Below, one piece after another: positions 1 through 47,986 of a DNA stretch of 47,986 bases (position 1 is the first letter of the stretch; each line of letters starts with the position of its first letter). The stretch is taken from assembly GCA_937859835.1 (NCBI GenBank), contig CALMAN010000160.1, forward strand, positions 1-47,986, read 5' to 3'. This stretch comes from an uncultured Acidipila sp. (lineage in GTDB: Bacteria > Acidobacteriota > Terriglobia > Terriglobales > Acidobacteriaceae). The notes below the pieces were generated by a model. It was not told the DNA's origin, ran no database searches, and saw only the letters and a list, made by a program, of their open reading frames with translations. Made by a program: the position numbers and the translations under genes.

Positions 1-1411
1 CGCCGTCGACACGGTCGTACGCAAAAGAAGCCTCGTTCAGCAGGCTCGGCGAGAACACGTGTGTGTAGTTGATGTGGTACAGGTTGCTGGTGGTGTCATT
101 GGAGCTTGAAAACTGTGGACGCGGATCGATCACCTGTACTTCGTGATCGATGTGGAAGTAGTAGGCGTAAACGCGGTCCTTGCCTCCGCGAAACAGCTGG
201 TCTAAGCGCAGCGAGTACTGCAGGCCGTTGTTGTAGGGCGCGGTCGTCTGGCTGGCATTGTCGATAAAGGGAATTGTGCAGGTGCCCGAGGGGGTGGCGC
301 ACTGCGTGGTGAGATCGGGCGAGGTGTAGTACTTGACACTCAGGCGATTGACGCCCTGGGTTGGAAAGGTCGTAAGCAGCTTGGTCCCGATGGTGCCCGG
401 GAAATTGTTTTGAAGCAGCGTCCGCAGGGCCGGATCTTCGGTCGCGATGAAGCCGGTGGTTGCCGGCGTTGTGGCGGCCTTCTTTTCAACCGATGCTTCG
501 AAAAAGGTCTTGTTCTTCCAGATCGGGCCACCCAGCACGCCGGAGTACTCCATCTGCTTGTACGGCGAAACGATCGGTACAAAGTACGAGCGAGCCTGGA
601 GGTCCTGGTTGTAGAAGCTGTACTCCCCGGCGCCGTGGAAGGTATTGGAGCCGCCCTTGGTGGTCAGCTCGGTAGTAACCCCGGCTCCCCCGGCGAACTC
701 AGGCGAAAAGGTGTTGGTTTGGATCGCGATCTCCTGCAGCGAATCCGGGTTCGGGGTGATGTTATTCGTGCCGCCGGTAACATTGCTGGTTGATGTTATG
801 CCGTCGATGATGTAGAGATTGCTGCCGGAAAAGTGCCCGTTGGCGTTGGCGTCGGGCGTTTCTTCGTTCGCGAAGTTATCCAGGTTTTGCGTGTACCCGG
901 AAACTCCCGGAGCCGAAAAAACCAGGTTCAAGGTGCCGCGGTTTTGAAGCGGCAAGGTGCGCACCTGTTCGGTCGAAAGGGTGGTCTGCACACGGTTCTC
1001 TTCAGGATCGAGCGCCGGGGTTGACTCCGTGACCTGCACGGTATTGTTTGCCTGCAGAACGGTGAGCTTGACGTCGACGTTGGCAACCTGCTGCGTGGTG
1101 ACGGTAATGGCTACCTGCTGCGGTTGGAAGCCGCCTGCGACCGCGTCCAGGCGATAGTTGCCCGGCGCCAGGCTTTCGAAGTGGTACTGGCCAGAGCCGT
1201 CCGAAACAGAGTGGGCCACCTGGTTTGTATCTGGATTGGTCAGGGTCACGTTGGCGTTCGCGACCACGGCGCCCGTAGGGTCGAGGACCGTGCCCTGCAA
1301 CCGGCCGCTGAACTGTGCCCAGAGCGGGCTGGCCGCCAGCATCAGGACCACGAGCAAAAGGCACAGCCGGGATGGGCGTCGGCGAAGAAAGGGAAGGGTT
1401 CGGGAGCTCAC
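1..1411 (-). CDS. TonB-dependent receptor (Oar-like) with N-terminal carboxypeptidase-regulatory-like domain; 3' end beyond window
   Basis: Minus-strand frame open from GTG at 1411 to the window edge. Reads VSSRTLPFLRRRPSRLCLLLVVLMLAASPLWAQFSGRLQGTVLDPTGAVVANANVTLTNPDTN...SGQYHFESLAPGNYRLDAV...LNLVFSAPGVSGYTQN...; AAGGAG RBS upstream. Not in the ORF track, apparently because no stop lies inside the window. Confidence 0.88.
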   Translation of the reverse strand, partial: MSSRTLPFLRRRPSRLCLLLVVLMLAASPLWAQFSGRLQGTVLDPTGAVVANANVTLTNPDTNQVAHSVSDGSGQYHFESLAPGNYRLDAVAGGFQPQQVAITVTTQQVANVDVKLTVLQANNTVQVTESTPALDPEENRVQTTLSTEQVRTLPLQNRGTLNLVFSAPGVSGYTQNLDNFANEETPDANANGHFSGSNLYIIDGITSTSNVTGGTNNITPNPDSLQEIAIQTNTFSPEFAGGAGVTTELTTKGGSNTFHGAGEYSFYNQDLQARSYFVPIVSPYKQMEYSGVLGGPIWKNKTFFEASVEKKAATTPATTGFIATEDPALRTLLQNNFPGTIGTKLLTTFPTQGVNRLSVKYYTSPDLTTQCATPSGTCTIPFIDNASQTTAPYNNGLQYSLRLDQLFRGGKDRVYAYYFHIDHEVQVIDPRPQFSSSNDTTSNLYHINYTHVFSPSLLNEASFAYDRVDG

Positions 1412-1497
1412 TGGTTCTCCTTGGAGGTGAAACTGGCTGTAGGGCGTCGGGTACGGCTCGACGCGCTGGGCGGGCTGTTCTTGTTTTCTTCCGACAG

Positions 1498-1526
1498 CCA
1501 TAACGATCGCTGGGGTGCATTGTCAA
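1498..1526 (-). promoter_or_regulatory. candidate sigma70-type promoter for the TonB receptor gene
   Basis: Minus strand: TTGACA (1521-1526), 17-nt spacer, TTATGG (1498-1503); about 80 nt upstream of the GTG start. Confidence 0.4.
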
Positions 1527-1637
1527 CCCTTCGGCCGGTAAGATCACCCACCAGGCTGTCTATCGACAATCATTTCTACGCGTGTGTATACTCCATTGGC
1601 TCGGCTGGAGCCGGTAAGACGCCAGGGTTCGTCGGCG

Positions 1638-4076
1638 CTACTTCTGCTTCGCCGACTTAGGCAGCGCAAAGGCCAGATACAAACCGCCGGTAGGATGGTG
1701 CGGGTCCTTGCCGCCCCCTGCGGCGATGGCGACAAACTGGCGGCCACCCGCCATGTAGGTGGCCGGGGTAGCCAGGCCGCCGAACGGCATCTGGTACTCC
1801 CACAGCAGCTGCCCTGTGCGGCTGTTGTAGGCGTGCATCTTGCGGTCAAAGATAGTGGCCGCGATGAAAACTAGGCCGCCGGCGGTGACCACCGGGCCTC
1901 CGTAGTTTTCGGTTCCGGTGTTGCGCATGCCCTTGGCTGCCAGCTCCGGGTACTCGCCAAACGGGATCTTCCACAGGTACTTGCCCGTGTTCAGGTCGAT
2001 CGCGTTCAGTGTGCCCCAGGGCGGGGCCACGGCCGGGTACCCGTCCGGATCCATGAACTTGCGGTAGCCGGTAAAGGTGTATCGCGCCGCCTGCGTGGTT
2101 GCGCCTTGCAGCTCCTTTGCCGGCGGGGGCGTCGCCGCGTCGGCGCCCAGGTAGCGCAGCAGGGCGGCAAGCTCCCCGTCGCCAATGTGGTGAAAGGCAG
2201 GCATCCGGCCCTTGCCTTGCAGGACCAGGTTTCGAATCTGCTGCGTTTGGAGCCGCTGGCCTACCCCCACCAGCGAGGGAAAGCCAGGCTGGATACCAGC
2301 CGTGTCCGCGCCGTGGCAGATCGCACAATGCGCCGCGTAGCTGGTGGCGCCGGCCTTGTCTTCGCCGGCCATTCCGCGCGCCCCGCTGTGCACAGCCACC
2401 GGCGCCCCATCGGGGCCGTTATCGGGGCCGGTATTCGGGCCGGCCTTGTCTTCGCCGGTGCGCAGGTACGCGAGCACCGCTTCGAGCCGCGCGCCTTGCA
2501 GGTTTGGGAAGGAGGGCATGCGCCCTCTGCCCCCGTGGATCGTGGCTGCAATCTGCTCGGTGGACAGCCGCGCGGTCACGTCGGTCAGGGACGGGAACTC
2601 GGGCGGGGAGCCCTTGCGTTCGCTGCCGTGGCAGACCGCGCACTGGCTGATATAGGTGGCGGCGCCGGCCCCGCGGAAGGGGACGCTTTTTGCAAGTCCC
2701 CCGGTGCTGGCGATGTCAATCGAGTTTACAAACAGAACGCCCCGCGACACATCGGCCGCGGCGCCTCCCCACTCGGCGCCGCCGTCAAAGCTCGGCATCA
2801 CCACGGTCTGGTTGCGCGCGTTCAGCGGGATGAACTGCCCCTCGCTGCGCAGGCTTTGGAACTCCTGGAGAGCCCAGGCGTGCGCTTCCGGGGTGCGGTC
2901 GGTCAGCATCTCGGCGGTCAGCTGCTGCCGTGCAAAGGGCGCCGGCATAACGGGAAGCGGCTGCGTGGCCGCGCTGCTTTCGCCCGGCACGTCGGTTTGC
3001 GGATACGCGCGCTCTTCTATCGGGAACAGCGGCTTGCCGCTTACGCGATCAAACAGATACACAAAACCCTGCTTGGAGGTGGCGGCCACGGCGTCGACGC
3101 TCCGGCCATCGCGGCGTACGGTAAGCAGAACCGGCGGGGCAGGGAAGTCGCGATCCCAGATGTCATGGTGCACGCCCTGGAAGTACCACAGGAGCTTGCC
3201 TGTGTTGGCCTCAAGCGCCAGCAGGCAGTTGGCATACAAATCGTTGCCAACCCGGTCGGCGCCGTAGAAGTCATCGACCGCAGAACCAGTCGGGACAAAC
3301 AGGATGCCGCGCTTCGCGTCGAGCGTCATCCCGGCCCAGTTATTCGCAGCGCCCGCGTTCTTCCAGGCGTCCTGCGGCCAGGTTTCATACCCGGGCTCGC
3401 CGGGGCGCGGAATGGTATGAAAGCTCCAGCGCAGCTGCCCGGTGTGCAGGTCGTAGGCGCGAATGTCGCCGCGTGGCGCCGGGTGCACCTCGGGTGCGCG
3501 AAAGCCTACGATGATCAGGTCGCCGTACACGGTGCCCGGGGTGGTCAGGGCAACGGTCGCTTGTTCCCGCGGCTCGCCAAGGTTCTCGCGCAGATCAATG
3601 CGGCCGTGCTCGCCAAACGCCTCCACAGGCTTGCCGGTGGCTGCGTCCAGCTCGTACAGGTAGTTCATCACGCCTGTCAGCACCCGGCGCTTCTCGCCGT
3701 CCTGCCACCAGGAAAGTCCGCGCATCGGCTGGGTGCCCGTGATGCCGGAATCAAACTTCCACAGCAGCTTGCCGGTCGCTGCCTCGAGAGCGAAGATCTT
3801 TTGCGAGGGCGTCGCGCCGTAAAGGACCCCGTCGACGGCCAGCGGGTTGGTCTGCATGGGCCCGTGCTCGCCGGTATCAAATTGCCAGGCCAGCTCCAGC
3901 CCTTTCACGTTTCGCCGGTTGATCTGCTTGAGCGCGGAATAGTGATCGCCGGCCGGCTGCCCCCCGTATGCAGGCCAGTCCGCTTTTCGGCCGGCCTGTC
4001 CCGTGGCTTGCCCGCACAACAGGGTGGTCACGCACAAAAGGGCGGCCGCTACCGCCGTGTGGCCAAGGGAGTGCAA
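1638..4076 (-). CDS. PQQ-dependent quinoprotein dehydrogenase (beta-propeller) with two inserted cytochrome c domains
   Basis: 812 aa; signal peptide; DWPAYGGQPAGDHYSALKQINRRNVKGLELAWQFDTGE start typical of PQQ dehydrogenases; CAVCHG and CAICHG haem motifs with GRMPSF/GRMPAF Met-ligand regions. TTG start. Confidence 0.9.
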   Translation of the reverse strand: MHSLGHTAVAAALLCVTTLLCGQATGQAGRKADWPAYGGQPAGDHYSALKQINRRNVKGLELAWQFDTGEHGPMQTNPLAVDGVLYGATPSQKIFALEAATGKLLWKFDSGITGTQPMRGLSWWQDGEKRRVLTGVMNYLYELDAATGKPVEAFGEHGRIDLRENLGEPREQATVALTTPGTVYGDLIIVGFRAPEVHPAPRGDIRAYDLHTGQLRWSFHTIPRPGEPGYETWPQDAWKNAGAANNWAGMTLDAKRGILFVPTGSAVDDFYGADRVGNDLYANCLLALEANTGKLLWYFQGVHHDIWDRDFPAPPVLLTVRRDGRSVDAVAATSKQGFVYLFDRVSGKPLFPIEERAYPQTDVPGESSAATQPLPVMPAPFARQQLTAEMLTDRTPEAHAWALQEFQSLRSEGQFIPLNARNQTVVMPSFDGGAEWGGAAADVSRGVLFVNSIDIASTGGLAKSVPFRGAGAATYISQCAVCHGSERKGSPPEFPSLTDVTARLSTEQIAATIHGGRGRMPSFPNLQGARLEAVLAYLRTGEDKAGPNTGPDNGPDGAPVAVHSGARGMAGEDKAGATSYAAHCAICHGADTAGIQPGFPSLVGVGQRLQTQQIRNLVLQGKGRMPAFHHIGDGELAALLRYLGADAATPPPAKELQGATTQAARYTFTGYRKFMDPDGYPAVAPPWGTLNAIDLNTGKYLWKIPFGEYPELAAKGMRNTGTENYGGPVVTAGGLVFIAATIFDRKMHAYNSRTGQLLWEYQMPFGGLATPATYMAGGRQFVAIAAGGGKDPHHPTGGLYLAFALPKSAKQK

Positions 4077-4080
4077 TCAA

Positions 4081-5484
4081 CTAACTCCGGTAACGGATTA
4101 ATTGCATAAATCCATAGTCCATGTGGAGCTGCTGGTGGCAATGTAGCAGTGTGTCGCCAGGATTGTCTGCGACAAAGTCCACGCTGACTGAGTCAAGCGG
4201 CATGACGTTGATCACGTCCTTGACCAAACCACGGGTCGCGCGATCGCCGATGCGCGTCACTTCAAAGCTGTGCCGGTGCAGGTGCATCGGATGTTGGTCG
4301 CCGCTTCCATTGCGGAAGACCAGGCGGTAACGCTTGCCCCGCTCGACCAGGAGCGGTTCCTGATCGGGCCAGCTCTTGTTGTTGATCGTCCAGGTATCGA
4401 ACAGGGAGCCTTCGCGCCGGCCGATATCGCGGAAGGTGAGCTCAACGACTGCATCCGGAGTCGCGGCAGGGCCGGAAGCCGCCGCGAACTGGAGATAGTC
4501 CCAATCCGCCGGTGCCGGATCCCGCCACACCGGCGGCCCAGCCTGCCCCGCGTACTCGACCGCGACACCCAAACCCTGGTCGCGTTCGGCGTCCAGGGTC
4601 GAGCCCAGCACCCATACGCCGGGCGTGTTCATTTCCACAATCGCATCGACGCGCTCAGCCACCGCGAGCGACAAAACCTCCACAGAACAGGGCGTGGGCA
4701 CCGGGGTGCCGTCCATGGCCAGGATGTGGAAGCGGTGCCCGGGCAGGGCGAGCACCACGTTCTCGGTAGCGCTTGCATTGAGCAGGTGCATCAGCACGCG
4801 CTGGCCCTGCTTGACGCGGATCGGCTCTCCCGCGCCGAGCCGATGCCCGTTAAAGGTGGCGTACTTGTAGCCCACGTCAGAGCCCGTGGTCAGCGGGGCA
4901 TTGGCTGAGCTGGCGCGCATGGACTCGACCATAGGCACAAAGTGCGGCTCCCAGTGGTGCACGGCCAGGAACACCTCCTGGTCGTACCGGCCGGGATCGC
5001 GACCCTCCTCGACCAGCAGAAAGCCGAACTGCCCGGAGTAGGCGCCGAGCTCGAGATTGTCCTTGGCCGTGGCGTGCGTGTGGTACCAGCGGGTGCCCGC
5101 GGGCCGGGGCGTCAGGTGGTAGCGCAGCGTCTCGCCCGGCGGAATCATCGGCGAGCCTTCTTCCATCGCGCCATCGTTGTGGGCATCGGTCGCAAGCCCG
5201 TGCCAGTGCACAATGTCCGCGGTGCCGGTCGCGTTGGTCACGTCCAGGGTGAAAGGAACGCCTTCGCGCATGCGCAGCATCGGGCCTGGAACCGTGCCGT
5301 TGTAGGCCGTTGTTTTCACGGAAACGCCGGGGCTGATCTCGAGCGTGCAGGGCTCGATGCGGAGCCGCGCGTCCGGCGCCGGAAGCCTTTGCGCCGGCGC
5401 GACCTTGGCCCACACGCTCGACGTTCGCTCAAGACCGGCTGCCGCCGCAACGCCCGCGGAAACAAGAAACCGCCTTCGATCCAT
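4081..5484 (-). CDS. Multicopper oxidase (laccase-like), Tat-exported
   Basis: Copper motifs HWHGL, WYHTHAT, HPMHLHRHSF, HCHQQLHMDYGFM; Tat-like MDRRRFLVSAGVAAAAG N-terminus. ORF track extends upstream to 5511; the Met at 5484 is preferred. Confidence 0.92.
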   Translation of the reverse strand: MDRRRFLVSAGVAAAAGLERTSSVWAKVAPAQRLPAPDARLRIEPCTLEISPGVSVKTTAYNGTVPGPMLRMREGVPFTLDVTNATGTADIVHWHGLATDAHNDGAMEEGSPMIPPGETLRYHLTPRPAGTRWYHTHATAKDNLELGAYSGQFGFLLVEEGRDPGRYDQEVFLAVHHWEPHFVPMVESMRASSANAPLTTGSDVGYKYATFNGHRLGAGEPIRVKQGQRVLMHLLNASATENVVLALPGHRFHILAMDGTPVPTPCSVEVLSLAVAERVDAIVEMNTPGVWVLGSTLDAERDQGLGVAVEYAGQAGPPVWRDPAPADWDYLQFAAASGPAATPDAVVELTFRDIGRREGSLFDTWTINNKSWPDQEPLLVERGKRYRLVFRNGSGDQHPMHLHRHSFEVTRIGDRATRGLVKDVINVMPLDSVSVDFVADNPGDTLLHCHQQLHMDYGFMQLIRYRS

Positions 5485-5634
5485 GGTGCCCCTTTCGCGC
5501 GGCGCCCGCACCTTTGCTTTTCTCTGTTATTGGTTGCACTGTACCGGAAGCCCGCGGCGGGCGCCATCCCCCGTGTTCACGGGACGGGCAGGCGGGTACG
5601 GGGCCGCAACGTAAGATCAAGGAAGGAGACCTGA

Positions 5635-7266
5635 GTGCCCTACCAAGACCTGCGTGCGTGGATCAAAGCAATGGAACGAGCCGGCGAGCTGAAGCGGGTT
5701 CGCGAGCAGGTGGACCCGATCCTCGAGATCACCGAGATTGCCGACCGAGCGTCCAAGGCCGGCAAACGAGGCGGCGTCGCCGGTGGGCCGGCACTGCTGT
5801 TTGAGCAGGTGAAAGGCTACCCGGGCGCGCGGGTGTTGATCAATCAGTTCGGCTCCGAAGCCCGGATGAAGCTGGCCCTGGACGTGGAATCGCTCGACCA
5901 GATCGCGGGACGGATCAGCGCGCTGCTCGAGCAAAAGTCGCCGGAAGGGCTGATGGACAAGTTGAAGTTGCTGCCCAAGCTGGCCGAGTTTGGAAAGTTC
6001 TTTCCGAAGACCATCCCGGCCCGGCAGGCGGCGTGCAAGGAAGTCATCCACATTGCCTCGCGCGGAGACGTCGTGGATGTGCTCCAGTTCCCCGTGCTGC
6101 AGTGCTGGCCCATGGACGGGGGCCGCTACATCACGCTGCCCTGCGTGGTGACCCGCGACCGCAAGACCGGCAAGCGCAACGTGGGCATGTACCGCATGCA
6201 GGTCTACGATGGGCAAACCACGGGGATGCACTGGCAGCGGCAAAAGAATGCCGCCGAGCACCTGCGGGACCGCCTGCGTGCCCAGGCCGGCGATGCGGCC
6301 GGCCGCGTCGCCGAGATGGCTGAAACTGCGGGCGGCACCGTGGCTCGCGCAACCGCCGGGACCCGGGTCGCAGGGCCCATCTCGCCGCTCAAGGCGGCGA
6401 ACTCGGTTGCCTATACCAGGGAGTTGCCGGACCGGCTCGAAGTTGCGGTAGCCATTGGAACCGATCCCGCGACGACCTTTTCCGCCATTGTTCCTGCGCC
6501 GCCCGAGGTCGAAGAGTACATCGTCGCCGGCTTTCTCCGGCAAAAGCCGCTGGAGCTGGTGCGGTGCGAAACGGTGGATCTTGAAGTGCCGGCGCACGCG
6601 GAAATCATCCTTGAAGGCTATGTCCGGCTCGACGAGCTCCGCGTGGAAGGCCCCTTCGGCGACCACACCGGGTTTTACACCATGGAAGATGAGTACCCGG
6701 TCTTTCACCTGACCGCCATCACCCACCGGAAAAACCCTATCTACGCCGCCACTATCGTAGGCAAGCCGCCCATGGAAGACGCCTGGATGGGCAAGGCGGT
6801 CGAGCGGATCTTTCTGCCGCTGATGAAGCTTACCCTCCCGGAGATCGCCGACATCAATCTGCCGGTTGAGGGCGTCTTCCACAACCTGATGGTGGTTTCC
6901 ATCCGCAAAAGCTATGCCGGGCATGCGCGCAAGGTGATGAACGGCATCTGGGCGCTTGGCCAGGCCATGTTCACCAAGTGCATCGTGGTGGTCGATGAAG
7001 ACTGCGACGTGCAGGACCTGGGCGAGGTAGTGCTGCGCACGGCCAACAACATCGACCCGGAGCGCGATATTCAATTTACGCTTGGGCCCGTCGACTCGCT
7101 CGACCACGCGTCGCGGCTGCCGAACTTCGGCTCCAAGATGGGCATCGACGCGACGCGCAAGTGGCCTGCCGAGGGGTTTACGCGGCCCTGGCCCCCGATG
7201 ATTGCCATGGACGGAGCGACCCGGGCACGGGTCGATGCGATCTGGCAGAAGCTCGGGATCGAGTAA
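5635..7266 (+). CDS. UbiD family decarboxylase
   Basis: 543 aa, GTG start with AGGAAGGAG RBS; MPYQDLRAWIKAMERAGELKRV..., EEYIVAGFLRQKPLELVRCETVDLEVPAHAEIILEGYV, GPFGDHTGFYT motifs of UbiD. Confidence 0.9.
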   Translation: MPYQDLRAWIKAMERAGELKRVREQVDPILEITEIADRASKAGKRGGVAGGPALLFEQVKGYPGARVLINQFGSEARMKLALDVESLDQIAGRISALLEQKSPEGLMDKLKLLPKLAEFGKFFPKTIPARQAACKEVIHIASRGDVVDVLQFPVLQCWPMDGGRYITLPCVVTRDRKTGKRNVGMYRMQVYDGQTTGMHWQRQKNAAEHLRDRLRAQAGDAAGRVAEMAETAGGTVARATAGTRVAGPISPLKAANSVAYTRELPDRLEVAVAIGTDPATTFSAIVPAPPEVEEYIVAGFLRQKPLELVRCETVDLEVPAHAEIILEGYVRLDELRVEGPFGDHTGFYTMEDEYPVFHLTAITHRKNPIYAATIVGKPPMEDAWMGKAVERIFLPLMKLTLPEIADINLPVEGVFHNLMVVSIRKSYAGHARKVMNGIWALGQAMFTKCIVVVDEDCDVQDLGEVVLRTANNIDPERDIQFTLGPVDSLDHASRLPNFGSKMGIDATRKWPAEGFTRPWPPMIAMDGATRARVDAIWQKLGIE

Positions 7267-7327
7267 ACAGGGCTCCCGGCGCGGAGTCCGCAGGCCGTCG
7301 AGCTGTGCTCCTTTCCCGGAACGTACA

Positions 7328-7350
7328 GCGGAGCAAGAGCCCTGCTCCGC
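7328..7350. terminator. possible hairpin between convergent genes
   Basis: GCGGAGCA-agagccc-TGCTCCGC inverted repeat (8-bp stem) between the ubiD-like (+) and SUOX-fold (-) genes; no clear U-tract. Confidence 0.3.
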
Positions 7351-7365
7351 GTCTCCGTTATTCCG

Positions 7366-7866
7366 CTATTCCGCCTGCTTCAGCTCAAGCTTCACCAGGT
7401 TGTGCACCCAGCGCGCGGGGCGCTCATCCTGCTGGACCACCAACTGCAGCGGGCCCTGCTTGGTATCGAGTGGCTTGCCGTCCAGGCTGTCTGCCACAAT
7501 CACGTCCCCAGGGTGGAAGCCGGGCTCGACTTCGGCAAGCGACAGCACGGCGTGGTAGTTGTCGCTGCCGGTAGCGACGATGTAGTCCGAAAGCGCTTTG
7601 CCTTTCACCGCGGACGGCTCGGGTGCGCCTACCTTTTCAAGCAGTTCGATCACGGGGACGCCCGCAAAGGTTTCCTGCGCGTGCGTGTGCCCGTTGGTGG
7701 CAGTGACGGAAACGTGGTGCATCCCCTTGAGCGCGTCGAGCGACAGCGTGGTTTGCTGCCCGGGCCCCCCAAGCTGCAAGGGCGCGGACGGGGATTGGGC
7801 GGAGCAAAGGGAGGCAACGCCGAGCGCGATTGCGGCCAGGGTCCCGGAGTGGTGGAAGCGAGCCAT
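7366..7866 (-). CDS. Secreted protein with oxidoreductase molybdopterin-binding (SUOX-like) fold
   Basis: MARFHHSGTLAAIALGVASLCSAQ signal peptide; LSLDALKGMHHVSVTATNGHTHAQETFAGVPVIELLEKVG...SDNYHAVLSLAEV...VADSLDGKPLDTKQGPLQLVVQQDERPARWVHNLVKLEL. In-frame Met chosen inside the longer track ORF. Confidence 0.7.
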   Translation of the reverse strand: MARFHHSGTLAAIALGVASLCSAQSPSAPLQLGGPGQQTTLSLDALKGMHHVSVTATNGHTHAQETFAGVPVIELLEKVGAPEPSAVKGKALSDYIVATGSDNYHAVLSLAEVEPGFHPGDVIVADSLDGKPLDTKQGPLQLVVQQDERPARWVHNLVKLELKQAE

Positions 7867-7944
7867 GGCTCTCCTGTCGCGGGCTCGCCATGACGCCGGA
7901 AACAAGCGCCCGGAAAAGAGCACCCGCACGGGTATACTACCGCT

Positions 7945-8439
7945 ATGTCGATCGCAAGCAACATCAAGGGTATCGCCAAGGGAATGAGCATCACTCTGGG
8001 GGAGATGTTTCAGCCTACGGAGGTGGAAAACTACCCGGACGGCCCGGGACCGACCCGTGGCGCTGTGCTCCAGGAGCGTTTCCGCGGCGCCCACGTGCTG
8101 CAGCGCGACGAAAACGGCCTGGAAAAGTGTGTGGCCTGCTTTCTGTGCGCGGCAGCCTGCCCGGCCAACTGCATCTATATCGAAGCCGCCGAGAATACGG
8201 CCGAAAAGCGGATCTCGAGCGCCGAGCGCTATGCCAAGGTGTACAACATCGACTACAACCGCTGCATCTTCTGCGGTTACTGCGTGGAAGCCTGCCCGAC
8301 CGACGCGATCACGCATGGGCACGGTTTCGAGCTGGCCAGCCTGAACGCGACCACGCTGGTGATGCGCAAGGAAGACATGCTGGTCAAGAACGTGGGGCTG
8401 CCCGGCGCGGTGGCAAGCGGAGCCGACTCCGTCAAGTAG
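7945..8439 (+). CDS. nuoI: NADH-quinone oxidoreductase subunit I
   Basis: 164 aa; two 4Fe-4S motifs CVACFLCAAACPANCIYIE and CIFCGYCVEACPTDAITHG typical of NuoI. Confidence 0.93.
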   Translation: MSIASNIKGIAKGMSITLGEMFQPTEVENYPDGPGPTRGAVLQERFRGAHVLQRDENGLEKCVACFLCAAACPANCIYIEAAENTAEKRISSAERYAKVYNIDYNRCIFCGYCVEACPTDAITHGHGFELASLNATTLVMRKEDMLVKNVGLPGAVASGADSVK

Positions 8440-8457
8440 CGGGCGAACAAAGCGCGC

Positions 8458-8490
8458 AAAGCGGCAGCCCGAGGGCTGCCGCTTTGTTGT
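8458..8490 (+). terminator. Rho-independent terminator
   Basis: AAAGCGGCAGCC-CGAG-GGCTGCCGCTTT, 12-bp perfect stem followed by gttgt, 3' of nuoI. Confidence 0.7.
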
Positions 8491-8525
8491 GCGCGCCGCA
8501 TCCAAGCAGCCACGGGGGAAACAGG

Positions 8526-8825
8526 ATGGCGTCGGTACGGGTGTTTGCGCGGGCCAAAGCAAAGGCTGGGAAAGAAGAACAGCTGCGCGAGGTTCTGCTG
8601 GAGCTGGTAAAAGCGAGCCGCACCGAGGATGGTGTTGAGCTGTACGAGCTGTTTGAAACAACGGAGGGCGGGGAGTTCCTGTTCAGCGAAATGTATGGCG
8701 GGCGCGAGGAGTTCGAAATCCACAGCAGCTCGGACCACTTCAAGCAGGCGACAGATGCCATGCAGCCGCTGCTGGAAGGCGAGTTGACGGTTTGGCAGGT
8801 CGATCCGGTCGAGCCTGTGCTGTAG
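8526..8825 (+). CDS. Antibiotic biosynthesis monooxygenase (ABM) domain protein
   Basis: 99 aa, MASVRVFARAKAKAGKEEQLREVLLELVKASRTEDGVELYELFETTEGGEFLFSEMYGGREEFEIHSSSDHFKQ: ABM-type dimeric ferredoxin-like fold. Confidence 0.82.
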   Translation: MASVRVFARAKAKAGKEEQLREVLLELVKASRTEDGVELYELFETTEGGEFLFSEMYGGREEFEIHSSSDHFKQATDAMQPLLEGELTVWQVDPVEPVL

Positions 8826-8888
8826 TGCGCCTTCCCCTGGAGGCTAGAATCGCATCTGGGCATCCCCTTGCCGGCCCACCTGGAAACA

Positions 8889-11800
8889 ATGCCTGACTTT
8901 CTCAAACTTCTCGATGAGCGCGTGGTCGTGTTCGATGGCGCCATGGGCACCAGCATTCAACTTCATGCGCCCACAGTGGACGATTACTGGGGCAAGGAGG
9001 GTTGCAATGAACTGCTGGTTCTGTCGCGCCCGGACATCATTCGCGGGATCCATGCAAGCTTCTTTGAAGTCGGCTGTGATGTGGTCGAGACGAACAGCTT
9101 CGGCTCGACCCGCGTGGTGCTCGACGAGTACGAGCTGGGCGAGCAGACCCGCGAGTTAAACATTGCTGCCGCGCGGCTTGCCAAAGAAGTGGCCCAGCAG
9201 TTTTCCACGGCTGCCCGGCCGCGCTTTGTTGCCGGTTCCATCGGGCCCACAACCAAGCTGCCCTCGCTTGCGCACATCGGCTACGACGCCATGGCAGCGA
9301 TGTACCGCGAGCAGGCCGGGGCGCTGATCGAGGGCGGCGTCGACCTGCTGCTGATTGAAACCAGCCAGGACCTGCTGCAGGCCAAGATCGCGCTCGCCGC
9401 CTGCGGCGACGCCATGCGCGAAGCAGGGAAGCACCTGCCCGTGCAAATGCAGGTGACGCTTGAAGCGACGGGCACGATGCTGCTGGGCTCGGAGATCGGC
9501 GCGGCGCTGGCGGTGGTCGAGTGCTTCGACCCGGATGTGATCGGGTTGAACTGCGCAACCGGTCCGGCGGAGATGAACGACGCCGTACGGTTTCTCTGCC
9601 AGAACTCGATCCGCCCCATCAGCGTGCTCCCCAACGCGGGGCTGCCGCAAAACGAGGGCGGCATCGCCGTGTACAAGCTCACGCCCGAGGAGCTCGCCCG
9701 CTACCATCGCCGCTTTGTCACCGAATACGGCGTGCAGGTAGTCGGCGGCTGCTGCGGGACGACGCCCGCGCATCTGCGGGCCGTGGTCGAGGCAGTCGAG
9801 GATGCGCGGCCTGCGCGTCGCGAGCTCAAGCCGCAGGGCGTGGCAGCCAGCGCCTTTGCGGCGATCCCGCTCGAGGTCGACGGGCAGCCGGTGATCGTCG
9901 CCGAGGAGATGAACACCACCACGCGTGCCGCGCAGTTTCGCGATATGGTGCGCGCGGCGGACTACGACGGCATCCTGGCCATGGCCAAGCGTTTAGCGAG
10001 CGAGGGCTCGCAGATGCTCGACCTTTGCTGCGCAATTGTCGGCGAAGACGAAAAGGGATACATGAACGCGGTGCTCGAAAAGATCGCGACGCGCGTTACC
10101 GCGCCTATCCTGATCGATTCGACCGAAGCCGATGTCGTCGAAGAGGCTTTGAAGCGGGTGCCGGGTAAGCCGCTGATCAACTCCATCAACCTGGAGGACG
10201 GTGAGAAGCGAACCAGCAAAGTGCTGCCGATGGCCAAGCGGTACGGCGCGGGCGTCGTCGCGCTCACCATCGACGAAGAAGGAATGGCCCTCACGGCAGA
10301 CCGCAAGGTCGCGGTTGCCAAACGCATCTACGCGATGGCAACCGAACGCTACGGGATGCGCGGCGAAGACATTCTGTTCGACCCGCTGACGCTGCCCATT
10401 TCCACCGGCCAGGAAGACTACCGCGACGCCGGGATGGAAACCCTCGAGGCGGTGCGGCGCATCAAGCAGGAGCTGCCGAAAGCGAAGACCATACTCGGGG
10501 TCAGCAACATCTCCTTCGGGCTGAACGCGTATGCGCGCCGCGTGCTGAACAGTGTCTTCCTCAAGGAAGCAGTCGATCGCGGGCTGGACGCGGCCATCGT
10601 CAACTACGCAAAGATTTACCCGCTCTACAAGATTCCCGCGCGCGAAGTGGAGCTGGCCCGCAGGCTCATCTTCCACGACACTGCTGAAGGCGACCCCTTG
10701 CAGGGATACATGGCGCACTTCAGCGGCATCGACCCAGGTGCGAAGAGCGAGGAAGCGGCGGTTGACAGTTTGCCGCTCGAAGAGCAGCTCAAGCAGCTGA
10801 TCATTCGCGGGGAGCGCTCGCGTGGGCAGGGCGATGCAAAGCAGTCGCTCGAACAGGTCCTCGAAACGGCGCTCGTCAGCTACTCGCCGCTCGAGCTGAT
10901 CAATACGGTGCTGCTCGACGGCATGAAGACGGTCGGCGATCTGTTTGGCGCGCGCAAGATGCAGCTGCCTTCGGTGCTCGATTCGGCCGCCGTGATGAAG
11001 GCCGCGGTCGCGTACCTGGAGCCCAAAATGGAGCGCGTGGAAGGCACGCAAAAAGGCACCATCGTGCTCGCGACCGTAAAGGGCGACGTGCACGACATCG
11101 GCAAGAACCTGGTCGATATCATCCTCTCGAATAACGGCTACAAGGTGGTCAACCTGGGCATCAAACAGCCGGCCGACGCAATCATCCGGGCTGCGCAGGA
11201 GCATCGCGCCGATGCCATCGGGCTAAGTGGACTGCTGGTCAAGTCGACGCTTGAAATGAAGTATGTGATCCAGGATCTCGAGCGCCTGCAGATGACAACG
11301 CCCGTCATCTGCGGAGGCGCTGCCCTCACGCGCAAGTATGTCGAACAGGATCTGCGGCAGGAGTATTCGTCGGCGGTTTTCTATGCCGAAGATGCGTTCG
11401 CGGGCCTCCACGTCATGAGCGACCTGGCGAGCGAGGACGGGGCGCGCGCGCGGCGCATGGAAGAAGGCAGCACGGTCAAGCTGTTCCCGGTAGCGCCGCA
11501 CATTGCCGCCGCGCAGCAGTTGCCGGTCCTTGCCGGACCCGCGGTGCGCTCGAGCTGGGTAGTGCCGGAGGAGCAAACGCCGCAGCCGGCGTTCTGGGGC
11601 AATCGCGTCTGCAAGGACTTCGACCTCGATCTGATCTTCAGCTACATCAACGAGACGGCGCTCTTTAAGAATCAGTGGCAGTTGAAGACCGCCTCGGCGA
11701 GCGACTACCTGCGGCTGGTCGAGGAGAAATACCGGCCTATCCTCCGCGAGCTCAAGGCCGAGATCAAGGAGCAGGGTTGGTTCTGGCCCAAGCTTGTGTA

Positions 11801-12380
11801 CGGCTTCTACCCGGCACAGTCCGACGGCAACGATGTCGTTGTGTACGAGCCGGAAGATGCTGCGGCAAGCGCTCCGCGCGAACGTTTGCGCATCTCCTTT
11901 CCGCGCCAGCGGGAAGGCCGGCAGCTGTCCATCGCTGACTTCTTCCATCCGCGCGACTCAGGGCGGATGGATGTTATCGGCTTTTCGGTGGTGACCATTG
12001 GCGACCGGGCCAGTGAAGCGACAAAGACACTGTTCGACGCCGGAGACTTTACGCGCTACCTGTACGTGCATGGCCTGGGCGTTGAAACCGCTGAAGCCCT
12101 GGCCGAGTACGCGCACAAGTTGATGCGCGAGCAGTTAGGCATCGCCGGGGACGATGCGCCGGAAGTGCGCGACCTTTTCCACCAGAAATACCGCGGCTCG
12201 CGCTACTCCTTCGGGTACCCGGCCTGCCCCAACCTTGAAGACCAGACCAGGATCTTTGAGCTTCTGCGGCCGGAAGAAGCGATCGGCGTGCGGCTGACCG
12301 AGGGTTTTCATCTTGAGCCCGAGCAGAGCACCGATGCGTTGGTCGTGCACCATCCCCAGGCGAAGTACTTCGTGGTGTAA
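8889..12380 (+). CDS. metH: Cobalamin-dependent methionine synthase
   Basis: About 1163 aa; homocysteine-binding ([21 protein letters not shown]), pterin-binding, B12-binding ([11 protein letters not shown]) and C-terminal activation domains all present. Start placed at MPDFLKLL; the track start is 8868. Confidence 0.97.
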
Positions 12381-12422
12381 GTGGATAGGCCACCTATTCC
12401 AGGTCCAGTTGGGATACTAGGG

Positions 12423-12457
12423 AAAGCGCGCTCCTCTGGAGGGCGCCTTTTCTTTTG
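12423..12457 (+). terminator. Probable Rho-independent terminator after metH
   Basis: aaaGCGCgCTCC-tct-GGAGgGCGCcttttctttt: stem with one mismatch and a T-rich tail. Confidence 0.55.
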
Positions 12458-12466
12458 CCCGAAAGG

Positions 12467-12943
12467 ATGCCGATGACCCCGTCTGAGTTCCTCCTCCAAG
12501 CGGTTGCTGCCGCGCGTGCCGCCGAGCATATCTTCCCCGAGTACGCCGCCTGCGAAGCAGCACTGGAGTCTGGCTGGGGTAGCTCGACGCTGGCGCGCCA
12601 AGGGAACAACCTGTTTGGACAAAAGCAGTCGCATCCGCCCAGCGGCAATTCGCTTTCGCTGCCCACACGCGAGTTCGTCGAGGGTAAGTGGGTGGTGGTG
12701 CCCGCGCAGTGGAAAGCCTTTCCGGATTGGCAGGCCTGCTTTGGGGAACGGATGGCCCTGCTGCGCGAGTCGGCCGCGATCTGTCCGCATTACCGCGCGG
12801 CGCTGCTGGCGAAAACAGGAGCTGAGTTCATTGTGCAGGTTTCGGCCAGCTGGTCGACGGACCCCCAGCGCGCGAACAAAGTGTTGCGCGTCTTCGGGGA
12901 GCATTTTTCCCTGCAGGCGGCCACCACCCTGCAGAGCGCCTAA
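12467..12943 (+). CDS. Peptidoglycan hydrolase, FlgJ-like glucosaminidase domain
   Basis: FLLQAVAAARAAEHIFPEYAACEAALESGWGSSTLARQGNNLFGQK motif of N-acetylglucosaminidase (GH73-like) domains; no clear signal peptide. Confidence 0.8.
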   Translation: MPMTPSEFLLQAVAAARAAEHIFPEYAACEAALESGWGSSTLARQGNNLFGQKQSHPPSGNSLSLPTREFVEGKWVVVPAQWKAFPDWQACFGERMALLRESAAICPHYRAALLAKTGAEFIVQVSASWSTDPQRANKVLRVFGEHFSLQAATTLQSA

Positions 12944-12992
12944 AACAGGTCGCCCCGCAGCGCCCTGTGCCTCGCCTCCCCCTGCCCCATGT

Positions 12993-15900
12993 TTAGGCCG
13001 GCTGCGCTTCTGCTTTTCTTGGCTGGTCCTTGACTTCCTTGCGCAGCGCCGCCTCGCGCAGTGGCTTTTCATGCAGCAGCAGTTCCGTGGCCTGGAGGTG
13101 CGGGTTGGCGTGGAACCAGCGCTGGCAGGCGTTTCCGTGCAGCAGGTTCAGAATCGCCATCAGCGACATGCCCTGGTGGTGCGCCATCCACTCGCGTACC
13201 AGGCAGGGCTGGTCGCGGCCCTGCGTGTAATCGACTGCTTCGTACAGGCCGTACGCTCCGCCCCAACCGGCTTTCGCCATGGTGCGCAGGTTCAGGAGCG
13301 CCCGCTCACGATCGACGCCGAGCGCAAGAAAGCTTGCATAGGGCGCGACCACCGGACCCGCGGTCGCGTCCCACTTGAGCGCGATCTGCGGGATGCCGAA
13401 CGCCTGGTAGTGGTAGTGGCCGGCCTCGTCGGTGCCGGCGTATCCCGATTCAGAGATGCCCCAGGGAAAGCCGAGCCGCCGGGTGTAGGCTCGCTGCACG
13501 GCCACAACCTGCGTGAGCGTGCGCGCCAGCAGGGTTTCCGGGTAGGAGCGCATCCACAGCGACGGCATCAGGTATTCAAACATGGTGCCGGTCCAGGAAA
13601 GCAGCACCGCGTGACCGAACGCAAGGGTGTGCGTGCGCGAAAGCTTAAACCAGCTGGTCTGCTCCAGGTCGCCCTTGGCGACGCAGATAAACACGGCGAT
13701 ACGCGCTTCGGAAGCCAGCATGTCGTAGCAGGCCGCGTGCAGCTCACGCGCCGGCACGTCATAGCCGATCGAAAGCAGCTGGCGATCCCGCTGCACAAGG
13801 AAGCCGAAATCCATCTCCGTCGCCAGTCGAAAGGCTTCGCGGGAACAGTGCGCCAGTTCAGCCGCCAGCCGCTCCAGCCGCTCGGCCGCCGGCAGCAGCA
13901 GCCCGCGCAGCTCCTCGGCCAGCGTGCGGGTGGCTGCGTCGACCCGCGGCCCAGGCTCGGCACACAGTTCGGGCAACCTGGCAGCCAGCTGCCGGGCGAA
14001 GTTTTCGGCGTGCTCGAGCGCCGGGTGATACGTTGCCTCGCCCGCTAGCGCGCGCAGGGGCGCGAACCTGGGCAGCAGCCAGGGTTCCAGTTCGCGCAGC
14101 AGGGTCGCGATCGCCTGCCGGCGCTGGGCTGCTTCTTCGCGCCACCAGCTCGCCTCGCCCTCACCCGTGCCGCCCAGCGGCCTCAGGCCTGCACCTTCGG
14201 CCGCCCAGTCGAGCAGCGCGTCGAGCGGGGCGGCAGCAGCGGGCATCTCGCTTGCACAGCCGGCAAGCGCTAGTTGCGTTCGCAGCCCGGTAAACAAGCG
14301 CTCATCAACAAGCGGCCGGGTCAGGAGCTCAGCCGCGCCCATGCGCAGCGTATACAGCGAGGCGGCAAAGTTGCCGCTGTCCACCGAAGACACGGTGATC
14401 GGCAGCAGCGGCTCCAGCGTGTGCGTGTTGTACCAGTTGTACAGGTGCCCCCGCTCCTTGGGCAGAGCCGTAAAGGTGGCAAGGGTTTCGGTGGTAAGCC
14501 GGGTGAACTCGGGCACGGTGAGCCAGCCGAACTCGACCGCCGCCTGCCGTGCGTTCAGCAGCAGTCCAAGATTCGTAGGGGAAACGCGCGCCGCCTCGAA
14601 CAGGTTGGCTTCTTCTACGTTGTCGGGGATGAGGAAGTGATGCGCCGCGCTGCTGAACTGGTAGAAGTAGCGCCAGATCCGCAGCGCGTGTTCCTGGAGA
14701 AAGGCCGTCTCCGCCGGTGCAAGCGCAGTCACCGCGGCCCGCAAGGGCTGGTTCAGCCACGCGGTAATCAGGCTGGTGCAGGCCCACAGCAGCAGCACCG
14801 GAGCCGCTACGGGCAGCGCGTGCGGCCGCAGTCGCCAAAGCAGCAGGGCCACCGCCAGCGCGAACAAGGGCGATCCGGTCAGGTAGCGATCCACCGGGGT
14901 GACCCGCTTTCCTTCCTCGGCCTCGGCGGCGGTTTCCCACTCCAGCAGGCGCTGCCCGGTGATAAAGCGGCGTACCAGCGCACGGAAGATGGCGTCCAGC
15001 GACAAAAACGTGGAGTGGGGCAGAAACACTACATTCAGCAGGGTGATGTAGGCTGCCTGGGCCGAGCCGGTCAGCGCTTCGCCTACCGCGCCGGCCTGCT
15101 CAGAAACCGCGGCGCGCCCAAGCGCAAACACCAGCTGCACAATGGTCGGCAAAAACATCAGCAGCAGGGTTGTCAGCGTCCAGTACAGCGCGCCCCCCGC
15201 CAGCCCCAGCCAGCCGGCGATAAAGAGCAGCAGGGTAAACGGCTCGACAAGCGAGCGGCGCAGGTTGTCGAGGATCTTCCAGCGAGAGATCGTCGAGATG
15301 GGGTTGCGCACCTTGTGGCGCGACTCGTCCGGCACCTCGCGAAAAAGCCACTGCGCGATCTGCCAGTCGCCGCGCACCCAGCGGTGTTTGCGCCGTGTAT
15401 AAGCCGAATAGTGCGAAGGGTAGTCGTCGATGACCTCGATGTCGGTTGCGAGCCCGGCGCGCGCGTAGGCGCCTTCAATCAGGTCGTGCGAAAGCAGGGC
15501 ATTGCGCGGGAAGCGCCGGTCCAGCACGGCGTGAAGGGTGCTGATCTCGTAAATGCCCTTGCCGGTAAAGATGCCCTCCCCATATAGGTCCTGGTACACA
15601 TCGGACACGGCGCGGGTGTAGGGGTCGAAGCCGGTCTGGCCGGAAAACAGCGAGGCCAGGCGCGAGCGCGACGCTGACCCGACGCTGACCCCGACCCGCG
15701 GCTGCAGGATGCCGTAGCCGGCGGTGACGATGCGGCGCTCCGGGTCGATCACAGCGCGATTGAGCGGGTGGGCCATGGCGCCGGCCATCGCTGCCGCCGT
15801 GCCGCGCGGTAGCTGTGTGTCCGAGTCGAGCGTGATGATGTAGCGGACATCGCGCACCTGGTCGATGCCTCCCGCCTTGACCGGAAACGCGTCAAACACG

Positions 15901-17435
15901 CCCTGCAGATACTTGTTCAGGTCCAGCAGCTTGCCCCGCTTGCGCTCCCATCCCATCCACACGCCTTGGCGGGCGTTGAAGATGCGCTGCCGGTGAAACA
16001 AGCAGAACGATCCGCCCTTTTGCCCCCGATACTGTTCGTTCAGGTCGTTGATGAGCTTGACCGCGAGATCGACCAGCGCGTCTCCATCGTTTTCACGAGG
16101 CCGCGTCACCGCGTCGGGCAGATCCGTGACGAGCGCGAAATGAAGATGAGGGTCCTGGTTGGCGAGATACCGCACTTCGAGCTCGGCTACCAGCTCGCGC
16201 AACCCTTTCTCATTCAGCAGCAGCGTGGGCACCGCGACCAACGTGCTTGCGTCCGCCGGGATGCCGGCCTTGCGAAAGTCGAGCTTCGGCAGCGCGTGCG
16301 CTTCAAACAGCAACGTCACAAGGTTGTTGACCAGGTCGACGACGCCCTGGGTGGCGGGCAGCAGAAGCAGCAGAAACGCCAGCATGATCGAGCCGAAGGT
16401 ATGCGCGGCAGGCACGATCGGCAGCAGCAGCGCCGCGATCAGCAGGACGGAAAGGATTTCAATCGGCGCGATGTAGAAAAGGTCTGCGTCGCGCCGGGCG
16501 GCGATGCGAAGCCGCTCCGCGGGCGGGGGACGGTACCCGATGCTGTGCGCCAGGTCGTCGACCCCGGCATCCAGCAGGTAATAGCCGATGTGCGACTGTC
16601 GCGCCTGGACGCGCCCGTCGGCGAAGATGCGTTTTGCCCCGGTGCGGGCGTAGCGCAATGCCTCGCGTGCCACGTCGATCTCGGTCAGGTCGGCATAGCG
16701 CGCCAGCGCAGCCACCCGCTTCCGATAGCTTTCGCGGCTGTCGAAGTCCATGCGCGCATACGCGCCGGCGGGGTCCTCCCGGAGTACACGGTCAAAAACA
16801 ATCAGCGGCTCGCCCACAACAGCCCAATCCGCGTAGCCCAGCTCGCGAAGGCTCTTCATCGAGGTTTGGATCACCGGGTTTTGCCCCGGGGGGATGCCCG
16901 CCGCCAGCACCGCCTCGGCTTCCCGCATCACCTGCTCCACCAGGTGGAACTTCATGAAGCTGGGCATGGCCCAGATTTCTTCGAGCTCCAGCGGCTCGCT
17001 CCGTTGCAGCTGCTCCATGTAGACCGGCATGGCTTCGGCATCCCAGCGGTTCCCGGTGCCTGCGAAGTATCCCGCGACCACCGCGCTCACGCGGGGCAGG
17101 TCGCTTGCTTCCAGTCGCGGCAAGCGCTCCAACGCGCGCCGGCCGCCTTCCAATCCGTTGATCCCGGCCCGGAGCAGCCGGGGATTCTCGCGCAGCACCA
17201 GGAGAGGGTCGCTCCAGCCCGCGGCTCCATCCGGCGCCGGCAGCGCATCGAGCCGGCGCATCAGCGCGCCAAGCGTCGCGCCGGCAGCGGCGATGCGCGC
17301 CCGCAGCGCGCCCGGGCCACGGGGATGCCGGATCGCGGTCAGACGCGCCGCGTCTGCTTCCGCCTGCGCCCGCAGCGCGTCAGCCTGCCACGGCGGACCT
17401 GCAGGCGGGCTTTCGGGGGTTACTCCATCTGCCAC
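12993..17435 (-). CDS. Cyclic beta-1,2-glucan synthase-like protein (GT84 plus glycoamylase-like domain), no GH94 module
   Basis: 1480 aa, multi-TM; TLDSDTQLPRGTAAAMAGAMAHPLNRAV..., YPSHYSAYTRRKHRWVRGDWQIAQWL, C-terminal FPWGISESGYAGTDEAGHYHYQAFGIPQIALKWD...APYASFLAL...MAHHQGMSLMAILNLLHGN as in NdvB/Cgs proteins; ends immediately after the glycoamylase region. Confidence 0.85.
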   Translation of the reverse strand: MADGVTPESPPAGPPWQADALRAQAEADAARLTAIRHPRGPGALRARIAAAGATLGALMRRLDALPAPDGAAGWSDPLLVLRENPRLLRAGINGLEGGRRALERLPRLEASDLPRVSAVVAGYFAGTGNRWDAEAMPVYMEQLQRSEPLELEEIWAMPSFMKFHLVEQVMREAEAVLAAGIPPGQNPVIQTSMKSLRELGYADWAVVGEPLIVFDRVLREDPAGAYARMDFDSRESYRKRVAALARYADLTEIDVAREALRYARTGAKRIFADGRVQARQSHIGYYLLDAGVDDLAHSIGYRPPPAERLRIAARRDADLFYIAPIEILSVLLIAALLLPIVPAAHTFGSIMLAFLLLLLPATQGVVDLVNNLVTLLFEAHALPKLDFRKAGIPADASTLVAVPTLLLNEKGLRELVAELEVRYLANQDPHLHFALVTDLPDAVTRPRENDGDALVDLAVKLINDLNEQYRGQKGGSFCLFHRQRIFNARQGVWMGWERKRGKLLDLNKYLQGVFDAFPVKAGGIDQVRDVRYIITLDSDTQLPRGTAAAMAGAMAHPLNRAVIDPERRIVTAGYGILQPRVGVSVGSASRSRLASLFSGQTGFDPYTRAVSDVYQDLYGEGIFTGKGIYEISTLHAVLDRRFPRNALLSHDLIEGAYARAGLATDIEVIDDYPSHYSAYTRRKHRWVRGDWQIAQWLFREVPDESRHKVRNPISTISRWKILDNLRRSLVEPFTLLLFIAGWLGLAGGALYWTLTTLLLMFLPTIVQLVFALGRAAVSEQAGAVGEALTGSAQAAYITLLNVVFLPHSTFLSLDAIFRALVRRFITGQRLLEWETAAEAEEGKRVTPVDRYLTGSPLFALAVALLLWRLRPHALPVAAPVLLLWACTSLITAWLNQPLRAAVTALAPAETAFLQEHALRIWRYFYQFSSAAHHFLIPDNVEEANLFEAARVSPTNLGLLLNARQAAVEFGWLTVPEFTRLTTETLATFTALPKERGHLYNWYNTHTLEPLLPITVSSVDSGNFAASLYTLRMGAAELLTRPLVDERLFTGLRTQLALAGCASEMPAAAAPLDALLDWAAEGAGLRPLGGTGEGEASWWREEAAQRRQAIATLLRELEPWLLPRFAPLRALAGEATYHPALEHAENFARQLAARLPELCAEPGPRVDAATRTLAEELRGLLLPAAERLERLAAELAHCSREAFRLATEMDFGFLVQRDRQLLSIGYDVPARELHAACYDMLASEARIAVFICVAKGDLEQTSWFKLSRTHTLAFGHAVLLSWTGTMFEYLMPSLWMRSYPETLLARTLTQVVAVQRAYTRRLGFPWGISESGYAGTDEAGHYHYQAFGIPQIALKWDATAGPVVAPYASFLALGVDRERALLNLRTMAKAGWGGAYGLYEAVDYTQGRDQPCLVREWMAHHQGMSLMAILNLLHGNACQRWFHANPHLQATELLLHEKPLREAALRKEVKDQPRKAEAQPA

Positions 17436-17564
17436 GCAAACGCTCCCGGGTGCGATTCTAGAGCATATCTCCGGCCGGGCAATGCCACCCCCATCCCGGT
17501 CCGCTTTCTTCCCGGACCCGCGCCAGCCGCAGCCTGCCGCCCGGCCTTGCTGCCCGGCGCCGGC

Positions 17565-19397
17565 TCAACGGTAGCTGGCCGCCTGCATCTCGAACATCTC
17601 CGCATACAGCCCGCCAAGCGCCATCAGCCGGGCGTGGTCGCCTTCCTCCACCAGCTGACCCCCGGCAAGCACCACGATCCGGTCGGCCATGCGCACCGTC
17701 GAAAAGCGGTGCGAGATCAGCAGCGCCATCTTTCCCTGCGTCAACTCGGCAAACCGCTCAAAGACCTCCAGCTCCGAGCGCGCATCAAGGGCTGCGGTGG
17801 GCTCGTCAAGGATCAGCAGCTGGGCGTCGCGCAGGTAGGCGCGGGCCAGTGCGATCCGCTGCCACTCCCCGCCCGACAGGTCCACCCCGGTTTCAAAGCG
17901 GCGGCCCAGCATCTGGTCGTAGCCGCCGGCCAGCTTGGCGACCACGCTTGCGGCCAGCGACTTTTGAGCGGCCAGCTCAATGTCCGCTTCCGTGTGGCGC
18001 GCTTCCACGTGGCCGACCGCGATGTTGTCGCGAGCCGTCATCTCGTAGCGCATGAAATCCTGAAAGATGACGCCCATCTCCTGGTGGAGATCATTCAGGT
18101 CGTAGTCGCGCAGGTCTACCCCGTCGAGCAGGATCTGGCCCTCGGTCGGATCATAAAGCCGCGTGATCAGCTTGACGACCGTGGTCTTGCCCTGGCCGTT
18201 TTCGCCGATCAGCGCGATCCGCTCGCCCGGGCGCAGGGTGAAGTTGAAGTCCTTGAGCACGCGCCGCTGCGTGCCCGGGTAGGCAAAGGAAACATGGCGG
18301 AACTCAAAGCCCTGCCGGATGGGCCGCGGGACCAGGCGAGCCCCCGGCTTGGATGTGACGGTCGGCTTCATCTTGAAAAAGGCGATCAGGTCGGTAAGGA
18401 ACAGCGCCTGGTCGGCCATGCCCGAGGCGGTTGAAAACGCCTGCTGGAGGTTGGAGCTGGCCTGCTGGATGGCCAGCGTGATGAGCGAAAAAATGCCGAT
18501 GTTCGGGTAGCGCCCCGTCACCGCCTGGTATACGGCAAACACGTATGCCCCGTAGTAGCCGGCCGTGCTGACGAGTGAAAGGAGGCCGCCCCACAGCAGC
18601 TTTTTGCGGGAAAGCGCGACGTCCTCGTCGTAGATTGCCTTGGACAGGGCTTGGAAGCGGCCTGTGAGGTACTCGCTGAGGTTGAAAAGCTTGAGCTCCT
18701 TGGCTGCTTCCTTGCTGCCGCCTACCTGGCGCAGGTAGTCCATCTGCCGCTTGGCCGGGGTTTGACGAAAGTTCTTCGCGTAGCCCAGAAAGGCAAAGTG
18801 GGTTTCGCCGAAAAAGGCCGGCAGCACGCCGCCGATCAGCAGCAGAATCAGGAGCGGCGAGCGATAAATCAGCACCACGCTCCACTGCACGGTGGTGATC
18901 AAAAGCTGAAACAGCCGGCCCATCTGCTGGATCATGGCCAGCCGGTCCGTGGCCTGCACGCGCGCGCGTTCCAGCCGGTCGTAGAAGACCGGGTCTTCAT
19001 AGGTGGTTAAATCCAGCTGGGCGGCTTGCCGCATCACCTGCACGCTTACGTGGTAGGTGTACCGGTCGGCAAGCAGCTGGTCGCCGTAGTCAATGGTCCG
19101 GCTGAGCACGCCATTCAAAAAGGCCAGCCCGACCTCGGAGGCGACCAGCCACCAGAAGTGCGGCAGCGGGGGCTGCCGGCGCAGGGCCAGCGCAACGCCG
19201 TTGAGGATCTGCGCGGCAACATAGCCGAGCAGCAGCTGCACAAGCGGCACCAGCACCCGCAGCAGCAGCCCGGAGGTAACCACCAGCGGCCCCGAATCCC
19301 ACAGGATTTTCAGCACGGGGGGAACATTGCGCAGCGCTTGGAGCCGCTCCGCCCATGCGTTGGTCGTTTTTCCTGCTGCTTCCGGCATCCCTACCAT
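17565..19397 (-). CDS. ABC transporter, fused permease/ATPase (MsbA/NdvA-like half-transporter)
   Basis: 610 aa; N-terminal TM region; Walker [10 protein letters not shown], signature [36 protein letters not shown]. Confidence 0.92.
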
Positions 19398-19567
19398 TCC
19401 AGCACGAAAATAGCCGCCCCCGGCGAGCGTTCAACCAGCGCCCAGCCGGCGTTCAGGCGAGCGTTCAGGCAAGCGGCAGCCACGAAAGCTGGTTGCTGCG
19501 ATGCGCTCCGGGGCCGGGCTGTTGTCGGCAACCGGGACTTCCAGAGCGATCGCGGCGAGCCGCGGGC

Positions 19568-20422
19568 TCAGCGGGCCGCCAGTTCCCGGATATAGGCTTC
19601 GAGCGTGCGCGGCTCGCGGCCAAGCACTGCACGGAGCACCAGCGCATTGCCGCCGGGGAAGCCGAACTCGTGGTAGTCGGCATACATACGCTCCAAGCCT
19701 CGCCGCATGGGCCCGTCCGGGATGCCGGCCATCTCCGCCCAGGCGGCAAAAGGCGGCTCGGCTGCTTCCACAGGCCGCCCGAGCGCCTGGCCCATCATCG
19801 CCGCCAGCTCCACACGGTCGACCATGCCGGGTGCGCAAAGCTCAAAGGTGCCGTAATCGAGCCGGTCCCCGGTCAGCGCCAGGGCCGCGGCTTCGGCCAC
19901 GTCCCGGTAATCCACATAGCAGGCCTTCTGGTACTTGGAGTAGGGAAGGCCCAGCCGCCCTTCCTCCTTCACCATCTTCCAGCTCGCGTCCAGATTCTGC
20001 ATAAACATCGTGGGCTGGAGCACGGTAAACACCATGCCCGACTCATACAGGGCCTGCTCGACCGGCTGCTTGCCCGCGTGGTTGGTCATTCTTGCGATCG
20101 ACGGGTGGATCACGCCTGAAAACACGAATTTGCGCACCCTGGAGGCTCCAGCCGCTTCCACCATACGGACGCCCAGCTCCCCCTCCTCCGGCGCAAAGGC
20201 CGGGTTGATGTGGAAAACGCCGTCCACCCCGACCGCTGCCGCGCGCAGGCTTTCGGCGTTTTCGAGGTTGCCGATCGCTGTTTCGTCCGCCCCCTGCTCC
20301 ATCGCTTGTTCCGCTTGCCTTTCGCTGCGCAAGAGCGCCCGGACCGTGGCGCCGCGCCGCTTGAGCTCCGGCACCACTAGTCCGGCGAACCTGCCGGTTG
20401 CCCCTACCACGAGCACCTTCAT
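19568..20422 (-). CDS. NmrA-like NAD(P)-binding atypical SDR
   Basis: MKVLVVGATGRFAGLVVPELKRRGATVRALLRSERQAEQA...GVDGVFHINP; RBS gaggaag. Confidence 0.85.
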   Translation of the reverse strand: MKVLVVGATGRFAGLVVPELKRRGATVRALLRSERQAEQAMEQGADETAIGNLENAESLRAAAVGVDGVFHINPAFAPEEGELGVRMVEAAGASRVRKFVFSGVIHPSIARMTNHAGKQPVEQALYESGMVFTVLQPTMFMQNLDASWKMVKEEGRLGLPYSKYQKACYVDYRDVAEAAALALTGDRLDYGTFELCAPGMVDRVELAAMMGQALGRPVEAAEPPFAAWAEMAGIPDGPMRRGLERMYADYHEFGFPGGNALVLRAVLGREPRTLEAYIRELAAR

Positions 20423-20448
20423 CGCCTCTTCCTCCTTGGGCCTGGTTT

Positions 20449-21324
20449 CTAGACCGGCATGCGCCCGCCGGTGGCGCCGTAGATCTCTCCGGTGACGTAG
20501 CTGGCGTCGTCAGAAGCCAGAAAAACATACAGCGCGCCCAGCTCCACCGGCTGCGCGGGCCGCTCAAAGGCGCTGGTGCTGCCGAACTTTTCCACCTTCT
20601 CGGCAGGCATGGTGGCGGGGATCAGCGGCGTCCACACCGGGCCAGGCGCTACGCCGTTGACGCGGATACCCTTTTCGGCAAGCAGCTTGGCAAGGCCCTT
20701 GGTCAGGTTGGCGATGGCGGCCTTGGTCGAGGCATACACCAGGATGTTTTTGTCCGGCTCGTAGGCCTGGATCGAAGTGGTGTTGATGATGACGCCGCCC
20801 GGCTTCAGGTGCTTCGCCGCAGCCTGGGCCAGCACAAAGGTCGCGCCCACGTTGATGGTGTAGTGCTTGGCAAACTCCTCGCCCGAGATGTCTTCGAGCT
20901 TTTCGTAGGTGCGCTGGTAGGCCGCGTTGCTGACCGCGATATCCAGCTTGCCGAACTGCCGCACCGTTTCCTCGACCGCCGTGGCTACCCGGCCGGGATC
21001 GGAAAAGTCGAGCGCGATGGCGTGGCCCTTTCGTCCCTCGCTCCTCACGGCGTCGAGGGTGATTTGCGCGTCCTTTTCCTCGCCCGGGATGTGGGTGATC
21101 ACCACGTCTGCCCCTTCCTTCGCGAACAAGATGGCATCAGCGCGGCCGATGCCGCTGTCGGCGCCCGTGATCAAGGCGACACGGTCGGTCAGCCGGTTGC
21201 GCCCGGTGTAGCTTGTCAGCCCGAAATCGGGCTGCGGATCCATCTGCTGTTCGTCGCCCGGGGCAGACTGCTTCTGCGTCGGAAAGGGTGGTTTTGGGCC
21301 AAAGGTAAGGGGATTGCGTGCCAT
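20449..21324 (-). CDS. SDR family oxidoreductase (general stress protein 39/YghA-like)
   Basis: MDPQPDFGLTSYTGRNRLTDRVALITGADSGIGRADAILFAKEGADVVITHIPGEEKDA...YASTKAAIANLTKGLAKLLAEKGIRVNGVAPGPVWTPL. Confidence 0.92.
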   Translation of the reverse strand: MARNPLTFGPKPPFPTQKQSAPGDEQQMDPQPDFGLTSYTGRNRLTDRVALITGADSGIGRADAILFAKEGADVVITHIPGEEKDAQITLDAVRSEGRKGHAIALDFSDPGRVATAVEETVRQFGKLDIAVSNAAYQRTYEKLEDISGEEFAKHYTINVGATFVLAQAAAKHLKPGGVIINTTSIQAYEPDKNILVYASTKAAIANLTKGLAKLLAEKGIRVNGVAPGPVWTPLIPATMPAEKVEKFGSTSAFERPAQPVELGALYVFLASDDASYVTGEIYGATGGRMPV

Positions 21325-21508
21325 GGCGCTGCTCCTTGAACTCTTTTGTGATTTTGCCGATACAGTGGGGAACGAACGGCCGGGAGGTTTTGCGGGCGTG
21401 GAAATCTAGTAAGCAGAGAGCGTGCGAGGCCGTTGCCGGGTTGTCCCTCCCTCGGGCCCTCACCCGACGCCCGGGAAAGAAAACCGTTGGGAGCTAGGGA
21501 AGCCGTTC

Positions 21509-21536
21509 TTGCCAGGCGGGCGGGAGAGGGTATAGT
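21509..21536 (+). promoter_or_regulatory. candidate sigma70-type promoter for the glycan cluster
   Basis: TTGCCA (21509-21514), 16-nt spacer, TATAGT (21531-21536), in the divergent intergenic region upstream of the methyltransferase. Confidence 0.45.
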
Positions 21537-21638
21537 TAACAGCTAAGTAGATGCACAGTTTTTCATCGTGCTTTCACCGTGCGTTCGTGACCAGCCAAGG
21601 CAGGCGAGCGCTATCCCCGGGTATGGAGCTGAGCGATT

Positions 21639-22424
21639 TTGGCGGGACAAGCACCGGAAACAGCGAGCGAGCTCCGCAGGAGGCTCCATGAAGCAGGGCC
21701 CTGGTTCCATAACCTGCGCATCGACGGGATCCAGACAGCTCCGGATCACTTTCTCGGCGACTACCCTTCTGTGAAATGGCGTCACCTGGACGAAACGCTG
21801 CCGCGAGACCTTTCCGGCAGGACCGTTCTCGATATCGGCTGCAACGCCGGCTTCTACTCGATTGAGCTGAAGCGCCGCAACGCGGCGCGCGTGCTGGGCG
21901 TGGATACCGAGGAGTTTTACCTGAACCAGGCGCGGCTGGCGCGGGACGCGCTTGGCCTCGAGATCGACTACCAGCACTGCTCGGCTTATGACGTGCTTTC
22001 GCTCCCCGGGCAGTTCGACATCGTGCTCTTTATGGGCCTTTTCTACCACCTGCGCTACCCGCTCTTTGCGCTTGACCGCGTTGTGCAAAAGATCGCGCCG
22101 GGAGGCACCCTGGTGTTTCAAACGCTGTACCGCCCGCACACGGCAAACAGAGCCAAGCCGGTCGAGCCCGACTACCCCTTTTGGGAGCAGCAAATCTTTG
22201 CCGACCCGGAGTTTCCGCAGATGCGTTTTTTTGAGCACTGCTTTTCGGGCGACAAAACCAACTGGTGGGTGCCCAACCGTGCCGCCGTCGAGGCCATCCT
22301 GCGCTCAGCCGGGCTGCGCATTGACGCGCACCCGGAAGACGAAACCTGGCTTTGCACACCGGTCAGCGTCGCCGGGCACGGGCAATCGATCCAAGAGCGC
22401 GAGTTCGCGGGCAAGCTTTGGTAA
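21639..22424 (+). CDS. SAM-dependent methyltransferase, CmoB-like (TIGR04290-type by recollection)
   Basis: TTG start; ELRRRLHEAGPWFHNLRIDGIQTAPDHFLGDYPSVKWRHL...LSGRTVLDIGCNAGFYSIELKRR: CmoB-type N-terminus plus Rossmann MTase motif I. Confidence 0.85.
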   Translation: MAGQAPETASELRRRLHEAGPWFHNLRIDGIQTAPDHFLGDYPSVKWRHLDETLPRDLSGRTVLDIGCNAGFYSIELKRRNAARVLGVDTEEFYLNQARLARDALGLEIDYQHCSAYDVLSLPGQFDIVLFMGLFYHLRYPLFALDRVVQKIAPGGTLVFQTLYRPHTANRAKPVEPDYPFWEQQIFADPEFPQMRFFEHCFSGDKTNWWVPNRAAVEAILRSAGLRIDAHPEDETWLCTPVSVAGHGQSIQEREFAGKLW

Positions 22425-22434
22425 GGGGAGCGAG

Positions 22435-23376
22435 ATGGTAGAAGCGGTCATGTTGTGGAACGAACCGAACAACCTGTCGCACTGGAACTTTCACCTGGAT
22501 CCGGGGTGGGAACGGTTTGCGGCCATGGTGCGCTCTGCGTCCCGCGCCATCCGCGCCATCAATCCCGGGCTCAAGATTGTGCTCGGCGGGGTATCGTCCT
22601 GCGATTCACGCTGGATCGCGCGCATGCGCGGCCTGGGTGCGCTTGAAGAGATCGACGTGGTCGCGGTGCACGGCTTTCCGCTGGACTGGAACCACTGGCA
22701 CGTCAACGAGTGGCCGGAGCGGATCGAGGAAACAAGCGCGGCCGCCGGCCTGCCGGTTTGGGTGTCGGAGGTGGGCGCGTCGTCGTTTGGCGCCGAAGAG
22801 GTTGCGGCCTTTGGACTTGAGCGGATGACCGGGCTGCTCCAGGGCAAGGTGGATCGCATTCACTGGTATAGCCTTTACGACCTGCCGCCGAGCTGGGAAG
22901 CGACCACGCGCCACAAGGAAGCCGAAGGCTCGTCCTACTACCGCCACTACTACATGGGCCTGCTGCGCCACGACGGCACCCCCAAGCAGACCACCGGGAT
23001 GTTTCCCGCTCTGGTGGCCGCAAACCCGGCTCTCGGGCTTTGCCAGTGGTTCCACTACAACGACCCGCGGCTCGATGCGGCCGTCGGCTGGTTGCACCGT
23101 TTGGGCGTGCGGTCGCTGCGCACCGGGGTCAGCTGGGCCGACCGCTTCCGTCCCGACGCCGAGCAATGGTTCGACCGCCAGATGAGCGCGCTCGCTCCTT
23201 TTGACACCACCATGACCTTGTGTTTCACCCCGGACCACCTGGGCATCGAGCCGCACTGGGCCAGCCCGCCCCGCAACATAGAAGACTTCACGGAGTTTGC
23301 GCGCTGGGCGGTAGGCCGCTATGCCGCTCCGCAGCCCGTACTGCCCGAGCCGGAAGGCTTTGCGGTCGCGGTCTAG
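22435..23376 (+). CDS. Cytoplasmic glycoside hydrolase/beta-xylosidase-like protein (GH-A clan, apparently circularly permuted)
   Basis: ATG with AAGGGGAG RBS; acid/base-like motif MLWNEPNN at the N-terminus, nucleophile-like VWVSEVGASS, C-terminal WLHRLGVRSLRTGVSWADRFRPDAEQWFDRQMSAL; no signal peptide. Confidence 0.75.
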   Translation: MVEAVMLWNEPNNLSHWNFHLDPGWERFAAMVRSASRAIRAINPGLKIVLGGVSSCDSRWIARMRGLGALEEIDVVAVHGFPLDWNHWHVNEWPERIEETSAAAGLPVWVSEVGASSFGAEEVAAFGLERMTGLLQGKVDRIHWYSLYDLPPSWEATTRHKEAEGSSYYRHYYMGLLRHDGTPKQTTGMFPALVAANPALGLCQWFHYNDPRLDAAVGWLHRLGVRSLRTGVSWADRFRPDAEQWFDRQMSALAPFDTTMTLCFTPDHLGIEPHWASPPRNIEDFTEFARWAVGRYAAPQPVLPEPEGFAVAV

Positions 23377-23399
23377 ATCGAACAAAAGAAAGGGAAGCG

Positions 23400-24521
23400 A
23401 TGCGGAGCAAAACAATTCTGATTACCGGCGGGGCCGGCTTTGTGGGCTCGCACCTTGCCGATGGGCTTTTGCGCGAGGGCCATGCGGTCCGGGTGCTCGA
23501 CAACCTGACCCCGCAGGTGCACGGCCGCAAGCTGCCTACCTATCTGTCGCCCGAGGTGGAGCTGGTTTACGGCGATGTGCGCGACCGCGCTGCCCTGCAG
23601 CAGGCCCTTGAAGGCGTCGACGCGATCTACCACTTTGCATCCCGGGTAGGCGTGGGCCAGTCCATGTACGAGATCCAAAGCTACATGGACGTGAACACCC
23701 TGGGCACGGCGCAGCTGCTTCAGGCCCTGCTTGATGGAAAGCAGCCGGTGGAGAAGCTGGTCGTCGCCTCGTCCATGTCGATCTATGGCGAAGGAGCCTA
23801 CACTTGTGCCGGGTGCGGCCCGGTGGCGCCGCCGATCCGGGGCAATGCGCAGCTGCGCGCCGGGGACTGGGACCCCCGCTGCCCCGGCTGCGCGGGCCCG
23901 CTCAGCCCCCGGCCCACGGCTGAAAACAAGCCGAGCGAGGTAACCAGCGTGTACGCCCTGTCCAAGCGCGACCAGGAAGAACTGTGCCTTACCTACGGCC
24001 GCGTGTACGACCTGCCGGTGGTTGCGCTGCGCTTCTTCAACATCTACGGCACCCGCCAGGCCCTTTCCAATCCGTACACCGGCGTGGCTGCAATCTTTGC
24101 CGCGCGCCTCCTGAACAACCAGCCTCCGCTGGTCTTCGAGGACGGCGAGCAGCAGCGCGACTTCGTCAACATCCACGACATCGTGCGCGCCAACCTGCTC
24201 GCGCTGGAAAGGCCGGAAGCAAACGGCCAGGTCATCAACATCGGCTCAGGCCAGCCTATCTCCATCAGCCGGGTCGCCGAGCTGCTCACCACCGCACTGG
24301 GCAAGGAGCTGCCCCACCAGCTCACCCGGCGCTACCGTTCCGGCGACATCCGCCACTGCTACGCCGACCTGACCCGGGCCCGAACGCTGCTCGGCTACCA
24401 GCCGCAGGTCACGCACGAGCAGGGCTTTGCCGAGCTGGTCGAGTGGCTGCGCGCCCAGCAGGCCGAAGACCGGGCAGAAACCATGATGGGGGAGCTGAAC
24501 GCATACGGACTTTCCGCGTGA
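23400..24521 (+). CDS. NAD-dependent epimerase/dehydratase (UDP-sugar 4-epimerase-like) with CxxC...CxxC insert
   Basis: MRSKTILITGGAGFVGSHLADGLLREG, VYALSKRDQEE (YxxxK), LRFFNIYGTRQ; CAGC...CPGC insert. Confidence 0.88.
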   Translation: MRSKTILITGGAGFVGSHLADGLLREGHAVRVLDNLTPQVHGRKLPTYLSPEVELVYGDVRDRAALQQALEGVDAIYHFASRVGVGQSMYEIQSYMDVNTLGTAQLLQALLDGKQPVEKLVVASSMSIYGEGAYTCAGCGPVAPPIRGNAQLRAGDWDPRCPGCAGPLSPRPTAENKPSEVTSVYALSKRDQEELCLTYGRVYDLPVVALRFFNIYGTRQALSNPYTGVAAIFAARLLNNQPPLVFEDGEQQRDFVNIHDIVRANLLALERPEANGQVINIGSGQPISISRVAELLTTALGKELPHQLTRRYRSGDIRHCYADLTRARTLLGYQPQVTHEQGFAELVEWLRAQQAEDRAETMMGELNAYGLSA

Positions 24522-24601
24522 GTTCGGCATCGCACCTACACGGGCCCGAGCAAACGCCCGTTCTCCAGGCGAAGGATCTTGAAGCGACTGAGGAGGAGAA
24601 G

Positions 24602-25708
24602 TTGAAGAGCAGGACCGAACGTAGAGTTCTGATCACCGGCGGCGCGGGATTTATCGGCAGCAACCTGGCCGCCCGCCTGCTCCAAGTGCCCTCCACCCAC
24701 GTCATGGTGTACGACAACCTGGCTCGGCCCGGGGTCGAGCGCAACCTGGCCTGGCTCAGAAGCCTGGCATCGCCCGGCCAGCTTGCCGTGGTGCCCGGCG
24801 ATGTGCGCGATCGCACCCTGCTGGCAGAAGCTGCCGTGGGTGCGACGGAAATCTTTCACTTCGCCGCACAGGTTGCGGTGACCAGCTCGATCGACGACCC
24901 TCTCGCCGATTGCCACACCAACATCCTGGGCACCCTGCACGTGCTTGAAGCCGCCCGGGCCGCGCGCATTCCTCCGCTGGTTCTGTTTACCTCGACCAAC
25001 AAGGTATATGGTTCGCTTGAAAAGCTGCCCACGCAGCGCATCGGCGACCGGTATGCGTTCGCGGACAGTGCCTTTGAGGGAGTTTCCGAGCAGCATCCGC
25101 TTGACTTCCATTCCCCCTACGGCTGCTCCAAGGGTGCCGCCGACCAGTATGTGCACGACTACGCCCGCATCTACGGCGTCCCCACCGTGGTGTTCCGCAT
25201 GAGCTGCATCGCCGGCCCGCGGCAGCTGGGCACCGAAGACCAGGGCTGGGTCGCGCACTTTTTGTATTCCGCGCTCGAAGGCAACCCGGTGACCATCTAC
25301 GGCGATGGGTGCCAGGTACGCGATGTGCTCCATGTCCACGACCTCGTGGACGCCATGGAGGCGGCCGTCGCGCACCGGCAGCGCACCGCCGGCGAGGTGT
25401 TCAACGTGGGCGGAGGCCTCGCACAAGCCGTTTCTGTGCGCGAAGCCCTGGCCCTGATCGAGCGGCAGACCGGGCGTCCGGTCGAGGCCCGCTACGCCGA
25501 GGCGCGACCCGGGGACCAGCGAATCTACATCAGCGACACGGCCCGGTTGCGCACAGCCACCGGATGGCGGCCGACGCGCTCGCTCGACCGGACCTTTGCC
25601 GACATCGGTGCCTTTTGGCAGAGCGATCTCGCGAGCAGGGAAGCGCGCGCGGCGAGGGGCGAAGCCGAGCCGCAGCTCGCTTTCGCGCAAGAGGCGCAGG
25701 GGGCATGA
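24602..25708 (+). CDS. NAD-dependent epimerase/dehydratase (extended SDR)
   Basis: TTG start behind GAGGAG; RRVLITGGAGFIGSNLAARLLQ..., SPYGCSKGAADQYVHDYARIYGVPTVVFRMSCIAGPRQLG. Confidence 0.87.
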   Translation: MKSRTERRVLITGGAGFIGSNLAARLLQVPSTHVMVYDNLARPGVERNLAWLRSLASPGQLAVVPGDVRDRTLLAEAAVGATEIFHFAAQVAVTSSIDDPLADCHTNILGTLHVLEAARAARIPPLVLFTSTNKVYGSLEKLPTQRIGDRYAFADSAFEGVSEQHPLDFHSPYGCSKGAADQYVHDYARIYGVPTVVFRMSCIAGPRQLGTEDQGWVAHFLYSALEGNPVTIYGDGCQVRDVLHVHDLVDAMEAAVAHRQRTAGEVFNVGGGLAQAVSVREALALIERQTGRPVEARYAEARPGDQRIYISDTARLRTATGWRPTRSLDRTFADIGAFWQSDLASREARAARGEAEPQLAFAQEAQGA

Positions 25709-27012
25709 ACTTCGCGCTGGTGAATCCCCGCTGGAGCTTTGAAGGGTCAACGTATTTCGGCTGCCGCGACCCCCACCTGCCGCTCGAACTGCTCCATGCC
25801 GAGAGCGAGCTGCGGCGCGCCGGGCACGCCGTGCGGCTTGTGGATGCGCAGATGGAAGCACTCACGCCGGCGGAGGTTTCGCTCCGGCTCGCCGGGTTCG
25901 CGGCGGATTTTGTCGTCCTCCCGACCACCCCTTCCTACCTCTTCTGGCGCTGCCCGCCGCCCGAGCTGCGCATCCCGCGCGAGTGGGTCAGCGCGCTGCG
26001 CCCGACGGTCGCTCCCCGCGCCCGCTTTGTTCTGATCGGTCCCCACCCTTCGGTCACGCCTAGGGCTACGCTGCGCAAAACGGGCGCCGACCTGGTTCTG
26101 CGTGGCGAGCATGATCAGGTCCTGCCCCTGCTCGCGTCCACTCCGTGGGGCTCGATCCCCGGCTGCTGCTGGCAGGACACGCAGGGAACGCACCTGAGTG
26201 AGGGTTTGGGCGTCACCGCGATGAGCTCGCTGGCCCCGCTCGACTTTGCCGGCTACCCGGTCGAGCTCCACACCCACAAGCACCACGTCTTTGCCCAGCT
26301 CGATGGGCTGGGGGCCGAGCTTGAATATGCGCGCGGCTGCCCCTGGTCCTGCTCTTTCTGCAACAAGACCCTGTTTCGCAACAAGTACCGCGAGCGGCCT
26401 GTTTCCACGGTGCTGGCTGAAATCGACGCCCTGGTCGCCCGCGGCGTGCGCTATATCTACTTCATCGACGAAATCTTCGGCGTTGGCCGCAACGTCCGCA
26501 CGATGCTCGAGGCGATCGCAACCAGGCCTGTGACGATCGGCTTCCAAACCCGCATTGACCTTTGGGACGAGGAAGGCTTTGATCTGCTTGGCCGCGCCCA
26601 CGCCATCTCCATCGAGTGCGGCATCGAGTCCATCACCGAAGCCGGCCGGGCGGAGCTGAACAAGAACTGCCGCATGGGCACCGACCGGATCGCCGAGCTG
26701 CTCGCCTACGCCCGGCGCCGCATTCCCTGGGTGCAGGCCAACCTGATCCGCACCCCGCAGGACGACGCTGCGCAGGTGCAGGCCTGGCAGGCGGAGCTGA
26801 AAGCCAAGGGTGTTTGGGTTTCGGAACCCGTGCCGATGTTTCCTTTCCCCGGCTCGCCCTTGTACGTGCAGACCTTTGGCGCCCCGCCCGATGACCAGGC
26901 CTGGGAGCGCGCGCACCGGCACTACCTCGGCCTGTTTGGCCGGGGCGATTTCAGCGACATCCAGGAAGAGCAGCCGGTCGCGTTGGAGGAGCTGGAATGC
27001 ACGTCCTGCTGA
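25705..27012 (+). CDS. B12-binding-domain radical SAM protein
   Basis: 435 aa; B12-binding-like N-terminus and ARGCPWSCSFCNKTLFRNKYRERP (CxxxCxxC cluster); ATGA overlap with the upstream gene. Confidence 0.88.
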   Translation: MNFALVNPRWSFEGSTYFGCRDPHLPLELLHAESELRRAGHAVRLVDAQMEALTPAEVSLRLAGFAADFVVLPTTPSYLFWRCPPPELRIPREWVSALRPTVAPRARFVLIGPHPSVTPRATLRKTGADLVLRGEHDQVLPLLASTPWGSIPGCCWQDTQGTHLSEGLGVTAMSSLAPLDFAGYPVELHTHKHHVFAQLDGLGAELEYARGCPWSCSFCNKTLFRNKYRERPVSTVLAEIDALVARGVRYIYFIDEIFGVGRNVRTMLEAIATRPVTIGFQTRIDLWDEEGFDLLGRAHAISIECGIESITEAGRAELNKNCRMGTDRIAELLAYARRRIPWVQANLIRTPQDDAAQVQAWQAELKAKGVWVSEPVPMFPFPGSPLYVQTFGAPPDDQAWERAHRHYLGLFGRGDFSDIQEEQPVALEELECTSC

Positions 27013-28112
27013 CCACGGACTCGGTCGGGGGCGTTTGGACGTACACCGAAGAGTTAACGGCCGGGCTGCTGCGGCGCGGCCACCGCGTGACCCTGGTCAG
27101 CTTCGGCGGTCTGCTCGACGATGGGCAGCGGGCGTGGCTGCTCAGCATGGATGCACCCGGGTTTGAGTGGGTGGAAACCGAGTACCGCCTGGAGTGGATG
27201 GACTCACCCGGCGAGGACCTGGAGCGTTCGGCCCAGCTGCTCCGCGACCTGGTGCTGCGCGAACAGCCGGATGTGCTCCACATCAACCAGTTTGCCTTTG
27301 GCGAGCTGTCGGACACCGTGCCCGTGCTGCTGACCGGGCACAGCGACATGCTGAGCTGGTGGCAGTCGGTCCACGGCGAGCAGGCCCCGGAAACCGGACG
27401 GCTGCGCGCCTACACGGCGCTGGTGCGCGGGGGGCTGCAAACGGCCACGCAGCTGGCCGCGCCCACTGCCTGGATGGCCCGCGAGCTGCGCGAACAGTAC
27501 GGCGTCGACCGCCCGATCGAAGTGGTGCCAAACGGGCGCTCGCCCGAGCTTTTTGACGCGGGGCGGGCAAAACAGCTCCAAGCCCTGACGGTTGGCCGCG
27601 CCTGGGACCCTGGCAAGTACGTCACGCTGCTCGAAAAGGTGGAAGTGCCTTTTCCTTTGTGGATCGCCGGCGAGGCGAACTCCCCGGTTTCGGCCGTCCA
27701 CGTCCCGCGGGCCAGCGCGCCGCCGGGGCCGGGCCGCGGCGTCGGCTACCTGGGGAAGCAAAGCGCGGCGCAGCTGCGCGGGCTTTACAGCCGCACCGCG
27801 ATTTATGTCGCCACGTCCTGCTACGAGCCATTCGGGCTGGCGCCGCTCGAAGCCGCACTCAGCGGCTGCGCGCTGGTGCTGAGCGACCTGCCCACCCTGC
27901 GCGAGATCTGGGGAGACGCGGCCGTTTTCTACCCTTCGCGCGATGGGCAGGCGCTCCAGGGCGCGCTGCGCGCGCTGGGGGCCGACCCGGAGCGAACCGA
28001 GGACCTGGCCGCCCGCGCGCTGGCCCGCGCCCGCACCCGCTACACCGCCGAAAGCATGGTCGCGCATCACGAACGGCTGTACCAGGCGCTGGCGCAGGTT
28101 GCCGCCGAATGA
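26997..28112 (+). CDS. Glycosyltransferase family 4-like
   Basis: MHVLLTTDSVGGVWTYTEELTAGLLRRGHRVTLVSFGG...YVATSCYEPFGLAPLEAALSGCALVLSDLPTLREIWGDAAVFY. Confidence 0.88.
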   Translation: MHVLLTTDSVGGVWTYTEELTAGLLRRGHRVTLVSFGGLLDDGQRAWLLSMDAPGFEWVETEYRLEWMDSPGEDLERSAQLLRDLVLREQPDVLHINQFAFGELSDTVPVLLTGHSDMLSWWQSVHGEQAPETGRLRAYTALVRGGLQTATQLAAPTAWMARELREQYGVDRPIEVVPNGRSPELFDAGRAKQLQALTVGRAWDPGKYVTLLEKVEVPFPLWIAGEANSPVSAVHVPRASAPPGPGRGVGYLGKQSAAQLRGLYSRTAIYVATSCYEPFGLAPLEAALSGCALVLSDLPTLREIWGDAAVFYPSRDGQALQGALRALGADPERTEDLAARALARARTRYTAESMVAHHERLYQALAQVAAE

Positions 28113-29215
28113 CCCGGCGCCGCATTGTGTACTTCGCGCACTCGATCCGCTCGGACTGGAACAACGGCAATGCCCATTTCCTGCGCGGGCTGCTGCGCGG
28201 CCTGGGCATCCTGGGCCACGCGGTTACGGCTCTGGAGCCGGCCGACGGCTGGTCCTACACCCACCTGCTCGGGGAAGGCGAGCGCGGGCGCCACTCCCTG
28301 GCCCAGTTTGCCGCGACCTACCCCGAGCTGGACGTGCGCACCTACGCCGGCGCCGGCGACCCCGTGATCCCCGAGCTTCTCGGCGAAGCCGAGATCGTCC
28401 TGGTGCACGAGTGGAACGATCCGGCGCTGATCGAGCGGGTGCTTGCCCTGCGCGCGCAGGGCGGCTTTCGCGCGCTTTTCCATGACACCCACCACCGCGC
28501 CTCGTCGAGCCCCCAGCAGCTGCGCCGCCTCCACGTGCCTGCCTTTGACGGCGTGCTTGCCTTTGGCGAGGTGCTGCGGCGCGTGTACCGCGAGCGCTGG
28601 GGCGCCGGCCGGGTGTGGACGTTGCACGAGGGGGCGGACCTGTCGGTGTTTCGGCCCCGGCCAGGGAGGACGCCCGAGCGCGACCTGGTCTGGATCGGCA
28701 ACTGGGGTGACGGCGAGCGCACGGAAGAGCTGCAGCAGTTTCTGCTCGCACCGGCCTGCGACGCCCCGGCCCGGGAGGCGCTGATTTACGGCGTGCGCTA
28801 CCCGGAGGAGGGGCTCCATGCGCTGGCGCGGGCGGGTGTGGCGTATGGCGGCTACCTCCCCAACCTCGAGGCTCCGGAGGCGTTCGCGGCTGCCCGCTGC
28901 ACCGTGCACGTGCCCCGGCGGCAGTACGCGGCCGAGTTGCCCGGCATCCCCACCATTCGCGTCTTTGAAGCGCTGGCCTGCGGCATCCCGCTGCTTTCCG
29001 CTCCCTGGCGCGACGCCGAATCGCTTTTTGGCCCGCACGACCTTCTGTGGGCGCACCCCTCCGCCGAAATGACTTGCCGCCTTCGCGAGCTGCTCACGGA
29101 CACTGCCGCGCGCGCGCAGCGCGCCGCCGAGGGGCTTGCCACGGTGCGGGCGCGGCACACCACGCTCCATCGCGCCGAGCAGCTTACCGCCATCTGCGAA
29201 GAGGTGCTGCGATGA
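28109..29215 (+). CDS. CgeB-like glycosyltransferase
   Basis: IVYFAHSIRSDWNNGNAHFLRGLLRGLGILGHAVTALEP...IPTIRVFEALACGIPLLSAPW; ATGA overlap. Confidence 0.75.
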   Translation: MTRRRIVYFAHSIRSDWNNGNAHFLRGLLRGLGILGHAVTALEPADGWSYTHLLGEGERGRHSLAQFAATYPELDVRTYAGAGDPVIPELLGEAEIVLVHEWNDPALIERVLALRAQGGFRALFHDTHHRASSSPQQLRRLHVPAFDGVLAFGEVLRRVYRERWGAGRVWTLHEGADLSVFRPRPGRTPERDLVWIGNWGDGERTEELQQFLLAPACDAPAREALIYGVRYPEEGLHALARAGVAYGGYLPNLEAPEAFAAARCTVHVPRRQYAAELPGIPTIRVFEALACGIPLLSAPWRDAESLFGPHDLLWAHPSAEMTCRLRELLTDTAARAQRAAEGLATVRARHTTLHRAEQLTAICEEVLR

Positions 29216-30324
29216 ACGTTCTGGCCTTCGGCTCCTCGCTCCTGTCTTCCTACTGGAACGGCGCAGCCACCTACTACCGGGGCGTGTACAAGTACCTCCA
29301 CGCGCTCGGCTATTCGATTACCTATGCGGAGCCCGACGCCTTCGGCCGCCAGCAGCACCGCGACTACGAGGCGGTCCCGTATGCGCGCTCGGTGGTGTAC
29401 CAGCCGGGCCGGTGGGAAGCCGTGCTGCGCGAGCTTGCGCCCGGAGCCGACCTGCTGGTCAAGCACTCGGGGGTCGGGGTCGATGACGCGGAGATTGAAG
29501 CCGCGCTGCCTGGCTATCGCGCCCCGGGGGCGCTGGCCTGCATCTGGGATGTGGATGCCCCGGCAACGCTGGCGCGCACCGAGGCCGACCCGCTCGACCC
29601 CCTGCGCCTCGCGCTGCCCCGGTACGACGCGGCCCTGCTCTACGGGGGCGGCCCGGAGGTGGTGGCGCGCTTCAAGGCGCTGGGCGTGCCTGTGTGCGAC
29701 CAGATCTTCAATGGGCTCGACCCGGATACGCACCACCCGGTCGCACCCGACCCGCGTTTTGCAGCCGACCTCCTTTTCCTCGGCAACCGCCTGCCCGACC
29801 GCGAGCGCCGCGTGGAAGAGCTGTTTTTGTGTGCCGCCGAGCAGGCTCCGGAGATGCAGTTCCTGCTCGGTGGCGAGGGCTGGGGCGGCAAGCCGATGCC
29901 CCCCAACGTACGCTGGCTGGGCCACGTGCCTACGGGCGAGCACAATCGCGCCAACTGCTCGGCCCGCATGGTGCTCAACATCAACCGCGACTCCATGGCG
30001 GAGGTCGGTTTTTCGCCGCCTACCCGGGTCTTCGAGGTGGCGGGCAGCGGGGCCTGCCTGCTTTGCGATGCCTGGCCGGGCGTGGAAAGCTTTTTCACTC
30101 CCGGCGAGGAAATCCTGGTGGTCCGCGACGCGGACGAGATCGTGTGGGCGCTGCGCAACTATTCCGCGGCGGAAGCAGCGGCCTGCGGCGCGGCGCTGCA
30201 CCGGCGCGCTCTGCGCGAGCACACCTATGCCGAGCGCGCGAGCAAGGCGCACGCGGTGCTGCGGGCGCTGTGGACCAGCAAGCGGCAACCGCTCCAGGGC
30301 CGTGAAGTGCCCTCCTCCTCATGA
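29212..30324 (+). CDS. CgeB-like glycosyltransferase
   Basis: MNVLAFGSSLLSSYWNGAATYYRGVYKYLHALGYSITYAEPDAFGR...SPPTRVFEVAGSGACLLCDAWPGVESFFTPGEEILVV; ATGA overlap. Confidence 0.8.
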   Translation: MNVLAFGSSLLSSYWNGAATYYRGVYKYLHALGYSITYAEPDAFGRQQHRDYEAVPYARSVVYQPGRWEAVLRELAPGADLLVKHSGVGVDDAEIEAALPGYRAPGALACIWDVDAPATLARTEADPLDPLRLALPRYDAALLYGGGPEVVARFKALGVPVCDQIFNGLDPDTHHPVAPDPRFAADLLFLGNRLPDRERRVEELFLCAAEQAPEMQFLLGGEGWGGKPMPPNVRWLGHVPTGEHNRANCSARMVLNINRDSMAEVGFSPPTRVFEVAGSGACLLCDAWPGVESFFTPGEEILVVRDADEIVWALRNYSAAEAAACGAALHRRALREHTYAERASKAHAVLRALWTSKRQPLQGREVPSSS

Positions 30325-31406
30325 ACATCAGCATCCTTGGTCTTACCATCACCTCGGCCTGGGGCAACGGCCACGCCACTACCTTTCGCTCCTTGTGCGC
30401 CGCTCTGCACACCCGCGGGCACCAGATCCGCTTTCTGGAGCAGGACGCGCCCTGGTACCGGGAGCACCGCGACCTCCCGGCGCCTTCCTTTTGCGAGGTC
30501 ACGCTCTTCGGCGAGTGGCCTGAAGCCCAGCCCTGGCTCCACGCCGCGGCCGGCTGGAGCGATCTGGTCATCATCGGGTCGTACTTTCCGGAGGGCCTCG
30601 CGGCCGCCGACTACCTGTTTGCGCGCGCGCACTGCCCGGTTTTCTTCTACGACATCGATACGCCGGTCACCGTGGAACGGCTGCGCACGGCCGGGGAAAC
30701 CGAGGCCTTGCGCGCTGCGGACATCCCCCGCTACGACGCCTACCTGAGCTTTACGGGCGGCCCCATCCTCGACGAGCTGAAAAGGCGCTTTGGCGCCCGG
30801 CGCGCCCTGCCGCTTTACTGCTCCGTGGACCCCGCGGCGCATCGTCCACAGCCGGCAGACCCGCGCTACGGGTGCCTGCTCAGCTATCTCGGGACCTATG
30901 CCGCGGACCGCCAGCCCAAGCTCGATGCGCTTTTTGTGGAGCCTGCGGGAAGCTTTCCTGGCGACCGTTTTTTGCTCGCCGGGGCACAGTATCCCGAGTC
31001 CCTGGGCTGGCCGGACAATGTGTGGCGCTTCGAGCACATCCCGCCGGCCGAGCACCCGTCGTTCTACTGCTCTTCCCGCTTCACCCTCAATCTCACGCGT
31101 ACCAGCATGGTCGCCGCGGGGTGGTCCCCATCCGTGCGTTTGTTTGAGGCCGCAGCCTGCGGGGCGGCCATCATCTCGGATGGATGGCCGGGCCTTGCGG
31201 AGCTGCTCACGCCCGGCAAGGAAGTCCTGCTCGCCGAAAACACGGCGGACATGGTGCGCCTGCTTCGCCAGACCACCGAGGCGGAGCGTCGCGCAATGGG
31301 GCAAGCGGCGCGCGCCCGCGTGCTTGCCGAACACACCAGCGCGCAGCGCGCCGGTGAGCTTGAAGCCGTGGTCGCCGGCGTCCAGGCTTGCAGCGAGGCC
31401 GGCTGA
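30321..31406 (+). CDS. CgeB-like glycosyltransferase
   Basis: MNISILGLTITSAWGNGHATTFRSLCAALHTRGHQIRFLEQDAPWY...SPSVRLFEAAACGAAIISDGWPGLAELLTPGKEVLLAEN; ATGA overlap. Confidence 0.8.
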   Translation: MNISILGLTITSAWGNGHATTFRSLCAALHTRGHQIRFLEQDAPWYREHRDLPAPSFCEVTLFGEWPEAQPWLHAAAGWSDLVIIGSYFPEGLAAADYLFARAHCPVFFYDIDTPVTVERLRTAGETEALRAADIPRYDAYLSFTGGPILDELKRRFGARRALPLYCSVDPAAHRPQPADPRYGCLLSYLGTYAADRQPKLDALFVEPAGSFPGDRFLLAGAQYPESLGWPDNVWRFEHIPPAEHPSFYCSSRFTLNLTRTSMVAAGWSPSVRLFEAAACGAAIISDGWPGLAELLTPGKEVLLAENTADMVRLLRQTTEAERRAMGQAARARVLAEHTSAQRAGELEAVVAGVQACSEAG

Positions 31407-31407
31407 G

Positions 31408-32493
31408 ATGCCAGGGAGCAGCGCCCTTGCGCACGCGCAGCAGCTGCTTGCCGGGCGCCTCCTCGCGCCCGCGCTCGCCCGGTTTGCCGAGGCGAAAGCC
31501 GCCGGCGCCGACCCCGACAGCTGCGATGCCGGCAGTTGGGAATGCGCCATGCTCCAGGGTCGCTACGGGGAGGCCTGGGCGGTAAGCGACGCGATCGAAG
31601 CCCGTCGTCGCGCTGCGGGTCGAGCCGAGCCGCTGCGCTTCTGGGACGGCGCGCCGCTGGCCGGCCGGCGCGTCATGCTCCGCTGCCTCCACGGCTTCGG
31701 CGACACACTCCAGTTCCTCCGCTACGCGCCCATGCTCCGCGCCGGCTCTGCCTCGCTCTCGATCGAGGTGCACCCTGAGCTGGTCGCGCTGGCAAGGCTT
31801 TGCGACGGCGTCATCGGCGCCCAGGCCGAAGTCATCACCTGGGGCGCGGGCGCGCCAGCGTCGGAGCCAGCCTGGGATACACAGATCGAAGCCATGGAGC
31901 TGCTCTACCTGTTTCGCAGCACCCCTGCGACCGTGCCGGCACACACGCCCTACCTCGCTGCCGGGGCGATCCCGCAGGACTCCCTCACGCGTGCCCTGGC
32001 TCGCCGGATCGGCGCCCGGCGGACCGGGGATGCCGGGCTGCAGTACGGCTTTTCCTGGCGCTCCAGCGACTGGAATCCGCTGCGCTCTGTACCCTACGGG
32101 GAGCTGGCGGGCGTGCTTGCGCAGGTGCCTTCCCCAGGCTACGGCTACAGCCTCCAGCCGGATGGCGCCCGCGCCTTGGCCGAGCCGCCGCTGCTGCGGG
32201 CAGAAGACATCAGCTGCGACTTCACGCAACTGGCCGCCCGCGTCGCGTTCTTGGATATAGTGGTGACGGTGGATGGGGTGATCGCGCACCTGGCCGGCGC
32301 GCTTGGCAGGCCGGTGCTGTTGCTGCTGCCCTTTGCCGCCGACTGGCGCTGGGGTATGGGTGCGGCTACCCCCTGGTACCCCCGCATGGAGCTTTTCCGG
32401 CAGGAGCGGCCGGGGGACTGGAGCGCCCCTTTGCGCGCGCTTGGCGCGAGATTGGCACAGATCCAGACGACAAGGAGCATCTCCGTCGCGTGA
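31408..32493 (+). CDS. TPR-like N-terminus plus GT9/heptosyltransferase-like protein
   Basis: ALARFAEAKAAGADPDSCDAGSWECAMLQGRYGEAWAVSDAIEARR; RVMLRCLHGFGDTLQFLRYAPML; VAFLDIVVTVDGVIAHLAGALGRPVLLLLPFAADWRW. Confidence 0.75.
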   Translation: MPGSSALAHAQQLLAGRLLAPALARFAEAKAAGADPDSCDAGSWECAMLQGRYGEAWAVSDAIEARRRAAGRAEPLRFWDGAPLAGRRVMLRCLHGFGDTLQFLRYAPMLRAGSASLSIEVHPELVALARLCDGVIGAQAEVITWGAGAPASEPAWDTQIEAMELLYLFRSTPATVPAHTPYLAAGAIPQDSLTRALARRIGARRTGDAGLQYGFSWRSSDWNPLRSVPYGELAGVLAQVPSPGYGYSLQPDGARALAEPPLLRAEDISCDFTQLAARVAFLDIVVTVDGVIAHLAGALGRPVLLLLPFAADWRWGMGAATPWYPRMELFRQERPGDWSAPLRALGARLAQIQTTRSISVA

Positions 32494-33755
32494 CACATGA
32501 CTGGGAGGTCATCATTTTGGGCGCGGGCATCGCCGGGCTCGCCGCAGCCCGCACCCTTGCTGAGGCCGGCCGGCGCGTCCTGGTGCTGGAAGCGCAGGAG
32601 GAGGTGGGCGGCCGCATGCGCACCCTGCATGTACCCGGCCTTGCCGCGCCCGTCGAACTCGGCGCCGAGTTCATCCACGGCCGGCCACCCGAACTGCTCG
32701 CCCTGCTCGAAGAAGCCGGGCTCGCAACAGTGGAAGCCGGGGGCGACCTGCTCTGCTACCGGGACGGCCGCGTGTCGGAGTGCCCCGAAGACAGTTCTGC
32801 CTGGGAGCTGCTGGACGGCATGGAAGCCGTGGCAGCCGAGCATGGCGACATGAGCTTCGATCAGTACCTTGCGCGCTCCGGTGCGTCGGCCGCGGCAAAG
32901 CAGCGGATACGCGACTACGTCGAGGGCTTCAACGCCGCGGATGCGGGCGAGATCGGCATTGCCGGCCTTGCGCGCCAGCAGGCGGCTGAGGACGCGATCG
33001 AGGGCGACCGCGGTGCGCGGGTGGTCGGTGGCTACCGGGCTTTGGCCGCGTATGTGGCCGGCCGGGCGCGGGCCGCGGGCGCCCAGATAGAGCTGCTGGC
33101 GCCCGTACACCGGGTCGAATGGCAGCCGGGCTCCTGCATTGCGCAGGTTGGGGGCGGCCGGCAGCCAACTGCGAAGCAGCTGATCTGCGCGCTGCCGCTG
33201 GGCGTCCTGCAGGCAGACGCCGTCCGGTTTGCGCCCCGGCCCGAGAGCGCGTGGAACGCGCTCCGGCTGCTGCGCGCCGGAGCCGTGCAGCGGCTGGTGC
33301 TCCAGTTCGAAAGCCGCTGGTGGGCGGCCGACTACCCGGACCTGCGCTTCCTGTTCGCGCCCACACTGCACCCGCCCACCTACTGGACCGCCGCCCCTCA
33401 GCAGAATCCGCTGCTTACCTGCTGGACCGGCGGGCCGCGCGCACGGCAGTCCCTGACGACCGAAGCAGTGGAGGAGCAGGCGGTTCGCGCGCTGGCGCGG
33501 GTGTTCGGCCGCGAGGCGGCGCCGCGGCTCGCCGCCTCGTACATGCACGACTGGCAGGCCGACCCCTACGCACGCGGGGCGTACAGCTATGCCGCAACCG
33601 GTGGCGCGGCTGCTCCGGACCTGCTTGCGCGCCCGGTGCAGGGCACTCTTTTCTTCGCCGGCGAGCATACCGACACCACCGGCCACCTGGGCACGGTGCA
33701 CGGCGCGCTGCGCTCGGGGCTGCGCGCCGCCCGCGAGGTCCTTACCTCGGCGTAG
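32490..33755 (+). CDS. FAD-dependent flavin amine oxidase-like oxidoreductase
   Basis: GTGA overlap start; WEVIILGAGIAGLAAARTLAEAGRRVLVLEAQEEVGGRMRT (FAD dinucleotide motif), C-terminal LFFAGEHTDTTGHLGTVHGALRSGLRAA. Confidence 0.9.
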   Translation: MTHDWEVIILGAGIAGLAAARTLAEAGRRVLVLEAQEEVGGRMRTLHVPGLAAPVELGAEFIHGRPPELLALLEEAGLATVEAGGDLLCYRDGRVSECPEDSSAWELLDGMEAVAAEHGDMSFDQYLARSGASAAAKQRIRDYVEGFNAADAGEIGIAGLARQQAAEDAIEGDRGARVVGGYRALAAYVAGRARAAGAQIELLAPVHRVEWQPGSCIAQVGGGRQPTAKQLICALPLGVLQADAVRFAPRPESAWNALRLLRAGAVQRLVLQFESRWWAADYPDLRFLFAPTLHPPTYWTAAPQQNPLLTCWTGGPRARQSLTTEAVEEQAVRALARVFGREAAPRLAASYMHDWQADPYARGAYSYAATGGAAAPDLLARPVQGTLFFAGEHTDTTGHLGTVHGALRSGLRAAREVLTSA

Positions 33756-35145
33756 GCGCCGGGGTTTCCGGCCTGTCCGTTGCCCAGGGCGTGCCCGGGT
33801 AGCCGTTGTGCCAGATGCTGACCATCCGGCGCGTGTTTGCCACGTGCACGGCGGGGTCGGCGCTCAGCAGAAGAAAGTCTGCGCGCAGGCCTGGCGCGAG
33901 CATGCCGGTATGGTCATCGATGCCGAGCAGCCGCGCGTTCACCGCGGTCGCGCAGTGGAGCGCCTGCAGCGGGGTCAGGCCGGCCTCGACCATCAGCTGC
34001 AGCTCGCGATGCTCGGCATAGCCGGGCAGCCGCTGCGGGTTTGCGCCCGAGTCCGTACCAAAGCCCACACGCACGCCGGCCGCGACCATCAGCTTTAGAT
34101 TGGTCTTTGCCATGGCGAAGTCTTGCCGGTGCTGCGCGGTGTGCGGATCGTTGGCGACGCTCCCCCGGTAGCTGTCGCTGCGCAGCCTCGCGAGCTCGGC
34201 CGGGGTGGTGGCGCGGATCAGAAACGGATCGCTCAACAGCTCCGGATGATCGGCGAACGCGAAAAATGACTCGTCTACCGTGAGCGTGGGGAGGTAGTAC
34301 ACGCCCCGCTTTTTCATGGCGGCGATCAGCTCCGTGTCGACGCGTGCATCGCGAACCGAGTGAGCCAGCACATCCACTCCGGCCGCCACCAGCTTCTTCG
34401 CGTCGGCCAGCGCATACACGTGCGCGGCAACCGTGAGGTGCTGTTTGTGGGCCTCATCAATAACAGCCGTGTAGATTGCCGGCTGCATCTCCGGAGCCGC
34501 GCCGTGCATGGGGTCAACCCAAACCTTGACCAAATTGGCATCGCGGCCCGCGGCTGCGGCCCCATCGCTGCGTGCCTCCTCCGGGGTCCTGGGCTGGTAC
34601 AGCTGGTCGGCAGCGTGGGGAATCTGCGGCGCGCCGCCGGGGACGCCGATGCCCCGATCCGCCGTGAACGCGGCTGCGCCGTCGAGGGTGCCTGCCGCCT
34701 GCTGGGTCCGGATGGGGTAGAGGAGGTCGCGGTTGAGACCCAGAGAAAGAACGTCGAGCACGCCGTAGTGCTCATACTGGCGCAGTTCGGCCATCACGTG
34801 CGGCTCGGTGTAGTAGGTCCCGCTGTTCTGGCTGCCGTCCACCAGCGCCAGGTGGCCGTGGGCGTTGATCAGCCCCGGCATCATGGTTTGCCCGTGCGCG
34901 TCGATGACTTTCGCCCCCGAAGGAATGGCCGGCGAACCCCGGTGCCCCATCGGCGCGATGGAGCGGATCGTTTGCCCGTCAACAAGCACGACCTGGTCGT
35001 TCAACGGAGCCCTGCCGGTGCCGTCGATCACGCGGACGTGCTCAATGGCGGTGAGCCCTGAGGGCGCCTGCGCGGCCAACGGCCGCGGAAGCGGCAAGGC
35101 CAGCATGGCGAGGGCTGCGAACAGGGAGCTCGGGGCAGGGTGCAT
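33742..35145 (-). CDS. Secreted amidohydrolase family protein
   Basis: MHPAPSSLFAALAMLALPLPRPLAAQ signal; GQTMMPGLINAHGHLALVDG, TVAAHVYALADAKKLVAAGVDVLAHSVRD, VGFGTDSGANPQRL metal-binding motifs. Track start at 35469 judged too long. Confidence 0.9.
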   Translation of the reverse strand: MHPAPSSLFAALAMLALPLPRPLAAQAPSGLTAIEHVRVIDGTGRAPLNDQVVLVDGQTIRSIAPMGHRGSPAIPSGAKVIDAHGQTMMPGLINAHGHLALVDGSQNSGTYYTEPHVMAELRQYEHYGVLDVLSLGLNRDLLYPIRTQQAAGTLDGAAAFTADRGIGVPGGAPQIPHAADQLYQPRTPEEARSDGAAAAGRDANLVKVWVDPMHGAAPEMQPAIYTAVIDEAHKQHLTVAAHVYALADAKKLVAAGVDVLAHSVRDARVDTELIAAMKKRGVYYLPTLTVDESFFAFADHPELLSDPFLIRATTPAELARLRSDSYRGSVANDPHTAQHRQDFAMAKTNLKLMVAAGVRVGFGTDSGANPQRLPGYAEHRELQLMVEAGLTPLQALHCATAVNARLLGIDDHTGMLAPGLRADFLLLSADPAVHVANTRRMVSIWHNGYPGTPWATDRPETPAPTPR

Positions 35146-35287
35146 GCAGTGCTTGGACGCGAGGGGAAGCGAAATCAGCCGCTCGCGCGCGGCAGTGCGC
35201 CGCATCCTAGAAGTGACGAGTCCCCGCACATTGCCATCCGCATCTGCGCTTGTCTGAGAGAAACCGCTGGAAGAGGACAGAGACCAA

Positions 35288-36112
35288 ATGATACAAGCTG
35301 AAATCGAAACGCAGCTGGATGCCCGCACGCGCCTGAGCGTCGGCCAGGGCGAGCCGCAATCCACAACCGAAAAGGCAGCCCGCAGTCCGTGGCTGTACGC
35401 CGCCGCGCTTGCTGCCGTGTACCTGTTCCGCAGGCAAATCTTTAGCCCGGGCGGCTTGATGTTTGCCACCGGTTTTTACGCCGCGAAAAAGGTGAAGACC
35501 GGCCAGCTGTTTGGAGCTGCGATGCAGGGCGTGGTGCGGGAACAGGCTACTTTCACCATCAACAAGCCGGCCGGGGAGCTTTACGACCTGTGGCGCGACC
35601 TTGAAGGCGCTCCGCGTTACATGGAGTCGATCCAGAGCGTCAAGCTGACCGGCGGCACCACGTCGCACTGGGTCATGGATCTGCCGGGCGGCGGCACGCT
35701 CGAGTGGGACTCGGAGCTGACCGCGCAGGAGCCTGGCCGGCGCCTGGCCTGGCGCTCGATTGGCGAGACGCCCGTGCCCTCGGCCGGCCAGGTTGCTTTT
35801 GAGCCGGCAGCCAGCGGCCGCGGTACGGTGGTGCGGGTCGACCAGGAGTTTCTGCTTCCCGGCGGCAAGCTCGCCGCAACCATGGGCGGGCTGTTTTCGC
35901 GCACGCCCGGAGGCTTCACCCGCGAAAACCTGCGCCACTTCAAGCAGCTGGCCGAGGCCGGCGAGATCCCAACCACGAAGGGACAGCCGCACGGGCCCCG
36001 CTCGGCCACAACCAAGGTCACCCAGGCGTTTACCGGCGACCGCGAGCAGCAGAACATCGAGCCGCAGACCGGCACCATTGACCACGATATCGAGCGCCAG
36101 GAGGTGGCATAG
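35288..36112 (+). CDS. SRPBCC (polyketide cyclase/dehydrase-like) protein with hydrophobic N-terminal segment
   Basis: [79 protein letters not shown]/cyclase signature. Confidence 0.88.
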
Positions 36113-37338
36113 TGAAAGCTCTTTGCTGGATGGGAAAAGAAAAGCTGGAAGTCCAAACCGTGGACGACCCCAGGATCCTGAACCCGCAGGACGCGATCAT
36201 CCGGATTACGCGGACGGCTATCTGCGGATCGGACCTGCACTTATACGATGGCGTGATTCCGACCATGCAGTCCGGCGACATTATCGGTCATGAGTTCATG
36301 GGCATCGTCGAGGAAGTTGGGCCGGAGGTAAAGAAGGTCAAGCGGGGCGACCGCGTGGTGGTGCCGTTTACCATCGCCTGCGGGAACTGCTTCTTCTGCC
36401 AAAGCACGCTTTGGAGTCTGTGCGACAACACCAATCCCAACGCGGCCACGGCGGAAGCGCTCTACGGGTACTCCGGTTCTGCGCTTTACGGCTACTCGCA
36501 CATCTACGGCGGCTACGCCGGCGGCCAGGCGCAGTACGCCCGGGTGCCGTTTGCCGATGTAGGCCCGCTGGTCGTGAACAATGATCTCCCCGACGACAAG
36601 CTCCTGTTCCTGACCGACATCTTTCCCACCGGCTACATGGGTGCGCAGGACGCGGATATCCAGGAAGGGGATACGGTGGCAGTCTGGGGCGCCGGTCCGG
36701 TCGGCATCTTTGCCGCCGCCAGCGCGTTTATGTTCGGAGCCAAGCGCGTGATCGTGATCGACCGCTTTCCGGAGCGGCTGGAGCTGGCGAAGAAAGTCGG
36801 CGCTGAAACGCTTGACTACGCAAAGAACGATGTCCTGAAAAGCCTGCGCGAGTTGACCGGCGGCCGCGGCCCGGATGCGGCCATTGATGCGGTCGGCATG
36901 GAAGCCCACGGTTCCGGCCCGGGCGGCTTGTATGACCGCGCCAAGCAGACCCTGGGTCTGTCCTTCGACCGGCCCACGGTGTTGCGCCAGGCTATCCTCG
37001 CTGTCCGCAAAGGGGGCACCGTATCGATCCCCGGCGTGTATGGCGGGCTGATCGACAAGATCCCGTTCGGTGCGGCATTCGGCAAGGGCATCGTGATGAA
37101 GATGGGCCAAACCCACATGATGCGTTATCTCCAGCCACTTCTCGAGCGCATTGAAAAGGGCGAGATCGACCCGAGCTTTATCATCTCGCACCGCATCGGC
37201 ATCGAGGAGATCCCGGAAGCGTTCCGCGTCTTCCGCGACAAGAAGTACGGCTGCACCAAGGTTGTGATCGATCCTTGGACCGACCGTACCGGCGCGCTGG
37301 TGCCCAGGGATGGAACAGCGACGCAGCAAGCTGCCTAG
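36112..37338 (+). CDS. Zinc-dependent alcohol dehydrogenase (formaldehyde dehydrogenase-like MDR)
   Basis: GTG start overlapping the upstream [74 protein letters not shown]. Confidence 0.93.
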
Positions 37339-37353
37339 CATCCCCGTGTACCG

Positions 37354-37382
37354 AAAGAGCCCGGGCGAAGCCCGGGCTCTTT
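37354..37382. terminator. Bidirectional Rho-independent terminator between convergent genes
   Basis: AAAGAGCCCGGGC-gaa-GCCCGGGCTCTTT, perfect 13-bp stem with A/T flanks. Confidence 0.85.
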
Positions 37383-37410
37383 CTGCAGAAGGGAGACTCC
37401 CCCCTCCGGT

Positions 37411-38442
37411 TTACCGCTGGTTCCAGAGTGCTTCGGCCGTCCGGCCCATCCCGGTCAGCGCCTCGAGATCCTTCCCGTCGACCGCGGCGCCGGGAAGCGG
37501 CTGCTCCTGCTCGCTTTGCGGAGCCGGCAGGGTGCGGTTCATCAGCGAAAGCACGCCCGTGGTGAGCACGGGCGCCAGGCCGGCGACGCGTGCCGCAAGC
37601 GCTGCCTGCGGCGTGATGCTGAACTCCGCTTCGCCGGTTTCGGCAGCGCGCAGGATCCGTTGCGCGGCCCCGTATGCGTCGCGCGCAACCCCCGGCAGGG
37701 AAGCGCCCAGGTTGAACCAGCGAAACTCTTCTTCGCGGTTGCCGACCATGAGCGCATGCCGGGGCGAGCCCGTCCGGAGCAACCCCGGCGTTACGGTGGA
37801 AACGCGCACACCCTTGGAGCGCACCTCCGCGTGCAATCCTTGCGAAAAGCCGACTGCGGCGAACTTGCTCCCTGAGTAGGGCAGCAGATGCGGCACCGCG
37901 ACCTTGCCGCCGATCGAGGTGATGTTCACGATCGCGCCATCCTGGCGCGCGAGCATCGCGGGCAGCACGGCAAGCGAGGCATACACCATGCTGAAGTAGT
38001 TGCTGCGGATCGCCTCCTCAAAGGCTTCGACCGGCTGCGCTTCCACCGGACCGACCGAGATCAGGCCTGCGTTGTTGACCAGGATGTCGATCTCACCCCA
38101 GTGCGCCCGGACCTGCCCGACGAGCCCTGTGACCTCCGCGCGCTCGCGCAGATCGCAGGGCACCACCAGCACATCACTTGCCTTGGCTGCCCCACGCTCA
38201 ACGAGCAGGGCGCGCGCCTCCTCCAGCTCCGCTTCGTCGCGGGCCGTCAACACCACGCGCGCCCCGGCGCGGGCAAAGCTTTCAGCCAGCGCCAGGCCCA
38301 GCCCGCGCGAGGAGCCGGTGATCAGAGCGATCTTGCCGCGCACCGGAAAGCGCCGCCAGTTTCCCCGCACCTTGCTCACTGCCAGCCAGGCAAGCAGGCC
38401 CGCCGCCGTCCACGCCATCGTCTTGTTTCCTTGTTTCCCCAT
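37411..38442 (-). CDS. SDR family NAD(P)-dependent oxidoreductase
   Basis: RGKIALITGSSRGLGLALAESFARAGARVVLTARDEAELEEA...PYSGSKFAAVGFSQGLHAEVRSKGVRVSTVTPGLLRTG; N-terminal hydrophobic anchor. Confidence 0.92.
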   Translation of the reverse strand: MGKQGNKTMAWTAAGLLAWLAVSKVRGNWRRFPVRGKIALITGSSRGLGLALAESFARAGARVVLTARDEAELEEARALLVERGAAKASDVLVVPCDLRERAEVTGLVGQVRAHWGEIDILVNNAGLISVGPVEAQPVEAFEEAIRSNYFSMVYASLAVLPAMLARQDGAIVNITSIGGKVAVPHLLPYSGSKFAAVGFSQGLHAEVRSKGVRVSTVTPGLLRTGSPRHALMVGNREEEFRWFNLGASLPGVARDAYGAAQRILRAAETGEAEFSITPQAALAARVAGLAPVLTTGVLSLMNRTLPAPQSEQEQPLPGAAVDGKDLEALTGMGRTAEALWNQR

Positions 38443-38539
38443 GCCCGTTACGATGCATTGCCTCCCCGCATTGCCTCCAGGCATCCGCTCGGCTTATCGT
38501 GCTCATTGAAAAGCCGCTCCGGAAGGGACTGATTGCCGC

Positions 38540-39751
38540 GTGAACCTGCCTGCACTTCGCCTGCTTTGCTTCCATCTTGCTGTTCTCCTGACTGCTGGTC
38601 CCCTGCTCGGGCAGGCGGGCAGTGCTCCCGGCACCCTGGCCGCAACTCCGCCCATGGGCTGGAACAGCTGGAACCACTTTGCCGAAAAGGTCACGGACGC
38701 GGATGTGCGCGCCGCGGCCGATGCCCTGGTCACCAGCGGGATGCGCGACGCAGGCTACGTTTACGTCAATATCGACGACACCTGGGAAGGCAAGCGCGAC
38801 GAGCACGGCAACATCCAGACCAATGCAAAGTTTCCAGACATGAAGGCGCTTGCCGACTACGTCCACGGCAAGGGCTTGAAGCTCGGCATCTACTCCTCGC
38901 CCGGCCCGTACACCTGCGCGCACTTTGCGGGCAGCTACCGGCACGAGAAGCAGGATGCCCGCACCTATGCCGCGTGGGGCATTGACTATCTCAAGTACGA
39001 CATGTGCTCCTACGGCAGCATGATGGACAAGAAGTATGGCAAGCCCTCGGCGGCCAACGCAGCCAAGCGGCTGGCCGCCGACCAGGCCGTGTACCGGAAG
39101 ATGCACAAGGCGCTGGCCGCCACCGGGCGCCCCATCGTGCTTTCCATGTGCCAATACGGCTGGGATGATGTGTGGACGTGGGGTCCAAGCGTGGGCGGCA
39201 ATCTGTGGCGCACCACCGGCGATATCAACGACACCTATGCGCGCATGGCGGAGATCGGCTTCAACCAGGCCGGCCTGGGCAGCTATGCCGGGCCCGGCCA
39301 CTGGAACGACCCGGACATGCTCGAGGTGGGCAATGGCGGCATGACGGATGATGAATACCGCACGCACATGAGCCTGTGGGCCCTGCTCGCGGCCCCTCTG
39401 CTGGCCGGCAACGACCTGAGCAAGATGACCCCTGCCACGCTCGGGGTGCTGACCAACCGCGACGTGATCGCGATTGACCAGGACGCGCTGGGGCGGCAGG
39501 GCGTCCGGCTGTCGCAGGTGGGGACGGAAGAGATCTGGACCAAGCCCTTGAGCGGCGGCGCGACCGCCATCGGGCTGTTTAACCGCAGCCCCGAGCCGCG
39601 GCAGATAACGCTTACCCTCGCAGCCGCGGGACTGGGTGCGAACGCGACACTGCACGACATTTGGGCCAACGCGGATGTGCCCGTCGCCTCGAACAGCTAC
39701 ACGGCTTCGGTGCCCGGGCACGGCGTGGTCCTGCTCCGCGCCGTCCCCTAG
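38540..39751 (+). CDS. Secreted alpha-galactosidase, GH27
   Basis: LAATPPMGWNSWNHF, GIDYLKYDMCSYG nucleophile region, GHWNDPDMLEVGNGGMTDDEYRTHMSLWALLAAPLLAGNDL; signal peptide; GTG start. Confidence 0.93.
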   Translation: MNLPALRLLCFHLAVLLTAGPLLGQAGSAPGTLAATPPMGWNSWNHFAEKVTDADVRAAADALVTSGMRDAGYVYVNIDDTWEGKRDEHGNIQTNAKFPDMKALADYVHGKGLKLGIYSSPGPYTCAHFAGSYRHEKQDARTYAAWGIDYLKYDMCSYGSMMDKKYGKPSAANAAKRLAADQAVYRKMHKALAATGRPIVLSMCQYGWDDVWTWGPSVGGNLWRTTGDINDTYARMAEIGFNQAGLGSYAGPGHWNDPDMLEVGNGGMTDDEYRTHMSLWALLAAPLLAGNDLSKMTPATLGVLTNRDVIAIDQDALGRQGVRLSQVGTEEIWTKPLSGGATAIGLFNRSPEPRQITLTLAAAGLGANATLHDIWANADVPVASNSYTASVPGHGVVLLRAVP

Positions 39752-39887
39752 GGCGGGGCCGCAAGCACCACGGTACCGAAGGAGTCTACAGCAGCCGGGG
39801 GACGTCCCCGGCCCGGACGCGTAGAATGGAGGCGGACTCGCACCCGGCTGCAGCCCGCACCGGAGGTCGCGTCCCCCTGCGAAAACC

Positions 39888-42398
<2,511 letters not shown>

Positions 42399-42401
<3 letters not shown>

Positions 42402-42481
42402 CTCCCGCTCGCGCGTGCGGGAGGCAATCACAGGCGCATTGACGAACGTGAATCAATGGAAGTAGCTCCCGCTCGCGCGTG
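42399..42481. repeat. 19-bp direct repeat TAGCTCCCGCTCGCGCGTG (42399-42417 and 42463-42481)
   Basis: Two exact copies 64 bp apart just 3' of sucA; the first forms an inverted repeat CTCCCGC-tcgcgcgt-GCGGGAG. Confidence 0.8.
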
Positions 42482-42562
42482 TGAGGGGCTCCCGAACAGC
42501 CCGGCTTCCAGGGCCGCTTGCTTCAGGGAACGACCCGCGGCGGAACGCCCGGTCCGCCGCGC

Positions 42563-43249
42563 TTACTGCCCGTAGGTCGCGGTGGCGCCGTGCTTGCGGA
42601 AGTAGTGCCTGTCGAGCAACCCCTGGGATACCGTTTTCGCGTTTGGGTTGAGCTGCAGGGTGACCCAGGCGATCTTTGCCACTGCTTCCAGCACCACCGC
42701 GTTGTGGGCCGCCTCGTGCGGCGTTCGGCCCCAGGCAAACGGGGCATGCCCGGCGACCAGCACGCCCGGGATCGCTTCGGGATCGAGGGAGCGGAACCGG
42801 CGCGTGATGGCGAGCCCGGTGTTGTGGACGTAGTCGCCCCGAATCTCAAACGGGCTGAGCTCGTCGGTGACCGGAATCGGCCCGTAAAAGTAGTCTGCGT
42901 GGGTGGTGCCCAGCGGCGGGATCGGGCGAGCTGCCTGCGCCCAGGCCGTTGCGTACTCAGAGTGGGTGTGCACGACCCCGCCGGCATGCTCAAAGGCGCG
43001 GTACAGCAAGGCATGCGTGCCCAGGTCAGAACTTGGCTTGAGATTGCCCTCCACCACGTGCCCGTCCAGGTCCGCGACCACCATGTCTTCGGCGCGCATG
43101 CGGTCGTAGGGTACGCCGCTCGGCTTGATCACCAGCAGCCCCTGCTCCCGGTCGATGCCGCTGGCGTTGCCCCAGGTGTGGATCACCAGACCACGCCGCA
43201 CCAGCTCCAGATTGGCCTCCAAAACCTCGGCCTTGAGACTTTCGAGCAT
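42563..43249 (-). CDS. araD: L-ribulose-5-phosphate 4-epimerase (class II aldolase family)
   Basis: 228 aa; GLVIHTWGNASGIDREQGLLVIKPSGVPYDRM, VHTHSEYATAWAQA, TTHADYFYGPIPVT, VAGHAPFAWG. Confidence 0.9.
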   Translation of the reverse strand: MLESLKAEVLEANLELVRRGLVIHTWGNASGIDREQGLLVIKPSGVPYDRMRAEDMVVADLDGHVVEGNLKPSSDLGTHALLYRAFEHAGGVVHTHSEYATAWAQAARPIPPLGTTHADYFYGPIPVTDELSPFEIRGDYVHNTGLAITRRFRSLDPEAIPGVLVAGHAPFAWGRTPHEAAHNAVVLEAVAKIAWVTLQLNPNAKTVSQGLLDRHYFRKHGATATYGQ

Positions 43250-43500
43250 GGAAACCGCCTCCCTGTGCACGACCCTACGCGGCACCCGCGCGGAGGGTCA
43301 AGCCACGGGGCACTTTGGTACGCGCGGCCACGCGGCGGCAGCCTGCCCGGATGGGATCGTCGCTCTGCGGAAGCCTTTTCTGCTTGCGCCCAGGCCGATC
43401 GCCGGTACGCCTCCTGCCGGGTAGTTCCGAGCAGTGCGGGGCCGTGCTTTTCCTGGTGCTCTTCGCTCAGGCCGAAGCGGCACGCGAGGGGCAGCAAGGC

Positions 43501-44448
43501 CTAAAGCGGAGCATCGGCCTGCGTGCCGGCGGCTCCGCGTACCGGCTTGCCAGCTACCCCCGGGGCTACCCGGCTTTGTCCGGTGGCGATCTCGAGAAAT
43601 GCATGCGCGGCGCGCGACAGCGTCTTTTCCCGCCGGAACACAAGGCCCAGTTCGCGCGAGATGCGCAGCCCGTCTACCTTCAACACCCGCAGCGTACCCG
43701 CTCCCGCTTCGGCAGCCACCACGGCCCGCGGCAGAAATCCCATTCCCAGCCCCGCGCCGATCAGCCGCTTCAACAGCTCGCTCGACTCAACCTCCATGGC
43801 GACGCGCGGATGCACATCTTCGGTGCGGAAAAAGTCGTCGAGCTGGTCGCGCTGCCGGCCGTTCTTGGTGAGCAGCAGCGGGTACTCAAGCATTTCGGCC
43901 ACCGAAACGCTTTCACGGGCGGCTAGGGGGTGCGCCGGCCCTGCAACCAGCACCACTTCATCCTTGTGAATACGCTCGATAGTGAGCCGCGCGTCCTTGA
44001 CGGGCAGGCTGACGACGCCGAAATCGACCTCGCGGTTCAGGACTTCCTCGAGGATCCGGGCGCGATCGGCGCGCACAATCTTCAGCGCCACACGGGTGTA
44101 CTGCTTTTTGAATGCGGCGAACACCGGCGGCAGCACATACAGGCTGGTCGCCTCGTTCGCGCTGATCGAGATTTCTCCGCGCGGCGAGCGGTGCAGTTCG
44201 GCGATCGTGATGCCGATGTGCGCGTGGCAGGAAAGCACGTGTTCGGCAAAGGGCTCAAACACCCGGCCCGCCGCGGTAAAGGTCACCTTGCCGCCGTCGC
44301 GGTCGAACAGGCGCGCGCCCACCTCGGTTTCCAGCGACCGGATCTGCGCCGAAATCGCCGGCTGCGTCACGCTGAGCTTTTCAGCGGCACGGGAAAACGA
44401 GCGGAGCCGGCTGACCTCAAGGAAGGTGCGCAGCTGTTCAAAGTCCAT
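43501..44448 (-). CDS. LysR-family transcriptional regulator
   Basis: MDFEQLRTFLEVSRLRSFSRAAEKLSVTQPAISAQIRSLETEVGARLFDRDGG: LysR-type helix-turn-helix. Confidence 0.95.
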   Translation of the reverse strand: MDFEQLRTFLEVSRLRSFSRAAEKLSVTQPAISAQIRSLETEVGARLFDRDGGKVTFTAAGRVFEPFAEHVLSCHAHIGITIAELHRSPRGEISISANEATSLYVLPPVFAAFKKQYTRVALKIVRADRARILEEVLNREVDFGVVSLPVKDARLTIERIHKDEVVLVAGPAHPLAARESVSVAEMLEYPLLLTKNGRQRDQLDDFFRTEDVHPRVAMEVESSELLKRLIGAGLGMGFLPRAVVAAEAGAGTLRVLKVDGLRISRELGLVFRREKTLSRAAHAFLEIATGQSRVAPGVAGKPVRGAAGTQADAPL

Positions 44449-44523
44449 CGGCCTGCACCTCCTCGTCGCCTGTGCTCCCTGCCGGGGCTTCGCCAGTGTA
44501 TACGGTTCGCTTTTACGAGAGGG

Positions 44524-45303
44524 CTAGCGGTGCGCGCCCGCGCCGCTCAGCAGCAGGGTTTCGACCGCGCGCAGGTCCTCCTCCGTGTCCACCCCGCGGG
44601 TGTCAAAGGGTGTGTGGGCGACCCAAATGTCGATCCCATGTTCCAGCAGGCGCAGTTGTTCCAGCTTTTCGGTCTGCTCCAAGCGGCCCGGCGGCAGCTG
44701 CGCAAAGCGCTCCAGCGCTTCCTTGCGAAAGGCGTACACGCCGAGATGCTTCAAGGGGCGAACGCCGGCGCCATCGCGGTCCAGCGGGATCGGCGCACGG
44801 GAAAAGTAGAGCGCCCGCCCATCACTGGCGCACACTACCTTGACGACGCTGGGCATGGAAAACTGCTCGCGTGGGCAGGGCGTGGCCAGGGTTGCGATGC
44901 CTACCCGGCCCGCATCCGGGCCCGGGGCCAGCATGGGCGCCAGCAGCGACTCGAGGTGCTCGGGGCGCAGCAGCGGCTCGTCGCCCTGGATGTTGACGTA
45001 AATGTCGGCGGGGATGGCCTGAGCCACCGCGTACACCCGGTCGGTGCCGCTCGGGCAATCTTCCGGGGTAAACACGGCCGGGAAGCCGTAGCGTTCCGCG
45101 AGGTGCATGATCTCCGCCGCATCGGTGGCAATCAGGACCTGGTCCAGCGCCGAACAGGCACGCGCGGCGCGGTACACCCAGGCCAGCATGGGCTCACCCG
45201 CTATGTCGAGCAGCATCTTGCGCGGCAGGCGCGTGGAGCCGAGCCGCGCCGGGATGACGCCCAGGATGCGAGGCTGGGGTACTTCGGTCTTTGCACTGGA
45301 CAC
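44524..45303 (-). CDS. kdsB: 3-deoxy-manno-octulosonate cytidylyltransferase
   Basis: ILGVIPARLGSTRLPRKMLLDIAGEPMLAWVYRAA...DIYVNIQGDEPLL...LKHLGVYAFRKEAL; GTG start. Confidence 0.95.
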   Translation of the reverse strand: MSSAKTEVPQPRILGVIPARLGSTRLPRKMLLDIAGEPMLAWVYRAARACSALDQVLIATDAAEIMHLAERYGFPAVFTPEDCPSGTDRVYAVAQAIPADIYVNIQGDEPLLRPEHLESLLAPMLAPGPDAGRVGIATLATPCPREQFSMPSVVKVVCASDGRALYFSRAPIPLDRDGAGVRPLKHLGVYAFRKEALERFAQLPPGRLEQTEKLEQLRLLEHGIDIWVAHTPFDTRGVDTEEDLRAVETLLLSGAGAHR

Positions 45304-45369
45304 GGGGGACCTTTTCTTTTTCTACCAGTGTAGTGAGAACACGCCGGCAGCGGAGACCCCCGGTACGCG

Positions 45370-45398
45370 TTGCGCCCAGTACAGGCGGCTTGTACGAT
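45370..45398 (+). promoter_or_regulatory. candidate promoter for the tRNA gene
   Basis: TTGCGC (45370-45375), 17-nt spacer, TACGAT (45393-45398); 11 nt before the mature tRNA 5' end. Confidence 0.55.
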
Positions 45399-45409
45399 CA
45401 GAAGGGAAC

Positions 45410-45486
45410 GGCGGCGTAGCTCAGATGGTTAGAGCGACGGACTCATAACCCGTAGGTCGATGGTTCGATTCCATCCGCCGCCACCA
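45410..45486 (+). tRNA. tRNA-Met (CAU anticodon, probably elongator), CCA encoded
   Basis: Acceptor GGCGGCG/CGCCGCC, D-arm GCTC..GAGC, anticodon loop CTCATAA (CAT 45444-45446), T-arm GATGG-TTCGATT-CCATC, 3' ACCA. Confidence 0.93.
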
Positions 45487-45647
45487 GAAGCACGGCGAAC
45501 CCCTGCCTGGTTTGTGTCCGGCAAGTGCCCCGTCTGCTCCCCCGTGGACGCTGTGCGACTGCCACCACACAGCAGGCGTACAGGAGCTTCCCGCACCATG
45601 CTTAGGTGGGCACAGGGCAGCCGGGGAGGGTTGTCCGTGGAGGTTGC

Positions 45648-47861
45648 ATGCAGGTTAGGACTACTGGACTTCTTTGTGCGGTCACGGCAGCCGGGACCCT
45701 GGGCGCGCAGACTGCACCTTCCTCGCTCGTCAATGTAACGGACCCACGCTTCGCCTCCGGCTGCCCGACCGCGGCGGATCCACTTGGCCGGCGCGACTCC
45801 ACCTGTGCGATCCGCGCGGCCATCCGCTCAGCGGAAAGCTCCGGCATCCCGGGCGCGGGCTTCCCGGTGCTCTACTTTCCGCACGGCCTGTACAAGGTAG
45901 CGGGCGACGGGTACACTTCGGCGCTCACCATTACCAAGGCGATCAGCATCCAGGGCGATGGCGCGCCCGGCACCGTGATCCTGAACACCAGCGCGCGGGC
46001 GGCAACCCTGACCTACCTGCAGGCAGAAGGCTGCAGCAACAAACCGGGCCCGTGCCCGTTTACCGTGCAGGGGATCACCTTTGCCGGGCAGGGACACGCG
46101 ACCGCGGGCGGCCTCGTCGAGATCGACAGCGCGAACACCGGCTCCATGCGCAACGTAGTGCTCGCGAACACGGGCGGCATCGCGCTGAATCTTCAGGGTT
46201 CGAGCGAGCGCTGGTTTTTTTCCGACATGGAAATCTCTAACGCGCGCTGGCCGGTGGTTCTCGAAGGCGACACCAACGAGGACTACTTCGACCGCGTCAA
46301 CGTGCTCGACGGCGGCGAGGCCGGCGACTACTGCTACAGCGTCAACTGCCCGGGCGGGCAACGGATCGAGCAGGGAGTCTGGCGGCCGGACCCGCACTCG
46401 GCCGTGTACCTGGATGGCGACAACGTGCACTGGACCAACTCTTCAATCAAGAGCACGCACGCCATCGGCGGCATTCGCATGGCCACCACCACCTCCTCTG
46501 TTTCGCACACCTACATTGAGGGCTTTCCATGGGGTGGGCAGCCGCGCACCAATCACTCGATTGCCGCGCCGGGCAAGGGCGAGCTGGGCCACCTGACCGG
46601 GGCCGTGGGCGCGTCGGACCTGGACATCGCCGTCGATGACGCCGGCTGGCAACCCTTGTATGTCAACGACCCTGCACAGGCCCGCATCAACGGCAAGCAC
46701 AGCTATGTGAACGCCTACGGCATCTTTCCCGCCGACTACCTTCCCAACAGCCGCGAACCCAGCCGGGCCGTTCCCGGCATCACGCGCGGCACTGTGGAGA
46801 TCGTCACGGCAGGGGCGTTTTCGGGCGATGGCCGGGCGCACCTGCTGGCCCGCGGCAAGCAGCCGGTTGCCTGGCCCGCGGGCTCGGTGATCGAGCAGGT
46901 TGCCCCCAACGGCTACGGGGTGCTGCGCCTTGAAGAAAACCATCTCAACTCGCTGGATCCCTACTTCAGCCAGCGCTACCCGTCCGGCTGCAACGACACC
47001 GAACAGCAACGGCAGTGGACCAGTTCGCCTTCGGAGCTGTGCGGCGAAATTATCGCCGGCCTGGTTCCGGACGGCTTCATGGTCCCTTTTCCCACGCAGG
47101 ACTATGTGCACGCGAACTTCACCCTGGACGTGGTGGGGAACTCGATCTACACGGGCGGCGCCGAAGCCGATGGGCAGGGCTGGATCAAGATAGCCGGCAA
47201 TGCCACGGTACAGATCGAACAGGGAAATGAACCGCTGCGCACGTTTGTGGATGCGGGCACGGCGCTCCACAGCTATGCCAACGGCTCCACGCGCGTACAG
47301 GTGGTCACCTACGGGGCAGGGGCAAAGCCGGTAGGGGCGCTGGCCTACGTGTACGACCCTTCCGCCGGCGTGCGGTTTTCGCCGCAGGAAGGCTTTTACG
47401 AGGCAGATGTAATGCGGGATGGAGCCCTGGCGCACCAGTACCTGGGCCAGGAGTGCTGGTACAACACGCCCGCCGGAAGCGCGGCACCCGACCGCCGCAG
47501 CTGTGCCGGCCCCGGAGGCGTGACGGGCGGCTTGGCGCGGCTTAGTCCGGCCTCGGTGTCGGGGGCCGGAGCGAGCCAGATCCGCTATGCCCTGCGCGGC
47601 TGGCAGGTCAATCATCTGGAGCCCCGGGGACAGGCGGGTGAGTGCGCAACGCGTGTGCAGGACACCGGCGGGGTGCGCTTCAGCACGGCTGCCGATGCGC
47701 CGCTCCTTGTAAACCTGTCCCCGAACCCTGCCGCGCAGGTCACGGCTACCGGGGCGGTCGAGGCAGCGGGAAACCGGGTCGTCGTCCGGCTGTGCAACAC
47801 CGGGGCCGACCCGGTGCACTGGGAGCTGCCACCGGAGATCACCGTCACACAACTTCCATGA
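45648..47861 (+). CDS. Secreted large parallel beta-helix protein (pectate-lyase-superfamily-like)
   Basis: GGAGG RBS; MQVRTTGLLCAVTAAGTLGAQ signal; VLYFPHGLYKVAGDGYTSALTITKAISIQGDGAPGTVI resembles Pectate_lyase_3 N-terminus. Confidence 0.7.
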   Translation: MQVRTTGLLCAVTAAGTLGAQTAPSSLVNVTDPRFASGCPTAADPLGRRDSTCAIRAAIRSAESSGIPGAGFPVLYFPHGLYKVAGDGYTSALTITKAISIQGDGAPGTVILNTSARAATLTYLQAEGCSNKPGPCPFTVQGITFAGQGHATAGGLVEIDSANTGSMRNVVLANTGGIALNLQGSSERWFFSDMEISNARWPVVLEGDTNEDYFDRVNVLDGGEAGDYCYSVNCPGGQRIEQGVWRPDPHSAVYLDGDNVHWTNSSIKSTHAIGGIRMATTTSSVSHTYIEGFPWGGQPRTNHSIAAPGKGELGHLTGAVGASDLDIAVDDAGWQPLYVNDPAQARINGKHSYVNAYGIFPADYLPNSREPSRAVPGITRGTVEIVTAGAFSGDGRAHLLARGKQPVAWPAGSVIEQVAPNGYGVLRLEENHLNSLDPYFSQRYPSGCNDTEQQRQWTSSPSELCGEIIAGLVPDGFMVPFPTQDYVHANFTLDVVGNSIYTGGAEADGQGWIKIAGNATVQIEQGNEPLRTFVDAGTALHSYANGSTRVQVVTYGAGAKPVGALAYVYDPSAGVRFSPQEGFYEADVMRDGALAHQYLGQECWYNTPAGSAAPDRRSCAGPGGVTGGLARLSPASVSGAGASQIRYALRGWQVNHLEPRGQAGECATRVQDTGGVRFSTAADAPLLVNLSPNPAAQVTATGAVEAAGNRVVVRLCNTGADPVHWELPPEITVTQLP

Positions 47862-47937
47862 GGGCTGCTCTGGAAGCTCGCCGCTCAGGCTGGCTTGCTT
47901 CGCAGACCAGTGGAGGGGACACGCATCCTACCCCCGT

Positions 47938-47986
47938 ATGAAAACCCTGCAAGGTCCGGCGCTCTTTTTGGCCCAGTTCATGGGAG
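47938..47986 (+). CDS. Start of a CDS running off the window; possibly sugar phosphate isomerase/epimerase
   Basis: ATG AAA ACC CTG CAA ... reads MKTLQGPALFLAQFMG, resembling the N-terminus of some TIM-barrel sugar phosphate isomerase/epimerases; only 16 codons visible. Confidence 0.4.
   Translation, partial: MKTLQGPALFLAQFMG

Follow-up and report, generated by a model that had tools for sequence, protein, structure and literature searches.

Is a protein that opens on the acid/base strand of a glycosidase barrel, and carries the first three strands of that barrel at its end, a natural circular permutation, and does it do the work of its conventionally ordered counterpart? The question is raised by a gene (here called the permuted GH) in a window of 47,986 nucleotides, the whole stretch of DNA analysed, from an uncultured Acidipila species (contig CALMAN010000160.1). 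The 313-amino acid reading frame lies at 22435-23376 of the forward strand, with an ATG at 22435 and a stop codon at 23374-23376. In translation, the protein starts with MVEAVMLWNEPNNLSHW and presents the motifs WNEPNN (residues 8-13), VHGFP (78-82), VWVSEVG (108-114) and HWYSLYDL (143-150), followed by LGVRSLRTGVSWAD (223-236), SPPRNIEDFTEFARWAVGRY (277-296) and a short tail. The initial annotation had reported this frame with its motif order reversed relative to known barrels, and both frame and order match the translation exactly.

To establish where the protein begins, we compared the start region across relatives. The methyltransferase gene on the 5' side is read in another frame and ends at 22424; extended upstream of 22435, the GH frame overlaps it. 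A single scan of one genome per species returned 227 relatives from several phyla, of which the best 80 are 57-66% identical from residue 1 to approximately residue 297. An ATG, GTG or TTG occupies the residue-1 column in 79 of these 80, bearing out the earlier claim that no N-terminal segment is missing. In 34 of the 80, a stop codon in the same frame lies no more than 15 codons ahead of the start, and across the set the sequence 5' of the start is not conserved. In 69 of 77 permuted-GH loci the methyltransferase is directly upstream, and the median gap is -4 bp (an ATGA-type overlap). Several relatives terminate directly past RRYA, and the minimal family protein is therefore 294 amino acids long. 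The same swapped order is found in complete genomes and replicons (Sorangium cellulosum So ce26, Minicystis rosea and Sinorhizobium meliloti 1021 pSymB), which excludes an assembly artefact. Judged from these alignments, the predicted N-terminus is genuine. Two apparent gene fusions (L051 and L060) were rejected as tblastn extensions beyond a stop.

The closest homologues were identified by plasmid searches, which returned 31-38% identical proteins annotated as epimerases. These are standard-order GH domains of about 300-310 amino acids, fused to the N-terminus of an NAD-dependent epimerase/dehydratase (SDR2) and carried by Rhizobium, Xanthomonas and Verrucomicrobiota. When the Rhizobium etli protein (WP_011427519.1, locus L091) was searched with the native family profile, residues 191-294 matched 11-116 with 41.5 bits and residues 3-191 matched 119-305 with 97.8 bits. 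With the rotated profile the two blocks merged into a single match, 3-289 aligning with 15-302 at 151.5 bits (E = 5.5e-48). For the domain from a Verrucomicrobiota genome (L164), native blocks of 71 and 129 bits became a single rotated block of 208 bits, and the domain of Rhizobium sp. NXC14 (L093) likewise gave two swapped blocks with the native profile, as did standard-order glycosidases of phylum-mates (L085-L088). PslG, the nearest solved structure by sequence profile (albeit at only ~32 bits), was matched as two abutting swapped blocks (family 196-293 to PslG 21-129, and 2-164 to 131-301), as had been predicted for the two parts of the protein, and no standard-order match along the full length was seen. 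In the reverse direction, a standard query run against 46 genomes with the permuted form typically hit the permuted gene in two swapped pieces, approximately query residues 115-305 and then 12-116.

Rotation scans peaked at the same place. Profiles rotated to start at residues 157-205 matched in one block instead of two, their single-block scores being 36-44 bits, up from 17-18; with rotated sequences the score peaked for new N-termini at ~157-205 and was lower for other rotations. The local BLOSUM62 score of the window protein against L164, the best-matching standard homologue, rose from 307 to 460 on rotation (shuffled maximum, 57), with 38.5% identity over 273 residues. In this pair the cut falls between RYA and MVEAVMLWNEPNN in the permuted protein, corresponding to RYGQHFEWVELWNEPNN in the standard one; roughly one residue is missing there, and a few residues link the former termini. 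Pfam matches improved 30-100 fold (GH5 from 0.02 to 0.0002, GH39 from 0.0099 to 0.00032). Swapped blocks that cover the homologue end to end, with a single-block maximum at one rotation, are what a natural permutation should leave, and the standard order of the closest homologues is the decisive evidence. We regard it as nearly certain that the permuted GH is a natural circular permutation of a clan GH-A barrel.

The predicted fold agrees with the alignments. AlphaFold2, run on a 77-sequence alignment, gave one barrel of eight alternating beta/alpha units (pLDDT 91.5, pTM 0.89) with strands at residues 2-7, 47-54, 75-80, 108-113, 142-145, 200-203, 227-233 and 257-263, which is the order b4-b5-b6-b7-b8-b1-b2-b3 of clan GH-A. 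The C-terminal ~100 residues supply three of the eight units and do not form a separate domain; uncertainty is confined to the b8-a8 loop (residues ~155-170), and a separate run on a distant Sorangium member produced the same barrel. Thus, the swapped blocks, the gain on rotation and the modelled barrel all uphold the permutation first proposed from motif order. Sequential Foldseek searches of the PDB found no full-length clan GH-A match at low rmsd: GH10, GH2, GH53 and GH128 superposed over 150-220 columns only (~3.4-4.5 Å), and other TIM barrels matched at full length, but at 7-10 Å. This pattern is the one expected for a rotated strand order. Barrel closure and the geometry of Glu10 and Glu112 were judged from secondary structure, pTM and the partial Foldseek matches only; on that basis the model is of a complete (beta/alpha)8 barrel with a full set of secondary-structure elements.

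Table 1. Features of the permuted GH and its cassette in the window
Feature	Position	Strand	Evidence or remark
TIGR04290 family methyltransferase, directly upstream	21639..22424, start approximate	+	NCBIfam 337 bits, cut-off 300
Circularly permuted clan GH-A-type glycosidase gene	22435..23376	+	313 aa; core 1-297, variable tail 298-313
Residues 1-196, canonical b4-a4 to b8-a8 (C-terminal two thirds of standard barrel)	22435..23022	+	HMM vs L091, PslG; AF2
Codon of Glu10, predicted acid/base, WNEPNN, end of canonical b4	22462..22464	+	Invariant in 77 relatives; aligns with WNEPN of GH-A standards
Codon of Glu112, predicted nucleophile, VWVSEVG, canonical b7	22768..22770	+	Invariant in 77 relatives; aligns with WITETGY / FWLTEVG of standard-order relatives
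Residues 197-297, canonical b1-a1-b2-a2-b3-a3 (N-terminal third of standard barrel, here C-terminal)	23023..23325	+	HMM vs L091, PslG; AF2
SDR1, NAD-dependent epimerase/dehydratase	23400..24521	+	NCBIfam GalE/LegB-type sub-cutoff matches; conserved neighbour
SDR2, NAD-dependent epimerase/dehydratase, stand-alone	24611..25708, start approximate	+	Orthologue carries N-terminal standard GH elsewhere
TIGR04295 B12-binding radical SAM protein	25705..27012	+	NCBIfam 618 bits, cut-off 400
Glycosyltransferase, family-4 like	26997..28112	+	
Glycosyltransferase, PF13524 (Glyco_trans_1_2)	28109..29215	+	
Glycosyltransferase, PF13524	29212..30324	+	
Glycosyltransferase, PF13524	30321..31406	+	

The gene belongs to a nine-gene glycan-biosynthesis cassette (window positions 21639-31406) that is conserved across several phyla and probably makes and transfers unusual sugars; cassettes of other species also include genes for inositol-phosphate synthase, UDP-glucuronate decarboxylase and Gfo/Idh/MocA proteins. 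In alphaproteobacterial cassettes, genes for inositol-3-phosphate synthase and a histidine phosphatase family protein stand beside the permuted GH (L090:11484-13192, L177, L179 and L095:12239-13923), hinting at an inositol-linked product. Myxobacterial and Bryobacterales cassettes have a sugar nucleotidyltransferase-like gene (MWGIIPAAGxGSRIQPLAFSKELLP; L031:4179-5168, L054:4516-5268) between a glycosyltransferase and the methyltransferase. We found no paper on the TIGR04290 or TIGR04295 families, or on the cassette, in the open-access literature.

The standard-order homologues occur in the same kind of cassette, a point that the initial annotation had missed. The fused GH-SDR2 genes of L091 and L093 are surrounded by SDR1, TIGR04290 and four glycosyltransferases, one of which belongs to family 4. 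By synteny, the standard GH is placed between SDR1 and SDR2, and SDR2 is stand-alone in permuted cassettes. The two forms thus share barrel family, catalytic motifs and cassette, but the standard one has b1-b8 order and is fused to SDR2, whereas the permuted one is a separate gene beside the methyltransferase. The fusion suggests that the product or substrate of the standard GH is handed to the epimerase. On the Xanthomonas sacchari R1 plasmid (L092:7693-8561), the standard GH is spread over two frames that meet near 7896, and the annotated start falls inside the GH domain, reflecting a frameshift or sequencing error.

To reconstruct the history of the two forms, we built maximum-likelihood trees of modest size. 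In the tree of rotated sequences, rooted on standard-order relatives, 27 permuted rows form one clade (support 100/96) and 27 standard SDR2-fused rows another (99/95), the two being sisters with long stems. The single permuted clade implies one permutation event, and because all outgroups are standard, its direction was from standard to permuted. Members of the permuted clade come from Acidobacteriota, Myxococcota, Pseudomonadota and Verrucomicrobiota, a spread suggestive of lateral transfer. Stand-alone SDR2 proteins of permuted cassettes are scattered among GH-fused ones in the SDR2 tree, with that of S. meliloti inside the fused Rhizobiaceae. A minimum of about three changes is then needed, not counting the row L080_solo, which is mislabelled: its locus ends just before the fused domain, and it is the same gene as L097_fus.

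The distribution within one family bears on whether the forms are equivalent. TIGR04290 scored over its cut-off in 48 of 299 Rhizobiaceae genomes; 24 of these carry only the permuted form, 22 only the standard form, two carry both and none lacks both (Fisher p = 2e-11, uncorrected for phylogeny). Permuted assignments were confirmed by profile in examples (L116, L119 and L120), and a further six genomes contain the standard form but lack the methyltransferase. Since none of the 48 is without a GH of either topology, each form can probably stand in for its counterpart, and we consider it likely that the permuted GH is functionally equivalent to the SDR2-fused standard domain. The alternative, that they are two glycosidases with different substrates belonging to alternative versions of the cassette, is less likely but deserves weight. 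The long stems of the sister clades would fit it, as would the eight examined genomes that hold both forms. Moreover, the B12 radical SAM gene is often present in permuted cassettes and UDP-glucuronate decarboxylase in rhizobial standard ones, so the cassette products may differ. Against this, S. meliloti has a permuted GH in a decarboxylase-type cassette, only two of the 48 Rhizobiaceae have both forms, with none lacking both, and the standard copy often loses a catalytic Glu where the forms coexist.

Coexistence was observed in two Rhizobiaceae and six genomes outside that family, the latter being few and including some MAGs. In five of the eight cases the standard copy lacks a catalytic Glu. 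The acid/base motif reads WNKPKN in L096 and WNKPRN in L098; L099 combines WNQPNN with a nucleophile Glu-to-Gln change; the nucleophile is replaced by Ala in L097; and the motif is lost in L064 (8182-10270). These Glu-less domains look, from their sequences, like pseudo-glycosidases. Of the others, L100 keeps both Glu residues with the Asn lost, and both Rhizobiaceae copies keep both Glu residues. Degenerate motifs among coexisting SDR2-fused domains include ITATG and LCSPPP. That coexistence itself drives Glu loss was not significant (two of five independent pairs, p = 0.5), and it is a suggestive lead only.

The permuted proteins themselves keep both predicted catalytic glutamates. Asn9-Glu10 (b4), His79 (b6), Glu112 (b7), Trp144 (b8) and Arg229 (b2) are invariant in 77 of them, and these are residues of the predicted clan GH-A active-site type; at the level of motif and model, an Asn-Glu acid/base ends b4 and a nucleophile Glu ends b7, as in that clan. 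Such invariance of WNEPNN, Glu112 and the other active-site-type residues argues against a catalytically inert barrel that serves the neighbouring methyltransferase as a sugar-binding or scaffolding subunit. We hold that reading improbable, even though the tight translational coupling to the methyltransferase would suit it and pseudo-glycosidase domains do occur fused to SDR2. Assignment to a family is less direct. Pfam Glyco_hydro_cc (PF11790) matches only residues 3-146, at 25.5 bits against a cut-off of 21; the matched stretch corresponds to profile positions 67-209 of 237, and relative L060 falls below that cut-off. Weak GH53, GH39 and GH5 matches also lie within the first 150 residues, and the last 118 residues alone gave no Pfam match; the protein therefore starts a third of the way into the profile. 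Neither GH39 (PF01229; 15.2 bits native and 20.1 rotated, cut-off 26) nor GH5 (PF00150; 14.8 and 21.4, cut-off 23.5) reached its threshold, and no curated NCBIfam model matched. Thus, the permuted GH appears related to GH39 by sequence and is not assignable to it by Pfam.

Two further readings would deny the permutation itself. In one, the gene is split or mis-annotated, a C-terminal barrel fragment joined to an unrelated or partial domain that works by domain swapping or with a partner; this is very improbable, as the canonical b1-a3 segment is single and complete, AlphaFold2 gives one barrel in two relatives, and both the minimum length and the start codon are conserved. The other, an ordinary non-homologous TIM barrel with WNEPN-like motifs convergent on its first strand, draws on the internal symmetry by which any halves may align and on the existence of sequential structural alignments to unrelated TIM barrels, but scarcely merits belief when the motifs are in register over the whole length, rotated identity and E-value are as given above, the blocks abut exactly at the cut and other rotations score lower.

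Enzyme barrels are seldom permuted in nature; most such events are old, and the two resulting forms usually have separate functions and settings. In the present case, unlike those, both topologies occur in the same cassette and in related bacteria. Among known systems, PslG (GH39, Pseudomonas aeruginosa; 4zn2, 5bx9) is also a clan GH-A-type barrel and comes from an exopolysaccharide operon, but it has standard order and a C-terminal beta-sandwich. GH70 glucansucrases are a natural permutation of the GH13 barrel (clan GH-H) with the break next to a3/b4, probably produced by duplication and truncation (PMC4919382, PMC11046441). They differ in clan and mechanism family, are large secreted multidomain enzymes and start with a3, whereas the permuted GH has a3 last and b4 first. 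Transaldolase relative to class I aldolase (PMC2213659) and the CE4 domain of PgaB (PMC13366581) are natural barrel permutations that are not clan GH-A glycosidases, and we found no report of their topologies interchanging in one gene cassette. Nor did we find a permuted clan GH-A or GH39 enzyme in the open-access literature, CAZy, preprints and subscription papers being outside the search.

On the whole, the gene product is very likely an intact clan GH-A-type glycosidase of the cytosol, with a barrel that underwent circular permutation once in evolution. The chain is opened between a3 and b4, directly ahead of the strand that bears the acid/base residue, and a few residues connect the original C-terminus (a8) to the original N-terminus (b1). 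Duplication and truncation of an SDR2-fused-type standard domain could have produced the gene, which would then have spread laterally, the standard domain of SDR2 then decaying or disappearing in the presence of the permuted gene. No tandem-duplicated intermediate was found in 80 loci, each of which has exactly one permuted domain. G1173 (L172), considered as an intermediate with a duplicated a3 region, proved to be an ordinary permuted member. The first strand lies at the very start of the protein and leaves no room for a signal peptide, which would make the enzyme cytosolic. We infer an active retaining beta-glycosidase or transglycosidase, which might trim or recycle an intermediate of the cassette pathway, either a glycan or a glycoside, although this role is tentative. 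The odds seem evenly balanced that this is the first natural permutation in clan GH-A, with interchangeable topologies and repeated replacement of the SDR2-fused domain through decaying pseudo-glycosidase intermediates that are still visible. Because tractable organisms carry each form (S. meliloti the permuted, R. etli the standard), the cost or benefit of permutation is directly testable by gene swap.

Sequential fold and profile searches under-annotate permuted proteins, as the C-terminal third without a Pfam match illustrates. In public records the permuted GH is named beta-xylosidase, glycosyl hydrolase or hypothetical. In the model organism S. meliloti 1021 it lies at pSymB 257009-257938 (L094), where the PLSDB table has no gene and other strains are annotated with a beta-xylosidase. 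Elsewhere in the window, a frame at 38540-39751 with TPPMGWNSWNHF near its start resembles, by eye only, a GH27-type alpha-galactosidase.
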